Source: an uncultured Acidimicrobiales bacterium (GTDB lineage Bacteria > Actinomycetota > Acidimicrobiia > Acidimicrobiales > SZUA-35). Taken from it: 64,000 nt of DNA. The stretch covers positions 1 to 64,000 of the forward strand of contig CALKZY010000008.1 of the NCBI GenBank assembly GCA_938002965.1, in the 5' to 3' direction. The translations under genes and the position numbers were made by a program. The notes below the pieces were generated by a model. The model saw only the letters and a program-made list of their open reading frames with translations, was not told the origin of the DNA and did no database searches. Shown here one piece after another: positions 1 through 64,000 of this stretch (its first letter is position 1; every line of letters starts with the position of its first letter).

Positions 1-344
1 TCGTCGTCCGCCGTTGATCGGTGATGCAGCTTGCCAAACGACAAAACGTCGTAGCCGACATCACGCATGGCGTGGGCCCAACCCGGCGGGTTGCCGGTGG
101 ATGCCTGGGCCGAATCCCAGTTTCCGATGTCGTGCACCCAACGTCCAGTGGCGAATGCAGCGCGGGCCGGAACACATATCGGCGACGGCGTCCAACAGTT
201 GGTGAACCGGGTGCCGGACCGGGCCAGAGCATCCAGGTTTGGTGTGTCCACCACAGCGTGGCTGGCCGAGCCGAGAGCACGTCGCTGGTGCTCGTCGCTC
301 ATAATGACCAGAACGTTGCTCAACTTCGTCGTTGATGTTGTCAT
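1..344 (-). CDS. Sulfatase family protein (partial, 3' end outside window)
   Basis: The visible 114 codons are the N-terminus of a type I sulfatase (alkaline-phosphatase superfamily). After a short polar start comes the core strand 'VLVIMSDEH' with the metal-binding Asp at residue 17, then 'TPNLDALARSGTRFTN' and the sulfatase signature C-V-P-A-R at residues 57-61, whose Cys would be converted to formylglycine. These enzymes hydrolyse sulfate esters of sugars or other organosulfates; the substrate cannot be told. No signal peptide is visible, so it may be cytoplasmic. The ATG overlaps the stop of the upstream aldehyde dehydrogenase gene (ATGA), indicating translational coupling. The rest of the gene lies left of the window. 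Confidence 0.9.
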   Translation of the reverse strand, partial: MTTSTTKLSNVLVIMSDEHQRRALGSASHAVVDTPNLDALARSGTRFTNCWTPSPICVPARAAFATGRWVHDIGNWDSAQASTGNPPGWAHAMRDVGYDVLSFGKLHHRSTADD

Positions 345-1807
345 TCAAGTCCCCGAATGTCGGCGGTCGCTTCGGTCACCGTTTCGGCTGCCATGGTGGC
401 CACCGGGTAGGCGCAGAAGTCGGCGGCCGACCATCCGGCGGGGCGGTGGTTGCCGCTAGCGCCGACCCCGCCAAAAGGCAGACGACCCGACGCCCCCGTG
501 GTCGGGGTGTTCCAGTTGATCACGCCCGCCTTAACGGTGCGGCGGAACTCTTCGAACCGTTCCCGGTTGGTGCTGATCAGGCCGGCCGCCAGCCCGTAGT
601 CGGTGTCAGCCGCCATCGTCACCGCTTGATCGAAGTTGTCGTAGCGACTCACCTGCAGGAGTGGACCGAAGATCTCGTCGTCAACCACGTCGAGGCCGGT
701 GACATCGACGATGGTCGGGCGGACAAACCCGGTGCCCGGTGGCGCCTCGCCGGGCTCGGTCAACAACGCCGCTCCGTTGCCCACCAATTCGTCGACCCGT
801 TGGCGCAACACGTTGGCGGCTTTTGCAGTGATCACCGGCCCGGCGAACGGTTCGGGCTGATCGCCGGGCGCTCCGATACGAAGCCGAAGAGTCAGCTGCA
901 CCAACTTGTCGATAAGGCGGTCGCCTTCGGGACCGGCCGGGACAAACAGACGGCGGGTGCAGGTGCAGCGCTGCCCGGCCGAAATGAACGCCGAACGGGT
1001 GATCACGTTCACCGCGGCGTCAAGATCGTCCCAGTCGTCAACCACCAGAGGGTTGTTGCCGCCCATTTCCAAGGCCAGCACCACGTCGGGACGATCAGCC
1101 AGGGCTGCATGCAGAGCTCGGCCGGTGCGGACACTGCCGGTGAAGGCCACGGCGTCAACCGGGCCGTCCACCAGCGCTCGGCCCGTTTCGGCGGCGCCGA
1201 CCACCAGATTGATCACACCGGACGGTACGCCGGCCTCAGCCAGCAGTTGAACGTGGGCTACGGCCACTCGCGGAGTCATCTCGCTCGGCTTGTAGACCAC
1301 GGCGTTGCCGGCCATTAGCGCCGGCAAGATTTGGCCGTTCGGCAGGTGGGCGGGAAAGTTGTACGGACCGAGCACGGCCACCACACCGAGGGCCCGGTGC
1401 GTTAGCTCGCCCGGTCCCACCTTCACCGAGTCGGGCGTACGTTCGTGATAGGCGTCGACGGACAGCTGGGCTTTACCGATGACGGTGTTGACTTCGGTGG
1501 CGGACTCCCACAGCGGTTTGCCGGTCTCGGCTGCGATCAGTTCGGCCAGGCGAACACGATCCCGTTCCACCAGTTGGGCGAATTGCTCGATCACGGCGGC
1601 CCGCTTGGCGGCACCAGCGTTCTCCCACTCCTGCTGATGTTGGCGGGCAGTGGCTACTGCCTCAGCGACCTGATCGGACGAGGCCGCCCGGGCTGACCAG
1701 GCCACATCACCGGTCGCCGGATTGACGGTCTCGATGGCTTCGTCCCGGCCGACGGACCACGATCCGCCTATGAAACAGGTCGATGTGTCGCCAGGTTCTG
1801 TCGTCAT
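341..1807 (-). CDS. astD: Aldehyde dehydrogenase, AstD-like (N-succinylglutamate 5-semialdehyde dehydrogenase)
   Basis: A 488-residue NAD(P)-dependent aldehyde dehydrogenase. The general-base Glu is in 'LALEMGGNNP' (about residue 247) and the catalytic Cys is in 'GQRCTC' (about 281). The 'GPYNFPAHLPNG' segment, 'GQRCTCTRRL' and the C-terminal 'FGGVGASGNHRPAGW' closely match the AstD branch, which oxidises N-succinylglutamate semialdehyde in the arginine succinyltransferase pathway. No other ast gene is nearby, so the true substrate may be another semialdehyde. The stop overlaps the ATG of the sulfatase gene, so the two are co-translated. Divergent from the lipoprotein gene across an 84-base to 108-base gap containing direct repeats. 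Confidence 0.85.
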   Translation of the reverse strand: MTTEPGDTSTCFIGGSWSVGRDEAIETVNPATGDVAWSARAASSDQVAEAVATARQHQQEWENAGAAKRAAVIEQFAQLVERDRVRLAELIAAETGKPLWESATEVNTVIGKAQLSVDAYHERTPDSVKVGPGELTHRALGVVAVLGPYNFPAHLPNGQILPALMAGNAVVYKPSEMTPRVAVAHVQLLAEAGVPSGVINLVVGAAETGRALVDGPVDAVAFTGSVRTGRALHAALADRPDVVLALEMGGNNPLVVDDWDDLDAAVNVITRSAFISAGQRCTCTRRLFVPAGPEGDRLIDKLVQLTLRLRIGAPGDQPEPFAGPVITAKAANVLRQRVDELVGNGAALLTEPGEAPPGTGFVRPTIVDVTGLDVVDDEIFGPLLQVSRYDNFDQAVTMAADTDYGLAAGLISTNRERFEEFRRTVKAGVINWNTPTTGASGRLPFGGVGASGNHRPAGWSAADFCAYPVATMAAETVTEATADIRGLE

Positions 1808-1815
1808 GGCCGTAA

Positions 1816-1863
1816 CCTAGCCGAGTCAAAACCTAGTCGGGCCAAAACCCCGTCGAGCCCACT
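1816..1863. repeat. 16-bp imperfect direct repeats in divergent intergenic region
   Basis: Two 16-base units (CCTAGCCGAGTCAAAA at 1816-1831 and CCTAGTCGGGCCAAAA at 1832-1847) lie head to tail, followed by a degraded third copy to 1863. They fill most of the gap between the divergently transcribed aldehyde dehydrogenase and lipoprotein genes, the usual place for a shared operator. No binding protein is identified. Confidence 0.5.
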
Positions 1864-1915
1864 CAATCAAAACGTCCTCCGTCGCACGCCGATGCCAACA
1901 GGTAGCGTTGAGGCG

Positions 1916-3055
1916 ATGAGGCCACCGCCCGGCTTGTTGTCAGCAACCCGTCTTGTGCTTTGCGCACTGTGCAGCCTCGGGGCAGCGTTGGCAATCTCGG
2001 GGTGTTTGAGCGACAGCACCGACTCGTCCGGCATAGTCGGTTTCGCTGACGAGCTTGTCGTCGACGGACTGGACGGTCCGACCCAGCTGGTCGTGGCCGA
2101 CGACGGCGACTGGTGGGTGGCGCAACTGGCCGGAGGCGAGAACGACCGGTCGGGGCAGATCGTGCGAATCGATCCGCAGCGACCTGATGTCGCCCCCACC
2201 GTGATGCTCGAAGGTTTGGACAAGCCGACCGGCATTGCGTTGTTCAACGACGAGCTGTGGGTAATGGAGCGTGACCGGCTGTCCCGGGGTCCGATAGGGG
2301 GCTCGGTTGACGGATCGGATCGAGTGGTGGTGGCCGACGATCTCCCGAACAACGGTCGATCCCAGGGGACACTTACCCCTGACGGTGATCGGCTGTTGTA
2401 CAACACCTCCGGTCGACTGGAAGACGACGGCACCCCGACCCCGACGTCGGGAACCCTGTGGTCGGTAACCATCGATCCCGACACCGGTGACACCAACACT
2501 GACACCACAATTGAGGCCGTGGCCGACGGCTTCAAACACGCCTATGCCCATGTGAGAGCCGATAATGGCACGCTCTACACCACCGAGATCGGCGACGGCC
2601 GCTACGACGGCCAGCCACCTTTCGACGAACTGGTGATGGTGGTGCCGGGCGTCGATCATGGCTGGCCGCAATGTGTAGGAAACAACCGGGTGGTGGCCGA
2701 ATACACCGAAGCCAACGGGGACTGCCCCGACGCTCCGCCATCGATAGCGCTGTTTCCCCCAGGGGCCACCCCAACATCGGTGGCACGCCTGCCCAGCCCA
2801 CACGACGAGTTGCTGGCGGTGGCGCTGTGGAACACAGGACAGCTGGTGCTGGTCGACATCGGAGGCCATGTAACCGATGGCCATGTAACCGAGGACCATG
2901 TAACCGATGGCGAGGTAACCGAGGACGAGCCTGGATACGTGGTGGCCTACGAAGACGTGGAACGTCCTCAACACCTCGTGTTGGACGGCGACAGGCTGCT
3001 TCTGGTCGCTCACAGTGCAGGAACAATCGTGTCTCTGACGCCACAGCTTGGGTGA
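1916..3055 (+). CDS. Lipoprotein, NHL/sorbosone-dehydrogenase-like beta-propeller
   Basis: A 379-residue exported protein. The ATG at 1916 puts a good lipoprotein signal at the start: a hydrophobic stretch ending in the lipobox A-I-S-G-C (Cys about 30); an upstream ATG at 1892 would only add eight residues. The body has the repeating pattern of glucose/sorbosone dehydrogenase and NHL-type propellers: 'GLDGPTQLVVADDGDWWVAQ', 'GLDKPTGIALFNDELWVME', 'HAYAHVRADNGTLYTTEIGDG', 'PGVDHGWPQC'. Soluble PQQ sugar dehydrogenases share this fold, but I cannot confirm PQQ ligands, so enzymatic function is uncertain. A four-copy 15-base repeat near the C-terminus adds a His/Val/Thr/Asp-rich loop. Confidence 0.75.
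   Translation: MRPPPGLLSATRLVLCALCSLGAALAISGCLSDSTDSSGIVGFADELVVDGLDGPTQLVVADDGDWWVAQLAGGENDRSGQIVRIDPQRPDVAPTVMLEGLDKPTGIALFNDELWVMERDRLSRGPIGGSVDGSDRVVVADDLPNNGRSQGTLTPDGDRLLYNTSGRLEDDGTPTPTSGTLWSVTIDPDTGDTNTDTTIEAVADGFKHAYAHVRADNGTLYTTEIGDGRYDGQPPFDELVMVVPGVDHGWPQCVGNNRVVAEYTEANGDCPDAPPSIALFPPGATPTSVARLPSPHDELLAVALWNTGQLVLVDIGGHVTDGHVTEDHVTDGEVTEDEPGYVVAYEDVERPQHLVLDGDRLLLVAHSAGTIVSLTPQLG
2864..2923 (+). repeat. 4 x 15-bp in-frame tandem repeat inside the lipoprotein gene
   Basis: Four consecutive 15-base units built on GGCCATGTAACCGA(T/G) encode G-H-V-T-D, G-H-V-T-E, D-H-V-T-D and G-E-V-T-E. The unit length is a multiple of three, so copy-number change would lengthen or shorten a loop without frameshift. 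Confidence 0.85.
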
Positions 3056-3087
3056 GCACGGCGGGTGTGAAGTAGATTGCCTTACCT

Positions 3088-3741
3088 ATGAGCGAACGCC
3101 TGAACCTGACGGCCGACGAAGTCCTGACCACAACCCGGTCGGTCCGCAAGCGACTTGACTTCGAACGCCCAGTCTCTCGGGAGGTCATCACGGAATGTTT
3201 GGACATCGCCATGCAGGCCCCAACCGGTTCTAATCGACAGGGCTGGCAGTGGATGGTGGTTGAAGACCAGGCCAAGAAGCAGGCCATTGCCGACTTGTAC
3301 AGCGAGAACTTCAGCCGCTACGCCGCCACTCCCGGAGCGGAATACAAAGAGGGCGACGTGCGAGGCGACCGGATGGAAAAGGTCCGAACATCGGCACAGT
3401 ACCTGGCCGACAATTTTCACAAATCGCCGTACATGGTGATCCCGCTCATCGAGGGTCGACCGGATGACTATCCGATCATGGGTCAAGCCGGCCTGTGGGG
3501 TTCCATTCTTCCGGCGGTTTGGAGCTTTATGTTGGCTCTGCGTGAACGGGGACTTGGTTCCGCTTGGACTACCCTGCACCTACAGTACGAAGCCGAAGTT
3601 GCCGAGCTGCTGGGCATACCGCACGAGCGATATGTGCAGGCTGGTCTCTTCCCGGTTGCGTACACCAAGGGGACCGACTTCAAGTTGGCCAGCCGCATTC
3701 CGGCCACCGAGTTGACCCACTGGGACACCTTCAACGCTTAG
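3088..3741 (+). CDS. Nitroreductase family protein
   Basis: A 217-residue FMN-dependent oxidoreductase of the nitroreductase superfamily. The N-terminal 'TTRSVRKRLDFERPV' is the FMN-phosphate-binding Arg-Ser-x-Arg region, followed by 'APTGSNRQGWQWMVVED' and the C-terminal 'LALRERGLGSAWTT' with 'LLGIPHERYVQAGLFPVAY', all typical of the family. Members reduce nitroaromatics, quinones or flavins, or dehydrogenate specific metabolites; the physiological substrate is not deducible. It sits 14 bases upstream of xylA on the same strand and could be co-transcribed, although no functional link is evident. Confidence 0.85.
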   Translation: MSERLNLTADEVLTTTRSVRKRLDFERPVSREVITECLDIAMQAPTGSNRQGWQWMVVEDQAKKQAIADLYSENFSRYAATPGAEYKEGDVRGDRMEKVRTSAQYLADNFHKSPYMVIPLIEGRPDDYPIMGQAGLWGSILPAVWSFMLALRERGLGSAWTTLHLQYEAEVAELLGIPHERYVQAGLFPVAYTKGTDFKLASRIPATELTHWDTFNA

Positions 3742-3754
3742 GGAGATATAAGCC

Positions 3755-5086
3755 GTGGAGTTCTTCTCCGATGTACCCGAACCGGTCGCTTTCGCCGGAA
3801 CCGACCCTGGTCCCGGCGGACTCGGGTATCAGGTGTATGACCCGAACCGAACCGTGGCTGGCAAGCGCATGGAGGACCACCTTCGGATTGCTGTCTGCTA
3901 CTGGCACAGCTTCGCGTGGCCGGGCTCGGATATCTTCGGCGAGGGCACCTTCGACCGACCGTGGATCAATTCCGACGCCGACCCGATTACGGCGGCGGAA
4001 GCCAAACAAGATGCGGCGTTCGAGTTCTTCCAGAAACTCGGCGTGCCGTATTTCTGTTTCCACGACGTTGATATGGCACCGACCGGCAACTCTCTGCGCG
4101 AGTTCAAGTCGAACCTCGACCACATGGTGGATCGGGCCGCTCAGAAGATGTCGGAGACCGGAACCAAGCTGCTGTGGGGGACCGCAAACATGTTCTCCCA
4201 CCCGCGCTACGCGGCTGGCGCGGCCACCAACCCCGACCCCGAGGTCTTCGCTCATGCCTGCGCTCAGGTAAAGAACGCTTTGGAGGCGACCCAACAACTG
4301 GGCGGCGCAAACTACGTCTTGTGGGGCGGCCGTGAAGGCTACGAGACCCTGCTCAACACCCGCATGAAACAAGAAGCCGATCAGCTGGCCCGTTTCCTGG
4401 AACTGGTGGCCAACCACAAGCGCAACATCGGTTTCAACGGCACGCTACTTATCGAGCCCAAACCGCAGGAACCGACCAAACATCAATACGACTACGACTG
4501 CGCCACTGTTCACGGTTTCCTGGAACGCTACGACCTGCTTGGCGACTATTTCGTCAACATCGAGGTCAACCACGCCACCCTGGCCGGGCACTCATTCCAT
4601 CATGAGGTGGCCTACGCCGTCGACAATGGGATCTTCGGTAGCGTCGACGCCAACCGAGGTGACCCTCAAAACGGTTGGGACACCGACCAGTTCCCCAACT
4701 CGGTCGATGAGCTGTCGCTGGCGTTGTTCGAAATCCTACGGTCGGGCGGATTCACCACCGGCGGATTCAACTTTGACACCAAACTTCGTCGCCAGAGCAT
4801 GGACCGAACCGACCTGTTCCACGGGCACATCGGCGGCATTGACACGTTGGCTCAATCGCTGCTGGTGGCCGAAGCTCTTTTGTACGACGGCACGCTGGAA
4901 CACACCCGCGACGAACGCTACGCCGGCTGGCAGGGCGACCTTGGCACACAGATCATGGACCCCAACACCACGTTGGCCGCCATCGCCGAAGCAGCTACCG
5001 CCGCCGACCTCGATCCCAAGCCCCGCTCGGGTCGACAGGAAGCGTTGGAGAATCGGGTCAACCAGGTGATCTGGGGTACAACCTAG
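3755..5086 (+). CDS. xylA: Xylose isomerase
   Basis: 443 residues, the length of group II xylose isomerases, which interconvert D-xylose and D-xylulose in the cytoplasm using two divalent cations. Diagnostic segments occur in order: '[10 protein letters not shown]' (catalytic His/Asp), '[14 protein letters not shown]', '[16 protein letters not shown]' (metal Glu and Lys), '[14 protein letters not shown]', '[14 protein letters not shown]' (metal Asp) and 'FDTKLRRQS'. The start is GTG at 3755. No xylulokinase gene or sugar transporter is nearby, so the pathway partners are elsewhere or the enzyme serves another aldose. Confidence 0.95.
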
Positions 5087-5142
5087 TTTCCCTGGCCCGG
5101 AGGTTGCCGGCTATACCAGCCGCGATCGGGCTTGTCGGGTCG

Positions 5143-5562
5143 TCAGTCGTCGAGGCCGGGGCGTTGGCGAAGCTTCTTGTTCTTGCCGGTTCGACGTTTG
5201 GCTTCGAGCCTGCGCCGTTTGGCGCCCCTCGATGGCTTTGTTGCTCGGCGGGCTTTGGGCGGCGGGGCCATGGCGGCTCGAACCCTTTCAGCCAGCCTTT
5301 CTTCAGCCACTGACCGATTGCGATGCTGCGAGCGGGACTCGTCCACAATCAGGCGAATTGCCGCCGGAGCGTTGGTCAAGAGCCGGTCGCGCTGGCTGGG
5401 GCTCAGGGAGGCCGTGGCTAACGATGCGGCGGGGTCCCAGGTGACCTCCACTCGAGTGTGAGCGCGGTTGGCATGCTGGCCCCCCGGTCCACCCGAGGGG
5501 CTGAACCGCCATTCCAGCTCGTCGTCGGGAATGGTCAAGCGGGAGTTCACGACCACGGCCAT
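5143..5562 (-). CDS. arfB: Ribosome-rescue peptidyl-tRNA hydrolase ArfB (YaeJ-like)
   Basis: A 139-residue class-I release-factor-like protein without a codon-recognition domain. The catalytic loop reads 'SPSGGPGGQHANRAHTRVEV' with the GGQ tripeptide that hydrolyses peptidyl-tRNA, and the C-terminus is a long basic tail rich in Arg/Lys ('RGAKRRRLEAKRRTGKNKKL') which in ArfB enters the empty mRNA channel of stalled ribosomes. Length and tail fit ArfB rather than truncated RF1/RF2; the full RF1 gene is separate in this window. It converges on xylA and diverges from argS. Confidence 0.9.
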   Translation of the reverse strand: MAVVVNSRLTIPDDELEWRFSPSGGPGGQHANRAHTRVEVTWDPAASLATASLSPSQRDRLLTNAPAAIRLIVDESRSQHRNRSVAEERLAERVRAAMAPPPKARRATKPSRGAKRRRLEAKRRTGKNKKLRQRPGLDD

Positions 5563-5765
5563 AGGCCGACGGTACCAGAGTGAGGACTACCACGATGAGG
5601 TGTTGCTCCGCAGGGAACGTTTGAGTCGACCCCGTGCGTCGTTGAAGTTTGTCGCTGAGTCATTGGTAGAGGTCGAGGTTTCCGAGTGGTTGGCAACGAT
5701 GGAAGCCAATCAATAAGCCAGGTCATCGGTCGCACCGGTCGAGACGTCAGATAGCGCTAGATAAC

Positions 5766-5801
5766 CCGCTCGGGACCCGTCGATATCCGGGCCCCGAGCG
5801 G
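5766..5801 (+). promoter_or_regulatory. GC-rich hairpin in the argS leader
   Basis: CCGCTCGGGACCCG (5766-5779) pairs with CCGGGCCCCGAGCGG (5787-5801), giving about 13 pairs with one mismatch and a 7-8-base loop. It ends 24 bases before the argS ATG. There is no T-run. The gap 5563-5825 otherwise holds only a weak reading frame (see rejected items). The hairpin could be an attenuator, a processing site or a terminator of readthrough; its function is not known. Confidence 0.55.
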
Positions 5802-5825
5802 TGCTGTCGGTTGTACGATCGAGTC

Positions 5826-7430
5826 ATGATCAAAGACCAGCTGTTCGACGCTGTCGCTGACGCATTATCCAACCTCGGAGTGGACCCTGTGCCCTCTGGT
5901 GTGGTTGTTGAGCGCCCGGCCCGTCGGGAGCACGGTGACTGGTCGACCAACGCCGCCTTGGTTTCGGCCAAGGCTGCCGGTCGCAACCCCAGAGAACTTG
6001 GCCAGCAACTGGCCGACTATCTGACCGACAACAGGCCCACTCACGTGGAGGGCCTTGAAATCGCTGGGCCCGGTTTCGTGAACTTCAGGCTGGCTCCTAC
6101 CTGGCTGCACGATGTGTTGACCGAGGTGATCGTCGAAGGCGAAGCGAATTACGGCCGGCTCAACCTGGGTGACGGGCTCAAGGTCAACGTGGAGTTCGTG
6201 TCGGCCAACCCGACCGGTCCTATTCATGCTGGTGGCGGTCGCTGGGGCGCCTACGGCGACTCGGTGGCCCGGATCTTTGCCCGGTGTGGCTATCAGCCCC
6301 ACAAAGAGTTCTATGTCAACGACCGGGGTCGGCAGACGAAGCTGTTCGGTGCGTCGCTGACGGCGGCCAAGAACGGCGAACCGGTACCCGAAGACGGCTA
6401 CCGGGGTGCCTACATCAACGAGTGGGCGGCCGAGATGCCTGATGACGTCGATCCAGTCGTTTGGGGTATCGAGCGGTCGCTGGCCGATGCCCGGGAGGCG
6501 TTGGAGCAGTTGAACGTTGTCTTCGACACGTGGTCCAGCGAAAAGGCCATGGTTGACACCGGGGCCGAAGCAGCGGTCATGGACAAGCTGCGGGCGTCCG
6601 GCCACGTGTACGAGGCCGACGGCGCTACCTGGCTGCGGACCACCGACTTTGGGGACGACCAGGATCGGGTGCTCATCAAGAGCGACGGCGACTACACCTA
6701 CTTGACCCCCGACATCGCCTACCACTTGGACAAGTACAACCGGGGCGATCACCTCATCGACGTCTTGGGCGCCGACCATCACGGCTACGTGCCGAGGATG
6801 AAGGCCGCTCTTGAAGCGCTTGGTTCCGGTGGCGACACCTACGAGGCCATCATTGGTCAGAATGTGAAGCTGGTCCGGGGAGGCCAAGAAGTAAAGATGT
6901 CGAAGCGGGCTGGTGACATCGTCGAGATCCGGGACCTGGTAGACGAGGTCGGCGCCGATGTGGCTCGGTTCGCCTACCTGCTTCAGTCGGTGGACTCGCC
7001 TCAGACATTGGACCTTGATCTGCTCAAGAGCGAAGCGTCAGAGAATCCGGTCTACTACGTGCAGTACGCCAACGCCCGGATTCACTCCATCGCCGCTCAA
7101 GCCGCCGAAAGGTCGATTGATCGGCGAGCCTTTGATGAAGTTGACTTGAGTGTGCTGGTCCATAAACGGGAACTTGAGCTGCTCCGGGAGCTGTCGGCCC
7201 TGCCCGAGATCCTGGAACTGGCTTGCAACGAGAGGGCGCCCCATCGGATCACTACCTGGGTTCGGGAGCTGGCTTCGGCACTCCACGGCTTTTACCGGGA
7301 CTGCCCCATCCTGCGGTCTGACATTGGATCCGAAGTGCAGCAGGCCAGACTGTGGTTGGCCGAGGGCTCCCGGATCGGCTTGGCCATCGGTCTTGATCTG
7401 CTCGGGGTCAGTGCCCCCGAGTCGATGTGA
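5826..7430 (+). CDS. argS: Arginyl-tRNA synthetase
   Basis: A 534-residue class I synthetase that charges tRNA-Arg. The HIGH-like motif is 'ANPTGPIHAGGGR', where the second His is Gly, a variation seen in actinobacterial ArgRS; the KMSKS loop is 'VKMSKRAGDIV'. An N-terminal Add1 domain and C-terminal all-helical anticodon-binding domain ('YVQYANARIHSI' onward) complete the usual layout. I prefer the ATG at 5826 to an in-frame TTG at 5811, although no strong Shine-Dalgarno is seen. It opens the conserved argS-lysA-hom-thrC-rho block. lysA follows after about 50 bases. Confidence 0.95.
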   Translation: MIKDQLFDAVADALSNLGVDPVPSGVVVERPARREHGDWSTNAALVSAKAAGRNPRELGQQLADYLTDNRPTHVEGLEIAGPGFVNFRLAPTWLHDVLTEVIVEGEANYGRLNLGDGLKVNVEFVSANPTGPIHAGGGRWGAYGDSVARIFARCGYQPHKEFYVNDRGRQTKLFGASLTAAKNGEPVPEDGYRGAYINEWAAEMPDDVDPVVWGIERSLADAREALEQLNVVFDTWSSEKAMVDTGAEAAVMDKLRASGHVYEADGATWLRTTDFGDDQDRVLIKSDGDYTYLTPDIAYHLDKYNRGDHLIDVLGADHHGYVPRMKAALEALGSGGDTYEAIIGQNVKLVRGGQEVKMSKRAGDIVEIRDLVDEVGADVARFAYLLQSVDSPQTLDLDLLKSEASENPVYYVQYANARIHSIAAQAAERSIDRRAFDEVDLSVLVHKRELELLRELSALPEILELACNERAPHRITTWVRELASALHGFYRDCPILRSDIGSEVQQARLWLAEGSRIGLAIGLDLLGVSAPESM

Positions 7431-7482
7431 TTCCGCTGGTGAGTCGATTAGGACGGCATCTGATTTGAACGGCGACAGCGTA

Positions 7483-8772
7483 GTGACCCCCGTGCAGACA
7501 TCCAATCCTTTGCCCTGGCACCTGCTGCCCGACACGTCTTCTGCCGGACCGGACGGGCGGCTCTCCATTGGTGGGTGTGACGCCCTTGATTTGGTGGCCG
7601 AGTTCGGCACACCGCTATTCGTGTACGACGAGGAGCATTTGCGAGCTCGGTGCCGGGAAGCGGTGGCCGCGTTCGGCTCGCACGCAACGTATGCATCAAA
7701 GGCGTTCCTGTGTAAAGCGATGGCCCGCATCGCCTTTGAGGAGGGGATGGGAATCGATGTCGCCTCCGGCGGCGAGATGCACGTTTGCTTGGCCGCCGGC
7801 GTGCCCGCCGACAGGCTGGTGTTTCACGGCAACAACAAGTCGGTCGCCGAGTTGGCCCTGGCTCGCCAAGAGCGAGTTGGTCGCATCGTGGTCGACTCCG
7901 ATGACGAATTGGGTCGCCTGGAGTCGCTCTATAGGTCCGATGGCATCGTGCCCGATATCTTGTTGCGGATTACCCCGGGCATCAAGGCCGAAACCCACGA
8001 GTATGTGGCCACCGGCCAGGACGATTCAAAGTTCGGTTTCACCGTGTCGACTGGTGCGGCCAAAGCTGCTGTTGACCGAGCTCAGGAGTCACCAGCGGTA
8101 AACCTGGTTGGGATACACGCCCACATCGGCTCGCAGGTATTTCGAGTGGATTCGTTTGCCGCCGCTGTCGGGGTGTTGGCGGACTTCGCCAACCCACTGG
8201 GCCTACCTGAGCTGGTGGTCGGTGGGGGTCTTGGTGTGCCCTATGTGGAAGGCGAAGAAGCACCTAGCATCACCCAGTGGTCGGCCATCATAAAAAAGGC
8301 TGCTGTCGATGCCGGTATCAAGGCAACGATCGGAATCGAGCCCGGGCGGTCCGTGGCCGCTGCCGCCGCCGTGACTCTCTACACCGTTGGCACGGTCAAG
8401 AACCTGCCCGGGATCCGATCCTACGTCGCTGTTGACGGTGGGATGAGCGACAACCCCCGCCCAGTGCTCTACGGCTCGGGCTATGAGGCCTTCCTGCCTA
8501 GAGCCGTGACCGCCGAAAGGGCCGACCGGGTGCGCATCGTGGGCAAGCACTGCGAGTCCGGCGATCTGTTGATTCGCCAAGCGTCCGTGCCCGCTGATCT
8601 GGTGGTCGGGGACGTTCTGGCCACGCCGGTGACCGGAGCCTATGGGCATTCGATGGGATCGAACTACAACAAGATTCTTCGCCCCCCGGTGGTCTTTTGC
8701 CGCGATGGCGACGCACGTCTTGTCGTTCGGCGCGAAACTTACGATGATCTGCTGAGTACCGATCTGGGCTAG
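7483..8772 (+). CDS. lysA: Diaminopimelate decarboxylase
   Basis: A PLP-dependent fold-III decarboxylase that makes L-lysine from meso-diaminopimelate. 'THATYASKAFLCKAM' carries the PLP lysine, followed by 'HIGSQV', the glycine-rich 'VVGGGLGVPY', 'IEPGRS' and the dimer-interface 'CESGDLL' and 'GAYGHSMGSNYN'. The frame is open upstream into argS, but homology starts around residue 30 after the GTG at 7483, giving 429 residues, normal for the family; this start is not backed by a strong ribosome-binding site. The argS-lysA order matches mycobacteria. Confidence 0.93.
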   Translation: MTPVQTSNPLPWHLLPDTSSAGPDGRLSIGGCDALDLVAEFGTPLFVYDEEHLRARCREAVAAFGSHATYASKAFLCKAMARIAFEEGMGIDVASGGEMHVCLAAGVPADRLVFHGNNKSVAELALARQERVGRIVVDSDDELGRLESLYRSDGIVPDILLRITPGIKAETHEYVATGQDDSKFGFTVSTGAAKAAVDRAQESPAVNLVGIHAHIGSQVFRVDSFAAAVGVLADFANPLGLPELVVGGGLGVPYVEGEEAPSITQWSAIIKKAAVDAGIKATIGIEPGRSVAAAAAVTLYTVGTVKNLPGIRSYVAVDGGMSDNPRPVLYGSGYEAFLPRAVTAERADRVRIVGKHCESGDLLIRQASVPADLVVGDVLATPVTGAYGHSMGSNYNKILRPPVVFCRDGDARLVVRRETYDDLLSTDLG

Positions 8773-8784
8773 GCCACTCGCTCC

Positions 8785-11343
8785 CTAGCCATTGCGGTGG
8801 GAGTAGTTCCAGTGGCGACGGCCTAGGTTCTCCAGCCGCGAGTCGCCGCCGGATTCGATGTCCCAGAAGGGCGTGGCTTTGCCATCAAGTGTTTGGGCGC
8901 TCGGGCCCCGAACGATTTTGAAGATATGACCGTAGGACGAGTCGCCGGTAGCGTGCCATACACCCATCAGCAGGTCGTACTTGTCAGCCAGAGCCGGACC
9001 TGAACCGTCGGTAAGTAGCAGCGACACGGCGGTCTGGTTCCATTCATAGGGCCCGGCGAAATTCACCCCGGAGCCGGCCGGCTCGCCATATTCGCCAACC
9101 AGAAGTGGGAACTTGGCGGTGGCGGAAGCCAAATCGGCGTCCATAGTGGCGTAGGTATAGCCCTCGTAGCCGCCATCAATACGCGAACCGTAGGCGTGCC
9201 ATGACATGACCAGGTTGCGGGTGAGGTCACCGGAGGAGTGGTTCTTGAGCGACTGCCACCACGAGTCGTAGCATCCCTTGGCCATGGCCCGAAGGTCTTG
9301 GCCCCACTCTGAGGCGTCGATGACGATGACGTTCTCGGCGTTGTGATAGTTGCGGATGCGTTGAATCCAGAACGTCTGGGTGTCAAAGAAGGCGGCCGGG
9401 GGGCAGCCGTTGACATGCGAGTTGCCCCAGGGTTCATTGGTGGGGTTGAACCACACATAGCCTTCTTGCCGGGCCGAGCCACCACCGGAGTTGCCGACTC
9501 CGAACTCGTCTACCAACCCGTCGATGAGCCGGACAACGTTGCCAAACGATCCGCTGAACGAGGAACCGGTGTCGTTCCAGCTTCCCGTAGCGGAGATGTT
9601 TTGACCGGTGAGATCGTGGGCCTCGATCATCTGGACCACGCCGTAGTTGATGCCCTCATAGATGTCGGGCACAGCTGTAGCCAGCGTGTCGGAAACGTTT
9701 GGTGACCCGCCCTCGCCTTGGCTGACCAGATTGACTCTCAGGAACTTCTGGTTCCAGTGATCGTTCGGCTGGGAGACGCCCGGTGTGGCGGAACCGTTGA
9801 CGGCGTAGTACCGATCGGGCAGGTCGACCTGCGATCCGGAAGTGGGGTCCCATACCCGTCCCGAGCTCACGCCGCCACCGGGGTAGTAGCCACCATTGCC
9901 GGGGTCGGTGAGCCACACGTCGAACACACCGTTGTCCGTACCTTGGTAGACGTAGGGATAGTCGAACATGTTGTAGGCGACGTTGAAGCCACCACCAACG
10001 AACAGACGTCCGCACGGATTGAGGATGTCGGTACCAGAGGTTCGGAACACGCCGCCGGCCGAGCCGGGTGAACAGCTCCCGCCACTGGAGCCTCCACCGG
10101 ATCCGCTAGTGGAGGACGATGGTGGTGTTGATGTGGTCGTCGACGGACTTGTAGTTGTCGTGCTGTTCGTCGTGCTCGTAGTAGTTGACGTCGTGCTTGA
10201 GGAGGCATCTGCCGTCGAGGTCGATGAGGTCGACGGCAGTGCCGAGGTCGAGGGCGATGTCGTGAGCTGTTCTACCAGCGTCGTCGTCGCCAGGGTCGAG
10301 AGCGTTGTCACAACGTCTTGCACCGTTGTTGATGAGATGGTGGTGCTCATCGTGGTAGTTGTTGTGGCCGCGGCCGTAGCTAGCACTGTCGTTGTGGTGG
10401 CCGGTTCCTTCGATTCCTTTGCCGCAAGGCCAGTGGTTGTCGGTTTGCCTGCCACGGGTTTGTTCTTCTTCGGCTTGTCGCCGTCTTCGCTTTGGCCGGT
10501 CTTCTTGCCGTTATTGTCGCCCTGGCCTTTGTTGGTTTTGTTGTTGGTCTTGTTGCCATCTCTCTGTGCGACCGACCGCTCGGTCTGAGCCGACGTCGAC
10601 GGTTGTGACTCCGAACCATCTGCTGTCGTTGATGGAGCTGTCGTTGATGGAGCTGTCGTTGATGGAGCTGTGGTTGATGGAGCTGTGGTTGATGGAGCTG
10701 TGGTTGATGAAGCTGTGGTTGTCGGCTTTGCTGTTGGCTCGGCTGTCGTGGTCGGCTTCGCTGTTGTCGTCGTGGGTTTCGATGCTGTTGGTTCGTTGGG
10801 CTGTGTCACCCCTGCCGTTGACAGCCCGGAGAGTCCCCCGAAGTCAATAACCTGGCTGAGGTGGCCGTCGGTGGTTCCGGTCTGGTAGTCAGGCTGTGCC
10901 GGGAAAGATTGCGTCGGGTGAGCGGTTGACCCTTGGACGGCCATGGTCTGGTCCGAACCGCCGCTGGTGTCCGATTCGCCCTGTGGGCGTGCTCGGTCGG
11001 ACGTGGCTTCGTCGTCGCTGCCGTCGATCTCGTCCGATGGTTCGAGTTCGGCGCCTTTGGCCAACGCCAGGTCTGCTCTGCTTCGCTCGGTGTCAGTGGC
11101 GAAGGCCAACCCGGAGGCGGCGTCGTCAAGGACTACAGCCTCCTCGGTGGTGAGTGAAGCTTGGTTCTCAGGTTGGGTGAGAACCAAGACTCCAACGCCT
11201 ATTGCCGCCACGATTCCCGCTGGAACCGCCGCTTGGACAAGTGCCCGGTAGCCGGCGCGCACGCCGAGTCCAGGGATCCGCCATCCCGCTTTTTCCGCCA
11301 TGCAAAAGGCATCGGTTGGATTGAAACCTGACCTGAAGGGCAT
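8785..11343 (-). CDS. Membrane-anchored glycoside hydrolase (GH5-like) with long Ser/Thr linker
   Basis: An 852-residue protein. A short cytoplasmic start is followed by one membrane segment (about 28-50, 'VPAGIVAAIGVGVLVLT'), an acidic stretch, then some 300 residues of low-complexity Thr/Ser/Pro linker including TTAPS repeats. From about residue 410 a globular domain begins; 'WFNPTNEPWG' (Glu near 638) and 'LLVGEYGEP' (Glu near 750) fit the acid/base and nucleophile of clan GH-A, most like GH5 cellulase/mannanase. It probably acts outside the cell on a beta-linked polysaccharide; substrate is unknown. Its first residues (M-P-F-R-S-G-F) echo those of the gene upstream (M-P-T-P-F-S-S-G-F). 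Confidence 0.8.
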   Translation of the reverse strand: MPFRSGFNPTDAFCMAEKAGWRIPGLGVRAGYRALVQAAVPAGIVAAIGVGVLVLTQPENQASLTTEEAVVLDDAASGLAFATDTERSRADLALAKGAELEPSDEIDGSDDEATSDRARPQGESDTSGGSDQTMAVQGSTAHPTQSFPAQPDYQTGTTDGHLSQVIDFGGLSGLSTAGVTQPNEPTASKPTTTTAKPTTTAEPTAKPTTTASSTTAPSTTAPSTTAPSTTAPSTTAPSTTADGSESQPSTSAQTERSVAQRDGNKTNNKTNKGQGDNNGKKTGQSEDGDKPKKNKPVAGKPTTTGLAAKESKEPATTTTVLATAAATTTTTMSTTISSTTVQDVVTTLSTLATTTLVEQLTTSPSTSALPSTSSTSTADASSSTTSTTTSTTNSTTTTSPSTTTSTPPSSSTSGSGGGSSGGSCSPGSAGGVFRTSGTDILNPCGRLFVGGGFNVAYNMFDYPYVYQGTDNGVFDVWLTDPGNGGYYPGGGVSSGRVWDPTSGSQVDLPDRYYAVNGSATPGVSQPNDHWNQKFLRVNLVSQGEGGSPNVSDTLATAVPDIYEGINYGVVQMIEAHDLTGQNISATGSWNDTGSSFSGSFGNVVRLIDGLVDEFGVGNSGGGSARQEGYVWFNPTNEPWGNSHVNGCPPAAFFDTQTFWIQRIRNYHNAENVIVIDASEWGQDLRAMAKGCYDSWWQSLKNHSSGDLTRNLVMSWHAYGSRIDGGYEGYTYATMDADLASATAKFPLLVGEYGEPAGSGVNFAGPYEWNQTAVSLLLTDGSGPALADKYDLLMGVWHATGDSSYGHIFKIVRGPSAQTLDGKATPFWDIESGGDSRLENLGRRHWNYSHRNG
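10622..10711 (-). repeat. 15-bp tandem repeat encoding TTAPS units
   Basis: Six successive 15-base units, GCTGT(C/G)GTTGATGG/AA on the plus strand, encode TTAPS-type pentapeptides in the hydrolase linker, the last ones diverging at the edges. The unit is in frame, so copy number can change linker length without breaking the gene. Confidence 0.9.
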
Positions 11344-11380
11344 TTAGCGGATCTGGGGCTAACGGACCGCTTATAGCCTC

Positions 11381-11406
11381 AACAGCCCGATCGTCACCGG
11401 GCTGTT
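11381..11406 (-). terminator. Hairpin between the two surface-protein genes
   Basis: AACAGCCCG (11381-11389) and CGGGCTGTT (11398-11406) form a perfect 9-pair stem with an 8-base loop just downstream of the acidic-protein stop. There is no T-run, so it may be a Rho-assisted terminator or a processing hairpin between the two minus-strand genes. Confidence 0.5.
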
Positions 11407-11419
11407 AGATCCAGACTGT

Positions 11420-12706
11420 TTAGGGGTCGCCGGACCCGGCCGCATGATCCACAGGGACCTCGTCGACTGGGCCTTCTTCATCTGACTCTCCGTCGGACCT
11501 CTCAAGACCACAGCCGGTCGAGGACTCAGCCCCATCCGAATTCTCAAGGTCGATCACCGGTTCGTTCTCGTTCGATAGAGGGTCTGTCGACTCACCAGGC
11601 GACGGTTCCAGATCGACGCCCTCGTCCGGAACAATGTCTTCAGCAGTGGCGACCTTGTCAGCTGCAGGGCAGACGGCATCCGGTTCTGTCGGGTAGACCG
11701 GTTCCACCAGTGGTTGCAGTTCTCTCGATGCTTCAGTGCTGAGAGGTACATCAAGCTGCGGGTCAGAATCGGGTGTTGCGGCTCCATCAGGCTCAGTTGC
11801 GGGCTCGAGGGCCTCGGTGACGGACTCGTCTGTTGACTCTTGTGACTCGTCAATTGTGGGATCAGGGTCGGGGTCGGGATCCCCGTTGTCGTCTGCTTCG
11901 GGATCCTCAGTCCCCTCGTTGTCTGGTTCGGGTTTTGGAGCCGGTTCTTCGGCTGCGGGCTGGGCAACGACCGGTTCGGGCTCAGGAGCCGGTGTTGACG
12001 CAGGCGGATCGGGCTTCACAGGTGGGGCAGCTTTGGGCAGGGCTACCTCAGGGGCAGGCGACTTGTCGGCGGCTACCGGGATGACTCTGTCATCATCATC
12101 ATCAACAACAACATCATCATCACTAGCATCGGTATCGGGGACGACCGGTTTGGCGCTCAGGTCGAGGTCGGGCAGGAACAAGATCGGTAGGTCGAACAAA
12201 GACAGGTCGGTGAAACCAATCCCGTCTTGTCGAACGACGGCCTGCCAATAGTCGTCGAGCAGTCGCTGCTCTTCGGCGACAGCGGCGTCTCCAGGGGACA
12301 CGACCTGTCGATCGGCGCTTGTTACTCTGCCTCGCTGCGACGTGGTTCCTGACGTTGTCGAACGTACAACGCCGTTCGATGAGTCATTGGTGGCGGTCGC
12401 AACAGCGGTGCTGATATCGCCTCCTGTCAGTCCCACGGTGGGTGTCTCAGTGGCCAGCAGTGATTCCGGTCGCCCGTCGACGTTGGAGGAGCCGGGCACA
12501 CCGGTGTTCGAGCTTGGGTTCACTGACGCCGAGGTCCCATCATTGGGGTCGGCCAGGGCCACCACCGATAGATCCGAAGTCGGAGAGATGCCCGCTCCAT
12601 CGGGCGCGGCCGATCGAACCCCGACCAAAGCGATGCCGGCAAGAAGGAGGGCAGGGATGCCGACTTCGGCAAATCCCTTGAATCCTGAACTGAACGGAGT
12701 GGGCAT
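11420..12706 (-). CDS. Acidic proline-rich membrane-anchored protein, unknown function
   Basis: I do not recognise this 428-residue protein. With the ATG at 12706 it begins M-P-T-P-F-S-S-G-F and then a single hydrophobic helix ('VGIPALLLAGIALVGV', about 15-31); the longer upstream frame lacks coding character. The remainder is low-complexity and strongly acidic, with a poly-Asp run (about 190-200), a Pro/Glu-rich middle section, and a C-terminus of Glu/Asp/Ser. No enzymatic domain, Cys framework or sorting signal is visible. The shared start motif and adjacency to the GH5-like gene suggest the two belong to one envelope system, possibly as a wall-spanning or calcium-binding spacer; that is inference. 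Confidence 0.65.
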   Translation of the reverse strand: MPTPFSSGFKGFAEVGIPALLLAGIALVGVRSAAPDGAGISPTSDLSVVALADPNDGTSASVNPSSNTGVPGSSNVDGRPESLLATETPTVGLTGGDISTAVATATNDSSNGVVRSTTSGTTSQRGRVTSADRQVVSPGDAAVAEEQRLLDDYWQAVVRQDGIGFTDLSLFDLPILFLPDLDLSAKPVVPDTDASDDDVVVDDDDDRVIPVAADKSPAPEVALPKAAPPVKPDPPASTPAPEPEPVVAQPAAEEPAPKPEPDNEGTEDPEADDNGDPDPDPDPTIDESQESTDESVTEALEPATEPDGAATPDSDPQLDVPLSTEASRELQPLVEPVYPTEPDAVCPAADKVATAEDIVPDEGVDLEPSPGESTDPLSNENEPVIDLENSDGAESSTGCGLERSDGESDEEGPVDEVPVDHAAGSGDP

Positions 12707-12918
12707 GGTCCGTCGCCCTGGGCGCATAGGGTCACTATCGGGTGGCCTCCGTGAATACCTGAGTGCTGCCCGCAGTCGCCTGATCGGCCAAGGAACCGTG
12801 GCCGGGTGCCTGACGTCATGGGCGGGTAGTCCGGGCGGTCCGGGCCAAGCCGATAGAATCAGCCGAACGACGGCAAGAACCGTCGGTTGAGGCACGCGGC
12901 GGTATTGGAGAAAGCAAG

Positions 12919-14331
12919 ATGGAAGATCAAGGACCTCAACAGTCAGCTGGCCAACCCGCCACCGGTGAACCGGGCCCTCCACCCAGCGGCCCTCCGGCGT
13001 CTGCTATTCCGCCGCCGGCCAACGCCCAGCCCGTCGGTTCGGCCGGAGTCTCGTCGCCCTCGAGTCAGCCGGCGCCTCCGCTGGTCGGCGGTCCCCCTCC
13101 AGGCCCGGGCCAGGTTCCTTCGTCTGCGCCGTCTCATAACGGCGGCTGGTACAACGGCCCCTGGCCTGCACCGGGAATGGCACCGGTCGAATCAGTGGGC
13201 TCCGCCGTTGCCAGGACCGCTATCAAAGCGCTCACGGCGCTGGTCATCTTGTTCGGGCTGCCGGTGTTGGCGCTGATCGTTCTGGGCTCAGCCTTTGCCG
13301 CCATCGGCTCCGCAGCCGGAGGTGACGAGACGTTAGATGCGTCCGCTGGACGTCAGTTCATCGCTGGTGATCGAGAGGGCTCTACTGAGCTGGTAGCCGT
13401 TTCGGTCTTTGGTCCAATCCTTGGTGAGGAACGTGGGGGTGGCGGCGGACTGTTCTCCTCGGTCGCTGGGGTTACCTACGGTTACAGCGTCAAAGACACC
13501 TTGGCCGAACTGGCTGAGGACGAGTCGGTCGACGGCATCTTGCTTGAGGTCGATTCACCTGGTGGCACCATCTACGGTTCAAAAGCCATCGCCGATGGTG
13601 TGGCCGAGTACCGGGAGAAGACGGGCAAGCCGGTGGTCGCCTATGTGTCAGGCATTAGCGCCTCGGGCGGCATGTACGCCATGGCGGGAGCAGATGAAAT
13701 CGTTGCCGACCACGGCACCTTGGTTGGCAGTATCGGTGTGATCTTCGGACCGTTCCCCCGCTACAACGACGTGGTCGCTTTGGACGGAGGACTGCTGGGT
13801 GGCGGTGTCACCACCGAAGGCGGAATTGAGTTCGAGTATCTAACGGCCGGTCGAAACAAGGACTTCGGCAATCCCTATCGGGACATGACCGAGGAAGAGC
13901 GCAAGACGCTCACCGAGGGCTTGGACGACGCCTACGACGTGTTTGTCGATCATGTGGCCGACGGTAGAGGTATCACCTCGGGCGAGATTAAGAACGATCT
14001 TGGTGCCCTGATCTTCGGTGAACAGCAGGCGCTGTCTCGAGGACTTATCGACGCCATTGGTACTCGGGAGGAAGCCCACCAGCAGTTGGCCGACATGGTC
14101 GGTGCTGCTGATGGCGACTGGCGGTTGGACCGCAGCACTGTAGGCGAGCCCGGTCTTCTCGACCTGTTCGTAGGTCAAGGAGTCGAAGCACTCGCTGACG
14201 ACGGAGCGCCCTCTGGCGTTCGGCCACAGGGCGGTGCGGCAAGTAATCTGCCGTCGGTCTGCACCGGAACGGCTACTCTGCTCACGTATTACGGTGAGCC
14301 CGACGGGCTTTGCGTCTCGCTGGTCGACTAG
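12919..14331 (+). CDS. sppA: Signal peptide peptidase SppA-like (S49 family)
   Basis: 470 residues. A roughly 90-residue Pro/Gly/Ser-rich cytoplasmic N-terminus precedes one transmembrane helix ('ALVILFGLPVLALIVLGSAF'), then an S49 serine-protease domain. 'GILLEVDSPGGTIYGS' and 'VVAYVSGISASGGMYAM' contain the nucleophile Ser in the SASGG context, 'LVGSIGVIFG' follows, and the general-base Lys is probable in 'TAGRNKDFGNPYRDMTEEE'. SppA enzymes cut signal-peptide remnants in the membrane. The C-terminal 80 residues are not part of the family core. Divergent from the acidic protein gene across 212 bases. Confidence 0.88.
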   Translation: MEDQGPQQSAGQPATGEPGPPPSGPPASAIPPPANAQPVGSAGVSSPSSQPAPPLVGGPPPGPGQVPSSAPSHNGGWYNGPWPAPGMAPVESVGSAVARTAIKALTALVILFGLPVLALIVLGSAFAAIGSAAGGDETLDASAGRQFIAGDREGSTELVAVSVFGPILGEERGGGGGLFSSVAGVTYGYSVKDTLAELAEDESVDGILLEVDSPGGTIYGSKAIADGVAEYREKTGKPVVAYVSGISASGGMYAMAGADEIVADHGTLVGSIGVIFGPFPRYNDVVALDGGLLGGGVTTEGGIEFEYLTAGRNKDFGNPYRDMTEEERKTLTEGLDDAYDVFVDHVADGRGITSGEIKNDLGALIFGEQQALSRGLIDAIGTREEAHQQLADMVGAADGDWRLDRSTVGEPGLLDLFVGQGVEALADDGAPSGVRPQGGAASNLPSVCTGTATLLTYYGEPDGLCVSLVD

Positions 14332-14373
14332 TCAGCCGATCAGCCAAGAATCTCGGCAACAAGAGAGAAGAGC

Positions 14374-15711
14374 ATGGGAAGCGATTTGGACTCGACCATC
14401 AGAGTCGGCCTACTGGGCTGCGGACATGTCGGAGGTGCGCTCGTCAGCCTCATCGAGGAGCGCAATGGTGAGGTCGAGCAGTCAGCCGGTGTCCGCTTTG
14501 ACGTGACCCGCGTAGCCGTTCGGAACTTGTCTAAACACCGTGACACCGTTGTCCCTGGTGGGCGTAACCACGAAGATGTCTTCACCACCGATGCCGAGTC
14601 GATTGTCAACGACCCCGACATCGACCTCGTCGTCGAACTTATAGGTGGAGTGGAACCGGCCCGCAGTTTGATTCTCGACTCCCTCAAGTCGGGAAAGCCA
14701 GTTGTCACCGGGAACAAGGAACTGTTGGCCAACGTGGGCGCCGAGCTGTACGCAGCAGCGGCGGCCAGCGGTGTGGACATCTTGTTCGAAGCCGCAGCCG
14801 CCGGCGCCATCCCTATTGTCCGACCGTTGCGCGAGTCGCTGCTCGGTGAGGATGTCAAGCGGATAATGGGCATCGTCAACGGCACCACCAACTACATCTT
14901 GACCAAGATGACCGAGGAAGGCGCCGACTACGCTGCGGCGCTGGCTGAAGCCCAGCAGCGAGGTTACGCCGAGCGGGACCCGACGGCCGATGTCGAAGGC
15001 TACGATGCCGGAGCCAAGGCGGCCATTATGGCCTCGCTGGCTTTCGGAGTGCAGGTTGTGGCCGGTGACGTGTACCACGAAGGAATCGCCGGAGTAACCG
15101 CCAGCGATATCGCCTTCGCCGAGCGATTCAACCATGTCATCAAGCTGTTGGCTGTGGCTCAACGATTCGCCCCGGCCGAGGATTCGGGCGACGACCGCTT
15201 TGAAGTCGGAGTAACCGTCTACCCGGCCATGGTCCCCGACGAGCATCCGCTTGCATCTGTCCGCGACAGCTTCAATGCCGTGTTCATCGAAGGCGAAGCG
15301 GCGGGGGAAATGATGTTCTACGGACGCGGAGCCGGTGGCACACCGACCGCCAGCGCCGTGCTTGGCGACATGATTGACGCCGCCACCAATTGGAAGCGGT
15401 CGACGTTCCGTCCGGTACCTCAAGGTCCTCGAGCCAAGATCCGTCCGGTGGACAACATTGAGACCGCCTACTACCTCAACATGTCCACCGTTGATTCGTC
15501 CGGGGTTTTGGCCGCGGTAGCCGGCGCGTTCGCCGCCAATGGCATCTCCATTCGTTCGATGGACCAACAAGAAAGCACCGGGGAGACGGCCAGGCTCTCG
15601 TTTCTCACTCACACTGCATTTGAAGGGCAGATGCAGTCGACGATCGCCGCTATCAGCGAGTTGGAAGCCGTCGAAGAAATCCACAGCGTTCTGCGCGTCG
15701 TCGAATCATGA
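14374..15711 (+). CDS. hom: Homoserine dehydrogenase
   Basis: 445 residues; reduces aspartate semialdehyde to homoserine for threonine and methionine synthesis. The Rossmann motif 'VGLLGCGHVGGAL' is near the N-terminus; 'VTGNKELLA', 'AAAAGAIPIVRPLRE', 'IMGIVNGTTNYIL' and 'DPTADVEGYDAGAKAAI' are catalytic-domain signatures. The C-terminal 80 residues ('YYLNMSTVDSSGVLAAVAGAF') form an ACT domain, usual for threonine feedback inhibition. The stop overlaps the thrC start (ATGA at 15708-15711), so the two are translationally coupled. Confidence 0.95.
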   Translation: MGSDLDSTIRVGLLGCGHVGGALVSLIEERNGEVEQSAGVRFDVTRVAVRNLSKHRDTVVPGGRNHEDVFTTDAESIVNDPDIDLVVELIGGVEPARSLILDSLKSGKPVVTGNKELLANVGAELYAAAAASGVDILFEAAAAGAIPIVRPLRESLLGEDVKRIMGIVNGTTNYILTKMTEEGADYAAALAEAQQRGYAERDPTADVEGYDAGAKAAIMASLAFGVQVVAGDVYHEGIAGVTASDIAFAERFNHVIKLLAVAQRFAPAEDSGDDRFEVGVTVYPAMVPDEHPLASVRDSFNAVFIEGEAAGEMMFYGRGAGGTPTASAVLGDMIDAATNWKRSTFRPVPQGPRAKIRPVDNIETAYYLNMSTVDSSGVLAAVAGAFAANGISIRSMDQQESTGETARLSFLTHTAFEGQMQSTIAAISELEAVEEIHSVLRVVES

Positions 15712-17135
15712 CCCGACCGGTCTACGTCTCGACTCGAGGCCAGGCCGAGCAGCTCGGCTTTGGTGACGCCTTGCTCACCGGACTGGCCACCGATGGTGGC
15801 CTGTACTGCCCGGTGGAGTTTCCACCGCTGCCCGACATTTCGACCGACACCGACTACCGGGATGCGGCCGTGGCCATCATGGCCCCCTACGTGGCCGGCA
15901 CCTTCGATGTGGCCGAGTTGGAAACCATGGTGGGTCTGGCTTACGACAGCTTCCGACATCGCGACGTCTGCCCGGTGGTCGAACTCGGTGGTGCTCATCA
16001 CCTGCTCGATCTCAGCCAAGGGCCCACTCTGGCCTTCAAAGATGTGGCACTACAACTTGTTGGGCGGATGCTCGATGCCGAGCTGAGTCGCCGCGGACGG
16101 CGAGCAACCATTCTTGGTGCTACATCCGGCGATACTGGTTCGGCCGCCATCGAAGCATTGGCTGGCCTTGAAACGGTCGACGTTGTCATTCTGCACCCGG
16201 CTGGTCGGGTGTCCGATGTCCAGCGTCGACAGATGACAACAGTCGACGCTGCCAACGTCCACAACATTGCGGTCCGGGGGACCTTCGACGACTGTCAGGA
16301 TCTGGTCAAGGCGGCGTTCAATGACCGGAAGCTGAGAGAGGCCGTGTCACTTGGCGCCGTCAACTCCATCAACTGGGCCCGGGTTATGGCCCAGATTGTC
16401 TACTACGTCACGTCGGCCAGGGCGGTGCGCCCTGATGGCGGTCCGGTGTCGTTCTCGGTGCCAACAGGCAACTTCGGCAACGTGCTGGCCGGTTGGTACG
16501 CCAAACAAATGGGCCTTTTGGTCAACACCTTGATTGTCGCCAGCAATCGAAACGATGTGCTGACCCGCTTCTTCGAGGGACGAACACTCGAGATTCATCA
16601 GGTTGAACCGTCGCTGAGCCCGAGTATGGACATTCAGGTGTCGTCCAACTTTGAACGCCTTCTATGGGAGACCAGCGGGCGTGACGGCGCCAAGGTGGCC
16701 GATCTGCTTGGTGAGTTGCGCTCCACCAATCGGGCCGAGGTGCCGGCAGGTTGGTGTCGCCTGATCGACGAAGCTTTCGTCGCCTACCGACTAAGCGACG
16801 AGGAGACGCTCCAGGAAATCAAGCGAACCCACTCGGAGCTTGGCCTGATCCTCGATCCGCATACGGCCATCGGTGTCGGAGCGGCACGACAATACGCCCA
16901 CGCTTTAGGCGACAATGGCCCACCGGGGTCGCGCTATTGCGGAGAGCCGGTTATCACGTTGGCCACGGCCGATGCCGCCAAGTTTCCTGATGCGGTCGAA
17001 GCTGCGTTGGGGCAACGTCCGGAGCTGCCGGAGCATTTGGCTGATTTGTTTGACCGTCAAGAGAACTACGACGAGATCGACAACGATCTGGCCATTGTGG
17101 CCGATCGGCTCCACGCCTTACGTACCGGGTCGTAG
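15708..17135 (+). CDS. thrC: Threonine synthase
   Basis: 475 residues, the long subtype found in E. coli and Corynebacterium. It starts 'YVSTRGQAEQLGF', and has 'GPTLAFKDVALQ' with the PLP lysine, 'ILGATSGDTGSAA', 'GAVNSINWARVMAQIVYY' and 'FSVPTGNFGNVLAGW'. It converts O-phosphohomoserine to threonine. Overlapping hom by four bases, it depends on homoserine kinase for substrate, yet thrB, normally next in this operon, is absent: the following gene is rho after a 232-base leader. Confidence 0.95.
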   Translation: MTRPVYVSTRGQAEQLGFGDALLTGLATDGGLYCPVEFPPLPDISTDTDYRDAAVAIMAPYVAGTFDVAELETMVGLAYDSFRHRDVCPVVELGGAHHLLDLSQGPTLAFKDVALQLVGRMLDAELSRRGRRATILGATSGDTGSAAIEALAGLETVDVVILHPAGRVSDVQRRQMTTVDAANVHNIAVRGTFDDCQDLVKAAFNDRKLREAVSLGAVNSINWARVMAQIVYYVTSARAVRPDGGPVSFSVPTGNFGNVLAGWYAKQMGLLVNTLIVASNRNDVLTRFFEGRTLEIHQVEPSLSPSMDIQVSSNFERLLWETSGRDGAKVADLLGELRSTNRAEVPAGWCRLIDEAFVAYRLSDEETLQEIKRTHSELGLILDPHTAIGVGAARQYAHALGDNGPPGSRYCGEPVITLATADAAKFPDAVEAALGQRPELPEHLADLFDRQENYDEIDNDLAIVADRLHALRTGS

Positions 17136-17367
17136 ACCCTGGGGCCTGCGAGTCAATCCCGGCCAGTTGCGCTACCCTATCCGGTACCAGGGGCGCCACC
17201 ATTTCTGCCCGCATCGCGGGCCTGCAGATCGGTTTGTGGGGTGGCCGCGCCGCATTGCGTCGAGTCGGGAAATGTCCGAATCGATTGCGGCATCACCCGT
17301 CCTGTTGATCTGACCTGCACTGTTGCCTTGAACAGCACATGCACTGAAGAAACCGTGAGGAGCATCC
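17136..17367 (+). promoter_or_regulatory. rho leader region with hairpin
   Basis: A 232-base non-coding stretch between thrC and rho. It contains a tight hairpin, GCCCGC-ATC-GCGGGC at 17207-17221, and ends in a good Shine-Dalgarno (GTGAGGAGC) before the GTG start. Leaders of rho genes are often sites of Rho autoregulation; whether that applies here cannot be read from sequence. No promoter motif is clear enough to assign. Confidence 0.5.
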
Positions 17368-19203
17368 GTGAGCGACCAAATGACTGTCGAGCGCGAGGGA
17401 CTTGAAAAGAAGGAAAAGTCTGAGCTTCAGACCATCATCACCGCGCTGGGTGGTTCCGCCAGCAGCCGGGCGAAGAAGGCCGATCTCATCGACCAGATCC
17501 TTCAACTAACCGGCCGATCTGAGCCGGACCATCCACTTGGACCCGACGGTGAGCCATTGGCTGACTGGGAGGTCGAGGTTATGGATGAAGGAACCTCGGG
17601 TAGCGCCAAGAGCACTGCGCCCACGCGCTCCGGCGGTAATGGAGCCGACAGCGGGTCCGCTGAAGTCGAATCGATCGACAGTGACGGGAAAACCTCTGCT
17701 GCTGGCGCAACTGATGACGCAGACGACAGCCAAGCCTCCGCCAGCAAGTCCGGAAGTCGCGGCGACTCCGGGGGCCGTAGCTCCAGGGGCGAGAAGGATT
17801 CGAAGAACAACACTGAATCCAGGAACAACACTGGCGTCAAGGGCAACACGGACGCCAAGAATGGCAACGACTCGAAGAACAACGAGTCGAAGAAGAACGA
17901 CAATCGCGGCGACTCCCGTGGCAATGATTCCCGTGGCAATGATTCCCGGGGTGGCGACTCCAAGGGTGACGACGTGGAGTCCGGCAACCGGCGCAACCGG
18001 CGGCGCGGCAAAGGCCGCGGACGTGATCGTGATGACGCTGGCAACGAGCCCGTCAGCGAAGCACCGCTATCCATTGACGGCTACGTCGACCTGCGGGACG
18101 AAGGATATGCGTTCCTTCGGGCCAACGGTTTCCTCCCCAGTCGGGATGACGCGTACGTGTCGGTCAAACAGGTGCGCCAGTTTGGTCTCCGCAAGGGAGA
18201 CCACCTAACAGGAACTTGTCGTCCGGCCAACCGCAACGAGAAGAACCCGGCGCTCAGCGAGATCACAACCATCAACGGTCAGAACCCCGGCCAAATGGAC
18301 CAACGCCGGAACTTCGAGGATCTGACTCCGCTGTTTCCCGATGAGCGGTTGGTGCTGGAAACCAAAGACGAACCGCTGAACATGACAACGCGGATTATCG
18401 ACTTGCTTTCGCCCATCGGGAAAGGCCAGCGAGGCCTGATCGTGTCGCCGCCCAAGGCGGGCAAGACCTCGATCATGAAGAACATCGCTAAAGCCATCGA
18501 GACCAATAACCCTGAAGTTGAGTTGCTGGTCCTGCTGGTCGACGAGCGTCCCGAAGAAGTGACCGACATGAAGCGATCACTCGGAAACGGGGAGGTCGTC
18601 GCTTCCACGTTCGACCGTCCGCCCGAAGAGCACACTGCGGTAGCGGAACTCACCTTGGAGCGGGCCAAGCGCATGGCCGAGGACGGCAAAGACGTCTGCA
18701 TGATCATTGACGGCATCACTCGCCTGGCTCGGGCCTACAACATGTCCGGCCCCCAGAGCGGTAAGGCCTTGTCCGGCGGCATAGACGCTGCAGCCCTCTA
18801 CCCACCAAAGCGGTTCCTGGGCGCAGCCCGGAACTTCGAAGAAGGTGGCTCGCTGACTATTCTGGCCACTGCTCTAGTGGAGACCGGCTCCAAAATGGAC
18901 GAGGTCATCTTCGAAGAGTGCAAGGGCACCGGAAACATGGAGCTTCGCCTCGACCGTCGTCTGGCCGAGAAACGAATCTTTCCGGCGATCGACGTCGATG
19001 GTTCGTCAACCCGCAACGAGGAACTGCTTCGATCCCGCAAAGAGGTCGAGGCTTCCTGGAAGTTACGCCGGGTCATCGGTGGGCTGTCGTCGGCCGACGA
19101 TGCCTCCAGTGCGGCTGGCATCGAAATGCTGGTCGAACGTCTGGCTATGTTCAAGACCAACGAAGAGTTCCTGTCCGAAATCGCCCGGGCCAAAGCCGAG
19201 TAA
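17368..19203 (+). CDS. rho: Transcription termination factor Rho with disordered insertion
   Basis: 611 residues, against about 420 in E. coli. The Rho-N helix bundle is at about 15-50 ('[22 protein letters not shown]'-type). Residues about 60-230 are an insertion of low complexity, rich in Ser, Asp, Asn, Gly and Arg, with repeated D-S-R-G-N units and a basic end ('[17 protein letters not shown]'). Then come the cold-shock-like RNA-binding domain ('[20 protein letters not shown]') and the RecA-like motor: Walker A 'PPKAGKTS' (about 361-368), Walker B 'VCMIID'. Such insertions are known in actinobacterial Rho and raise RNA affinity. Start GTG at 17368 has a good Shine-Dalgarno. Confidence 0.96.
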
Positions 19204-19331
19204 ATTCATCCCCGTCCAACCGGTCCGGTAGCAACTTGGACCGATCTCCGGCAGACTTGATAGCTGCCTCCGGGCTGGCGGGGATTTCCCCAACACGAAG
19301 TCAATCAACCGAGAAACAAGCCGAGCCAATT

Positions 19332-19610
19332 ATGAAGTCCGACATTCATCCCAATTACCGTCCCGTGGTGTTTATGGACGCCTCGGCCGATTTCTCGTTC
19401 CTGACCCGTTCGACCATCAACACCGATGAGACCATCGAGTGGGAAGACGGAAACACGTACCCGCTGGCCAAGGTCGACATTTCGTCGGCCAGCCATCCGT
19501 TCTTCACCGGAACAATGAAGATTGTTGACACCGCCGGCCGCGTTGAGCGCTTCGAGCGTCGCTACGGCAGCCGACGCAAGGGTGCCGACAAGACGGAAAC
19601 CGCTGAATAA
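19332..19610 (+). CDS. rpmE2: 50S ribosomal protein L31, type B (zinc-independent)
   Basis: 92 residues starting '[20 protein letters not shown]', with 'FLTRSTI', '[18 protein letters not shown]' and '[10 protein letters not shown]'. It lacks the CxxC zinc ligands of type A L31 and carries the insertion typical of type B (YkgM-like). It lies between rho and prfA, exactly where mycobacteria keep their housekeeping rpmE. Type B copies are often zinc-starvation-induced paralogues, but the position suggests this may be the main L31. The upstream frame extending into rho is not used; the ATG at 19332 is the family start. Confidence 0.93.
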
Positions 19611-19666
19611 CGCCCGCAGCGCAGGTTGTCCTTGGATCACCTGCGCCTCGGTGTACGAATCCAGTT

Positions 19667-20707
19667 GTGGCAGTGACCTCCGGGCAATCTGACGGCGAAC
19701 CTGCCGATCAGCGTCGTGTCCTCCAGGCCGTCAAGCTGAAGGCCTTGGCATCGGGCTATGCCGGCATCGAGCCTGTGATCGATCGAGAACCAGAGGCCGG
19801 TCTTCTGGTACTCGAAGATCGGATGTTCGGATTGGCGGAAACGGTCCCCGACCTCGGCCGTCTGCTACATCAGACGGCTCGTGCTCGTTCGGCCGGTACC
19901 GGCCACGGATCGGCGCTGACCATCTTCGCCGAAGCCGCCGTTGCCTCAACTCTGGCTCGTCGCGCCTCACTGCTGCAGCCGGAGCTAGCCGAGCTGAGCC
20001 TAGAGGTCCTGCAAGTACAAGGGGCGCAGGCAGTGCCGGTTGCCCCCACCGACATTGTTGCACCGCCGATCCCCGGCCCTGAACAGTGGCAGCGGGCATC
20101 GATCATGGCTGATGCCGGGGCTCGTGTCATTGATGATAATGGTCGCTTGGTGGCCGACGTAATGGGCCTCGAGGTTGCTCGACTTAGCCCCGACGGCATC
20201 CAGGTCGGAGTCGGCGAAGCCGACCGTGAACTGCAGGGATATCTCAACGGTCACTTGGAAGAGGTCGAAGCACTTGCTCAGGCGGTGGAGACCGTACGTT
20301 CGCTGCGACCCGTGTCTTCGCATCCTCTAAACCGATTGTCCCGACCTCGTTGGCTCCGATCGGTTCTCTTAGATCAACCGTCGCTGGTTGACTTGCCATC
20401 GCTGGAGCCTTTGCCGCCGCTGGTAGCAGCCGAAGGGGTGTTCGATCGGGAGCCTGCTGGTGCCTATTGCCCGCCGGTTCCCGGCGCTGTGGGCATCACC
20501 GTGGTTTGCTCGATTGGCGTAGATCTGAACTTGATCCCCGATGCTTTTGACTATCGGCAACGGACCGACCCAGAGTCCAGGTTGATTCTGGTTGTACCTG
20601 AACGGGACCGGGCGTTGGCCATCGAACCGCTGCTGGCTCTTTTCGCCGACCCGTCGCTGCTTGAGGTTCGGTCCATTCAGCCTCCGTGGGAGTCGGTACG
20701 CTCGTAG
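19667..20707 (+). CDS. Conserved-context protein of unknown function
   Basis: I do not recognise this 346-residue protein. It starts at GTG 19667 (or GTG 19673), has no signal peptide or membrane helix, and is Leu/Ala/Val-rich with a predicted alpha/beta C-terminal part ('VGITVVCSIGVDLNLIPDAF', 'ESRLILVVPERD'). It lies between rpmE2 and prfA, with its stop one base before the prfA ATG, so it is surely co-transcribed and maybe coupled to release factor translation. The N-terminal half contains 'GHGSALTIFAEAAVASTLARRASLL', helical in character. A link to translation is guilt by position only. Confidence 0.7.
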   Translation: MAVTSGQSDGEPADQRRVLQAVKLKALASGYAGIEPVIDREPEAGLLVLEDRMFGLAETVPDLGRLLHQTARARSAGTGHGSALTIFAEAAVASTLARRASLLQPELAELSLEVLQVQGAQAVPVAPTDIVAPPIPGPEQWQRASIMADAGARVIDDNGRLVADVMGLEVARLSPDGIQVGVGEADRELQGYLNGHLEEVEALAQAVETVRSLRPVSSHPLNRLSRPRWLRSVLLDQPSLVDLPSLEPLPPLVAAEGVFDREPAGAYCPPVPGAVGITVVCSIGVDLNLIPDAFDYRQRTDPESRLILVVPERDRALAIEPLLALFADPSLLEVRSIQPPWESVRS

Positions 20708-20708
20708 C

Positions 20709-21794
20709 ATGCTTGACCGTCTGACTGCTTTGGAGGACGAGTATCGGGAGCTTGAGGCCCGCATGGCCGACCCCGAAATCGTCTCCGACAACAAGCGCTT
20801 CGTCGAAATGTCGAAGCGCTATGCAGCGCTGGGCGACATTGTCTCGCTCACCAGCAAGCTTCGCGAGCGCTACGACGACGTGGAGACGGCCAAGCAGTTG
20901 GCAGCCGACGCCGACAGCGAAGAACGCGATGAACTTCGGCAAATGACGGCGGTGGCCGAAGCGGAAATCGAGGAGGTGGAAGCCAAGCTCAAAGTCCTGC
21001 TCCTACCCAAAGACCCGAACGCCGGCCGCAACGTCATTGTCGAGATTCGAGGGGCCGAAGGTGGCGAGGAAGCCAACCTGTTCGCCCGGGACCTCTTTGA
21101 GATGTACAAGTCTTTCGCCTCTGGCCAGAGCTGGGGTTTCGAAGTGCTGAACACCAGTGTCTCCGACCTCGGTGGCTACGACGATGTCACGTTCATGGTG
21201 AAAGGCGATGACGTCTGGACCCGCATGAAGTTCGAGGCGGGCCCCCATCGGGTGCAGCGTGTTCCGGTGACCGAGTCACAGGGGCGGGTGCATACTTCGT
21301 CGGCCACGGTGACTGTGCTGCCGGAGGCCGAAGAGGTCGACATCGCCATCGACATGAACGACCTTCGCTTCGACACGTACCGTTCCTCGGGCGCGGGCGG
21401 CCAGCACGTCAACACCACCGACTCAGCCGTACGGGTCACGCACTTGCCCACCGGCGAAGTGGTTTCCATGCAGGACGAAAAGAGCCAGCTCCAAAACCGG
21501 GAGCGGGCGCTTAAGGTCCTGCGCTCCCGATTGCTCCAGCGTGAAGAAGATCGGCAACGGATTGAGGCGTCGGCCGCCCGTCGCGATCAAACCGGCGGCG
21601 GTGGCCGTTCTGAGAAGATTCGCACCTACAACTTCAAAGAGAACCGGGTGACCGACCACAGGATCGGGCTAACCATCCACAAGCTCGATCGGGTTCTGGC
21701 CGGGGACCTCAGCGACGTCAGCGATGCCTTGGTGCAAGAAGAACGCACTCGACAGTTGCAGGAGGAGTCGGCGGGCTCCAAGCCCGTCGACTGA
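20709..21794 (+). CDS. prfA: Peptide chain release factor 1
   Basis: 361 residues. The codon-recognition tripeptide is P-V-T in 'RVPVTESQGR' (PxT class, reading UAA/UAG, not the SPF of RF2) and the catalytic loop is 'SSGAGGQHVNTTDSAVR'. The N-terminus 'MLDRLTALEDEYRELEARMADPE' is the usual RF1 helical domain, so the ATG at 20709 is the start although the frame is open upstream. The TGA stop shares a base with the prmC ATG (TGATG), coupling RF1 to the enzyme that methylates its GGQ. Confidence 0.96.
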   Translation: MLDRLTALEDEYRELEARMADPEIVSDNKRFVEMSKRYAALGDIVSLTSKLRERYDDVETAKQLAADADSEERDELRQMTAVAEAEIEEVEAKLKVLLLPKDPNAGRNVIVEIRGAEGGEEANLFARDLFEMYKSFASGQSWGFEVLNTSVSDLGGYDDVTFMVKGDDVWTRMKFEAGPHRVQRVPVTESQGRVHTSSATVTVLPEAEEVDIAIDMNDLRFDTYRSSGAGGQHVNTTDSAVRVTHLPTGEVVSMQDEKSQLQNRERALKVLRSRLLQREEDRQRIEASAARRDQTGGGGRSEKIRTYNFKENRVTDHRIGLTIHKLDRVLAGDLSDVSDALVQEERTRQLQEESAGSKPVD

Positions 21795-22702
21795 TGACCG
21801 GCGAGAATCTGAGCGGCGGCCCTGGCGAGAATTTGAACTGGCGCACGCTTGTTGCAGCGGCCCAATCGTCTCTGGCCGAAGCCGGTGTTCCCGATCCTGA
21901 CATCAGCGCTCGCCTCATCGGGCAGCGGGCAACTGGTGCCGAACCGGGGGAGTGGGTTGAGGTTCTCCCGGCAGCACCGCATAAACGGCACTTGGCTCAC
22001 TTCGATGCCATGGTCGAGCGTCGGTGCAAAGGCGAGCCCCTTCAATACGTGCTGGGCCAGTGGGGTTTCCGGCACCTGGACCTGTTCATCGACCAGCGGG
22101 TGTTGATCCCCCGACCTGAAACCGAAACCGTGGCCGGTCTGGCTGTGGCTGAGGTCGACGCCATTGGTCGAGTTGGTTTTGACGGTCCTGTAACCGTGGC
22201 GGATTTGGGGACTGGTTCAGGCGCCATTGGTCTGTCAGTGGCCTTCGAGTGCGCCGATGTTGACGTGTGGCTGACAGATGTCTCGGCCGACGCACTTACA
22301 GTGGCACGGGCCAATCTGGCCGGAATAGGAATCAAGGGTTCCCGAGTACAGCTGGCTGAAGGATCGTGGTTCGAAGCACTGCCCAGGGACTTGCAGGGAA
22401 CGCTGTCGGTCGTGGTCTCCAATCCTCCGTACGTTGGTTCGGCCGACGAGATTGATCCACAAATCGAGTGGGAGCCTTCGGGCGCTTTGTTTGCCGAGCC
22501 GGCTGATCAGCATTTGCTGCATTTGGTTGAGACGTCGGCTGACTGGTTGTGCGCTACCGGCACCCTAATCCTGGAAATGGCGCCCACCCAGACCACCCCG
22601 ATTCAGCATCTGGCGGCAACGATGTACAGCGAAGCCACGATCCACCACGATCTAGCTGGCAGACCCAGAGCGGTCGTTGCCCGCGGCCCGGTGAACCAGT
22701 AG
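21794..22702 (+). CDS. prmC: Release factor glutamine methyltransferase
   Basis: 302 residues; N5-methylates the Gln of the GGQ motif in RF1 and RF2 using S-adenosylmethionine. The SAM-binding motif is 'VADLGTGSGAIGLSVA', the acidic loop 'VWLTDVSADALTVARANL', and the substrate motif N-P-P-Y is in 'VVSNPPYVGSADE'. The helical N-terminal domain ends at 'VLIPRPETE'. Start and prfA stop overlap by one base. Confidence 0.95.
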   Translation: MTGENLSGGPGENLNWRTLVAAAQSSLAEAGVPDPDISARLIGQRATGAEPGEWVEVLPAAPHKRHLAHFDAMVERRCKGEPLQYVLGQWGFRHLDLFIDQRVLIPRPETETVAGLAVAEVDAIGRVGFDGPVTVADLGTGSGAIGLSVAFECADVDVWLTDVSADALTVARANLAGIGIKGSRVQLAEGSWFEALPRDLQGTLSVVVSNPPYVGSADEIDPQIEWEPSGALFAEPADQHLLHLVETSADWLCATGTLILEMAPTQTTPIQHLAATMYSEATIHHDLAGRPRAVVARGPVNQ

Positions 22703-22748
22703 CGAGTGGTAGGTATGCAACGGTTGCGCAGGCCCTACACTCGCGCTC

Positions 22749-23216
22749 GTGACATCATCTGAATCCGACAATCGGCGGATCGCCGTGGCCTCCGATCACG
22801 CTGGTTTTGCCCTCAAATCGACCGTTGCCGATCACTTGCGCTCGGCAGGCTACTCGGTGACCGATCTCGGCACCGATGGGCTGGAATCGGTGGATTACCC
22901 GGATTTTGGCAAAGCGCTGGGCAACGAAGTCGCCGCTGGTCGTGCCGAGCTCGGTGTCGCAGTCTGTGGCAGCGGCATCGGAATCTGCATTGCCGCCAAC
23001 AAGGTTGATGGCATCCGCGCTGCCACCGTGCACGACGTCACCTCCGCCCGGTTGAGCCGCGAGCACAACGACGCCAACATCATGTGCGTGGGCGAGCGGT
23101 TTATCGGGGTTCAGGTGGCCCTTGACGCGGTTGACGCCTTTCTCGCCACCCAATTTGCTGGTGGCCGCCACGCCCGACGGACGGCCAAACTGGTTCACGA
23201 CGACGAATCAGCGTGA
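22749..23216 (+). CDS. rpiB: Ribose-5-phosphate isomerase B
   Basis: 155 residues. 'IAVASDHAGFALKS', 'DLGTDGLESVDYPDF', 'GVAVCGSGIGICIAANKVDGIRAA' (catalytic Cys) and 'SREHNDANIMCVGERFIG' are the RpiB/LacAB signatures. Interconverts ribose 5-phosphate and ribulose 5-phosphate. GTG start at 22749 after a 46-base gap from prmC. The gene precedes glyA by about 110 bases. Confidence 0.93.
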   Translation: MTSSESDNRRIAVASDHAGFALKSTVADHLRSAGYSVTDLGTDGLESVDYPDFGKALGNEVAAGRAELGVAVCGSGIGICIAANKVDGIRAATVHDVTSARLSREHNDANIMCVGERFIGVQVALDAVDAFLATQFAGGRHARRTAKLVHDDESA

Positions 23217-23327
23217 GCGGGTTGTAGCCCGTACCATTACGAATCCGCACGTTCTCGGCGTGGACGCGCTGCCAGTCGACGGTCGACCCGAAATACCCTG
23301 CAACTCGAAAAACAAGGAGTGTCTGCA

Positions 23328-24575
23328 ATGCCTTGGCCCACAATCAACGACGATGACGTGACCCGGCTTGTCGCTAACGAAACCGAACGCCAGAACACCG
23401 GCCTTCAGCTCATAGCCTCGGAGAACTTTGCTTCACCTGCGGTTATGGAGGCTACAGGTTCGGTCTTCACCAACAAGTACTCCGAGGGTTACCCCGGAAA
23501 GCGCTATTACGGCGGCAATCAGGTAGTTGATCAGGTCGAGGACTTGGCCCGCCAGCGGATCTGTGCGCTGTTCGGTGCCGATCACGCCAACGTTCAGCCG
23601 CACTCGGGTGCCAACGCCAACATGGCGGTCTATCACGCGCTATTGGAACCTGGCGACACTGTGCTGGGACTGAGCCTGGATCATGGTGGCCATCTGACCC
23701 ACGGTTCGCCGGTCAATGCCTCTGGGCTCTTCTACAACTTTGTCGGCTACCGGGTGTCGGACTCCGACGAGCGTATTGAGATCGACGCCGTGGCGGAATT
23801 GGCCCACGAGCATCAGCCCAAACTGATCGTCACCGGTGCCACTGCCTACCCGAGAATCATCGAACCGGAGCCGTTCCGCAAGGTGGCTGACGAGGTGGGC
23901 GCTCTGTTGATGTTCGACGCCGCTCACATCGCCGGTTTGATTGCCGGTGGGGTTCATCCCAACCCGACGCCTCACTGCGATGTCGTCACCTTCACCACCC
24001 ACAAAACGCTGCGCGGACCCCGCGGCGGCTGCATTCTCACCACCAGCGAGCTGGCCGGTGCTATCGACAAAGCGGTCTTCCCCGGACAACAGGGTGGACC
24101 TCAAGAGCACAGCATTGCCGCAAAGGCGGTGGCCTTCGCCGAAGCATCGACCGCCGAGTTCAAGGTCTACGCCGCCCAGATCGTGGCCAACGCCGAGGCG
24201 CTGGCCTCCGCTTTGGCCGCCGAGGGCTTTCGATTGGTGTCGGGCGGCACTGACAATCACTTGATGTTGCTTGACCTGCGGCCCTTCGACGAAGACCTGA
24301 CGGGCAAGGAAGCTCAGATCGTCCTGGACGACGCCGGCATCACCCTCAACCGGAACTCCATTCCTGACGATCCTCGTTCGCCGTTTGTTACATCTGGCCT
24401 GCGTATTGGGACCCCGGCGGTCACCACTCAAGGTATGAAAGAGCCGCAAATGGCGGAAATAGCCAGGTTGATCTCCGCCACTCTGCGTCAGCGTGGCGAC
24501 TCGGCCGCGGTGGCAGGTATTCGCGAAGAGGTTCGCGCGCTCTGCCAACCCTTCGCTCCCTATCCACAAGACTGA
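23328..24575 (+). CDS. glyA: Serine hydroxymethyltransferase
   Basis: 415 residues. AAGGAG lies eight bases before the ATG at 23328, which decides the start over an in-frame GTG at 23319. '[17 protein letters not shown]', '[13 protein letters not shown]' and '[13 protein letters not shown]' (PLP Lys) identify SHMT, which transfers the serine C3 to tetrahydrofolate, giving glycine and 5,10-methylene-THF. Length is normal. Confidence 0.96.
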
Positions 24576-24630
24576 CCCTGAGTCTTCAGGACGACTTGAG
24601 TCTGCAGGGCTGACATCCCCCGGAGGAGCG

Positions 24631-25587
24631 ATGGAAACATCGAACCCGGACAAGATCATGTTCCCCGAACGGGGCCTCACCAAGGCTGATCTGGTCGGCT
24701 ACTACTTTGCGGTGGTCGGCCAGATGTTACCGATGCTCCTCGGCCGGCCACTGACCCTGCACCGATTCCCCGACGGGGTTGGCGGCAGGGGTTTCATGCA
24801 AAAGAACGCAGGCAAGCACTTTCCTGACTCCATTGTGCGATTTGATGTGCCCAAGCAGGATGGGGGAGTCACCAGTTATCCGATCATCACTGGGCCGCAC
24901 GACATTCAGTGGCTTGCCAATCAGGGGTCGATCGCCTTTCACATCTGGCTGTTCACGGTGGGCGATTCAGGTAAGGGTGGACGCTGGCTGGTTCTCGATC
25001 TTGATCCGCCCGATGGGCCGTCAGACGTGGTGGGGCCCGCTGAGGCACCAGTGACACGGGTGGCCTTGGCTGTGGCCGACGTGCTGGCCGACTTCTCCCT
25101 TCCTTCGGTGCCGGTCATGACCGGCTCCAAGGGTGTACATGTCTGGATTCCGGTTTCCGAAGGGTCGTCGACTCAGTTGGCCATGACTAATCGGGCGTTG
25201 GCTGGCTTGGTGGTCCAACGGGTGCCGGAGCTCGCCACCACTGAGTTCTTGAAACGAGAGCGCCAAGGGCGGGTTTTCGTGGACTGGCTGCGAGCCAACC
25301 CTGGGGCAACGGTGGTGGCGCCATTATCGGTTCGAGCTACCCCTTCCGGCTCGGTGGCCGTACCGGTTGACTGGGGCGAGGTCGGTTCGGTGCGACCTGA
25401 CCGCTGGACTTTGATCGATGCCGCCGAGCTGGTTTCCCGGCCGACCTTTCTAGAGCGGGTCAAAGCCTTCACCGGCAAAGCTGTTGTCGACGAGTCGACC
25501 AGCGAAGAGATTGTCGCTGTAGCCCGCAGATCCGGCGTGGACCTCGACACACCGTTTGATCGATTCGGTCGCAAGCGACACCGGTAG
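24631..25587 (+). CDS. Stand-alone LigD-type primase/polymerase (PolDom) protein
   Basis: 318 residues, the size of an isolated archaeo-eukaryotic-primase-type polymerase domain of NHEJ ligase D. The start 'NPDKIMFPERGLTKADLVGYY' and 'LTLHRFPDGVGGRGFMQKNA' are typical. Metal-binding Asp 123 and 125 are in 'LVLDLDPPDG', the nucleotide-binding 'MTGSKGVHVWIPV' is at about 163-175, and the third Asp at about 218 is in 'VFVDWLRANP'. Such proteins (as in mycobacterial PolD1/PolD2) insert ribo- or deoxynucleotides in end joining or base-excision repair. No Ku, ligase or nuclease domain is fused or adjacent. GGAGGA precedes the ATG at 24631. Confidence 0.9.
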   Translation: METSNPDKIMFPERGLTKADLVGYYFAVVGQMLPMLLGRPLTLHRFPDGVGGRGFMQKNAGKHFPDSIVRFDVPKQDGGVTSYPIITGPHDIQWLANQGSIAFHIWLFTVGDSGKGGRWLVLDLDPPDGPSDVVGPAEAPVTRVALAVADVLADFSLPSVPVMTGSKGVHVWIPVSEGSSTQLAMTNRALAGLVVQRVPELATTEFLKRERQGRVFVDWLRANPGATVVAPLSVRATPSGSVAVPVDWGEVGSVRPDRWTLIDAAELVSRPTFLERVKAFTGKAVVDESTSEEIVAVARRSGVDLDTPFDRFGRKRHR

Positions 25588-25680
25588 CGGCCGTCTCACG
25601 TGGGGGCGCCACGTTCCTGGGCGACATTGCACCTAGGTGGCATCAAAAAATCCCGATGTCGGGTAGCGTTGGGGTCGCAG

Positions 25681-26916
25681 ATGCGACCCGCCCTCTCGTC
25701 TTACCTGGCGGTCGCCGCGATTGCTGCTGCGGTGACCATGGTGTTGGTCCCCCTCGTTCGCTTCGTCGCTCATTCGACAGGGTTGTTGGTGGAACCTGAC
25801 ATGAGGCGCGAACATGCCCGCCCGACGGCCCTACTCGGCGGCGTGGCAATGTACGGAGGCTTCGTGGCTGGCATGGCGGTTGCCATGCTGTCGGGCTGGT
25901 TCGGCCCGATCTTTGCCGGCTCGACCGAGCCCGCCGCTGTCATGATCAGCGCCACAGTCGCCTGCCTGGTGGGTTTGGTCGACGATGTGAGAGATATTTC
26001 AGCTCCGGCCAAAACCGCAGGAATGTGCATCGCGGCGTTCTGTCTCGGAGTTGGCGGAATCAGCATCATCTGGTTTCGGATCCCGTTCCTTGATGTCTTT
26101 GTTCTTCCCTACGATCTGGCGTTGGTGGTGTCGGTGGTCTGGGTTTTGGGCATGGCCAATGCCGTCAACTTCATCGATGGCCTTGATGGCCTGGCCGGTG
26201 GGATCATGGCCATCGGCGCCGGGGCTTTTCTGCTGTACGCCGTGAGGTTGGGCGAGGTGGAATTGTTGTTCCCGGGCAATATCGGTGGTCTGACCGCTGC
26301 GCTGGTGGTGGGAATGTGCGTCGGGTTTCTTCCTTGGAACGTGTACCCGGCTCAGATTTTCATGGGTGATGCCGGGAGTCTTCTGTTGGGGACGCTGATG
26401 GCTGCATCAACCATGGCTGTCGGGGGGAGGACGCCGGATCCTTTCAGTGGTCAGACCTTCTTTTTCTATGCCCCGCTGGCCATTCCTCTCCTGATTCTCG
26501 GTGTGCCCATCCTCGATACCGCCTTCGCCATTGTGCGTCGGGCCACTCAACGTCAAGGTTTGGCCACCGCCGACAAGGATCATCTGCATCACCGACTGGT
26601 TCGTCTCGGCCATGGTCATCGCCGCAGTGTGACGATTCTTTGGGCTTGGACGGCCTTGCTGTCGGCCTTTGTTCTGTACCCGACCTATAACGAAGGCGAG
26701 GGTGATGGCATTGTTCCGTTGGGGGCAGGCACCTTGTTGTTGCTGCTCTACACCTGGTTTCATCCAGGGGTGCGTCGCGATGGTCGGGTTACCGACGCCC
26801 GCTCATCGCACCCGGTGTTTCGACGTGTCCCAGAAGCTGGTGCGGGTGTCGTCGAGCCGGTCACGCCGGCCATCAAGCCTCGAGCCGACCGCTCGCCGGC
26901 CGGTAATCGTTCATAG
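25681..26916 (+). CDS. wecA: Polyprenyl-phosphate GlcNAc-1-phosphate transferase (WecA/Rfe family)
   Basis: 411 residues with about ten membrane helices. 'GLVDDVRDIS' (catalytic Asp-Asp), 'MANAVNFIDGLDGLAGG', 'FMGDAGSLLLG' and the cytoplasmic 'DKDHLHHRLVRLGH' identify the MraY/WecA/TagO superfamily. The enzyme puts a sugar-1-phosphate, usually GlcNAc-1-P, on decaprenyl or undecaprenyl phosphate, starting envelope glycan synthesis (arabinogalactan linker in mycobacteria). I place the start at ATG 25681. In M. tuberculosis rfe also sits directly before the ATP synthase operon. A 324-base gap follows. Confidence 0.92.
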   Translation: MRPALSSYLAVAAIAAAVTMVLVPLVRFVAHSTGLLVEPDMRREHARPTALLGGVAMYGGFVAGMAVAMLSGWFGPIFAGSTEPAAVMISATVACLVGLVDDVRDISAPAKTAGMCIAAFCLGVGGISIIWFRIPFLDVFVLPYDLALVVSVVWVLGMANAVNFIDGLDGLAGGIMAIGAGAFLLYAVRLGEVELLFPGNIGGLTAALVVGMCVGFLPWNVYPAQIFMGDAGSLLLGTLMAASTMAVGGRTPDPFSGQTFFFYAPLAIPLLILGVPILDTAFAIVRRATQRQGLATADKDHLHHRLVRLGHGHRRSVTILWAWTALLSAFVLYPTYNEGEGDGIVPLGAGTLLLLLYTWFHPGVRRDGRVTDARSSHPVFRRVPEAGAGVVEPVTPAIKPRADRSPAGNRS

Positions 26917-27240
26917 GAGGGACGCGCTGGTCAGACCCATGTAACGGTGATGGACGCAATAGCTGTTGGCGATCAACTTGGACGTTCTATGTGTGACCCG
27001 TTACATCAGGTTGTTGTTTTTGGCTTCTGCTCCCTATCGTTTCGGTCGGCTGCCGAGCTTGACGGCTATCAGTTCTAATTCGACGGCTATCAGTTCTAAT
27101 TCGGATTTTGATCGATTGTCGAACGCTTTTGTTAGTAGCGGTCGTGAGCTGAAGCTAACGAAGATCGTGAGTCAGGATCTCAGTGCCCGATCGACAGTGA
27201 TTGGTAGCTGGGAAACGCGACAGCACTGCGGGAGGATGAT
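26917..27240 (+). promoter_or_regulatory. ATP synthase operon leader/promoter region with 21-bp tandem duplication
   Basis: A 324-base stretch, less GC-rich than its surroundings, between wecA and the ATP synthase genes, and the likely site of the operon promoter. A perfect 21-base unit (GACGGCTATCAGTTCTAATT plus C) is repeated head to tail at 27061-27081 and 27082-27102. A strong Shine-Dalgarno (GGGAGG) ends the region before the GTG at 27241. No unambiguous -35/-10 pair could be assigned. An open frame from TTG 26966 crosses it and ends with a GTGA overlap, but looks unlike local proteins. Confidence 0.6.
27061..27102 (+). repeat. Perfect 21-bp tandem duplication
   Basis: Two identical adjacent 21-base copies upstream of the ATP synthase operon, each containing CAGTTCTAATTC. 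The absence of any divergence between them suggests a recent duplication or a maintained protein-binding site. Confidence 0.95.
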
Positions 27241-27543
27241 GTGAGCGCCAAAGAAGGCCAACTGAGAAGCGACTACCGCCAGACAAGTGGTGGCTATGAG
27301 CTTGTGTTCTCTGGGGTCATCTTTGCTTTGGTCGGCCTCTGGCTTGACCGTCGCTTCGGTACCGTTCCGTGGTTCACCATCGGTCTTGCTGTGACCGGCT
27401 TCATCGGAGCGCTGGCCAACGTCTATTACCGATACGACCAGGACATGGCCCGACATGAGTCCGAGGCCGCCGCCCGCCGAGCTGGCAACATTGGCTCCAA
27501 CAACGCTGGACCTGATGGCGGTAACGGAGCAGCTGCCTCATGA
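27241..27543 (+). CDS. AtpZ/AtpI-family small membrane protein
   Basis: 100 residues with two membrane helices ('LVFSGVIFALVGLWLD' and 'TIGLAVTGFIGALANVYY') and a polar, Ala/Gly/Asn-rich C-terminus. This hairpin topology and its place as first gene of the ATP synthase operon fit the AtpZ/AtpI group, proposed to help c-ring assembly or to carry Mg/Ca. The GTG start has a strong ribosome-binding site; its stop overlaps the next gene by four bases. Confidence 0.8.
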   Translation: MSAKEGQLRSDYRQTSGGYELVFSGVIFALVGLWLDRRFGTVPWFTIGLAVTGFIGALANVYYRYDQDMARHESEAAARRAGNIGSNNAGPDGGNGAAAS

Positions 27544-28088
27544 GCGAAGTTGGATCACTCGGCCGCCCCAGTGACGAAGCCCCCGGAGCAGAGGTGGCTC
27601 GGGACATGGCCCGCCGTGGGCTGACGATCTTGCCAGTCGTTATGGTCGCTGCGTGGTTGCTGGCTTCGGCCCCGGTTGCGCTCTCCATCGGATACGCCAT
27701 GATCATCGTCTTGGCCAACTTTCTCCTGTCGGCATATCTGCTCAAATGGGCTGCCGCCATCTCGCTCGGCCTGATCCCTTCGGTCGCTCTCGGGGGATAC
27801 GCATTGCGCTTAGGACTCATCTTCGTGGCGGTAATGACGATTCGCGACATGTCATGGGTCCGAATGATCCCACTAGGCATTACCATTATCGCCACACACC
27901 TTGGGTTACTGGCGTGGGAGCTTCGCTACATATCAGCGTCGTTCGCCCATCCCGGGCTCAAACCGTCTCCAGCCACCGGCGTGGCAGGGAGCGGGAGGCG
28001 AGGTCGGGGTAGCTGGCCTGCGGCCGGTTATCGGCCTGCTGGTGTTACGCGCCAGCTGACAAACCCTTCGATCAGCTCGAACGAGTAA
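27540..28088 (+). CDS. atpI: ATP synthase subunit I-like protein
   Basis: 182 residues with four membrane helices ('ILPVVMVAAWLLA', 'IGYAMIIVLANFLLSAYLL', 'ALRLGLIFVAVMTI', 'IPLGITIIATHLGLLAWEL'), as in the ATP-synt_I family that assists assembly of the Fo c-ring. It overlaps the preceding AtpZ-like gene (ATGA) and precedes atpB by 51 bases. The C-terminal 45 residues are a Gly/Arg/Pro-rich tail not part of the family. Having both an AtpZ-like and an AtpI-like gene contrasts with the single gene in mycobacteria. Confidence 0.75.
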   Translation: MSEVGSLGRPSDEAPGAEVARDMARRGLTILPVVMVAAWLLASAPVALSIGYAMIIVLANFLLSAYLLKWAAAISLGLIPSVALGGYALRLGLIFVAVMTIRDMSWVRMIPLGITIIATHLGLLAWELRYISASFAHPGLKPSPATGVAGSGRRGRGSWPAAGYRPAGVTRQLTNPSISSNE

Positions 28089-28139
28089 GAACAAGTTAGA
28101 ACTACAAGTCACACATCCTGAGTTGCAAGGAGCCTGTCC

Positions 28140-29292
<1,153 letters not shown>

Positions 29293-29302
29293 GAGCACCT
29301 TG

Positions 29303-29896
29303 ATGCTCAACCCAGTAGTCACACAGATATCGGTGAAAGCAGCGACGTTGTTGCTGGCTGCCGAGGACACTGGCGCCGAAGAGGGAGGCGGAGGCATCAC
29401 CTCCAGCCCCATCTGGCCGGCCGCCAACGAGATGTTCTACGGCATCTTGTCGTTCACTGCTCTCTACCTGCTGGTTCGCTTCGTGCTACTACCTCCGGTT
29501 CAGCGGATCCGAAACGATCGGGCCGCAACCATTCAGGCCGACAAGGACGCGGCAGCGCTTGCCCGATCCAAGGTCGCCTCGGCTTCAGCCGAGGTCGAGG
29601 ATCAGTTGTCAGGCGTACGCGCTGAAGCTCAGACTGTCATTGACGAGTCGCGCGCTGAAGCCGAGGCTGAACGTCAGCGACTGGTCGGTCGAGCCGAGCG
29701 GGAAGTCAACGCCATGCGCGAACTGGCCGCCAATGAACTAGCCACTGAGCGGGCTGAGGCTTTGGCCTCGCTCCGTCCCCAGGTCGCCGACCTGGCGGTT
29801 GGTGCTGCTTCACGGGTGACCGGTCGATCCATGCAGTCGTCGTCGGTGCGGTCAAAGGTCGATGAGTACCTGACCAATCCGTCCAACTCGAACTAG
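29303..29896 (+). CDS. atpF: ATP synthase Fo subunit b
   Basis: 197 residues. About 35 residues with a small hydrophobic segment and a Glu/Gly-rich patch precede the membrane helix ('ILSFTALYLLVRFVLLPPV'); the rest is a long charged coiled coil ('AEAEAERQRLVGRAEREVNAM'), the peripheral stalk. The AGGAG ribosome-binding site overlaps the atpE stop, and the ATG at 29303 is preferred over TTG 29300. A second b-like gene follows. Confidence 0.9.
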   Translation: MLNPVVTQISVKAATLLLAAEDTGAEEGGGGITSSPIWPAANEMFYGILSFTALYLLVRFVLLPPVQRIRNDRAATIQADKDAAALARSKVASASAEVEDQLSGVRAEAQTVIDESRAEAEAERQRLVGRAEREVNAMRELAANELATERAEALASLRPQVADLAVGAASRVTGRSMQSSSVRSKVDEYLTNPSNSN

Positions 29897-29899
29897 AGC

Positions 29900-29950
29900 C
29901 CCGATACCGAAGGCCACGACCTAAGGTCAGTGGCCAACGGAAACATCGGG
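29900..29950 (+). promoter_or_regulatory. Nested inverted repeats between the two b-subunit genes
   Basis: An inner hairpin, GGCCAC-GACC-TAA-GGTC-A-GTGGCC (29912-29935, ten pairs with one bulged A), is enclosed by CCCGAT (29900-29905) and ATCGGG (29945-29950). No T-run follows, and the genes downstream are essential, so an mRNA-processing or stability element is more likely than a terminator. Confidence 0.6.
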
Positions 29951-30017
29951 TTGTCGCCAGCTAACCGAGACGGCCCACCGACCGCAGGTTGGCCTGAACG
30001 TCCAAGGGAAAAGCGGA

Positions 30018-30563
30018 ATGTACAACATCTACACAATGGCATTCGTCATAGCGGCCGATGCGCCCAACGGAAGACACATCCCCGGAGACCCTCGTGAGGT
30101 CTATTGGGGTACGGCTGCCTTCTTGGTGGTCATGGGCCTCTTCCTCTGGAAGGGCTTGCCCGTCGTCAAGGACGGGCTTGCGAACCGGACTGAGCGTATT
30201 CGAGCCGAGATTGACTCAGCTAAGTCTGATCGTGCCGAGGCCGAGGCTGCTTTAACCTCGACGGTGTCCGAACAACCCGATCTTTCGGTTGAGGAGGCCC
30301 GCATCCGAGCCGAAGGTACGGAGACCGCAGCCAAGCTCAAAGCCGACATGATCGCCCGGGCCCAGGTCGAAGCCGACGAGGTTCGCCAGCGAGGCACCTC
30401 GGAGGTGTCAAACATGCGACGTCAGGCTCAAGCCGATCTGGCAGCCGAAGTTGCCGACGCCACTCGTCGAGCAACCGAGGATGTCGTCCGCGAGGGTCTC
30501 GACCCGGCAGCACAGACCGATCTGATCGAGTCTTACATCAACCGAGTGGGTGAGATGACATGA
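30018..30563 (+). CDS. Second ATP synthase b-type subunit (b'-like)
   Basis: 181 residues: a short N-terminus, 'REVYWGTAAFLVVMGLFLWKGLPVVKDGL' as the membrane helix, then a coiled coil full of Glu, Arg and Ala with a 'TATLRADMI'-like central part and a C-terminal 'DLIESYINRVGEM', the usual end of b subunits. It is as long as the first b and differs throughout, so the stalk is probably a b/b' heterodimer. The stop overlaps the delta gene start (ATGA at 30560). Mycobacteria fuse a b-like region to delta at exactly this joint. Confidence 0.88.
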   Translation: MYNIYTMAFVIAADAPNGRHIPGDPREVYWGTAAFLVVMGLFLWKGLPVVKDGLANRTERIRAEIDSAKSDRAEAEAALTSTVSEQPDLSVEEARIRAEGTETAAKLKADMIARAQVEADEVRQRGTSEVSNMRRQAQADLAAEVADATRRATEDVVREGLDPAAQTDLIESYINRVGEMT

Positions 30564-31084
30564 GCGATCGAGTAAACGGATACGCCCAGGCTTTGTTAGC
30601 CGTCGCCCGAGCTGAGGGTGACGTCGAAGGGACCCGGTCCCAGCTCCGAGAGGTGGCCGGTGCCATCGACTCCAACGACGAGTTGCGCTCCACCTTGAGC
30701 AACAATCTCCTTCCGGCCGCCACACGCCAGCAGATCGTGGATGACCTGTTGGCTGGCAAGGCCACGGACACCGTCAAAGCGCTGGTCGGCATGGTTGTCG
30801 GTGCTGGCCGAGGCGGCGAACTTAGTGACATCGTGAAGGCATTCGGCGCAGCCGCTGCCTCCGCCGGTGGCAAGAAGTCGGCAGTCGTTCGATCAGCGGT
30901 TCCGCTGACCGAAGATCAGAAGACCCGCTTGGCTCATGCGCTGAGCACGTCTACTGGTGCACCAGTAGAACTTGAGAACATCGTCGACCCCGATGTGGTC
31001 GGCGGTGCCGTAACCACCGTTGGTGATGTGGTGATCGACGGAACCGTTCGCACCCGCCTCAATCAACTCAAAGAGGCGCTGTAG
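30560..31084 (+). CDS. atpH: ATP synthase F1 subunit delta
   Basis: 174 residues. 'GYAQALLAVARAEGD' and the C-terminal 'DVVGGAVTTVGDVVIDGTVRTRL' are delta/OSCP signatures. It joins the stalk to the top of F1. It is a free-standing delta here, unlike the b-delta fusion in mycobacteria, but is translationally coupled to the preceding b'-like gene. Confidence 0.92.
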   Translation: MSDRVNGYAQALLAVARAEGDVEGTRSQLREVAGAIDSNDELRSTLSNNLLPAATRQQIVDDLLAGKATDTVKALVGMVVGAGRGGELSDIVKAFGAAAASAGGKKSAVVRSAVPLTEDQKTRLAHALSTSTGAPVELENIVDPDVVGGAVTTVGDVVIDGTVRTRLNQLKEAL

Positions 31085-31166
31085 CTCAGCGGCACTGTAA
31101 CTGTTGCCCCGCCCGAGATGGGCACGTCAGTACTTGAAAGACCAGGAAGAAGAGAGAATCCCCCAG

Positions 31167-32789
31167 ATGGCACTGTCCTTTGATCCGAACGAGATCACCA
31201 GCGCACTTCAGAAGAACCTCGACGCTCTTGACACCGATGTCCGCAGCCTGACCGTTGGCCGGGTGGCCGAGGTCGGCGACGGTATCGCTCGTGTGAGCGG
31301 CCTCCCCAACGCAGCGGTCAACGAGATGCTCCGGTTCGCCGACGGCACTATCGGTCTGGCCCTTAACTTGGACGAAGACACCATTGGTGCCGTGGTCCTC
31401 GGCAACGTCGACAAGATCGAGGAGGGCCAGCCGGTGGAGGCAACCGGCGACATCCTCCAGGTCCCTGTTGGTGACGGCATGATCGGTCGTGTCGTCAACA
31501 TGATGGGCGAGCCGATCGACGGCAAAGGCCCGCTGGCCAACGTCCAGGCCCGTCGCATGGAGATCCAAGCCCCTGGCATCATCGGCCGTCAGCCGGTGGG
31601 CGAGCCGCTGCAGACCGGTATCAAGGCGGTCGATTCGCTGATCCCGATCGGTCGAGGTCAACGTGAGCTGATCATCGGTGACCGCAAGACTGGTAAGACC
31701 ACGGTCGCCATCGACACGATCTTGGCCCAAAAGGGTCTGGGCGTGAAGTGCATCTACGTCGCCGTTGGCCAAAAGGCCTCGACAGTGGCCCAGACGGTGG
31801 CTCTTCTCGAAGAGTACGGCGCCATGGACTACACCGTGGCCGTTGTGGCCCCGGCTTCCGATCCGGCTCCGTTTAAGTACCTTGCCCCGTATGCAGGTTG
31901 CGCCATCGGTCAGCACTGGATGGAAACCGGCGACCACTCCCTCATCGTTTACGATGACCTTTCCAAGCAGGCTGAGGCCTACCGCCAGGTGTCGCTGCTG
32001 CTTCGTCGCCCGCCGGGCCGTGAAGCCTACCCCGGCGACGTGTTCTACCTCCACAGCCGGTTGTTGGAGCGTGCCGCCAAGCTGTCCGACGAGCTCGGCG
32101 CTGGTTCGCTGACGGCACTGCCCATCATCGAGACCAAGGCCGGCGACGTCTCGGCCTACATCCCGACCAACGTGATTTCGATCACCGATGGCCAGATCTT
32201 CCTCCAAGACGACATGTTCAAGTCCGGTATTCGACCGGCCGTGGACGTCGGTATCTCAGTGTCCCGAGTGGGTTCCGCTGCACAGATCAAGGCGATGAAG
32301 TCGGCCGTGGGCACGCTCAAGTCTGATCTCCAGCAGTTCCGTGACCTGGCCGCTTTCGCCGCCTTCGGTTCGGACTTGGACGCTGTCTCACAAGCCCAGC
32401 TCGATCGGGGCTACCGCCTCACTGAGTTGTTGAAGCAGGGCATTAACGCTCCCGTTCCGGTTGAAGAACAGGTCATCGTGCTTTACGCCGGAACCAGGGG
32501 CTACCTCGATAGCGTCGAAGTGGCTGACGTGGAACGCTACGAGTCTGAACTGATCGAATGGTTTAACTCTCGTCACGGTGATGTTCTGGCCGCTATCCGC
32601 ACGGAAGGCAAGGTGCCAGACGAAGAGGCACTTGAAGCAGCCCTCGACACATTCACCAACCAGTTCGTCGGCTCCAACGCCGACAAAGACGATCCGGCCA
32701 TCAAAACTCAAGCTGAGGCGGAGACCAAGATGGTCGACGCCCCACACACCTTGCCCGAAGAGGATGTCTCTCGGGTGTCAGGGGCGTAG
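31167..32789 (+). CDS. atpA: ATP synthase F1 subunit alpha
   Basis: 540 residues. Walker A '[16 protein letters not shown]', '[21 protein letters not shown]' with the arginine-finger region further on in '[14 protein letters not shown]', and the DELSD-like loop '[14 protein letters not shown]'. The ATG at 31167, behind a purine-rich GAGAGAATC, is chosen over an upstream GTG. About 25 residues beyond the usual C-terminus form an acidic tail, as in other actinobacteria. Confidence 0.96.
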
Positions 32790-32792
32790 AGC

Positions 32793-33755
32793 ATGCCAGG
32801 TGGTGCAGAACGCATCTTGCGTCGCCGTATAGGCAGCGTCAAGAACACCAAGAAGATCACTCGGGCCATGGAGCTGATCGCCGCCACTCGCGTGGCGCGT
32901 GCCCAGCAGCGGGCCAAGGCAGCCCGGCCGTATTCCGAGCAGCTGACGGGTGTCATCGAAAACCTGGCTGCGGGCGGCGCTGATGTCGATCATCCGCTAC
33001 TTCGTCAGGTCGAGAACGCCGAGCGGGTGGCCTTCGTGGTTTGCGCCGGCGACCGTGGACTGGCCGGACCGTATAACTCGGCTGTGGTTCGTTCCGCTGA
33101 GCGCGAGATCCAAGCGCTTCGAGCCGGTGGCGGCGACTACAGAATTCTTGCCGTAGGCAAGAAGGTCAACGACTACTTCTCGTTTCGGAACTACAACATC
33201 GATTCCACCTACGGTGGCTTCACCGACAACCCGACCTTCGAAGACGCCCGTGCGGTGGCTCATCGGGTCCGGGAATTGTTCGACTCCGGTGACGTCGACC
33301 AGGTTGAACTGATCTACACCGAATTTGTCTCGTTGGGCACCCAAAAGGCCGTTGTCCGGCGGTTCCTGCCGCTGGAACCCGTCAGCGTCATGGCTTCCGA
33401 AGGTGGGGGTGACGCCGCGGCCCTGGCCGGGTTCAGCTTTGAACCCTCCTCCGGTGGTGTACTGGCCGACTTGTTGCCACGCTACGTCGAGGCTCGCCTG
33501 TTCACCGCTCTGCTTGATGCGGCGGCGTCCGAGCACGCTAACCGTCAGCGGGCCATGAAAGCGGCCACTGACAACGCCGAAGATCTGATCGTCAAGTTGT
33601 CCCGAGCTATGAACCGGGCCCGCCAAGAGGCGATCACCACCGAAATCATGGAGATCGTCGGTGGCGCTGAGGCGCTTGGCGGCGACTCCGGTGATGAAGC
33701 TGAAGCTGTTGATTTTGAACGTGTACTGGCTGCGGGCAACCCGACAGCCAACTAG
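32793..33755 (+). CDS. atpG: ATP synthase F1 subunit gamma
   Basis: 320 residues. The N-terminal coiled coil 'LRRRIGSVKNTKKITRAMELIAATRVARAQ' type sequence and the C-terminal 'ALLDAAASEHANRQRAMKAATDNA' and 'SRAMNRARQEAITTEI' identify the central rotor shaft. The C-terminus carries a roughly 25-residue Gly/Glu/Asp-rich extension. Begins three bases after the atpA stop. Confidence 0.95.
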   Translation: MPGGAERILRRRIGSVKNTKKITRAMELIAATRVARAQQRAKAARPYSEQLTGVIENLAAGGADVDHPLLRQVENAERVAFVVCAGDRGLAGPYNSAVVRSAEREIQALRAGGGDYRILAVGKKVNDYFSFRNYNIDSTYGGFTDNPTFEDARAVAHRVRELFDSGDVDQVELIYTEFVSLGTQKAVVRRFLPLEPVSVMASEGGGDAAALAGFSFEPSSGGVLADLLPRYVEARLFTALLDAAASEHANRQRAMKAATDNAEDLIVKLSRAMNRARQEAITTEIMEIVGGAEALGGDSGDEAEAVDFERVLAAGNPTAN

Positions 33756-33774
33756 GAACTCAGGCCGTAATTAG

Positions 33775-35246
<1,472 letters not shown>

Positions 35247-35247
<1 letters not shown>

Positions 35248-35663
35248 TGGTGATGCAGGTCGAGTTCGTTTCTCCTGAGGACATCTTGTACTCAGGTGAG
35301 GGAACTCAAGTCACCGCTCGTACGAGAGGTGGCGGCGAGATCGCCTTTCTGACCGGTCACGAGCCGTTCATCGGATCACTGGTGCCCTGTGAAGTTCGCG
35401 TCAGCGAAACTTCCGGCGACGTAAAGCGATTTGCCGTGCGCGGTGGATTCGTTTCGGTCAACGGTGCAAAGGTCACCGTGCTGTCCGATGCGGCAGTACC
35501 CGCTGCCGATGTCGATGCCGCGGCCGCCCAAGCCGATCTGGCTGAAGCTGAAGTGGCACTTGAGTCCGACCCGGCAAATGCCGAAGCAAAAATGAACGTG
35601 CAGTGGGCAAACGCCCGCCTGGCGGCCATAAGCACCGGCACCGGTCACGCAGCCGACCACTAA
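35247..35663 (+). CDS. atpC: ATP synthase F1 subunit epsilon
   Basis: 138 residues. The beta-sandwich domain ('MQVEFVSPEDILYSGEG', 'GEIAFLTGHEPFIGSL', 'RFAVRGGFVSVNGAKVTVLSD') is followed by the helical hairpin 'AAAQADLAEAEVALES' that can brake rotation. The TAATG junction with atpD implies coupling; an in-frame ATG two codons on is an alternative start. Confidence 0.93.
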
Positions 35664-35674
35664 CACCACCTACT

Positions 35675-35700
35675 GCGGAAGGCGATTGCGAACCTTCCGC
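35675..35700 (+). terminator. Hairpin after the ATP synthase operon
   Basis: GCGGAAGG (35675-35682) pairs perfectly with CCTTCCGC (35693-35700) across a 10-base loop, 12 bases after atpC. There is no T-run, so termination may be partial or Rho-dependent, and glpX 20 bases further on may be expressed by readthrough. Confidence 0.6.
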
Positions 35701-35720
35701 CTACAAACGAGGCGTACGCT

Positions 35721-36704
35721 ATGACTTCCGATTGGGTAGCCCCAGAACGCGACTTGGCCATGGAGCTGGTTCGCACCACCGAATTGGCAGCCATGGCGGC
35801 AGCTCGGTGGATGGGACGTGGCGACAAGATGAAGGCCGATCAGGCTGCAGTCGACGCCATGAGAGTCATGCTGGATGGCGTCGCCATGGATGGCACTGTC
35901 GTCATCGGTGAAGGCGAAAAAGACGAAGCGCCCATGCTGTACAACGGCGAGCGGATCGGCAACGGCAATGGCCCGCACGCCGACATCGCAGTTGACCCGA
36001 TCGACGGTACAACGCTCACCGCCACCGGACAGGCTGGAGCCATCGCTGTTATCGCTGCTGCCGAGCGGGGCACCATGTACGACCCCGGTCCAATCGTCTA
36101 CATGGAAAAGATCGCCGTCGGCCCAGAGGGAGCCGGCATCGTTGACATTCGTCTGCCGGTTGAAAAGAACCTTCGAGCGCTGGCTAAGGCCAAAGGTAAA
36201 GACGTCAGAGACCTCAATGCCATCGTGCTAAATCGGGAACGGCACGCCGGGATGATCGAGGAGATCCGCTCGACTGGGGCCAGGATCAGCCTCATTCAAG
36301 ACGGTGACGTGGCCGGAGCCATTGCTACTGCCCGCCCCGATTCCGGCGTCGACATTCTGTTCGGCATCGGTGGCACTCCTGAAGGTGTGATTACGGCTGC
36401 TGCCCTGAAGTGTATGGGTGGAGATTTGCAGGGCCGGCTGTGGCCACGCGACGACGCCGAGCGTGAACTGGCCGAGCAGCACGGCTTTGACGTCGAGAAG
36501 ATCATCACCCTCGATGACCTCATCGGCACCCGCAACTGTTTCTTTGCCGCCACCGGCATCTCATCGGGTGCGTTGTTGCGTGGCGTGCGGTTCGGCAACG
36601 AAACCATCACAACCCAGTCGTTGGTCATGCGGGGCCGGTCAGGAACGGTGCGACTAATCGAAGCCGATCATCGCAAGTCCAAGCTGGACCAGCTAAATAG
36701 CTAG
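35721..36704 (+). CDS. glpX: Fructose-1,6-bisphosphatase class II
   Basis: 327 residues. 'GDKMKADQAAVDAM', 'VVIGEGEKDEAPMLYNGE', 'AVDPIDGTTLTATGQAGAIAV' (metal-binding Asp cluster), and 'DILFGIGGTPEGVITAAALKCMGG' are GlpX signatures. It removes the C1 phosphate of fructose 1,6-bisphosphate in gluconeogenesis. The class II enzyme is the usual one in actinobacteria. Confidence 0.95.
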   Translation: MTSDWVAPERDLAMELVRTTELAAMAAARWMGRGDKMKADQAAVDAMRVMLDGVAMDGTVVIGEGEKDEAPMLYNGERIGNGNGPHADIAVDPIDGTTLTATGQAGAIAVIAAAERGTMYDPGPIVYMEKIAVGPEGAGIVDIRLPVEKNLRALAKAKGKDVRDLNAIVLNRERHAGMIEEIRSTGARISLIQDGDVAGAIATARPDSGVDILFGIGGTPEGVITAAALKCMGGDLQGRLWPRDDAERELAEQHGFDVEKIITLDDLIGTRNCFFAATGISSGALLRGVRFGNETITTQSLVMRGRSGTVRLIEADHRKSKLDQLNS

Positions 36705-36746
36705 GCAACTCCCAAAGGGTTTGCTACGAGTTGCGTAAGCGACTCG
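36705..36746. terminator. Alternative-hairpin terminator between convergent glpX and ppk2
   Basis: The segment GAGTTGC (36728-36734) can pair either with GCAACTC (36705-36711) or, as CGAGTTGC-GTAA-GCGACTCG (36727-36746), form an eight-pair stem (one G-U) with a GNRA tetraloop. The two structures exclude one another. It fills the 49-base gap between convergent genes, so a bidirectional terminator is the simplest reading. Confidence 0.65.
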
Positions 36747-36753
36747 GGCGCTA

Positions 36754-37602
36754 TCAATCTGGAATGATGATGTCCGCCGGGTTGAAGTCAGCCTCCGGGT
36801 AGTTCATGTCTAGATTCTGCAGTGTCTGGATCATGATCTCCGATACCGCTATGTTGCGGTACCACTTGCGGTCTGATGGCACGATGAACCAGGGAGCGTC
36901 CTTGGTGTTGGTCTTCTCCAAGAGGTCCTCAAAGGCCTTTTGGTAGTCATCCCACTTGGACCGGGGACCAAGGTCACCGGCTTCGAATTTCCAATTCTTA
37001 GCCGGTTCGTCTAGGCGGGCTTGCAGACGTTCTTGTTGCTCGCCTTTGGAGATGTGCAGGAAGACTTTGATGATGGTGGTGCCCTCATCGGCCAGCATCT
37101 GTTCGAAATTGACAATGTGTTCGTAGCGTTTGGACCATCGAGCTTTGGGCACCAGATCTTCCACCCGGACGATGAGCACGTCTTCGTAATGGCTGCGGTT
37201 GAAAATGACTAGCTCTCCGTTGCCCGGGACTTCTCGGTGAACTCGCCACAGGTAGTCATGGGCCAGCTCTTTGGATGACGGCTTCTTGAACGCCGCTACG
37301 CGGACGCCGCTGGGGTTGACTCCCTCAAACACGTGGCGGACTGTTCCGTCCTTGCCTCCGGCATCCATGGCTTGGAGGACCAACAGCACCCGCTCGCCGC
37401 CGTTGGCCCACAAAAGTTCCTGCAGCCGTTCCATCTCTTGATTCAGGGTTGCGAGATGGGTCTTGCCTTCTTCTTTGTCATCGCCTGCCCAGCTCGGGGT
37501 TGATCGGGTGTCCCACTTGGACAGGTCAACCTTTGAACCGGGCTTGACCCGGAGCTCGTCGATGTCGAACGCGTCGTATTCGGAGGCTGCCATGGGTGGC
37601 AA
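36754..37602 (-). CDS. ppk2: Polyphosphate kinase 2 family protein (polyphosphate:nucleotide phosphotransferase)
   Basis: 282 residues. Walker A 'AMDAGGKDGTVRHVFEGVNP', then 'FKKPSSKELAHDYLWR', 'IFNRSHYEDVLIVRV' (Walker B region) and 'WKFEAGDLGPRSKWDDY' (lid). The pattern is closest to the class III/PPK2-related branch, which transfers phosphate from polyphosphate to AMP and ADP. It could link stored polyphosphate to ATP supply; note the ATP synthase operon nearby, though on the other strand. ATG at 37602 or 37593. Confidence 0.9.
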   Translation of the reverse strand: MPPMAASEYDAFDIDELRVKPGSKVDLSKWDTRSTPSWAGDDKEEGKTHLATLNQEMERLQELLWANGGERVLLVLQAMDAGGKDGTVRHVFEGVNPSGVRVAAFKKPSSKELAHDYLWRVHREVPGNGELVIFNRSHYEDVLIVRVEDLVPKARWSKRYEHIVNFEQMLADEGTTIIKVFLHISKGEQQERLQARLDEPAKNWKFEAGDLGPRSKWDDYQKAFEDLLEKTNTKDAPWFIVPSDRKWYRNIAVSEIMIQTLQNLDMNYPEADFNPADIIIPD

Positions 37603-37629
37603 TGGTAGCTGGCAGGCTTCGACCGGTCA

Positions 37630-37683
37630 CACACCTCATACACACCTCATACACACCTCATACACACACCTCATACACCTCAT
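37630..37683. repeat. 11-bp minisatellite in the ppk2 / J-domain divergent promoter
   Basis: CACACCTCATA occurs at 37630-37640, 37641-37651, 37652-37662 and, after a two-base CA insertion, 37665-37675, followed by the truncated copy CACCTCAT. It lies in the gap between divergent genes, where copy-number change would alter promoter spacing. The unit is not a multiple of three. Confidence 0.93.
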
Positions 37684-37729
37684 GTGCCGGTCGTTACCTC
37701 CTGTCTGTGCGCTCGGCGATGCGGCTACC

Positions 37730-38473
37730 GTGGAACCAGTGACTACACAAACGGCGGGCGCCGTTGTGGCCGAGCTGGAAATCTGCCACTCACGTCCCAT
37801 TGCTCCGACAAGGCGTATCGCTCTCGGCAGTCGAGACCTGCCGTGCGATCCGGCTCCGGGCGCTGGGGGATTGCTACTCGTCGGGGTGCTGGCGCATGTA
37901 GCTCCCGACATCGAGCCCGAACTCCGTGAGGACCTTGTCACTGTCATGGATCGCTTGGGCTCGGGTCGCAAAGTGATTCAACCGATCGTCCGGCACCGCT
38001 ACCAAGTTGATCGGATCGGTTTGACAACGTCGCGTCAGCGTCTCCTGAGCGGGCCGGCTGGCCTCGAGTTTGACTTCGAGGACGAGAACGTGAGAGCCGT
38101 TCAGTTGGCCCTGGGAGCGGTATATGCCGCAGGTACGCTCCCTCCAGCGGCCAAGAAGGCGGTATTCGATGGTTTCCAGAAGGCACTTGTGTGGGAACGT
38201 CCGGTCGATTCGGCGTTCGTGGCGGTTGTAATGGGCGGTCGCTCCATTGACATCGGTGGCCTTCGGGCGTGGAACGATCCGGTTGGCTGGGCTCTCGACA
38301 CACTGGGAATTGATGGGCAACCCGATGAGGTGCCGTCCAAACGTGTGGTGCAGCGACGATTCCGCTCGTTGTTGAGGGATGCCCACCCTGATCATGGTGG
38401 CCACGACGAAGCGGCCGCTGCTCGCATCGCTGAGTTGAGTGAGGCTCGGCGGATCCTACTGGCTTCCGACTAG
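37730..38473 (+). CDS. C-terminal J-domain protein
   Basis: About 247 residues from GTG 37730 (GTG 37739 and ATG 37682 are alternatives). The N-terminal part ('ELEICHSRPIAPTRRIALGS', 'LGSGRKVIQPIVRHRYQVDRIGL') is not a family I can name. The last 50 residues form a DnaJ domain with the H-P-D tripeptide: 'VVQRRFRSLLRDAHPDHGGHDE' then 'ELSEARRILL'. J domains recruit and stimulate DnaK; here at the C-terminus without Gly/Phe or zinc regions, so it is a specialised co-chaperone, client unknown. Confidence 0.75.
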   Translation: MEPVTTQTAGAVVAELEICHSRPIAPTRRIALGSRDLPCDPAPGAGGLLLVGVLAHVAPDIEPELREDLVTVMDRLGSGRKVIQPIVRHRYQVDRIGLTTSRQRLLSGPAGLEFDFEDENVRAVQLALGAVYAAGTLPPAAKKAVFDGFQKALVWERPVDSAFVAVVMGGRSIDIGGLRAWNDPVGWALDTLGIDGQPDEVPSKRVVQRRFRSLLRDAHPDHGGHDEAAAARIAELSEARRILLASD

Positions 38474-38537
38474 TTCACCGGGCATGCCGGATCACAGACG
38501 CTAATCTGGCGTCTGTCGCTGGTTATGGAGGGAACGC

Positions 38538-38741
38538 GTGTCGGAATCGAACGGCGGAGCTGATGGTGGCGGCTCCGAAGCAGCACAGTACAGCTCGCTC
38601 TATACGCAGAGCGTCTTGCGGAGGCTGGCCAGCCTCCGAAGCAGAGGTCTGTCGTCGGATCAAATCTCTCATCGCATCGTGCTGACCCATCCGAACGCCC
38701 GGGTGGCGGCGAGTGGGACGCGTCGGCCGTCGATCGGATGA
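38538..38741 (+). CDS. Small protein coupled to, or broken from, the OmpA-domain gene
   Basis: 67 residues from GTG 38538 with a GGAGGG ribosome-binding site. 'YTQSVLRRLASLRSRGLSSDQISHRI' looks helical; the last 15 residues are Arg/Ser/Gly-rich and less protein-like. The stop overlaps the next ATG (ATGA). In the frame of the next gene the sequence just upstream of that ATG reads 'GGGEWDASAVDR', more natural than the end of this frame, so a single longer protein with a -1 shift near 38700 is possible. Confidence 0.5.
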   Translation: MSESNGGADGGGSEAAQYSSLYTQSVLRRLASLRSRGLSSDQISHRIVLTHPNARVAASGTRRPSIG

Positions 38742-39757
38742 TCGAATTGCTGGACGCTCAGTCCACCGATCGGCCCCTTCGAGTGGCTCAGTCGCCGGAC
38801 AGGTCTGTACCGCACCCGCCGTCGGTTGCCCCGGCCGTCACGTCCACTCCGCTACCCCCGAGAGTTTATGGCGACCGACAGAGCCGTGACCCGAGCCGAT
38901 CGGCACCTCCGGTAGCAGTCGGCTACGAGCCTGGACGCCGCTCGGTGGCGGGCCGATTATTGGTTGCGGCATGTGTCCTCTTGGTTGTTGGCATTGTCGT
39001 CAGTGTGGCGTGGTCTCTTGGACTCGTAGGAGGGGAATCACCAGTTCTGTCCAGCGAGCAGGAAACGCTTGGTGAAGGACAAGTTGAATCAACCGATGCC
39101 GAGGATCCGTCGAGTCCGTTCAGCGCGCTGATCGATGGCTTGCCAGATGAACCGTTGTCGCCCGCCGCCGATGACGGGGACAAGATGATCATTCGTATCG
39201 AACCTCCAGCGGCCGTTGCCGAAGGGGACCTGATCCCGGCTACAGCCACAATTCGCAATGATGGAAAGTTGCACGTTGAGGGAGCATTTGCTTCCGAGAG
39301 CGATGCAGCGGCCTTCCTTGAACGGGCCGGTGACGTGTTCGGGTCCGATAATATTGTCGCCGCCTACCTGATTGACCCCGAAGCGCCGGAGCCGACTGTC
39401 TCCGACGTGGCGCTGGATAAACCGGTACTGTTCAAATCGGGTTCGGCGGAAATCGACCCCGAGTACATTCCGTTTCTGGAAGCGTGCGGCGACGTACTGA
39501 AACTGAATCCGTCGATTGTGATGTCGATCACTGCGTACACCGATTCACAGGGTGACAGCGCCTTCAATCTGGAGCTCTCGCAGGCCCGGGCTAACGCCAT
39601 CGTCGAGTTCTATCGGCAGTTGGAGATTGGTGACTCTCAGCTCGTCGGCACCGGCTTTGGTGAGGAGGCCGCATTCGCCGACAACGACACTGACGGTGGC
39701 CGCCAACAGAATCGGCGGGCCATGCTTCAGCTGATGAATGTCATGGACGAGAGCTAG
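38738..39757 (+). CDS. Membrane-anchored OmpA-domain protein
   Basis: 339 residues. A Pro/Arg/Ser-rich cytoplasmic start precedes one membrane helix ('RLLVAACVLLVVGIVVSVAW', about 68-90), an acidic linker, a BON-like alpha/beta section ('ATATIRNDGKLHVEGAFASE'), and a C-terminal OmpA domain: 'LFKSGSAEIDPEYIPFLEACG', 'ITAYTDSQGDSAFNLELSQARA', 'LVGTGFGEEAAFADNDTDGG' and 'QQNRRAML'. OmpA domains bind diaminopimelate-containing peptidoglycan, so this probably ties the membrane to the wall. The TAG stop shares bases with the stop of the convergent MFS gene. Confidence 0.85.
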   Translation: MIELLDAQSTDRPLRVAQSPDRSVPHPPSVAPAVTSTPLPPRVYGDRQSRDPSRSAPPVAVGYEPGRRSVAGRLLVAACVLLVVGIVVSVAWSLGLVGGESPVLSSEQETLGEGQVESTDAEDPSSPFSALIDGLPDEPLSPAADDGDKMIIRIEPPAAVAEGDLIPATATIRNDGKLHVEGAFASESDAAAFLERAGDVFGSDNIVAAYLIDPEAPEPTVSDVALDKPVLFKSGSAEIDPEYIPFLEACGDVLKLNPSIVMSITAYTDSQGDSAFNLELSQARANAIVEFYRQLEIGDSQLVGTGFGEEAAFADNDTDGGRQQNRRAMLQLMNVMDES

Positions 39758-41325
39758 GTTCCCCCGATCGGCGTTGCGCCGAAGTCGGTCGGCTCCAGCT
39801 CGGGGTCGTCAGGATTGAGCTGCTCCAGTTCGTGATTGGCTGTTTCGGGAAACAGGGCCAAGATGATGGCGACGGCCATCATCGGTCCGAAGATCATGAC
39901 TCCGATGCCTGATCCGAGGTCGTCCCAACGCACGGCCAGCGAGCCTACTATCACCAGCCCAACCGCTGAACCTGCTACACCGACAACGTCAAGCATTCCT
40001 CCCACCCGACCTCTGGCTCTGGTGGGAAACAGCTCGGTTGAGTAGCCCCGCAACGCCGGCACCGCGGCGTTCATCGAGCAGAATCCTACTAGGGCCGCGA
40101 TCCACATGGCCGGCCCGGCCAACTGGTAGGAGGCGGCATAGCCGATGGCTCCGATGGCGATGGCGGTCGCCCCGACCTTCTTGCGGCCAATCACATCGGC
40201 CAGATACCCACCAATGGGGATCGAGGCGGTTGCCGGGATTGAAACAAGAAGCTGGAACACCGTGACGTCGAAGGCGCTGAAGCCGCGATCGTCGGTGAGA
40301 AATTCGTTTCGCAGCTGCGATGCCGGTGAGACGAACATCAGGAACACAAACGATGTGGCGGCCAACATGGCAAACCGTCCCCACTTAATCTCTCCGGGTG
40401 CTTCGGCTTCGTCTGCCACTACGTAGCGCCGCGTCTCGGGTAGCTGACGGCTGAGCCACCAAAGCAGGGGTAGGTAGGCCAACGGGAAGACGAAGATGAG
40501 CCGCCATCCGCCGACGACCAGGTCGGCCAGGGGCAATGTCCAAACCACGAGTGCCGCGCCGAACCCGGTGGTCATCGTGACGAAGGCGATAGCCATTGCC
40601 CGTGATGATGCCGGGACCTCCTCAGTGGCGGCGAGGCCCACCACCGTGATCAGGCCGGTTGTTAGACCCCTGGCGATGGCTTGGGAAACACCGAGGACCA
40701 TCAGACTTGGGGCCAACGCTCCCATGGCGGTGAAGACAATGGCGCCCGCCGCCAGCCAGATCATTAGCGGGCGTCGCCCAATGCGGTCGGCGTAGCGGAG
40801 AAAGACGAATGACAGCAGTACCCCGACGCGTACTGCGGCCAAGGTGTTGGCCTGAGCATCGTCGGCAGCACCGAAGTCGCGGGCGGCGAAGGTGATGGTC
40901 TGACCGATGATGACCCCCATGTAACCGGCCATGGTGCCGATGGTTCCAGCCACGGCGATGAGACGGGCAGTCTCGGCTGTCACGACTTCTTGGGGCCACC
41001 ACCAGCGACGTCGTGGCTGACGGTCTGGTGACTTCAAAGCCTGCCTGAACAACAACCACAGATACGGCCACCACAACGGTATAGCTAGCTGGTAGTCGAC
41101 CTGTTCAGTGGCGGTAGGGATGGGCGCCGTGGAGGTTGGTGTCTGGTCGCTCTCGTGCACCGTCACCGTCCGCCGATAGTGGGTGAACGGTCCGTCCGCC
41201 AACTCGAAGATGTGCTCGTTGCCGTTGCGTCCGGCCGCCACCTCGCGCATCAGATCGCATCTGGGCCGGAGCAAGTTGTCCAGGGTGGCTTTGTCAGCCA
41301 ACCAGGTGCTGGTAACGGTGGACAT
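39754..41325 (-). CDS. MFS transporter with N-terminal cytoplasmic extension
   Basis: About 523 residues from ATG 41325 (an upstream start at 41379 would overlap the preceding gene). Roughly 110 residues of soluble sequence ('MSTVTSTWLADKATLDNLLRP' onward) precede twelve membrane helices. 'RYADRIGRRPLMIWLAAGA' between helices 2 and 3 and 'GYLADVIGRKKVGATAIAIGA' in the second half are the major-facilitator loop motifs; 'PETRRYVVADEAEA' is the central loop. The pattern is of the sugar/metabolite:H+ symporter type, substrate unknown. Confidence 0.8.
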   Translation of the reverse strand: MSTVTSTWLADKATLDNLLRPRCDLMREVAAGRNGNEHIFELADGPFTHYRRTVTVHESDQTPTSTAPIPTATEQVDYQLAIPLWWPYLWLLFRQALKSPDRQPRRRWWWPQEVVTAETARLIAVAGTIGTMAGYMGVIIGQTITFAARDFGAADDAQANTLAAVRVGVLLSFVFLRYADRIGRRPLMIWLAAGAIVFTAMGALAPSLMVLGVSQAIARGLTTGLITVVGLAATEEVPASSRAMAIAFVTMTTGFGAALVVWTLPLADLVVGGWRLIFVFPLAYLPLLWWLSRQLPETRRYVVADEAEAPGEIKWGRFAMLAATSFVFLMFVSPASQLRNEFLTDDRGFSAFDVTVFQLLVSIPATASIPIGGYLADVIGRKKVGATAIAIGAIGYAASYQLAGPAMWIAALVGFCSMNAAVPALRGYSTELFPTRARGRVGGMLDVVGVAGSAVGLVIVGSLAVRWDDLGSGIGVMIFGPMMAVAIILALFPETANHELEQLNPDDPELEPTDFGATPIGGT

Positions 41326-41344
41326 TGAGGTTGCTATCGGCCGA

Positions 41345-41578
41345 CTAGGTCTCGGCTGGATCCTCTTGGCGCCCGGCATCGGAATTGGTGACTGTTTTTG
41401 CGCCTGTGACCGAAGCGCTTTCGGCGTCGGTCTGGTCGTTCAGCTTGGCGTTTACTCGTCGGGTAGCCAGCACCAGTAGACCTACCAGTACGAGCATCGG
41501 GGCCAGGACGACAAGAAGTTCATCCCAGCCTCCCTGGTGGGCCAGGGGAGTGACAGCCCAAACCGTGCCAATGGTCAT
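41345..41578 (-). CDS. Small single-pass membrane protein
   Basis: 77 residues: an N-terminal Trp/Leu section, one helix ('LLVVLAPMLVLVGLLVLATRR'), then a charged Asp/Ser/Glu tail. No family recognised. It ends 19 bases before the MFS start on the same strand, so it probably belongs with that gene. Divergent from the NifU-like gene with about 60 bases between starts. Confidence 0.6.
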   Translation of the reverse strand: MTIGTVWAVTPLAHQGGWDELLVVLAPMLVLVGLLVLATRRVNAKLNDQTDAESASVTGAKTVTNSDAGRQEDPAET

Positions 41579-41641
41579 GACTTCAGACTACGGCGATACG
41601 GATATCCTGGAGGTAACTCAAGACGAAAGTTTTGTCTCCCT

Positions 41642-42037
41642 GTGCCTGACACCTCACCCATCGCAACAAGTGCTGAGAAGCTTGGTTCGACTGAGCCCGA
41701 TTCAGCGAGCACGGATTCAGCGAGAACTGACTCAGAGCCGTCGGCTTCGGCTGACGCCACATCACCCATGTTCGACAAGGTAGCCGAAGTGGTGAAGGTC
41801 ATCAGGCCCGCTGTTCAAGCTGACAATGGTGACATCTTCCTACGCGATGTCGACGATGAGTCCGGCGTGGTTTCCGTTGAGCTTGTCGGGGCCTGCATTA
41901 GCTGCCCGGCATCTAGCCAAACGTTGAAAGAAGGCCTCGAGCGCATCCTCAAACAGCGGGTTGATGGCGTTACTGCCGTACAACACGTCGGTGAGGAACT
42001 GTTGGGCTACGAAGAGGGTACGTCCGTTTCCCTGTAA
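41642..42037 (+). CDS. NifU C-terminal-domain protein (Fe-S cluster scaffold/carrier)
   Basis: 131 residues if GTG 41642 is used; an internal ATG at 41768 would leave just the 89-residue domain. The domain reads 'VAEVVKVIRPAVQADNGDIFL' then 'SVELVGACISCPASSQTLKEGLERIL' with the C-x-x-C that binds a [4Fe-4S] or [2Fe-2S] cluster. The N-terminal 40 residues are a Ser/Thr/Asp-rich linker. Such NFU proteins deliver clusters to apo-enzymes. A cysteine desulfurase gene lies 5 kb away, not in one operon. Confidence 0.88.
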   Translation: MPDTSPIATSAEKLGSTEPDSASTDSARTDSEPSASADATSPMFDKVAEVVKVIRPAVQADNGDIFLRDVDDESGVVSVELVGACISCPASSQTLKEGLERILKQRVDGVTAVQHVGEELLGYEEGTSVSL

Positions 42038-42080
42038 CGGGTGGCTGGCCGTTGAGCCCGTCGTCGAGGGCCAAAACCAA

Positions 42081-42110
42081 AGCGGAGGCCCCGTAGTCGA
42101 GACCTCCGCT
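42081..42110. terminator. Terminator hairpin between convergent NifU-like and mscL genes
   Basis: AGCGGAGG (42081-42088) and CCTCCGCT (42103-42110) form a perfect eight-pair stem around a 14-base loop in the gap between convergent genes. No marked T-run on either side. Confidence 0.65.
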
Positions 42111-42160
42111 TGAAGTAAGTCAGTCCGAGGCAAGCCCGGACTAGTTCGCCTGCCCGAAGA

Positions 42161-42511
42161 TTAGCGGCCCCGGAGAGCGTCCCGAATCTCGGTCAGTAGA
42201 GCCTGGTCTGGTGTCTGAGCTAGTTCGGTGCTGGCACCGGCTCGAGCGAGGGACTTCACGATCATGAAGACAACCCAGGCCATGATGACGAAGCTGATGA
42301 TGGCGGCGATCATGGCGCCGATCGGAAGACCGGCGGGCGCCCAAGTGGCGAAGGTGTCGCCGTCGGGGATGAAGCCGGCTTTGCCGACCAGGGACAGGAT
42401 TACGTTGACAACGGACTCAACCACCGGGGCAAAGGCCAAGGCCAGTATCAGACCGACGGCAATGGGAATGACGTTGAACTTTTCGAGGAACTCTTTGAAT
42501 TCGCTAAGCAT
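42161..42511 (-). CDS. mscL: Large-conductance mechanosensitive channel
   Basis: 116 residues. 'MLSEFKEFLEKFNVIPIAVGLILALAF' style N-terminus: amphipathic helix then the pore-lining TM1, periplasmic loop 'GKAGFIPDGDTFATWAPAG', TM2 'IGAMIAAIISFVIMAWVVFMIV' and a C-terminal cytoplasmic helix. Opens under membrane tension to release solutes on hypo-osmotic shock. GGAGG precedes the ATG at 42511, which rules out the longer upstream frame. Confidence 0.9.
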   Translation of the reverse strand: MLSEFKEFLEKFNVIPIAVGLILALAFAPVVESVVNVILSLVGKAGFIPDGDTFATWAPAGLPIGAMIAAIISFVIMAWVVFMIVKSLARAGASTELAQTPDQALLTEIRDALRGR

Positions 42512-42665
42512 TTGGTCGCCTCCTAGGGCTACTTCCTGGGGATTCCGCGAAATCCCGAGATCTACCGACACGATGTCGGCCGATCTCCAGTATTGCGGCT
42601 GGTGGGCCCTAGGTGGGTGATATTCCACAGCTAGGGCCTACTCCAGGACCGTCTGAGCAGTCCAG

Positions 42666-44156
42666 TCAGGAGTGGTCGAAGCGGTTTCGTAGCGCCCGCC
42701 AGCGCCCGCCAGCCCAGGCGGCGAACTCACTTCCGACGTTGGGGAAGGTCTCGGAGATGTAGGTATCTACCGCCTGTGTTACTGCGTCACCATAGGTCGG
42801 ATAGGGGATGACGGTCCCGTACCACTTGTGGAAAGCAATGTCGTTGGTCATGGCCAGGCTGAACATGGCGATGAGATCACCAGCCCGTGGTCCGACAATG
42901 GTGGCCCCGAGAACCTGTCCGCTCAGCTTCCTGACATCGACGATCAGGACACCGTGTTCCACCTCATCGGTGTAGGCCCGATCGGTGGCCGACAGGTCGA
43001 TCACAATCCGTCGAACATCCCCGGCCGGCGTCTCCACCTGTTCACCAATGGTGGCCACCTCGGGTGACGTATAGGTGACAGCCGGTCGGGGTGGGCGCTT
43101 CTTGAGGGGCAGATAGGGGAGAGCAATGGCTTGGATCAGGCGTCGGCCCCAGGCATTGGCCATGTGGGTTGTGCCACCTTCGGTAGTGACGTCGCCGACA
43201 GCCCAAACCCCTTCAACGTCGGTTCGACCCTTGTCGTCCACAGTGATGTGTCCGCTCTTGGTTGTTGACACCCCAAGCTCGGCCAGACCCAGATCACTGG
43301 AGTTTGGTACTCGCCCGACGGCGACGAGAACGGCATCGACGTCGGTGACGGTGTCGACCGGATCGCTTCCCAGAGGTCCGATCGCCAACTCGCCTGTGGC
43401 GGGCTGGTAGCTATGCGGAGCCAAACCTGGTCTCAAGTCAATTTGGAGAGCCTCAAGAGCCTGGTGCAGGACCTCAGCCGCTTCCGGTAGAAGACCAGGG
43501 AGAATTTGAGGCGCAGCGTCCATAACGGTGACGTTGGAACCCAAACGGCTGAAGGCGACCGCCATCTCGAGTCCGATCGGTCCTGCTCCAACAATGGCCA
43601 GGTGCTCGGGGGCGCTGTTCTGCTCGAAGAGCTCCTCGTTGGTCAGGTACATCTCATCCGGTAGGCCCGGAATCGGGATTTTCCGAGCAGATGAGCCGGT
43701 GGCGATCACGATGTGATCGGCCTCGTAGGCGATGTGATCGGCCACGACGAGATTGGGGGTTGCGTCAGACGGTGGTGAAGACAACGAATGGTCTTCATCG
43801 GGCCGGGTCACTGTGACGGTGTTGGCCGAGGTCAACGTAGCCGTGCCGAAGATGAGATCAATCCCATCCATGCCGCCGAACTCGACGCGCTCATGGGCCT
43901 CAAGGTCGTCCCGGCGACGCCTCACCCGTTGGAGGATCTCGGCCGTGGACCTCGGCTCATCGGTTGATGCTCCGAGCCGGGATGCTGAGAGGTGAAGCAG
44001 CGATTTGGAAGGGATGCAGCCAAAGTTGGTGCAGTCGCCGCCAACCCGACCTCGTTCAATCATCAGGACCCGTTTGTCGAAGCGGGACAGGCCGACGGCG
44101 GCGGTTAAGCCGCCGCTCCCGGAGCCGATCACAATGGCGTCGTAGTGGTTACTCAT
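42666..44156 (-). CDS. FAD-dependent disulfide-reductase-like protein
   Basis: 496 residues with the layout of dihydrolipoamide dehydrogenase/mercuric reductase. FAD motif 'AIVIGSGSGGLTAAVGL', redox pair 'GGDCTNFGCIPSKSLLH' (CxxxxC), NAD(P) motif 'AIVGAGPIGLEMAVAFSRLG', 'GVWAVGDVT', then the dimerisation domain. In place of the C-terminal H-x-H-P-T, which gives the His-Glu base, it reads 'IPYPTYGDAV', so the active-site His is missing, as in many mercuric-reductase-like proteins of unknown substrate. It overlaps the TVP38 gene by four bases. Similar flavoproteins are fused to or paired with TVP38 proteins in other bacteria. Confidence 0.87.
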   Translation of the reverse strand: MSNHYDAIVIGSGSGGLTAAVGLSRFDKRVLMIERGRVGGDCTNFGCIPSKSLLHLSASRLGASTDEPRSTAEILQRVRRRRDDLEAHERVEFGGMDGIDLIFGTATLTSANTVTVTRPDEDHSLSSPPSDATPNLVVADHIAYEADHIVIATGSSARKIPIPGLPDEMYLTNEELFEQNSAPEHLAIVGAGPIGLEMAVAFSRLGSNVTVMDAAPQILPGLLPEAAEVLHQALEALQIDLRPGLAPHSYQPATGELAIGPLGSDPVDTVTDVDAVLVAVGRVPNSSDLGLAELGVSTTKSGHITVDDKGRTDVEGVWAVGDVTTEGGTTHMANAWGRRLIQAIALPYLPLKKRPPRPAVTYTSPEVATIGEQVETPAGDVRRIVIDLSATDRAYTDEVEHGVLIVDVRKLSGQVLGATIVGPRAGDLIAMFSLAMTNDIAFHKWYGTVIPYPTYGDAVTQAVDTYISETFPNVGSEFAAWAGGRWRALRNRFDHS

Positions 44157-44926
44157 GAGCGCTCGCCTTGCGGTTGAATCGTCTCTTCGCTTGATGCGGC
44201 CATATAGCCCTTTTCCATTCTCGATTTCACTATCGACCCCAGAACGACCAGTGTCAGCGATGCCGCCAGGATTCTTATGTCGAAATCCGGGGTTCCGTCG
44301 GAGAGTGAGTCAACTGATGCTCCAAAGCCGACGAAGGCCACGGTCCCCGGAAGCGTTCCCAGAAACGAGCCGGCCATGAACGGCAGAAGGCGGAGTCGAA
44401 GAAACCCACTGAGGTAGCCGACGGCGTCGAACGGCAGATACAGAAGTCGCATGATGGCCGTTGTTTCAAACGGATGAGCTTGAGCTCGCCGCCCAAGCCT
44501 CCCGGTAAGGCCGAGCAGACGCTCACCCAGCACGCCGCTGAGGAGGAATCGGCCCGCCGTGTAGGCGGTCAAGGTGGACAGATTCGAGGCAATAACTGTC
44601 CATGCCGTCCCCCAGTACAGGCCGAAAGCCAAGCCGCCCACGATGGTTAGGACACTGGCCGGAAAAAGAACCAGGGGTCGTGCCACATAGGCGGTGATGA
44701 ACAATGCCGGGCCCCACCAGTTATCGACAAGAACCGTACGAAGCCGTTCGGCCGCCTGCAGCGGCGAAACATCACGAGAGCGGATGTAATAGAGGTAGGA
44801 AGCGATGAGGAGAACCCAGACCGCCACAGCTCCGATGCGCTGAGCAGTGGAGGGGCCGGAGGGAACCTGACTCGCCGTTCCGGACTCCTCGTGCCTCTCG
44901 GAATCATGACGTCCGGCAGTCGTCAC
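44153..44926 (-). CDS. TVP38/TMEM64 (DedA-like, VTT domain) membrane protein
   Basis: 257 residues. The GTG start at 44926 is set by its GTGA overlap with the upstream gene's stop. One N-terminal helix ('IGAVAVWVLLIASYLYYI') precedes the VTT core: 'ALFITAYVARPLVLFPASVLTIVGGLAFG', the re-entrant 'LGRRAQAHPFETTAIMRLLYLPFDAVGYLSGF' and 'FMAGSFLGTLPGTVAFVGFG'. The family is implicated in lipid scrambling and polyprenyl-phosphate or lipid transport. Coupling to a CDP-alcohol phosphatidyltransferase on one side and a flavoprotein on the other suggests a lipid-linked membrane process. Confidence 0.88.
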   Translation of the reverse strand: MTTAGRHDSERHEESGTASQVPSGPSTAQRIGAVAVWVLLIASYLYYIRSRDVSPLQAAERLRTVLVDNWWGPALFITAYVARPLVLFPASVLTIVGGLAFGLYWGTAWTVIASNLSTLTAYTAGRFLLSGVLGERLLGLTGRLGRRAQAHPFETTAIMRLLYLPFDAVGYLSGFLRLRLLPFMAGSFLGTLPGTVAFVGFGASVDSLSDGTPDFDIRILAASLTLVVLGSIVKSRMEKGYMAASSEETIQPQGERS

Positions 44927-45555
44927 CGGAGAAGCTCCAAGCCATTGACAAGCCGTGCTACCCCGCCGAACACAACGAGCGCTGCCATGACCGCCATTAC
45001 CGCTACCGGCCACGATGGCCCGATCAGCGGAGCAAGTAGGAGCACGGTGAACAACACCGTTGTCTCGGCCCCCTCAACAAGGCCTGATGGCATGACGACC
45101 GAGGTCGACCGATGTAATTCGGCCGATTCAGCCTGTGCGGCGTTGCGCTTCTCCAGTACAGCGGCCAGGTACGCCCAGGTGATGGTGTTGAAGTAGAACG
45201 ACGCCAGGAGCACGGCGGTGGCGATCCACGCTGCGTTGGAGCCGACGCCGATAGCAACTCCGAGGGGCAACAGGGCGTACACCGCGACGTCGATCGTTAT
45301 GTCGAGGTAACCCCCGGCGTCAGTACCGGCTTCCTGGCCGAACCTGGCCACAATGCCGTCGATCCCGTCTACAACCCTGTTGACCAACCAGGCGAGAAGG
45401 GCGAGAGGCCAGAGGCCGACAGCTGCCGACAAAGCAGCCGCAACCCCAATAGCACCGCCTACGACCGATATGGCATCAGGCGAGGCATCGGCCAACGGGC
45501 GGGCCAGAGGCCCAAGCATCTGGTGTGAGACCGGTCGTAACTTGGTATCGAACAC
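44923..45555 (-). CDS. CDP-alcohol phosphatidyltransferase family protein
   Basis: About 210 residues. 'VDGIDGIVARFGQEAGTDAGG' followed by 'YLDITIDV' matches the D-G-x2-A-R-x8-G-x3-D-x3-D catalytic signature, within about six membrane helices. These enzymes condense a CDP-linked lipid or alcohol with an alcohol acceptor (phosphatidylglycerol-phosphate, phosphatidylinositol-type or related lipids). The longer frame to 45660 overlaps the SRPBCC gene; the GTG at 45555 ('VFDTKLRPVSHQML') gives the normal length, but is not certain. Confidence 0.82.
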   Translation of the reverse strand: MFDTKLRPVSHQMLGPLARPLADASPDAISVVGGAIGVAAALSAAVGLWPLALLAWLVNRVVDGIDGIVARFGQEAGTDAGGYLDITIDVAVYALLPLGVAIGVGSNAAWIATAVLLASFYFNTITWAYLAAVLEKRNAAQAESAELHRSTSVVMPSGLVEGAETTVLFTVLLLAPLIGPSWPVAVMAVMAALVVFGGVARLVNGLELLR

Positions 45556-45611
45556 CCAACTGTGAACAGATGTCGCCTTACCTCTATTCCGTAGACGGAA
45601 CCGGAAGGGGG

Positions 45612-46070
45612 CTAGAGCGATTCGACCCTGGCCTTCAGTCCAGCCAGATTGCGTCGCCAAATCGCGGCGAGTATCGGTCGGGCCACGGTGGCCCCTAGGG
45701 GGCCGGCCATCCAGAAAGGGAAGACGAGATCTTCGTTCCAGGTAAACCGGGTGGTTGTCTCACCGACCGGAGTAAGTGTGAACATGCCCTCGCCGGTGAC
45801 CACACCCTCGTGGCGGACACCCATTTGTCGAGCGTCCTCCCAGCTTGTCACGGTCATGACGTCGGTGACTCTGAGCGGGCCGACCTTGGTGTCACATTCG
45901 AAACTTGTACCGGCACCGTGAGTCTGCGAACCAAGAAATCGGATGGCCTCAGCATCGGCCATCCACTCGACATGCGACGAGATGTCCTGCACGTAGTCCC
46001 AAATCTGGTCCGGCGTTCGGTTGATGTCGACGCTGACCTCGATGCTCGGGTTGATGGTTCCAAGGGCCAC
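45612..46070 (-). CDS. SRPBCC (START-like) ligand-binding protein
   Basis: 152 residues. 'IEVSVDINRTPDQIWDYVQDISSHVEWMADAE' is the standard polyketide cyclase/SRPBCC start, and the C-terminal helix ends '...ILAAIWRRNLAGLKARVESL'. The fold makes a deep pocket for lipid-like or aromatic ligands. It starts with GTG at 46070. In line with the downstream lipid genes, with gaps under 70 bases, it may bind a hydrophobic intermediate; that is inference. Confidence 0.82.
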   Translation of the reverse strand: MALGTINPSIEVSVDINRTPDQIWDYVQDISSHVEWMADAEAIRFLGSQTHGAGTSFECDTKVGPLRVTDVMTVTSWEDARQMGVRHEGVVTGEGMFTLTPVGETTTRFTWNEDLVFPFWMAGPLGATVARPILAAIWRRNLAGLKARVESL

Positions 46071-46139
46071 TCCATCAGCGTACTGGGAACGGTATGGCCG
46101 AGGTCAGACTGGTCGAGTCCGCTTGGCTGGCTTGTCTGC

Positions 46140-46916
46140 CTAGCGGTAGACGCTGATAGCCACCGAAGGTTCGTTCCCGACCGATCCGGGCCACGGTGTC
46201 TCATCCCACGACCCGTACCGCTCGCTCAGGTCAAATCCGGCTTTGGCCGCCATGGCGTCAAGTTGGCGGACGGTCGCCCATCGAAGCATCCACGGTCTGG
46301 ACACCACGGCCTCATTTGAGATCTCAAGATGGCGACCGACGACGGTCTGGCGGGCGGCGTCCTGCGAGGTTGTCGTCACCACTACGGTGCCGTCAACGAC
46401 CTGTTTGAGTCCGACCTGACTGTCAGCAGCGACGGATCTTGTGCCATTGCCCGATGGTTCCGCCAGCTCCATTGTCTCAAGAATCAGTACCGAAGCCAGC
46501 GGGCGGATCCGGTGGAAGAGCTTCTGCTGGAGGTGCTCGGAAGCCAGATTGAACACCGTGTTGAACCCGCACAGAACTATCGTATCAAGCCCGGGTCGAA
46601 GAGGGGGTTGGGTCATGTCGGCTTGAAGCCGATGGACGTCGGCCGGGCAACGACGCAACATGGAGTCGGAAGCGTCGAGCCCGATGACCTCGAGTCCTTG
46701 ACGTCGCAGCATCACGGCTAAACGACCGGTGCCGACACCGAGCTCCAGCACGACTCCGCCGGGGCAGCGGTCGGCTACGAAGCCGGCGGTGGCTTCGGCG
46801 TCGGTCACCGTCGAGTACCACGAGTCGTAGGTTTCGGAGAATGATCGGCCGTAGGCCTGTGGGTCGGTCAGCGTCAGAGTCAAGGGCTTGGCTTGCTCGG
46901 TTGGTACAGGTGGCAC
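46140..46916 (-). CDS. SAM-dependent methyltransferase
   Basis: About 258 residues from GTG 46916; the frame extends further upstream but would overlap the divergent gene. 'YGRSFSETYDSWYSTVTDAE', motif I 'VLELGVGTGRLAVMLRR', 'VIGLDASDSMLRRCPADV', and 'DTIVLCGFNTVFNL' define a class I (methyltransf_25-like) enzyme. The acceptor is not known. It heads the minus-strand run of methyltransferase, SRPBCC, CDP-alcohol transferase, TVP38 and flavoprotein. Only about 20 bases separate its start from the divergent FMN-type gene. Confidence 0.8.
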   Translation of the reverse strand: MPPVPTEQAKPLTLTLTDPQAYGRSFSETYDSWYSTVTDAEATAGFVADRCPGGVVLELGVGTGRLAVMLRRQGLEVIGLDASDSMLRRCPADVHRLQADMTQPPLRPGLDTIVLCGFNTVFNLASEHLQQKLFHRIRPLASVLILETMELAEPSGNGTRSVAADSQVGLKQVVDGTVVVTTTSQDAARQTVVGRHLEISNEAVVSRPWMLRWATVRQLDAMAAKAGFDLSERYGSWDETPWPGSVGNEPSVAISVYR

Positions 46917-46935
46917 CCCACTAGAATGGCAGCTA

Positions 46936-47331
46936 ATGAGCATGCGCATCGATCTGTCCGACCTGGCACCTCTAATCGCCGTCCGAGGTGGTGGCTTTCT
47001 GCTGACCTCGATCATGGACAGCCGTCCCCACGCCGCCCACCTCGGCTTTGAGGTAGCGGCTACCGATGACCAGGTTGAGTTGCGGTGCAAGGCCGGCCGG
47101 ACCACCATGGCGAACTGCAGCCAACAGCCGGGGGTCAGTGTCTTGTGGCCCGCACTTTCCCAGCCTCTGCTGCCGGCTGACGGCGGCGATTCGGGGACAG
47201 CTGACGGAGACTTCAACCCCGCTCACTACTCGATTATCGTTGACGGTGAAGCCCGTCTCGACGGAGATGACCACGTCATCGTGTCGGTGACCAACGCCGT
47301 CTTCCATCGCCCCGCCCCACCGGTCGGCTAA
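46936..47331 (+). CDS. Pyridoxamine 5'-phosphate oxidase-like flavin-binding protein
   Basis: 131 residues with a split-barrel pattern: 'GGGFLLTSIMDSRPHAAHLGFEV', 'LRCKAGRTTMANCSQQPGVSVLWP', 'YSIIVDGEARL', 'VSVTNAVFHRPAP'. Such proteins bind FMN, F420 or heme; actinobacteria have many. No partner is evident. The ATG at 46936 is preferred (46942 is possible). Three bases separate its stop from the cysteine desulfurase ATG. Confidence 0.72.
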   Translation: MSMRIDLSDLAPLIAVRGGGFLLTSIMDSRPHAAHLGFEVAATDDQVELRCKAGRTTMANCSQQPGVSVLWPALSQPLLPADGGDSGTADGDFNPAHYSIIVDGEARLDGDDHVIVSVTNAVFHRPAPPVG

Positions 47332-47334
47332 CTG

Positions 47335-48477
47335 ATGGTGCACTATCTCGACCACGCTGCCACCACGCCGGTCCGGGCATCGGCCATCGACGCCATGATG
47401 CCCGCGTTGGTCGAGCAATACGGCAACCCATCGGGTGCGCACCGAATGGCTCGCGCCGCCAACCGGGTGTTAGACGACGCCAGGGAAACCATGGCCGATG
47501 TCCTCGGCTCCAAGCCGGGGGACATCATCTTCACCGGAGGAGGAACAGAGGCCGACAATCTTGCTGTCACCGGAGTATTGGAAGCCAACGGCGGCCGCGC
47601 GCTGTGCTCGGCAGTTGAGCATCACGCCGTACTTGACCCGGTGGAACACAGCAACGGGTTGTCAGTCGATGTAAGCGTCGAGGGTCTCGTAGACCTCGCC
47701 GCCCTTGAAGACGTCCTGACACGCTACGGTGCGGACGTATCCCTGGTCTCGATCATGGCTGTCAACAATGAGACCGGCATGATTCAACCGTTGGGTGAAG
47801 CGATCGAGATGACCCGACGTCTGGCTCCCACCGCCGTCTTCCACACTGATGCGGTGCAGGCCTTGTGTTGGCTTGACCTCTCCACTGTTGCCGCTGAGGC
47901 CGACATGGTTTCGGTTAGCGCTCACAAGTTCGGCGGCCCAAAAGGGGTTGGCTGCCTTGTCGTGCGCGAAGGGGAACGTTCGGCCGGTATGGAGCCTCTT
48001 CTTCGTGGTGGTGGGCAGGAACGCGGTCGACGAGGTGGCACTCACAACGTGGCCGGTATCGCCGCTATGGCAGCAGCGGCAGCTGAGACGCACAGCGAAC
48101 GGGCCGAGCAGGTCCCGAGGGTGGCCCAACTTCGGGACCGGCTGGCTGATGGCATCACATCGGCTGTGCCTGATGCCATCGAAACTGGTGATCGATCATC
48201 CAAAACGGCAAATATCGCTCACTTCTGTTTCCCTGATGTGGCTAGTGAAGCGTTGCTCATCCTGCTAGAACAAAGCGACATCATGGCATCGGCCGCATCC
48301 TCATGCTCCAGCGGAGCGATGGACCCCAGCCACGTTCTAGCCGCCATGGGCTACTCGCGGGATCTGGCCTTCGGTTCGCTGCGCCTGTCCCTGGGTTACG
48401 GGTCGACTGACGCCGATGTCGACGCCACATTGGCCGCCCTAGGGCCGGCCATCACGAGATTGCGGGAGCGATCATGA
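47335..48477 (+). CDS. Cysteine desulfurase (NifS/IscS family)
   Basis: 380 residues. 'YLDHAATTPVRASAIDAM', 'FTGGGTEADNLAV', 'FHTDAVQA', the PLP lysine in 'VSVSAHKFGGPKGVG', 'RGGTHNVAGI', and the persulfide Cys in 'SAASSCSSGAMDPSHVL'. It releases sulfur from cysteine. The ATGA overlap with mnmA indicates that its sulfur goes to tRNA 2-thiolation. Confidence 0.94.
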   Translation: MVHYLDHAATTPVRASAIDAMMPALVEQYGNPSGAHRMARAANRVLDDARETMADVLGSKPGDIIFTGGGTEADNLAVTGVLEANGGRALCSAVEHHAVLDPVEHSNGLSVDVSVEGLVDLAALEDVLTRYGADVSLVSIMAVNNETGMIQPLGEAIEMTRRLAPTAVFHTDAVQALCWLDLSTVAAEADMVSVSAHKFGGPKGVGCLVVREGERSAGMEPLLRGGGQERGRRGGTHNVAGIAAMAAAAAETHSERAEQVPRVAQLRDRLADGITSAVPDAIETGDRSSKTANIAHFCFPDVASEALLILLEQSDIMASAASSCSSGAMDPSHVLAAMGYSRDLAFGSLRLSLGYGSTDADVDATLAALGPAITRLRERS

Positions 48478-49583
48478 CAAGTTCGAGCGAAACCCAGCCA
48501 ACCGGATCGAGCGATGGACACCGAACCGGCCCGATTCTGGTTGCGATGTCCGGTGGCGTTGACTCTTCGGTGGCCGCCGCCCTCCTGGTGGAGGAAGGCC
48601 ACGAGGTGGTTGGCGTGACCTTGAAACTGTGGGGCGGGGCATCGGATTCCGGTTGTTGCTCGGTATCCGATGTCGATGACGCTCGGCGCGTAGCCCAACA
48701 GCTCGATATCGATCACCACGTCTTCAACTTCGGCGACGACTTCGATTCCTTTGTCGTCGACCCATATGTGGCCGACCATCAGGCCGGTCGAACCCCCAAC
48801 CCGTGTGTTGAGTGCAATCGCCATATCAAGTTCGACAAGCTGTTCCGGCGAGCTGACGCCCTTGGCTTCGACACTGTGGCCACCGGTCACCACGCCCGTA
48901 TCGAGACCGACGACCACGGCAGCCTCCGCATTGCCCGCGGTGCCGACGCGGCCAAGGACCAGTCATATGTTCTCCACATGCTTGATCAGGACCAACTTAG
49001 GAGGCTCAAGTTCCCGGTGGGGCACTTGACCAAGGACGACGTGCGGGCCATGGCTGGTCGCCTTGGTCTCCGCACCGCCGACAAGCCGGACAGTCAGGAT
49101 GTTTGTTTCATCCATTCGGTCGGAGGGCGCCAAACGTTCCTTGGCGACCGGATTCCTCTGCGTCCGGCGCGTTTGGTGACGACTGAAGGCGAGCAGGTAG
49201 GGGAGGTCGCTTCCATCGAGCTGGTGACGCTCGGACAGCGCCGCGGTCTAAACCTGGGAGGCGATGCCGATCGGCGCTACGCCGTTGACATCGATCACGT
49301 CACGGCCACCGTCACCGTTGGCGACCGTGATCTGCTCATGGTTGCCGATCAAACGGTGGAGGCCGTTGAGTGGTCCGATGACTTGGTCGAAGGGCCAGTG
49401 ACGGTGCAGTGCTCGGCTCATGGCGGCCCCAGGGACGGAACGATCGAGTCCGCCGTCGGGCAGTCCGACACCGTCATCATTCGGTGGGATGAACGTCAGC
49501 AACGAGTAGCGGCTGGACAGTCGATCGTTTTCTACCGCGGTGGGAATGTGGTGGGTGGCGGGATCGCCGTCGACGCTCGATGA
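48474..49583 (+). CDS. mnmA: tRNA-specific 2-thiouridylase
   Basis: 369 residues. PP-loop 'AMSGGVDSSVAAALL', 'TPNPCVECNRHIKFD' (first catalytic Cys), 'DAAKDQSYVLHMLDQDQL', 'ADKPDSQDVCFIHSVG' (second Cys) and 'GQRRGLNLGG'. It makes s2U at the wobble position of Lys, Glu and Gln tRNAs using sulfur relayed from the cysteine desulfurase encoded just upstream with a four-base overlap. Confidence 0.95.
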   Translation: MTSSSETQPTGSSDGHRTGPILVAMSGGVDSSVAAALLVEEGHEVVGVTLKLWGGASDSGCCSVSDVDDARRVAQQLDIDHHVFNFGDDFDSFVVDPYVADHQAGRTPNPCVECNRHIKFDKLFRRADALGFDTVATGHHARIETDDHGSLRIARGADAAKDQSYVLHMLDQDQLRRLKFPVGHLTKDDVRAMAGRLGLRTADKPDSQDVCFIHSVGGRQTFLGDRIPLRPARLVTTEGEQVGEVASIELVTLGQRRGLNLGGDADRRYAVDIDHVTATVTVGDRDLLMVADQTVEAVEWSDDLVEGPVTVQCSAHGGPRDGTIESAVGQSDTVIIRWDERQQRVAAGQSIVFYRGGNVVGGGIAVDAR

Positions 49584-49617
49584 TCCCGATGCTTTCACTG
49601 GGATTCTTTCTTCGGCT

Positions 49618-50601
49618 ATGAGCGTTTCCGTTATTGGCGTTGATCAGTTGGATCTGGCAGCCGTCGAACTGGCCGAAGGCCGGCTGGTCGCCATCCCGAC
49701 CGAGACGGTCTATGGGCTTGGAGCGGACGCTTCGTCCGGCGCGGCGGTCAAAGGAATCTTCGCCGCCAAGGGTCGCCCTGACAACCACCCGCTGATCGTT
49801 CATGTTCACGATTCCCAAGCGGTAGAGGCTATTGCCGAGAGCCTGTCCGACTCGTTCTATCGCCTGGCCGAAGCGTTTTGGCCGGGCCCGTTGACAGTCA
49901 TTGTTAGGCGGCGACTAGTGGCTAACGACGACCGACCGGTGGTGGCACCGGAGACGGTTGGCGGACGTCCAACCATTGCTGTTCGGGTTCCCGACCATCC
50001 GGTGACCCTTGACTTGCTCGCTCGATTCGCTGAGGTTGGCTCCGGGCTGATCGCCGCTCCCTCGGCCAACCGATTTGGCTCGATCAGCCCCACCACCGCC
50101 GCCCACGTTGTCGACGATGAACTGCCCGGCCTTGGATTGGTGGTTGACGGCGGACCATGCCGGGTTGGGGTTGAGTCAACCATTGTCGATCTCACAGGGC
50201 CCAAACCCGAGCTTCTCCGTCCGGGCGGAATCTCAACTGTCGAGCTTGAAGCCGTGATCGGCCCGGTGGCTGACGGCCGGTTAGGCGATGCACGTGCGTC
50301 GGGCATGTTGGAGTCGCACTATGCGCCAAACACTTCGGTTGAATTGGTGGAAGCCGTTGAAGAGGATGATTTGGCGTCCGTCTTGACGGCGGAGGCAAAG
50401 ATCGGCGTAGTCGCACCGTTCGCCTGCCGTCATGAGCCCCATTGGGAGATGCCGACCGATGCCGGCGAGTACGCGGCGAGATTGTATAGCGTTCTTCGGT
50501 CCGCCGATCTGGCCGGGGTCGAACGAATAGTGGTGGTGCCGCCTCGATCGGGCAGCCTTCTCGATGCCGTCTTAGATCGACTGACCAAGGCAGCTGCCTA
50601 A
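49618..50601 (+). CDS. L-threonylcarbamoyladenylate synthase (YrdC/Sua5)
   Basis: 327 residues from ATG 49618. YrdC domain first: 'GRLVAIPTETVYGLGADASS', 'FAAKGRPDNHPLIVHV', 'FWPGPLTVIV', 'SANRFGSISPTTA', 'RVGVESTIVDL', 'LLRPGGIS'. The Sua5 domain follows ('SGMLESHYAPNTSVEL' onward). It makes threonylcarbamoyl-AMP for t6A37 in ANN-decoding tRNAs. In mycobacteria its gene is between prmC and rfe; here it joins mnmA in a tRNA-modification run. Confidence 0.92.
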   Translation: MSVSVIGVDQLDLAAVELAEGRLVAIPTETVYGLGADASSGAAVKGIFAAKGRPDNHPLIVHVHDSQAVEAIAESLSDSFYRLAEAFWPGPLTVIVRRRLVANDDRPVVAPETVGGRPTIAVRVPDHPVTLDLLARFAEVGSGLIAAPSANRFGSISPTTAAHVVDDELPGLGLVVDGGPCRVGVESTIVDLTGPKPELLRPGGISTVELEAVIGPVADGRLGDARASGMLESHYAPNTSVELVEAVEEDDLASVLTAEAKIGVVAPFACRHEPHWEMPTDAGEYAARLYSVLRSADLAGVERIVVVPPRSGSLLDAVLDRLTKAAA

Positions 50602-50655
50602 CTACATTCAGTGCGACGTTGCCCACCGACGCGCCTTGCCATCCATCAAATTTGT

Positions 50656-50732
50656 ACATTCAGCTGTATTCATGTCGCTGATAGTGTTAGGTTCTTTTGG
50701 GCGCCGCAGGGGGAATGTAAACACCGTTCACC
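50656..50732 (+). promoter_or_regulatory. Candidate phosphate-responsive sites upstream of phoX
   Basis: In the 240-base gap before phoX are two ATTCA half-sites ten bases apart (50658 and 50668) and a GTTCACC motif at 50726-50732, which resembles the half-site of actinobacterial PhoP boxes. No clean 11-base double repeat is seen, so assignment to PhoP is tentative. Confidence 0.3.
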
Positions 50733-50841
50733 ACAGGGACATTGCTGTTTCAAACTACGCAGACATTGTTTGGCGTAGCGTCCACAGCGGTGACTCTCGG
50801 CGCCGGGATCCACCACCTATCGGATGCAACAGGAGACAGAC

Positions 50842-52713
50842 GTGACCGTTGACGATTTTGTATCGAACCGGTCGGACAATCGACCCTTTGAGGATGTCCT
50901 CAGGGCCCGGTTGTCCCGCCGTACCGTAATGGCAGGCAGCCTTGCCGCTGCCGCCACCACCTTCTTCGCCCAAGGCACCGCAGGCGCCGCCGTGGCGTCT
51001 CGTGGAAATGGCCGGGGCAACGGCCAAGGCCAGACAGATTTGATTGGGTTCGAGCCAGTCACTCTGGCCAATGGTGGCGGCGTCAACCCGTCCATCTCCC
51101 CCGACTACGAGTACCAGGTGCTCATTCCCTGGGGTACCCCGATTCTGGCTCCCTACCCGGAGCACGTGAACGGTTCGAAGTCGGCTGCCGACCAGGAAGT
51201 TCAAGTTGGCATCGGCCACGACGGCATGTGGTTCTTCCCGCTGTCACGCAAGGGCGACCATGGCGTCATCTGCATCAACCACGAGTTCGGTCGCAACTCC
51301 CATGTCTTCGGCGACGAATCTGTGACGGTCACCATTGGTGAAGACGAGGTTGTTCTTCCCATCTCGTTGGAACAGGTGCGGCTGTCCCAGGCAGCCCACG
51401 GCGTTTCCGTGGTCGAAGTGGCCAGTACCGGCGGCACGTGGGATGTCGTCCGCGGCGGCTACAACCGGCGCATTACGCCGAACACCCCAGTTGAGTTCTC
51501 CGGCCCGGTGGCTGGCCACCCAGCGCTCGGTGACCCGTCCCGTCCGTCCTTCGGCACCCTCAATAACTGTTCCAGCGGGTACACCCCGTGGGGAACCTAT
51601 GTGACCTGCGAAGAGAACTTCAACGGCTACTTTGGCTCCTCGCTGGGTGACGACTTCGTTCCCAACGCCGCTCAGGACCGCTACGGCTTCACGTCTACCG
51701 GTTTTGGTTACGGCTGGGAGTTGTTCGACAGCCGCTGGGATCTTTCGAGCGCCGACGCCGACGGTGAGTACAACCGTTTTGGTTGGTGTGTCGAGATCGA
51801 TCCTATGAACCCCGGTGCCACGCCGGTCAAGCGAACCGCCATGGGGCGCTTTAAGCACGAGGGCGTCGCCTTTGCCGTCGGCCGGGGCGGACGGATTGTG
51901 GCCTACATGGGCGACGATCAGCGCTTCGACTACATCTATAAGTTCGTATCGGACTCCAACTACAAGTCGATGCGAGCCCGGGGCATGAGCCCGTTGGATC
52001 ACGGCAAGCTGTACACGGCCCGGTTCAACGAGGACGGTAGTGGCGACTGGCTGGAGCTCACCATCGATAACCCGGCGCTGGCCGCCGAGTTTGCCGACCA
52101 GGGCGAGGTGCTGGTCAACGCCCGTGTCGCCGCCGACATTCTGGGCGCGACCCCGATGGATCGGCCGGAGTGGACCACCGTCGCTCCTGACGGGCAGGTG
52201 TATTGCACCTTGACCAACAACTCACGACGGACCGAGGCCGATGCTGCCAACCCGTTGGCACCGAACGCCGATGGTCACATCATCCGTTGGACCGACACGG
52301 ATCAGTTCACCGGAACCAGCTTCGAGTGGGACATCTACATCATTGCCGAGACCACCCACGGCACCGAAGAGTCGTTTGCCGATGCTGACGGGCTGTGGGC
52401 TGACCCCGACGGTCGGATCTGGATTCAGACCGACGGCGGCCAAAAGGATGGTCTCAACAACCAGATGCTGGTCTCCGATCCGCAAACCGGTCAGATCAGC
52501 CGGCTGTTGACCGGCGTTCCCGGAGACGAGATCACTGGCCTCACGGTGACCGCCGACCGTCGAACGCTGTTCGCCAACACCCAACATCCGGGCAACGGCG
52601 ACCCGACCTTGACCAACTTCCCGGTTGAGAACGAGGTGCCGGACGGGACGACCTACCCCCGTGACTGCACCTTTGTGATCACCCGCAAGGACGGCGGCAT
52701 CGTCGGTAGCTGA
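50842..52713 (+). CDS. phoX: Tat-exported alkaline phosphatase PhoX family
   Basis: 623 residues. AGGAG six bases ahead selects GTG 50842 over ATG 50824. The twin-arginine signal is 'SRRTVMAGSLAAAATTFFAQG' (from residue 25), so the folded enzyme leaves by the Tat route. PhoX signatures follow: 'NNCSSGYTPWGTYVTCEENF', 'GWCVEIDP', 'MGRFKHEGVAFAV', 'GDDQRFDYIYKF', 'FADADGLWADPDGRIWIQTDGG'. PhoX needs Ca and Fe and frees phosphate from many organic esters, an advantage in phosphate-poor water. A strong terminator follows. Confidence 0.92.
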   Translation: MTVDDFVSNRSDNRPFEDVLRARLSRRTVMAGSLAAAATTFFAQGTAGAAVASRGNGRGNGQGQTDLIGFEPVTLANGGGVNPSISPDYEYQVLIPWGTPILAPYPEHVNGSKSAADQEVQVGIGHDGMWFFPLSRKGDHGVICINHEFGRNSHVFGDESVTVTIGEDEVVLPISLEQVRLSQAAHGVSVVEVASTGGTWDVVRGGYNRRITPNTPVEFSGPVAGHPALGDPSRPSFGTLNNCSSGYTPWGTYVTCEENFNGYFGSSLGDDFVPNAAQDRYGFTSTGFGYGWELFDSRWDLSSADADGEYNRFGWCVEIDPMNPGATPVKRTAMGRFKHEGVAFAVGRGGRIVAYMGDDQRFDYIYKFVSDSNYKSMRARGMSPLDHGKLYTARFNEDGSGDWLELTIDNPALAAEFADQGEVLVNARVAADILGATPMDRPEWTTVAPDGQVYCTLTNNSRRTEADAANPLAPNADGHIIRWTDTDQFTGTSFEWDIYIIAETTHGTEESFADADGLWADPDGRIWIQTDGGQKDGLNNQMLVSDPQTGQISRLLTGVPGDEITGLTVTADRRTLFANTQHPGNGDPTLTNFPVENEVPDGTTYPRDCTFVITRKDGGIVGS

Positions 52714-52772
52714 CCAGGCTGGTTTGAAGTAGGGGTGTCGCTTCGGCGCCCGATGTGCTAAAACCAAAACCA

Positions 52773-52813
52773 GAGAAGCCCGGCTAGCTAGGACGCCGGG
52801 CTTCTCCTTTTTT
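52773..52813. terminator. Strong intrinsic terminator after phoX
   Basis: GAGAAGCCCGGC (52773-52784) and GCCGGGCTTCTC (52795-52806) make a perfect 12-pair stem with a 10-base loop, followed by C and six T. Upstream AAAACCAAAACC gives a T-rich tail on the minus strand as well, so it can also end the converging homocysteine methyltransferase transcript. This is the clearest factor-independent terminator in the window. Confidence 0.95.
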
Positions 52814-52826
52814 GTTCGGCTGCCGT

Positions 52827-53819
52827 TTATCGCCTGCGGCGACGACGGCGTGTGCGAGCCTCAGGCTGGTCACGGGCGACCAGTGTCGTGGTCGCCGGGA
52901 CTTCCACCACGTCGGGCACGGGAGCGTCGCCGTCCAGAACCTGACGCATGAGCGCAATGTGTTCGGGTGTGCTGCCACAGCAGGCACCGATGAGCGACGC
53001 TCCGGCGTCGCGTGCACGGGCGGCGTAGGCGGCCATGACCTCGGGCGTGCCGTCGTAGTGAAGCTCGGTGCCTTTCCAGGCTGGTATCCCAGCGTTGCCT
53101 TTGCTGATCAGCGGGATGTTTTCATCCACTGATCGCATCTGGATCAATGCCGCTTCGGTATCAGCCAGATTGTTGCCACAGTTGGCCCCAACGGCCGCTA
53201 ACTGGTGGTCCACGCCGAATTGGGCCACCTGCTGGCCGGTCACGCCCATCATTGTTCGGCCGGCGGTATCGAAGCTGAATGTCACGCACACGGGAAGGTC
53301 GGAGACCGATCGGGCTCCGGCGACGGCTGCAGCGGCTTCGTCAAGCGATGAGATGGTTTCCACCCACAGCACGTCCGCTCCGCCGTCGACTAGGCCTTCG
53401 GCTTGTTCGGCGAACGCCGATTGGCAGGCCGCTTGGCTCATCGAGCCCATTGGTTCTAGCAGCTCACCGGTTGGCCCCATGGAGCCGGCCACCAGGACCG
53501 TTCGTCCGGATTCGGCTGCCACCGCGTCGACCACCTGCCGGCCGATCCGAGCGGCTGCGGCGTTGAGCTCGTGGACACGTTCATCCAGCTTGTGAAGTGC
53601 CAGGCGGTAGCGGGTGCCGCCAAAGGTGTTGGTCAGAAACAAGTCTGCTCCGACCGAGACGTAGGCCTCATAGGCTCCGGCGATGACGTCCGGGCGATCG
53701 GCATTCCACTCTTCAGGTGGATTGCCGGACTCCAAGCCTCGGCGGAAGAGTTCGGTTCCGGTTGCCCCGTCCAGTACCAGATGGGACCGTGCGGCGAGTA
53801 GGTCATGTAGGGCGTTCAC
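52827..53819 (-). CDS. Homocysteine S-methyltransferase family protein
   Basis: 330 residues. 'LVLDGATGTELFRRGLESG', 'ADLFLTNTFGGTRYRL', 'AGSMGPTGELLEPMG', the zinc Cys in 'VGANCGNNLADTE', and the pair in 'LIGACCGSTPEHIAL' define the Hcy-binding barrel of MetH/BHMT. It probably makes methionine from homocysteine using betaine, S-methylmethionine or similar; it lacks the B12 domains of full MetH. The C-terminus ends in a run of Arg residues ('ARTRRRRRRR'), which is unusual. Confidence 0.87.
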   Translation of the reverse strand: MNALHDLLAARSHLVLDGATGTELFRRGLESGNPPEEWNADRPDVIAGAYEAYVSVGADLFLTNTFGGTRYRLALHKLDERVHELNAAAARIGRQVVDAVAAESGRTVLVAGSMGPTGELLEPMGSMSQAACQSAFAEQAEGLVDGGADVLWVETISSLDEAAAAVAGARSVSDLPVCVTFSFDTAGRTMMGVTGQQVAQFGVDHQLAAVGANCGNNLADTEAALIQMRSVDENIPLISKGNAGIPAWKGTELHYDGTPEVMAAYAARARDAGASLIGACCGSTPEHIALMRQVLDGDAPVPDVVEVPATTTLVARDQPEARTRRRRRRR

Positions 53820-53863
53820 AACACCAGTCTATTCGTCGGCTGTCGGCTGTGCCGATGGTTGCG

Positions 53864-54811
53864 CTAGCCGGAGCCTTCGGCGGTTGCCGGTTGCCGCTCA
53901 GGTTCCCCGATTCGCAGTCCGCGGATTCGTCCCTCGGTGAGAACGCCGCCGGGAAGTGTGGGTGTGAATCGAATATTTGTGGTCTCGACTGTCTCGACGT
54001 CGGAACCCCGCCGGTGGTCGAAGCCGATGGGATGTCGGGTCTCCACTTCCAGAGCCAAGCCCAACGCCGCCGCCGAGAGATCTAAGAGATTGTCCGCCTC
54101 ATCAACCGGAGACGGGCCGAGGGAGGCCACCGAGGTTCGAGGAATGAGAACCGGGTCCCGCAGCTGCATCAGATCATGGAGAACGAACCCGGCGGGGACG
54201 AAAACCACCCACCGGCGGGCCAGCTGATACAAGACCCGCCAACCAATCCAGACCAGTCCTATGCCTATGACTCCCAAAGCGACGGCCAAAATGGCCATGT
54301 CGGCAAGCAAAGCGACGGCCCAGCCGGTCACTCCAATGAAGACGGCCAGCCACGCAAGTTGTAGTGGCCCGAACAGCGTGGGCCCGGGAGTTCGCAGTGC
54401 CATGCGGCGTTCAGATCCGTAGGCCGATCCGTTGACCATGATGTCGCCGACGGGAGGCAGCAGCGCTAACACCGAAACCACCAAGCCATATGCCGCAACG
54501 AGACCGACCGTCGACAACTCGACCGAAGCCAGCAATGACAGGACGGCCACTCCGGCCACCGTGGGGGAAAGGATCCGAAGAATGGTGAGGCTCACGGGGT
54601 GTGGAACGAGGGTGGCTAGGAGGCCGACAAACCAGAAGGTCCAAGCGCCGACCTCGACAATGAGTGCGGTTGGTCGATCGGCACCGTCGAGTAGTTGGGT
54701 AACTGCGGAGCCAGCAACCAGTGGTAGCCCGAGCCACAGGATTCGCACTAGCCACAGTTCCCACGGACCTGTTGCCTGTCCCCGTCTCACCAGGCTTTTG
54801 GCCACGCTCAT
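53864..54811 (-). CDS. Polytopic membrane protein of unknown function
   Basis: 315 residues from ATG 54811; the longer frame runs into the promoter of ligA and is not used. Six or so hydrophobic helices ('LWLVRILWLGLPLVAGSAV', 'FWFVGLLATLVPHPVSL', 'STVGLVAAYGLVVSVLALLPPV', 'LQLAWLAVFIGVTGWAVALLADM') are followed by a cytoplasmic-looking domain with 'RRWVVFVPAGFVLHDLMQLRDPV', a pattern like bacterial PH-type domains in conserved actinobacterial membrane proteins. I cannot name the family. Divergent from ligA with an 87-base gap. Confidence 0.7.
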   Translation of the reverse strand: MSVAKSLVRRGQATGPWELWLVRILWLGLPLVAGSAVTQLLDGADRPTALIVEVGAWTFWFVGLLATLVPHPVSLTILRILSPTVAGVAVLSLLASVELSTVGLVAAYGLVVSVLALLPPVGDIMVNGSAYGSERRMALRTPGPTLFGPLQLAWLAVFIGVTGWAVALLADMAILAVALGVIGIGLVWIGWRVLYQLARRWVVFVPAGFVLHDLMQLRDPVLIPRTSVASLGPSPVDEADNLLDLSAAALGLALEVETRHPIGFDHRRGSDVETVETTNIRFTPTLPGGVLTEGRIRGLRIGEPERQPATAEGSG

Positions 54812-54889
54812 TAGGTCAGTGTAGGACCGGGCGGCAACCACCGGAACAGCTAGCAGCAGCAGGGGCTCGGGGTCACAGCGCAGGGGTAA

Positions 54890-56965
<2,076 letters not shown>

Positions 56966-56987
56966 CGATCGACACCGCCATACGCGA

Positions 56988-57026
56988 CACCGCCCGACCG
57001 GGTGAGTACACCAGGGCCGGGCGGTG
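56988..57026. terminator. Terminator hairpin between convergent ligA and anti-sigma gene
   Basis: CACCGCCCG (56988-56996) pairs with CGGGCGGTG (57018-57026); the loop itself contains GGTG-AGTA-CACC, extending the structure. It lies in the 82-base gap between converging genes. Confidence 0.75.
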
Positions 57027-57047
57027 ACGGAATCGTCGTTAGGTGTT

Positions 57048-57881
57048 CTAGACGTCCAGGACGCCTCGGAGTATCGATTGGCCCGAGTGAGTCGGATCGC
57101 CGTCGAGAGGCTCGACCGAGACGTCGACTACGGGGAAGTCGCCGGGATTGATCGTGTCAGGCACATCGATCCGACCGTCAGCCGAAAGCACACCGAGCGA
57201 GATCATCCCCTCGACGTTGGTGTCGATCATCCACACTTCGTAGAAGGCTTCGCCATTGTCGGGCAGTGTCGGAACGTCAATGTCGAGGATCAAGTCGCCG
57301 TCTTCGTTCACGAGAACGGCAGATCCGGTTTGATCGAACGCAACTGGCAGTTCGTCGTTGACGATCGTGGCCGAAGCCACTGGTATACCTGACGGTTCGT
57401 TGGAGCCAAGTTGGGCGGCCAGCAGACCTCCGCCTACGGCCAGAACGGCGACCGCGGCTGCAGCCAACAACCACGATGGACCGGATCGGCGAGTGGCCTT
57501 GGCCTGGCGTCGATCGTCTAAGGTCGGCACCTCGCTTCGCCGCGCATCGACATAGTGATTGGGTTGCGCTGCTTGGTTGGCGTGCTCGAAGTGCGTCGGC
57601 TGTTGGGCTGGTGCTTGATGCTGCGCCGGAGGAATTTGCTGCGCCGGTGGCACTGCCTGTAAACGGTGGGTCGGAGGTTGGGTCGTCGGTTGCTGAGGTG
57701 CCGTCGTAGGCATAGGGGATGCCTGCGCGGTCGCTACGTCGGCTCGCACGTCAGCAAGAATGGCCGGAAGTAGATCGACGGGCGGCTCTTCAAGGCGCCA
57801 ATCGTCGTCGGTCATCGAGCGGGCCAGAGCCCCCAACTGCTGTTCCAGCTCGTCGAAGTTGTGCATGCTGGAGTCGATCAT
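57048..57881 (-). CDS. Anti-sigma factor, RskA-type
   Basis: 277 residues. An N-terminal cytoplasmic section without the HxxxCxxC zinc motif ('FDELEQQLGALARSMTDDDWRL') and a Pro/Gln/Ala-rich linker precede one membrane helix ('WLLAAAAVAVLAVGGGLLAAQ', about 135-155), then an extracellular anti-sigma-K domain: 'ELPVAFDQTGSAVLV', 'LPDNGEAFYEVWMIDT', 'VDVSVEPLDGDPTHSGQSILRG'. It presumably holds the ECF factor until proteolysed. ATGA overlap with the sigma gene. Confidence 0.85.
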   Translation of the reverse strand: MIDSSMHNFDELEQQLGALARSMTDDDWRLEEPPVDLLPAILADVRADVATAQASPMPTTAPQQPTTQPPTHRLQAVPPAQQIPPAQHQAPAQQPTHFEHANQAAQPNHYVDARRSEVPTLDDRRQAKATRRSGPSWLLAAAAVAVLAVGGGLLAAQLGSNEPSGIPVASATIVNDELPVAFDQTGSAVLVNEDGDLILDIDVPTLPDNGEAFYEVWMIDTNVEGMISLGVLSADGRIDVPDTINPGDFPVVDVSVEPLDGDPTHSGQSILRGVLDV

Positions 57882-58516
57882 GACTGTCCCTCCAGGTGGT
57901 GCTTGAGTTTCTGCAGGCTGCGACGAATATCGCTCTTGACGGTTCCTAGAGGTAAGCCGGTCTGCGCTGCAATTTCGGGATGGGTCAACTGGTTGAAGAA
58001 AGACAGTTCAACTACTGTCCTTGCCCGGTCGTTGAGTTCGTTCAGGGCTGTGGCCAAGATCATCTGATCGCCGACGCGATCAATTTGAACTCGGTCTGAG
58101 CCGTTGTCTTGGCGGTCGGCCACCTCGACGCCGTCGGCGATCTGAGGTCGGCGGGACTGCATTCGATATTGATCTACGACCCGGTTCTTGGCAATGCCCA
58201 TCAGCCAGGCTCGAATTGATCCCCGGTCAGGGTCGAATCGATGGCGGGCTCGCCATGCTGAAGTGAAGATTTCCTGGGTGACGTCGCGTCCGGTTTCTGG
58301 GCCAAGTTGACGACGGCAGTAGCTGTAGATCAGCGAGCCGTGGTCCTCATACACCTGCGCCAGTGCCGCTTCGTCGCCTTCGACGAAGCGTCGCTCGAGA
58401 TCGTCTATCAACTCCATTGATGCACCACCCTGGTCACCTGGAAGCGGTTTGACGAGTCTGAGGTTTGGTGGCGCGGGGCGACGCGTAAGCGTTGATCCGC
58501 TGTTTGCCAATGCCAT
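57878..58516 (-). CDS. ECF sigma factor (SigK-like)
   Basis: 212 residues. Region 2 reads 'ALAQVYEDHGSLIYSYCRRQLG' and 'DVTQEIFTSAWRARHRFDPDRGSIRAWLMGIAKNRVVDQYR'; region 4 'LNDRARTVVELSFFNQLTHPEIAAQTGLPLGTVKSDIRRSLQKLKHHL' style HTH. The start is ATG 58516, with an internal ATG at 58417 possible. Stop overlaps the RskA-type anti-sigma gene, the standard arrangement of a membrane-signalled stress regulator. It is divergent from the DUF4397 gene, a likely target. Confidence 0.92.
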   Translation of the reverse strand: MALANSGSTLTRRPAPPNLRLVKPLPGDQGGASMELIDDLERRFVEGDEAALAQVYEDHGSLIYSYCRRQLGPETGRDVTQEIFTSAWRARHRFDPDRGSIRAWLMGIAKNRVVDQYRMQSRRPQIADGVEVADRQDNGSDRVQIDRVGDQMILATALNELNDRARTVVELSFFNQLTHPEIAAQTGLPLGTVKSDIRRSLQKLKHHLEGQS

Positions 58517-58863
58517 GTTTGTTGACTACGCCGGACATTGCCCGGTGGATGCGTCTGTCGGTGATCTCTGTTTGTCATTTGCTAAAGCGGGAGGACTTGT
58601 TTGCCGAAGCAGCTGTTGAGCGAGCCAGCGGTCATTTCGGCACAGGTGCAGGCATTCTCCGCTTCGATAACTGTATCCGCCACGTTGGACCTAGCTGGGT
58701 AAAACGGCGCATTTACGTTCGGCCCCACGTTTGCAGATGCGGGTTGGAATCAATCTTTAGAATCATCTTGTTCAGGTGGAGTTTTTCGACGGTCGATGCA
58801 TCCGGCCGTGGTCACTCTCCGTAACCACGTTCTGTCAGATCCCAACTCAGGAGAAACTCAGAC
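58517..58863. promoter_or_regulatory. Divergent promoter region of the sigma and DUF4397 genes
   Basis: 347 bases without a credible gene. A small hairpin CGTGGT/ACCACG spans 58807-58829 in what is probably the 5' untranslated region of the DUF4397 gene, and AGGAG lies at about 58850, 9-12 bases before the GTG. I could not identify a certain ECF -35/-10 pair; GGAATC at about 58744 and CGAC near 58788 are the nearest things to one, with non-standard spacing. Confidence 0.5.
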
Positions 58864-59658
58864 GTGAACTCGTTCAAGAAGCTTTCACTAGCAATAGCGT
58901 CCATCGTGGCCATGCTCGCCGCCCTCACCCTTCCGGCGTCGGCTGACGATCATGCTCGCATTCACCTCATCCACGGCATTCCAGGCGTGGATGTTGATGT
59001 CGAAGCTGGCGGCGAAGTCGTCTTCTCCGACTTCTCTTTCAAAGATACCCAGGACCTTTCGGCTCTGGCCGGTGCCACCCTTGAAGACGTAATGGTCAAG
59101 GTTGCCGGTACCGACGATGTAGCCATCGATGGTGGCGATATCACGCTGCCTGCCGAGGGCAACTTCACTGTTATTGCTCACCTCGACGCTGAGGGCACCC
59201 CTGCCCTCGCCGTGTTCGAGAATGATGATTCCAACGTTGAGGCCGGCAAGGGACGCATCGTTGTGCGTCACGCTGCCTCCGCCCCGGCTGTTGACATCAA
59301 GGCCAACGGCGACGTTGCCTTCAGCAATGTGGCAAATGGAAAAGAAGGTGCTGCTGACCTGGCCGCTGGAACCATCAGCGTTGAGGTCGTGCCCACCGGT
59401 GCGGATGAGCCTGTCGTAATCGGCCCGGCCGATCTTCCCATCAAGGAAGGTGAATCCCTCATCGTGTACGCCACCGGCTCGCTCGACGATGGCCTTGAGG
59501 TCATCACCGAGACCATCACTGGACTGCACTCCACCCCGGATGTCGTCAACACTGGTGACTCACCGGTCAACAACAGCACCAATGGTCTGCTGCTCCTGCT
59601 CGCAGGCATGGGCGTTCTGTCCATCGGCGGAGTAACTCTCGCCACCCGTCGCGGCTGA
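58864..59658 (+). CDS. DUF4397 surface protein with C-terminal anchor
   Basis: 264 residues. Signal peptide 'LSLAIASIVAMLAALTLPASA' cleaved before 'DDHARIHLIHGIPGVDVDVEA', the start of a DUF4397 domain, repeated at 'ARIVVRHAASAPAVDIKANG'-like sequence about residue 135. The C-terminus follows sorting-signal geometry: 'VVNTGDSPVNN', then a hydrophobic stretch ('GLLLLLAGMGVLSIGGVTL') and 'ATRRG', but the motif is VVNTG rather than LPxTG. A sortase gene is next on the same strand. The protein is probably exposed on the cell wall; molecular role unknown. Confidence 0.85.
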   Translation: MNSFKKLSLAIASIVAMLAALTLPASADDHARIHLIHGIPGVDVDVEAGGEVVFSDFSFKDTQDLSALAGATLEDVMVKVAGTDDVAIDGGDITLPAEGNFTVIAHLDAEGTPALAVFENDDSNVEAGKGRIVVRHAASAPAVDIKANGDVAFSNVANGKEGAADLAAGTISVEVVPTGADEPVVIGPADLPIKEGESLIVYATGSLDDGLEVITETITGLHSTPDVVNTGDSPVNNSTNGLLLLLAGMGVLSIGGVTLATRRG

Positions 59659-59691
59659 TCACTTCGACTTTGTATATCGCAGCTGGGTATT

Positions 59692-59715
59692 CAGCGACCT
59701 TGTACTTTGTCGCTG
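59692..59715 (+). terminator. Hairpin between DUF4397 and sortase genes
   Basis: CAGCGAC (59692-59698) and GTCGCTG (59709-59715) form a perfect seven-pair stem with a T-rich 10-base loop. It may attenuate transcription into the sortase gene or stabilise the abundant upstream message. Confidence 0.5.
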
Positions 59716-59751
59716 GGCATCTAGCGGCAAAGCATCTGACCACCAGTTGAC

Positions 59752-60543
59752 ATGACTGAACCGGCGGACAACACCATGACAATCCTCTCCCAACTGCCCG
59801 GCCTGCGATGCCGTACAATCCGCTTGATCTTGACTGCTTTCGTAGCGGCTGCGGTCACAGCGGGATGTGGATCACCTGATCAACGTGATCAGGCGCAGGG
59901 ATTTGTTCAGGACGGCAATGAGGTTGGTGTTCAGTCCGCCGGTTCGGATACGCAACCGGAAGTCGACGGCTCGACCGCTTCCGCCGATGACTCTTCAGGG
60001 GTGCCACAAGCGCCGTTAAGGGTCACGGCGGACACGCTCAGCGATCGGGTCGTCGACCTCGGTCCGGCAGACGGCATCCCCGAGGTGCCGGTAGCTGGAC
60101 CGCAACCGGTCAGTGTCTCCATCGACCGCATTGGGGTCGAAGCCGCCACCGTCCTTGGTGTCGGTATCGAGCCGAACGGCGAGATGGAGGTTCCCCCACC
60201 GTTGCAGGTTGGATGGTACGAGTACGGTCCGTCACCGGGTGAAACCGGCTCGGCGGTGTTGGCCGGCCACATCGCTTCCAATGGCATCGATGGAGCGTTC
60301 CGCTACCTCGACCGGGTGGAGGTTGGTGACACCATCGAGGTCGGCTATGACAACGGATCGGTCTCCCGCTTCCAGGTGACCGACCTGGTGCAGTACGACA
60401 AGTACTCGCTTCCGTTCGACGACGTCTTCGCTGAAGAGGGCGAGCCGCAGCTTGTACTTATCACCTGCGGTGGCGACTTCGACTCTGCGGCTCGGAGCTA
60501 CGAAGACAACGTCGTGGTTTACGCCGACCCTGTAGAGGCCTAA
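59752..60543 (+). CDS. Sortase with lipoprotein-type signal (class E/F-like)
   Basis: 263 residues. A hydrophobic N-terminus ends in V-T-A-G-C, a lipobox, so the enzyme may be lipid-anchored instead of held by a transmembrane helix. After an acidic linker the sortase barrel has 'VSIDRIGVEAATVLGVGIEPNGEMEVPP' style start, catalytic His in 'VLAGHIAS', Cys in 'LVLITCGGDFDS' and Arg in 'AARSYEDNVVVYA', as in class F/E-type actinobacterial sortases. The likely substrate is the DUF4397 protein just upstream. ATG 59776 is an alternative start. Confidence 0.85.
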   Translation: MTEPADNTMTILSQLPGLRCRTIRLILTAFVAAAVTAGCGSPDQRDQAQGFVQDGNEVGVQSAGSDTQPEVDGSTASADDSSGVPQAPLRVTADTLSDRVVDLGPADGIPEVPVAGPQPVSVSIDRIGVEAATVLGVGIEPNGEMEVPPPLQVGWYEYGPSPGETGSAVLAGHIASNGIDGAFRYLDRVEVGDTIEVGYDNGSVSRFQVTDLVQYDKYSLPFDDVFAEEGEPQLVLITCGGDFDSAARSYEDNVVVYADPVEA

Positions 60544-61115
60544 AGAGCGTCAAAGATGTATTCGGTCTCAAGGGTGCAGCCCTCGGACGGGTCATCGAAA
60601 CGGTAGACGCAGATCTCAAGGACATTCTCCAGCGGCCTGAGGAAACGTCCGTTTGGGCATTTGTCTTCGGCGGCGAACGTGAAGTGGCCAAGACTGCGAG
60701 TTGGCGTGATGACGTTCGTTATCTCACCGCTGTCGTCGAGGTTGACGTTCATTTCCTCGGGAGTGATCTCGATGCCGTTGATGGTCAGACGGGCACCGAA
60801 GCCTGCGGCCAGATCTACACCGATGGGTTCGCGGCAAGCGCTCGCTTCGCCCCCTTCTGGTAGGAGAGCTTCAATGGCTCCACCAGAGGTTGGGACGTTG
60901 GCTGCGTCGCCGCCGGCCAGAGTGCTTTCGGTGACACCAGGGGATCCGCTGTCAGGATTGGCGCCCACGTCAGGATCCAGGCCGACGATGACCGGTTCAT
61001 CGAGCCGATTGTCGTCCTGATAGACCACTCCGAGCGCCAGGGCACCGAAGGCAGTTACCACCAACGCACCTGTAACCAACCGTTGTCGTCGCTGGGAAAT
61101 CATGTTGGACCCCAA
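60540..61115 (-). CDS. Secreted/anchored hypothetical protein
   Basis: 191 residues; not recognised. One N-terminal membrane helix ('LVTGALVVTAFGALALGVVY') is followed by an Asp/Gly/Ser linker and a small domain with four Cys ('ASACREPIGV', 'EDKCPNG', 'LEICVYRFDDPSEGCTLE') that could form two disulfides. 'GFGARLTINGIEITPEEM' resembles a beta-rich fold. Its stop overlaps the sortase stop (convergent), and it diverges from the PASTA kinase, so it is an envelope protein by company. Confidence 0.7.
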   Translation of the reverse strand: MGSNMISQRRQRLVTGALVVTAFGALALGVVYQDDNRLDEPVIVGLDPDVGANPDSGSPGVTESTLAGGDAANVPTSGGAIEALLPEGGEASACREPIGVDLAAGFGARLTINGIEITPEEMNVNLDDSGEITNVITPTRSLGHFTFAAEDKCPNGRFLRPLENVLEICVYRFDDPSEGCTLETEYIFDAL

Positions 61116-61168
61116 TTCATTGGTGACAGTGTGCCACCCTCGGCCTGGCGTCCACTACTCTTTCGGCT

Positions 61169-63241
61169 ATGACGGCTGCCGCATCACAGGCTAACCGTCC
61201 GGTCCTCGGCGAGCGCTACGAACTGGTCTCCCGGATCGGCGCGGGCGCATCAGCGCAGGTCTTTCACGCCATTGACCGGCGGCTGAACCGTCATGTGGCA
61301 ATCAAGCATTTGCGCCCTGATTTTGCTTCCGATCCCCGCTTTCTAAAGCTGTTTCGGGCTGAGGCTTATCTGGCGGCACAGCTGAGCCACCCCAACATCG
61401 TGGCCGTGTACGACTGGAGCGACGAGGTTGATTCCGGGCCGTTCATCGTCACGGAGTTGCTGGCCGGTGGCACGCTCCGCGACATGATCCTCGGCGATCA
61501 TCAACTAACCATCTCCCAGGTAACGTTCATCGGCCTCCAGGCGGCGCAAGGGCTGGCTTTCGCTCACGAGCAGGGTCTGGTCCACCGTGATGTAAAGCCC
61601 GCCAACCTGCTGTTCGGGCAAGAGGGTCGGGTTCGAGTAGCCGACTTTGGTATCGCCCGGGCAGTGGCTGAAGCGGCATGGACAGAGCCCGAAGGGGTTT
61701 TGATCGGAACCGCCCGATACGCCGCCCCGGAGCAGGCCACTGAAGGCACTGTTGACGGGCTGGCTGACGTCTACTCGCTCGTGCTGTGCTTGGTGGAAGC
61801 AGCAACTGGAAGTCTGCCGCTGCTGGGCGAAAACGCCTTAAGCACGATGACCACGCGCCAGACGGTCGATATCCCGGTCCAAGGGGAAATGGCCGAGATC
61901 TTGGGTCCGCTGGCCGACGCGTTGGTCAATGCCGGCAAAGCCGACCCGGCCGAACGAGCGTCGGCCCCGGAACTAGTGGAACAGCTACTTGTTGTTCACA
62001 GCGATCTTCCGGACCCGGCACCACTGCCCTTGCTTGATGTGACCACTATCGGAGATCCGGTTTCGGTGAACGGCCAGCGGCCTGCCGGTTCCGGTCCGAC
62101 AATTCTTGGTGATCGACCGGGCGAAGGCGCGAGCGCTGGAGATCAAGGGCAGGACAACGTCGAGGTGATTGATCTCGACACTGAGGCGCCCACTGAGATG
62201 CCCGGACTACTTGAGCAGCCCGTCGCGGCCAACGAGGTAATCAACGGTGCTTCGGTGGAAGCCGAGCGTTCGGCGCCTCGCCCTTACGATGCCACATTCA
62301 CCCGCCGTCGCCGCAGAGGCCCGCTCTTGGCTGGGCTTCTTCTCCTCCTGGCTATCGGCATCGGCGCCGCCGTAGTTGGTCCCACGCTTCTTGAACGAGC
62401 CCGCCCGGAGACGACAGTGATCGAACTTGGGCTACCAACCTTCGAGGTTGCCAACTTCCAGAGTTCGCCGGTGGCCGACATCCGCGACCAAGCGGATCAG
62501 TTCGGATGGTCGGTTCAGGTGGTTGAGGACTACCAGGACGGTACGTCTGCGGGGGAGATTCTGCGACAGTCACCCGAACCAGGTGCATCACTGCCTCCTG
62601 GCGAGGAAATCATGATTGTCATCTCTCTCGGCCCGGAGCTGAGGATCGTTCCCGATGTCGTCGGAGTCACGGTCGACCAAGCCCGGGCTGCGACCGCTGG
62701 CGCGTCGCTGGCCGTGGGTGACGTTGTTGAAAGGAACGACGAAGCGGTGGCCACCGGGGTCGTCCTGGAAGCGTCGATAGGTGGCATTCCGGCCCAACCT
62801 GGGGCCGAAGTAACCACTGATACCGAGATTGACTTGGTTGTGAGCAGCGGTCCGACTCCTCGTCAGATTCCGAACCTGGTGGGCCTGAGCGTTGATCAGG
62901 CACGTTCGGCATTGGCCGATCTCAGCTTGGCGATTGAGGTTTCGGAGTCGTTCTCGGAGACCGTGCCGGAGGGTGAGATCATCAGTTCGAGCCCTGCGGC
63001 CGAAGAAGTATTGGCTAGAGGGTCGACGGTGTCGGTTGTAGTATCGCTCGGCCTGCCGTTTGTTGAGATTCCCGACCTGGCCGGCCTTCAGGCTGTTGAC
63101 GCGGCCACTCAACTGGAAGAACTGGGACTTGTCATCGAGGACACCGATGGTCCCCCGAATCGACCCGTTCTGATCACCGATCCGGTTGCCGGTACATCGG
63201 TTCGCCTGGGAACGTCGGTTCGGATCATCGTCAGCCGGTAG
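61169..63241 (+). CDS. PASTA-domain Ser/Thr protein kinase (PknB type)
   Basis: 690 residues. Cytoplasmic kinase domain: 'ERYELVSRIGAGASAQVFHA' (Gly loop), ATP Lys in 'VAIKHLRPDF', 'HRDVKPANLLF' (catalytic loop), 'VADFGIARAV' (DFG), 'GTARYAAPEQ'. An acidic linker, one membrane helix ('GPLLAGLLLLLAIGIGAAVVG', about residue 385) and four extracellular PASTA repeats follow, the first degenerate. PASTA repeats sense muropeptides or lipid II; PknB-type kinases govern cell growth and wall synthesis. It is monocistronic here, away from the usual pbpA/rodA/pstP cluster. Confidence 0.94.
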   Translation: MTAAASQANRPVLGERYELVSRIGAGASAQVFHAIDRRLNRHVAIKHLRPDFASDPRFLKLFRAEAYLAAQLSHPNIVAVYDWSDEVDSGPFIVTELLAGGTLRDMILGDHQLTISQVTFIGLQAAQGLAFAHEQGLVHRDVKPANLLFGQEGRVRVADFGIARAVAEAAWTEPEGVLIGTARYAAPEQATEGTVDGLADVYSLVLCLVEAATGSLPLLGENALSTMTTRQTVDIPVQGEMAEILGPLADALVNAGKADPAERASAPELVEQLLVVHSDLPDPAPLPLLDVTTIGDPVSVNGQRPAGSGPTILGDRPGEGASAGDQGQDNVEVIDLDTEAPTEMPGLLEQPVAANEVINGASVEAERSAPRPYDATFTRRRRRGPLLAGLLLLLAIGIGAAVVGPTLLERARPETTVIELGLPTFEVANFQSSPVADIRDQADQFGWSVQVVEDYQDGTSAGEILRQSPEPGASLPPGEEIMIVISLGPELRIVPDVVGVTVDQARAATAGASLAVGDVVERNDEAVATGVVLEASIGGIPAQPGAEVTTDTEIDLVVSSGPTPRQIPNLVGLSVDQARSALADLSLAIEVSESFSETVPEGEIISSSPAAEEVLARGSTVSVVVSLGLPFVEIPDLAGLQAVDAATQLEELGLVIEDTDGPPNRPVLITDPVAGTSVRLGTSVRIIVSR

Positions 63242-63279
63242 CGTCGCTGCGCCACTTCGGTTGTCAGCCTTTGCGGTTC

Positions 63280-63699
63280 TTAAGAAGTTAAGCCGTTGAG
63301 CCGTTCGTACATTTCGTACAGCAGCGGCGCCACGTCGGGTGGAGGGTCGGCCTGCAGGGCAAGCAGCCTCGACGCATCACCTTCGACGAGGATTTTGCCC
63401 CCGAAGAATGCCTCCATGACCTTTTGCTGGTCGCGGGTGACGAAGGCGGCCTTGGCTGTCTCGTAATCGACGGTCACGCTCAGCTCGGGATCCTCTAGAT
63501 GTCCTTCTTCGATGATTGTCTCGCCGTTGGCGGTGTCGATGTGGCCCATCATTTGCCCGTCGTCTCGATGGGGAACATCGGTGACGATGACGTTGATTCT
63601 GGCCTCGACCGCAGGGTCGGGTAACCGGTCGGCGTATTCGGCTCGAAGCTCCTTGGCGGCCTCGACCCAGTCCGGCGAGAGGAAGGCGTAGCTGGTCAC
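63280..63699 (-). CDS. SCP2 sterol-carrier-domain protein
   Basis: 139 residues. 'YAFLSPDWVEAAKELRAEY', 'EARINVIVTDVPH', 'VTVDYETAKAAFVTRDQQKVMEAFFGGKILVEGD' and 'RLLAL' follow the SCP2 lipid-binding pattern, which in bacteria binds fatty acyl-CoA or sterol-like molecules. Single-domain, cytoplasmic. Converges on the kinase gene. Confidence 0.82.
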   Translation of the reverse strand: MTSYAFLSPDWVEAAKELRAEYADRLPDPAVEARINVIVTDVPHRDDGQMMGHIDTANGETIIEEGHLEDPELSVTVDYETAKAAFVTRDQQKVMEAFFGGKILVEGDASRLLALQADPPPDVAPLLYEMYERLNGLTS

Positions 63700-63786
63700 G
63701 GCTTGAGCGTACCGCCGTAGCCAGCTGTGTGTGACCTGGTGTTAGGCGACTACTGTTGGGCCGCGGCTCGTGGTCGGCCTTTCGGA

Positions 63787-64000
63787 GTGTCAGACCAGTC
63801 CGTTGACAGAGTAGTTGGCCGGCTGGAGGATCGTGTGGCGAGAGCTGATCGTTTCGAATCGAAAGAGCGGGAGCCGTTGTGGAAGAACCCTCCGCTGCGA
63901 ATCGACATGGACGTGTGCATTAACTGCGACGCCTGCCTTCGAGCCTGCCCCACCTACTTCGGAGCCATCTTCAACCACGACCTCGACGTCGTCATCATTC
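63787..64000 (+). CDS. Ferredoxin-type 4Fe-4S protein (partial, continues past window)
   Basis: 71 codons are visible from GTG 63787. After a charged helical start ('RVVGRLEDRVARADRFESKE') the sequence 'DMDVCINCDACLRACPTYFGA' gives C-x2-C-x2-C-x3-C-P, one [4Fe-4S] site; a second is expected beyond the window. It could be a ferredoxin, an Fe-S subunit of an oxidoreductase or the start of a longer enzyme. Only the upstream boundary is inferable; GTG 63835 is an alternative. Confidence 0.75.
   Translation, partial: MSDQSVDRVVGRLEDRVARADRFESKEREPLWKNPPLRIDMDVCINCDACLRACPTYFGAIFNHDLDVVII

Follow-up and report, generated by a model that had tools for sequence, protein, structure and literature searches.

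A SigK/RskA-like sigma/anti-sigma pair facing a DUF4397–sortase operon across a gap with a shared promoter motif in an uncultured Acidimicrobiales bacterium

In the 64,000-nucleotide stretch of uncultured Acidimicrobiales DNA analysed here (the window), genes for an ECF sigma factor and an RskA-type anti-sigma factor stand back to back with genes for a protein carrying DUF4397, a domain of unknown function, and for a sortase. We asked whether these four genes form one regulated system for fixing a protein to the envelope, and how such a system relates to SigK and RskA. The four-gene layout was as the initial annotation had described it, with all coordinates borne out, including a 4-base overlap and a 347-base divergent gap. 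Its gene identities also stood, with Pfam matches above cut-off for the sigma, anti-sigma and DUF4397 proteins and a PF04203 match for the sortase:

57048..57881, minus strand: RskA_C anti-sigma gene, 277 aa (PF10099, E = 1.7e-15, above cut-off)
57878..58516, minus strand: SigK-like ECF sigma gene, 212 aa (Sigma70_r2 and Sigma70_r4 above cut-off)
57878–57881: overlap of the sigma and anti-sigma genes, 4 bases
58517–58863: intergenic gap between the sigma gene and the DUF4397 gene, 347 bases
58527..58552, minus strand: promoter-like site GCATCC-N16-CGTA, towards the sigma gene
58798..58823, plus strand: promoter-like site GCATCC-N16-CGTA, towards the DUF4397 gene
58864..59658, plus strand: DUF4397 gene, GTG start (PF14344, E = 1.1e-22)
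59536..59556, plus strand: sorting signal P-D-V-V-N-T-G, then a hydrophobic stretch and RRG; the P, V and G columns are invariant
59752..60543, plus strand: class F-like sortase gene (PF04203, E = 5e-22)

The sigma gene could alternatively start at Met34 (58417), which has AGGGTGG upstream, instead of at 58516; the gap would then measure 446 bases instead of 347.

Linkage of the four families recurs well beyond the window. Among 53 same-class loci in which DUF4397 is flanked on each side by 1.5 kb or more, a sortase gene follows DUF4397 in 39, sigma and anti-sigma genes lie near in 14, and both hold in 13; in the phylum's other classes, the corresponding counts among 60 loci are 30, 15 and 9. 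In 80 named loci, picked by DUF4397 similarity, sortase genes were found in 73 and sigma and anti-sigma genes in 55. The commonest arrangement there is a tandem DUF4397–sortase–sigma–anti-sigma operon (48 loci), also present in cultured genera, for instance Demequina and Salinibacterium; the divergent layout first noted in the window is found in 7 of the 80 but is not the prevailing one. The proposed module of the Acidimicrobiia is present in that class but not confined to it, as other classes of the phylum have it too. The synteny expected among relatives thus recurs in the class, the phylum and the named loci at the frequencies given above, but it is not kept in the window's own family, in which genomes G265 and G273 carry the sigma/anti-sigma pair at a different locus that has neither DUF4397 nor fasciclin. 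This last observation would suit a pair of unrelated divergent operons that became neighbours by chance in this lineage, as would the place of the window sigma in a fasciclin-linked clade (see below) and the neighbourhoods of 31 anti-sigma matches collected by sequence alone, of which 27 have no adjacent DUF4397 gene (the other 4, window included, do). We regard chance adjacency as very improbable, given that many families show the linkage, in one or other of two layouts, and that a shared motif stands in the gap in both directions. In three loci of one family (L328, L330 and L332 of f66), DUF4397 proteins with PDTG tails lie beside a sigma/anti-sigma pair and no class F sortase was found in the examined stretch, indicating that the DUF4397–sortase and DUF4397–sigma links are separable. 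A search of the open-licence literature found neither DUF4397 with a sortase nor DUF4397 with an ECF sigma and anti-sigma factor.

The motif in the gap, GCATCC-N16-CGTA, was first spotted by eye in the window. Its two copies face outwards, one ahead of each operon, with the −35 word, spacer and −10 core common to both; about 0.0005 exact sites per strand were expected. Judged against the M. tuberculosis SigK consensus, these are SigK-type sites, and the one at 58798–58823 places such a promoter ahead of the surface-protein gene, whose GTG start lies 40 bases past it. The shared ECF promoter motif suggested by the initial annotation is common to the gap and to the same genes elsewhere: when all spaced word pairs ahead of 62 DUF4397 genes were counted, with the window excluded, CATCC-CGTA came first (17) and CATCC-CGAA second (14), and shuffles gave at most 5. 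The form CATCC-N16/17-CG[AT]A lies upstream of 34 of 68 same-class DUF4397 genes, the other half being without it; in controls, 287 permuted motifs gave a mean of 0.18 and a maximum of 3, and other ORFs 17/1766. The motif also stands ahead of 9 of 14 fasciclin genes adjoining a related sigma gene. The 4.69 Mb genome has 14 exact sites, two of them in the gap, a number matched by a reversed-pattern control (15), and we claim no own-genome regulon from the motif. Other promoter-like exact sites in this genome comprise only one divergent pair (contig C21) and one site on C14, which sits 10 bases ahead of the start of an exported-protein-like frame. The genome's second DUF4397–sortase operon is without the motif. 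So are most of the tandem named loci (41 of 48), where a GCATC[CT] word is paired with other −10 boxes.

Which sigma factor would read these promoters? Of 50 same-class DUF4397 genes that have no sigma gene nearer than 2.6 kb, 20 nevertheless have the motif, so regulation by a distant locus of the genome appears to be common. By extension, the SigK-type promoter of the window's DUF4397–sortase operon might be read by another ECF sigma factor of the genome, the adjacent pair controlling mainly itself and other genes; a query with the window sigma gave 46 first-look candidates, of which 10 were scored. However, the common −35 word, spacer and −10 core of the gap sites, one of them ahead of the sigma gene itself, argue for the adjacent factor, as does the fact that only the window sigma reached E ≤ 1e-25 among the 10 scored candidates of the 46, and we consider control by another sigma factor unlikely. 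Self-activation seems less general than target control because few sigma genes have an upstream motif (9/36 for the broad form, 2/36 for the exact one).

The DUF4397 protein matches PF14344 in two stretches (81.3 bits; gathering cut-off 30.6) and is predicted to be secreted, with two beta-strand-rich domains at residues about 32–119 and 129–218 in an AlphaFold2 model (19 rows, mean pLDDT 82); a sequence search against solved structures gave only meaningless matches near E = 0.5. Its tail holds V-N-T-G-D, a hydrophobic stretch and RR, and the stretch around the V-N-T-G signal is TPDVVNTGDSPV. LPXTG was not found in this tail, which rules out LPXTG anchoring. Across DUF4397 proteins the signal follows the pattern P-x-x-V-[PN]-[TSA]-G, detected in 105 of 117 with a sortase gene next downstream versus 7 of 31 without. 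The window's own genome has two sortases and two DUF4397 genes, each sortase directly downstream of one DUF4397 gene, and a DUF4397 tail profile gave strong scores there only on these two DUF4397 proteins (5.7e-16 and 1.8e-14), the next-best match being a 46-aa frame (6.7e-4).

The best NCBIfam match of the sortase is the class F family NF033748 (146.7 bits, E = 4.1e-43), which does not reach the curated cut-off of 166, and the next family follows at E = 1.7e-7. In an alignment of 149 sortases, the columns of the catalytic His and Cys are conserved at 100% and 99%, and the window protein has both residues; no Arg column exceeded 85% in that alignment, and a loose pattern for the catalytic Arg matched 61 of 118 sortases. 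The N-terminus is lipobox-like by pattern match, and a sequence search against solved structures returned nothing at E ≤ 0.001. According to one report, class F sortases are present in many actinobacteria, their physiological roles are unknown, and deletion of all four in Actinoplanes missouriensis gave no phenotype (PMC13251363). The window sortase resembles the class F sortases of Propionibacterium acnes and A. missouriensis (SrtF1–4) in its best NCBIfam match and its conserved His and Cys, and differs from them in falling under the curated cut-off and in being paired with one DUF4397 protein bearing the P-x-x-V-[PN]-[TSA]-G signal. The deletion result, the lack of LPXTG and the PDTG-tailed f66 loci would fit a sortase that acts on another substrate, the operon link being regulatory only. 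That the sorting motif tracks sortase adjacency, and that the tail profile is strong only on the two DUF4397 proteins, speaks against this, and we hold it to be distinctly unlikely.

We consider it probable, on sequence grounds, that a SigK/RskA-type envelope switch drives its own genes and the DUF4397–sortase operon, and that the sortase fixes the DUF4397 protein to the envelope. What the sequence itself shows is the set of four genes and how it recurs, the motif facing both ways, the paired sorting signal and the conserved His and Cys; sigma release, promoter use, cleavage and attachment are inferred, as follows. At rest, the membrane anti-sigma factor would hold the ECF sigma factor via its short cytoplasmic helices. 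An envelope signal on the RskA_C domain would free the sigma factor, perhaps as with M. tuberculosis RskA, from which sigma is freed through stepwise proteolysis. The freed factor would read both GCATCC-N16-CGTA promoters, its own, giving positive feedback, and that of the DUF4397–sortase operon. The DUF4397 protein would then be exported with its tail retained in the membrane; the sortase made alongside it would cut within V-N-T-G and fix it to the envelope.

The window sigma scored 108.1 bits against NCBIfam SigK PRK09646, under the curated cut-off of 226, and its top match was PRK12519 (110.4 bits; cut-off 222). Mapped on a sigma tree of 61 rows, divergent linkage requires 7 changes, of which starred branches force at least 6. 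The other divergent same-class loci form a 13-row sigma clade that excludes the window (support 99/93), which rules out a common sigma lineage with the window pair and indicates that the divergent layout was reached more than once. The window sigma lies inside a 24-row clade in which fasciclin genes are the most frequent identified neighbours, adjoining in 12 rows, so the locus looks like a swap within the mpt83–sigK–rskA kind. In the literature, mpt83–sigK–rskA is described as a recurring cassette and SigK sites as conserved in Actinobacteria (PMC7509140). Compared with the cassette as described there, the window has in common a SigK-like ECF sigma gene overlapping an RskA_C anti-sigma gene, an adjoining exported protein behind a CATCC-type site, and sigma relatives that do adjoin fasciclin genes. 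It differs in its surface protein, which is DUF4397 and not fasciclin and has a sortase, in its divergent layout, in having no Pfam RskA_N, and in a sigma factor under the NCBIfam SigK cut-off. No MPT83-type fasciclin gene adjoins the window pair; the genome's one fasciclin match is on contig C49, with no motif in the examined stretch. The locus is best read as what looks like a SigK/RskA cassette in which the fasciclin lipoprotein has been replaced by a sortase-anchored DUF4397 protein. Its initial description as a parallel to SigK/RskA was apt as to the likeness, the different surface protein and the paired sortase, but with its sigma factor in a fasciclin-linked clade the system is not just parallel.

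These results suggest that SigK-type systems may exchange their surface protein yet keep the promoter, which bears on the purpose of MPT83-type proteins. For both class F sortases and DUF4397 the locus supplies a partner and a candidate regulator, along with a promoter motif and a sorting signal, and the gene set across the phylum points to a role for class F sortases. As a long shot, SigK switches for DUF4397 proteins might be phylum-wide and repeatedly reassembled, with a class F sortase and its own signal serving one co-regulated substrate and RskA_C reading the anchoring state to close a loop between anchoring and transcription; of these elements, the recurrent linkage and the common motif have been observed, and the sensing loop is a candidate only.

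For the anti-sigma factor, an AlphaFold2 model (14 rows, mean pLDDT 72) predicts a short helical N-terminus (helices at 4–22 and 37–54), a disordered linker, a membrane helix (residues 136–157) and an outer beta domain; a sequence search against solved structures gave only meaningless matches near E = 0.5. As noted at the outset, the usual zinc motif is missing: HxxxCxxC is absent, and Pfam profiles gave no RskA_N (PF22618) or zf-HC2 match. The protein is like class I zinc-binding (ZAS) anti-sigmas in being a membrane anti-sigma factor directly downstream of its ECF sigma, and unlike them in this absence. The missing motif is unremarkable, and we do not count it as a novelty, because M. tuberculosis RskA is also without one, as is RseA (PMC7406223). 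The anti-sigma factor of another locus (L061) has an RskA_N match and a zf-HC2 score under the cut-off, and zf-HC2 is above the cut-off in some other DUF4397-linked anti-sigma factors (L330, L376 and L326).

We analysed the module as two facing gene pairs, an ECF sigma factor with its RskA_C anti-sigma factor and a DUF4397 protein with a class F-like sortase. Gene calls bore out the positions, overlap and gap given for the four genes by the initial annotation:

57048–57881, minus strand, RskA_C anti-sigma gene (RskA_C domain, E=1.7e-15)
57878–58516, minus strand, ECF sigma gene (ECF factor by domain scan)
58864–59658, plus strand, DUF4397 gene (two DUF4397 domains)
59752–60543, plus strand, sortase gene (class F the best match at 146.7 bits, cut-off 166)

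The sigma gene may instead start at Met34 (58417), a codon preceded by AGGGTGG. Pfam scans identified an NAD-dependent DNA ligase gene to the left of the module and, to the right, a 191-aa gene with no Pfam match followed by a PASTA-domain kinase gene. In Acidimicrobiia we compared the window with 67 further stretches carrying DUF4397: the ligase and 191-aa profiles had no match there and the kinase profile matched at one locus. Because they are nearly absent from these stretches, we placed all three genes outside the module. Modelling of the anti-sigma factor (14 rows, mean pLDDT 72) predicted N-terminal helices at residues 4–22 and 37–54, then a disordered linker leading to a membrane helix (136–157), and an eight-strand outer domain. 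The zinc motif is absent, as first noticed, both here and in relatives with a likewise short N-terminus, but this is not unusual, since about 44% of class I anti-sigma domains lack zinc according to an excerpt of PMC7406223. For the DUF4397 protein, modelling (19 rows, mean pLDDT 82) gave two beta domains (about 32–119 and 129–218) and a tail at low confidence.

We examined recurrence within the class using 296 genomes, 53 of which contained DUF4397 (E≤0.001), and searched 67 distinct listed places (68 including the window), each with flanks of up to 6 kb, using HMMs grown iteratively from the window proteins. Loci with less than 1.5 kb on either side were left out of the linkage count. A sortase gene was then the downstream neighbour of DUF4397 in 39 of 53 loci, sigma and anti-sigma genes lay nearby in 14, and 13 had all of these. 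The proposed synteny thus recurred in the class, but not uniformly: G265 and G273, two genomes of the same family as our assembly, carry a sigma/anti-sigma pair adjoined by neither DUF4397 nor fasciclin genes, its neighbours being MoxR-like and VWA-like genes (judged by eye alone). Matches to the window anti-sigma factor occurred at 31 places in the class, and DUF4397 adjoined four.

Outside the class, we scanned named genomes. Of 467 confirmed DUF4397 loci the best 80 were analysed, a choice biased to query-like proteins. Sortase lay downstream of DUF4397 in 73 of these 80. The tandem order DUF4397–sortase–sigma–anti-sigma was found in 48 (Demequina, Cellulomonas, Microbacterium, Ornithinimicrobium, Modestobacter, Klenkia, Kineococcus, Arthrobacter and others) and the divergent arrangement in 7; 25 had no sigma and anti-sigma genes in the stretch, some being ended by contig edges. 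An even draw of 396 genomes across the phylum gave DUF4397 in 52 (E≤1e-6), with 62 stretches outside the class among those listed, 60 in the main count and two added later. Sortase was present in 30 of the 60, sigma plus anti-sigma in 15 and both in 9; of the added two, one had a sortase and neither a sigma/anti-sigma match. Pfam confirmed RskA_C in all six further anti-sigma factors scanned (L326, L330, L341, L346, L376 and L083). At three loci of family f66 (L328, L330 and L332), DUF4397 genes encoding IPDTG or MPDTG tails are divergent to sigma/anti-sigma genes and no class F sortase lies in the stretch. Linkage to the regulators and linkage to the anchoring enzyme are therefore separable.

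Sigma phylogeny indicated that the divergent layout arose more than once. Thirteen sigma genes adjoining DUF4397 or lying within about 6 kb of it formed one clade (99/93; families f26, f31, f34, f37, f40, f42 and f46). The window sigma factor fell outside it and belonged to a group of 24 rows, the fork of which was weak (83/74); a 22-row set containing it was starred (99/95). DUF4397 genes adjoin four rows of the group (the window, L065, L083 and L092) and fasciclin genes adjoin 12; Pfam confirmed fasciclin in L166 and L169, both of those tested, and the other calls came from an HMM seeded with L169. On a 61-row tree the divergent label required 7 changes, of which starred branches forced at least 6, whereas shuffled labels required 14.4. 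In that tree the window sigma factor fell in an 11-row starred set, with fasciclin at 7 rows, the divergent layout at 2, the tandem one at 1 and another at 1. That the same partners were linked anew repeatedly is hard to explain without a functional tie.

A search for a shared ECF promoter motif had been suggested, and by eye we found one promoter-like motif twice in the gap:

58552–58527, minus strand, GCATCC-N16-CGTA before the sigma gene, outward
58798–58823, plus strand, GCATCC-N16-CGTA before the DUF4397 gene, outward

About 0.0005 such sites per strand were expected in the gap, making the pair unexpected, whereas genome-wide the motif is at chance level (14 exact GCATCC-N16/17-CGTA sites versus 15 for the reversed control). 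A second divergent exact pair, with N17, lies on contig C21 (L387; 16475–16501, minus; 16591–16617, plus), flanked by a condensation-domain gene on one side and a HupE/UreJ-type gene on the other. Of 68 DUF4397 genes in the class, 34 had CATCC-N16/17-CG[AT]A in the 160 bases preceding them (two further genes had too little sequence), compared with 0.6% of random windows and 17 of 1766 other ORFs (≥180 aa). Spacers were 16 (11 genes) or 17 (23), and no other length from 8 to 25 gave more than 1. Permuted versions of the motif, 287 in all, averaged 0.18 (maximum 3), the reversed motif gave 0 and the reverse-complement orientation 4. Where a sigma gene lay no more than 2.6 kb away, the motif preceded 14 of 18 DUF4397 genes; where none did, it preceded 20 of 50 (Fisher p=0.012). 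Because the motif word had been picked from the window, we counted all 5-mer-N16/17-4-mer pairs in 62 upstreams, excluding the window and near-copies: CATCC–CGTA ranked first (17) and CATCC–CGAA second (14), the top of 40 shuffles being at most 5. Fasciclin genes had the motif in 9 of 14 cases near a sigma gene and in 0 of 1 away from one; within 380 bases upstream of sigma genes, the broad motif occurred in 9 of 36 and the exact motif in 2 of 36. Of the named loci (best 80 of 467), 7/7 divergent, 7/48 tandem and 13/25 others had the full motif, and 53/80 had the looser NGCATC[CT] (permuted mean 4.5, maximum 24). Since the looser pattern is common but the full motif rare, the tandem group seems, from these upstream sequences, to have kept the −35 part and altered the −10 part. 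A looser pattern occurred in 11 of the 60 phylum loci, an uncontrolled count.

The pattern P-x-x-V-x-x-G is common to DUF4397 tails (P, V and G invariant in 19), usually as V-[PN]-[TSA]-G followed by a hydrophobic stretch and basic residues. It was present in 105 of 117 DUF4397 proteins with a sortase next and 7 of 31 without (class plus best 80 of 467 named loci). The catalogue of our assembly comprises two DUF4397 and two sortase genes, paired; the tail profile matched both DUF4397 proteins strongly (5.7e-16 and 1.8e-14) and all else weakly (6.7e-4 and worse). Across 149 aligned sortases, the His column was conserved at 100% and the Cys column at 99%; no Arg column there exceeded 85%, and a loose pattern picked out a catalytic Arg in 61 of 118 cases. 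In the second DUF4397–sortase operon (L075:6186–9400, contig C6), the DUF4397 protein has 848 aa and its tail reads VPTGNS; its gene overlaps the sortase gene by 4 bases, and the operon has no sigma gene and no upstream motif. Seven sortase-less DUF4397 frames, six from family f4 and one from f36 (L052, L057, L071, L079, L087, L090 and L093), have no hydrophobic tail and end at the stop codon with proline then TG or AG (for example PRFTG, PVFTG and PKFAG), possibly another C-terminal signal.

We consider it probable that the module is a SigK/RskA-type positive-feedback switch driving a surface protein together with the dedicated enzyme that would anchor it. The genes, their recurrence, the motif and the tails are read directly from sequence. 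The anti-sigma factor would free the sigma factor, which would use the gap promoters to transcribe its own gene, as positive feedback, and the DUF4397–sortase operon; the sortase would then cleave the DUF4397 protein and attach it. Against this stand the unlinked pairs of G265 and G273, the motif-less second operon, the frequent lack of the motif upstream of DUF4397 and sigma genes, and class F sortase deletions that reportedly had no phenotype in one species, Actinoplanes missouriensis (excerpt of PMC13251363). The rarity of the full motif in tandem loci slightly lowered our confidence in the switch. An excerpt of PMC7509140 describes mpt83-sigK-rskA as a conserved cassette, present even in Yersinia, with SigK sites reportedly highly conserved among Actinobacteria. 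The module resembles this cassette in its way of working, and its sigma factor groups with fasciclin-linked relatives, but it has no fasciclin gene or RskA_N domain, and its sigma factor and sortase score under the curated SigK and class F cut-offs; we therefore regard it as a variant. We found no account of the module in the open-licence literature searched.

Two further frames in our assembly contain RskA-like stretches. An RskA_C-like frame on contig C28 (L181:5965–6630) matched it at E=3.5e-16, with no recognisable sigma gene adjoining. On contig C6, a single 459-aa frame (L386:3350–4729, minus strand; about 61849–63228) lies beside MoxR-like and VWA-like genes, in the place of the separate sigma and anti-sigma genes of G265 and G273. 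It has no sensor domain. A diverged ECF sigma factor (domains under Pfam cut-offs) is followed by a short anti-sigma segment of RskA type and a long acidic linker, and the frame closes with a membrane helix. It appears to be a natural sigma/anti-sigma fusion.
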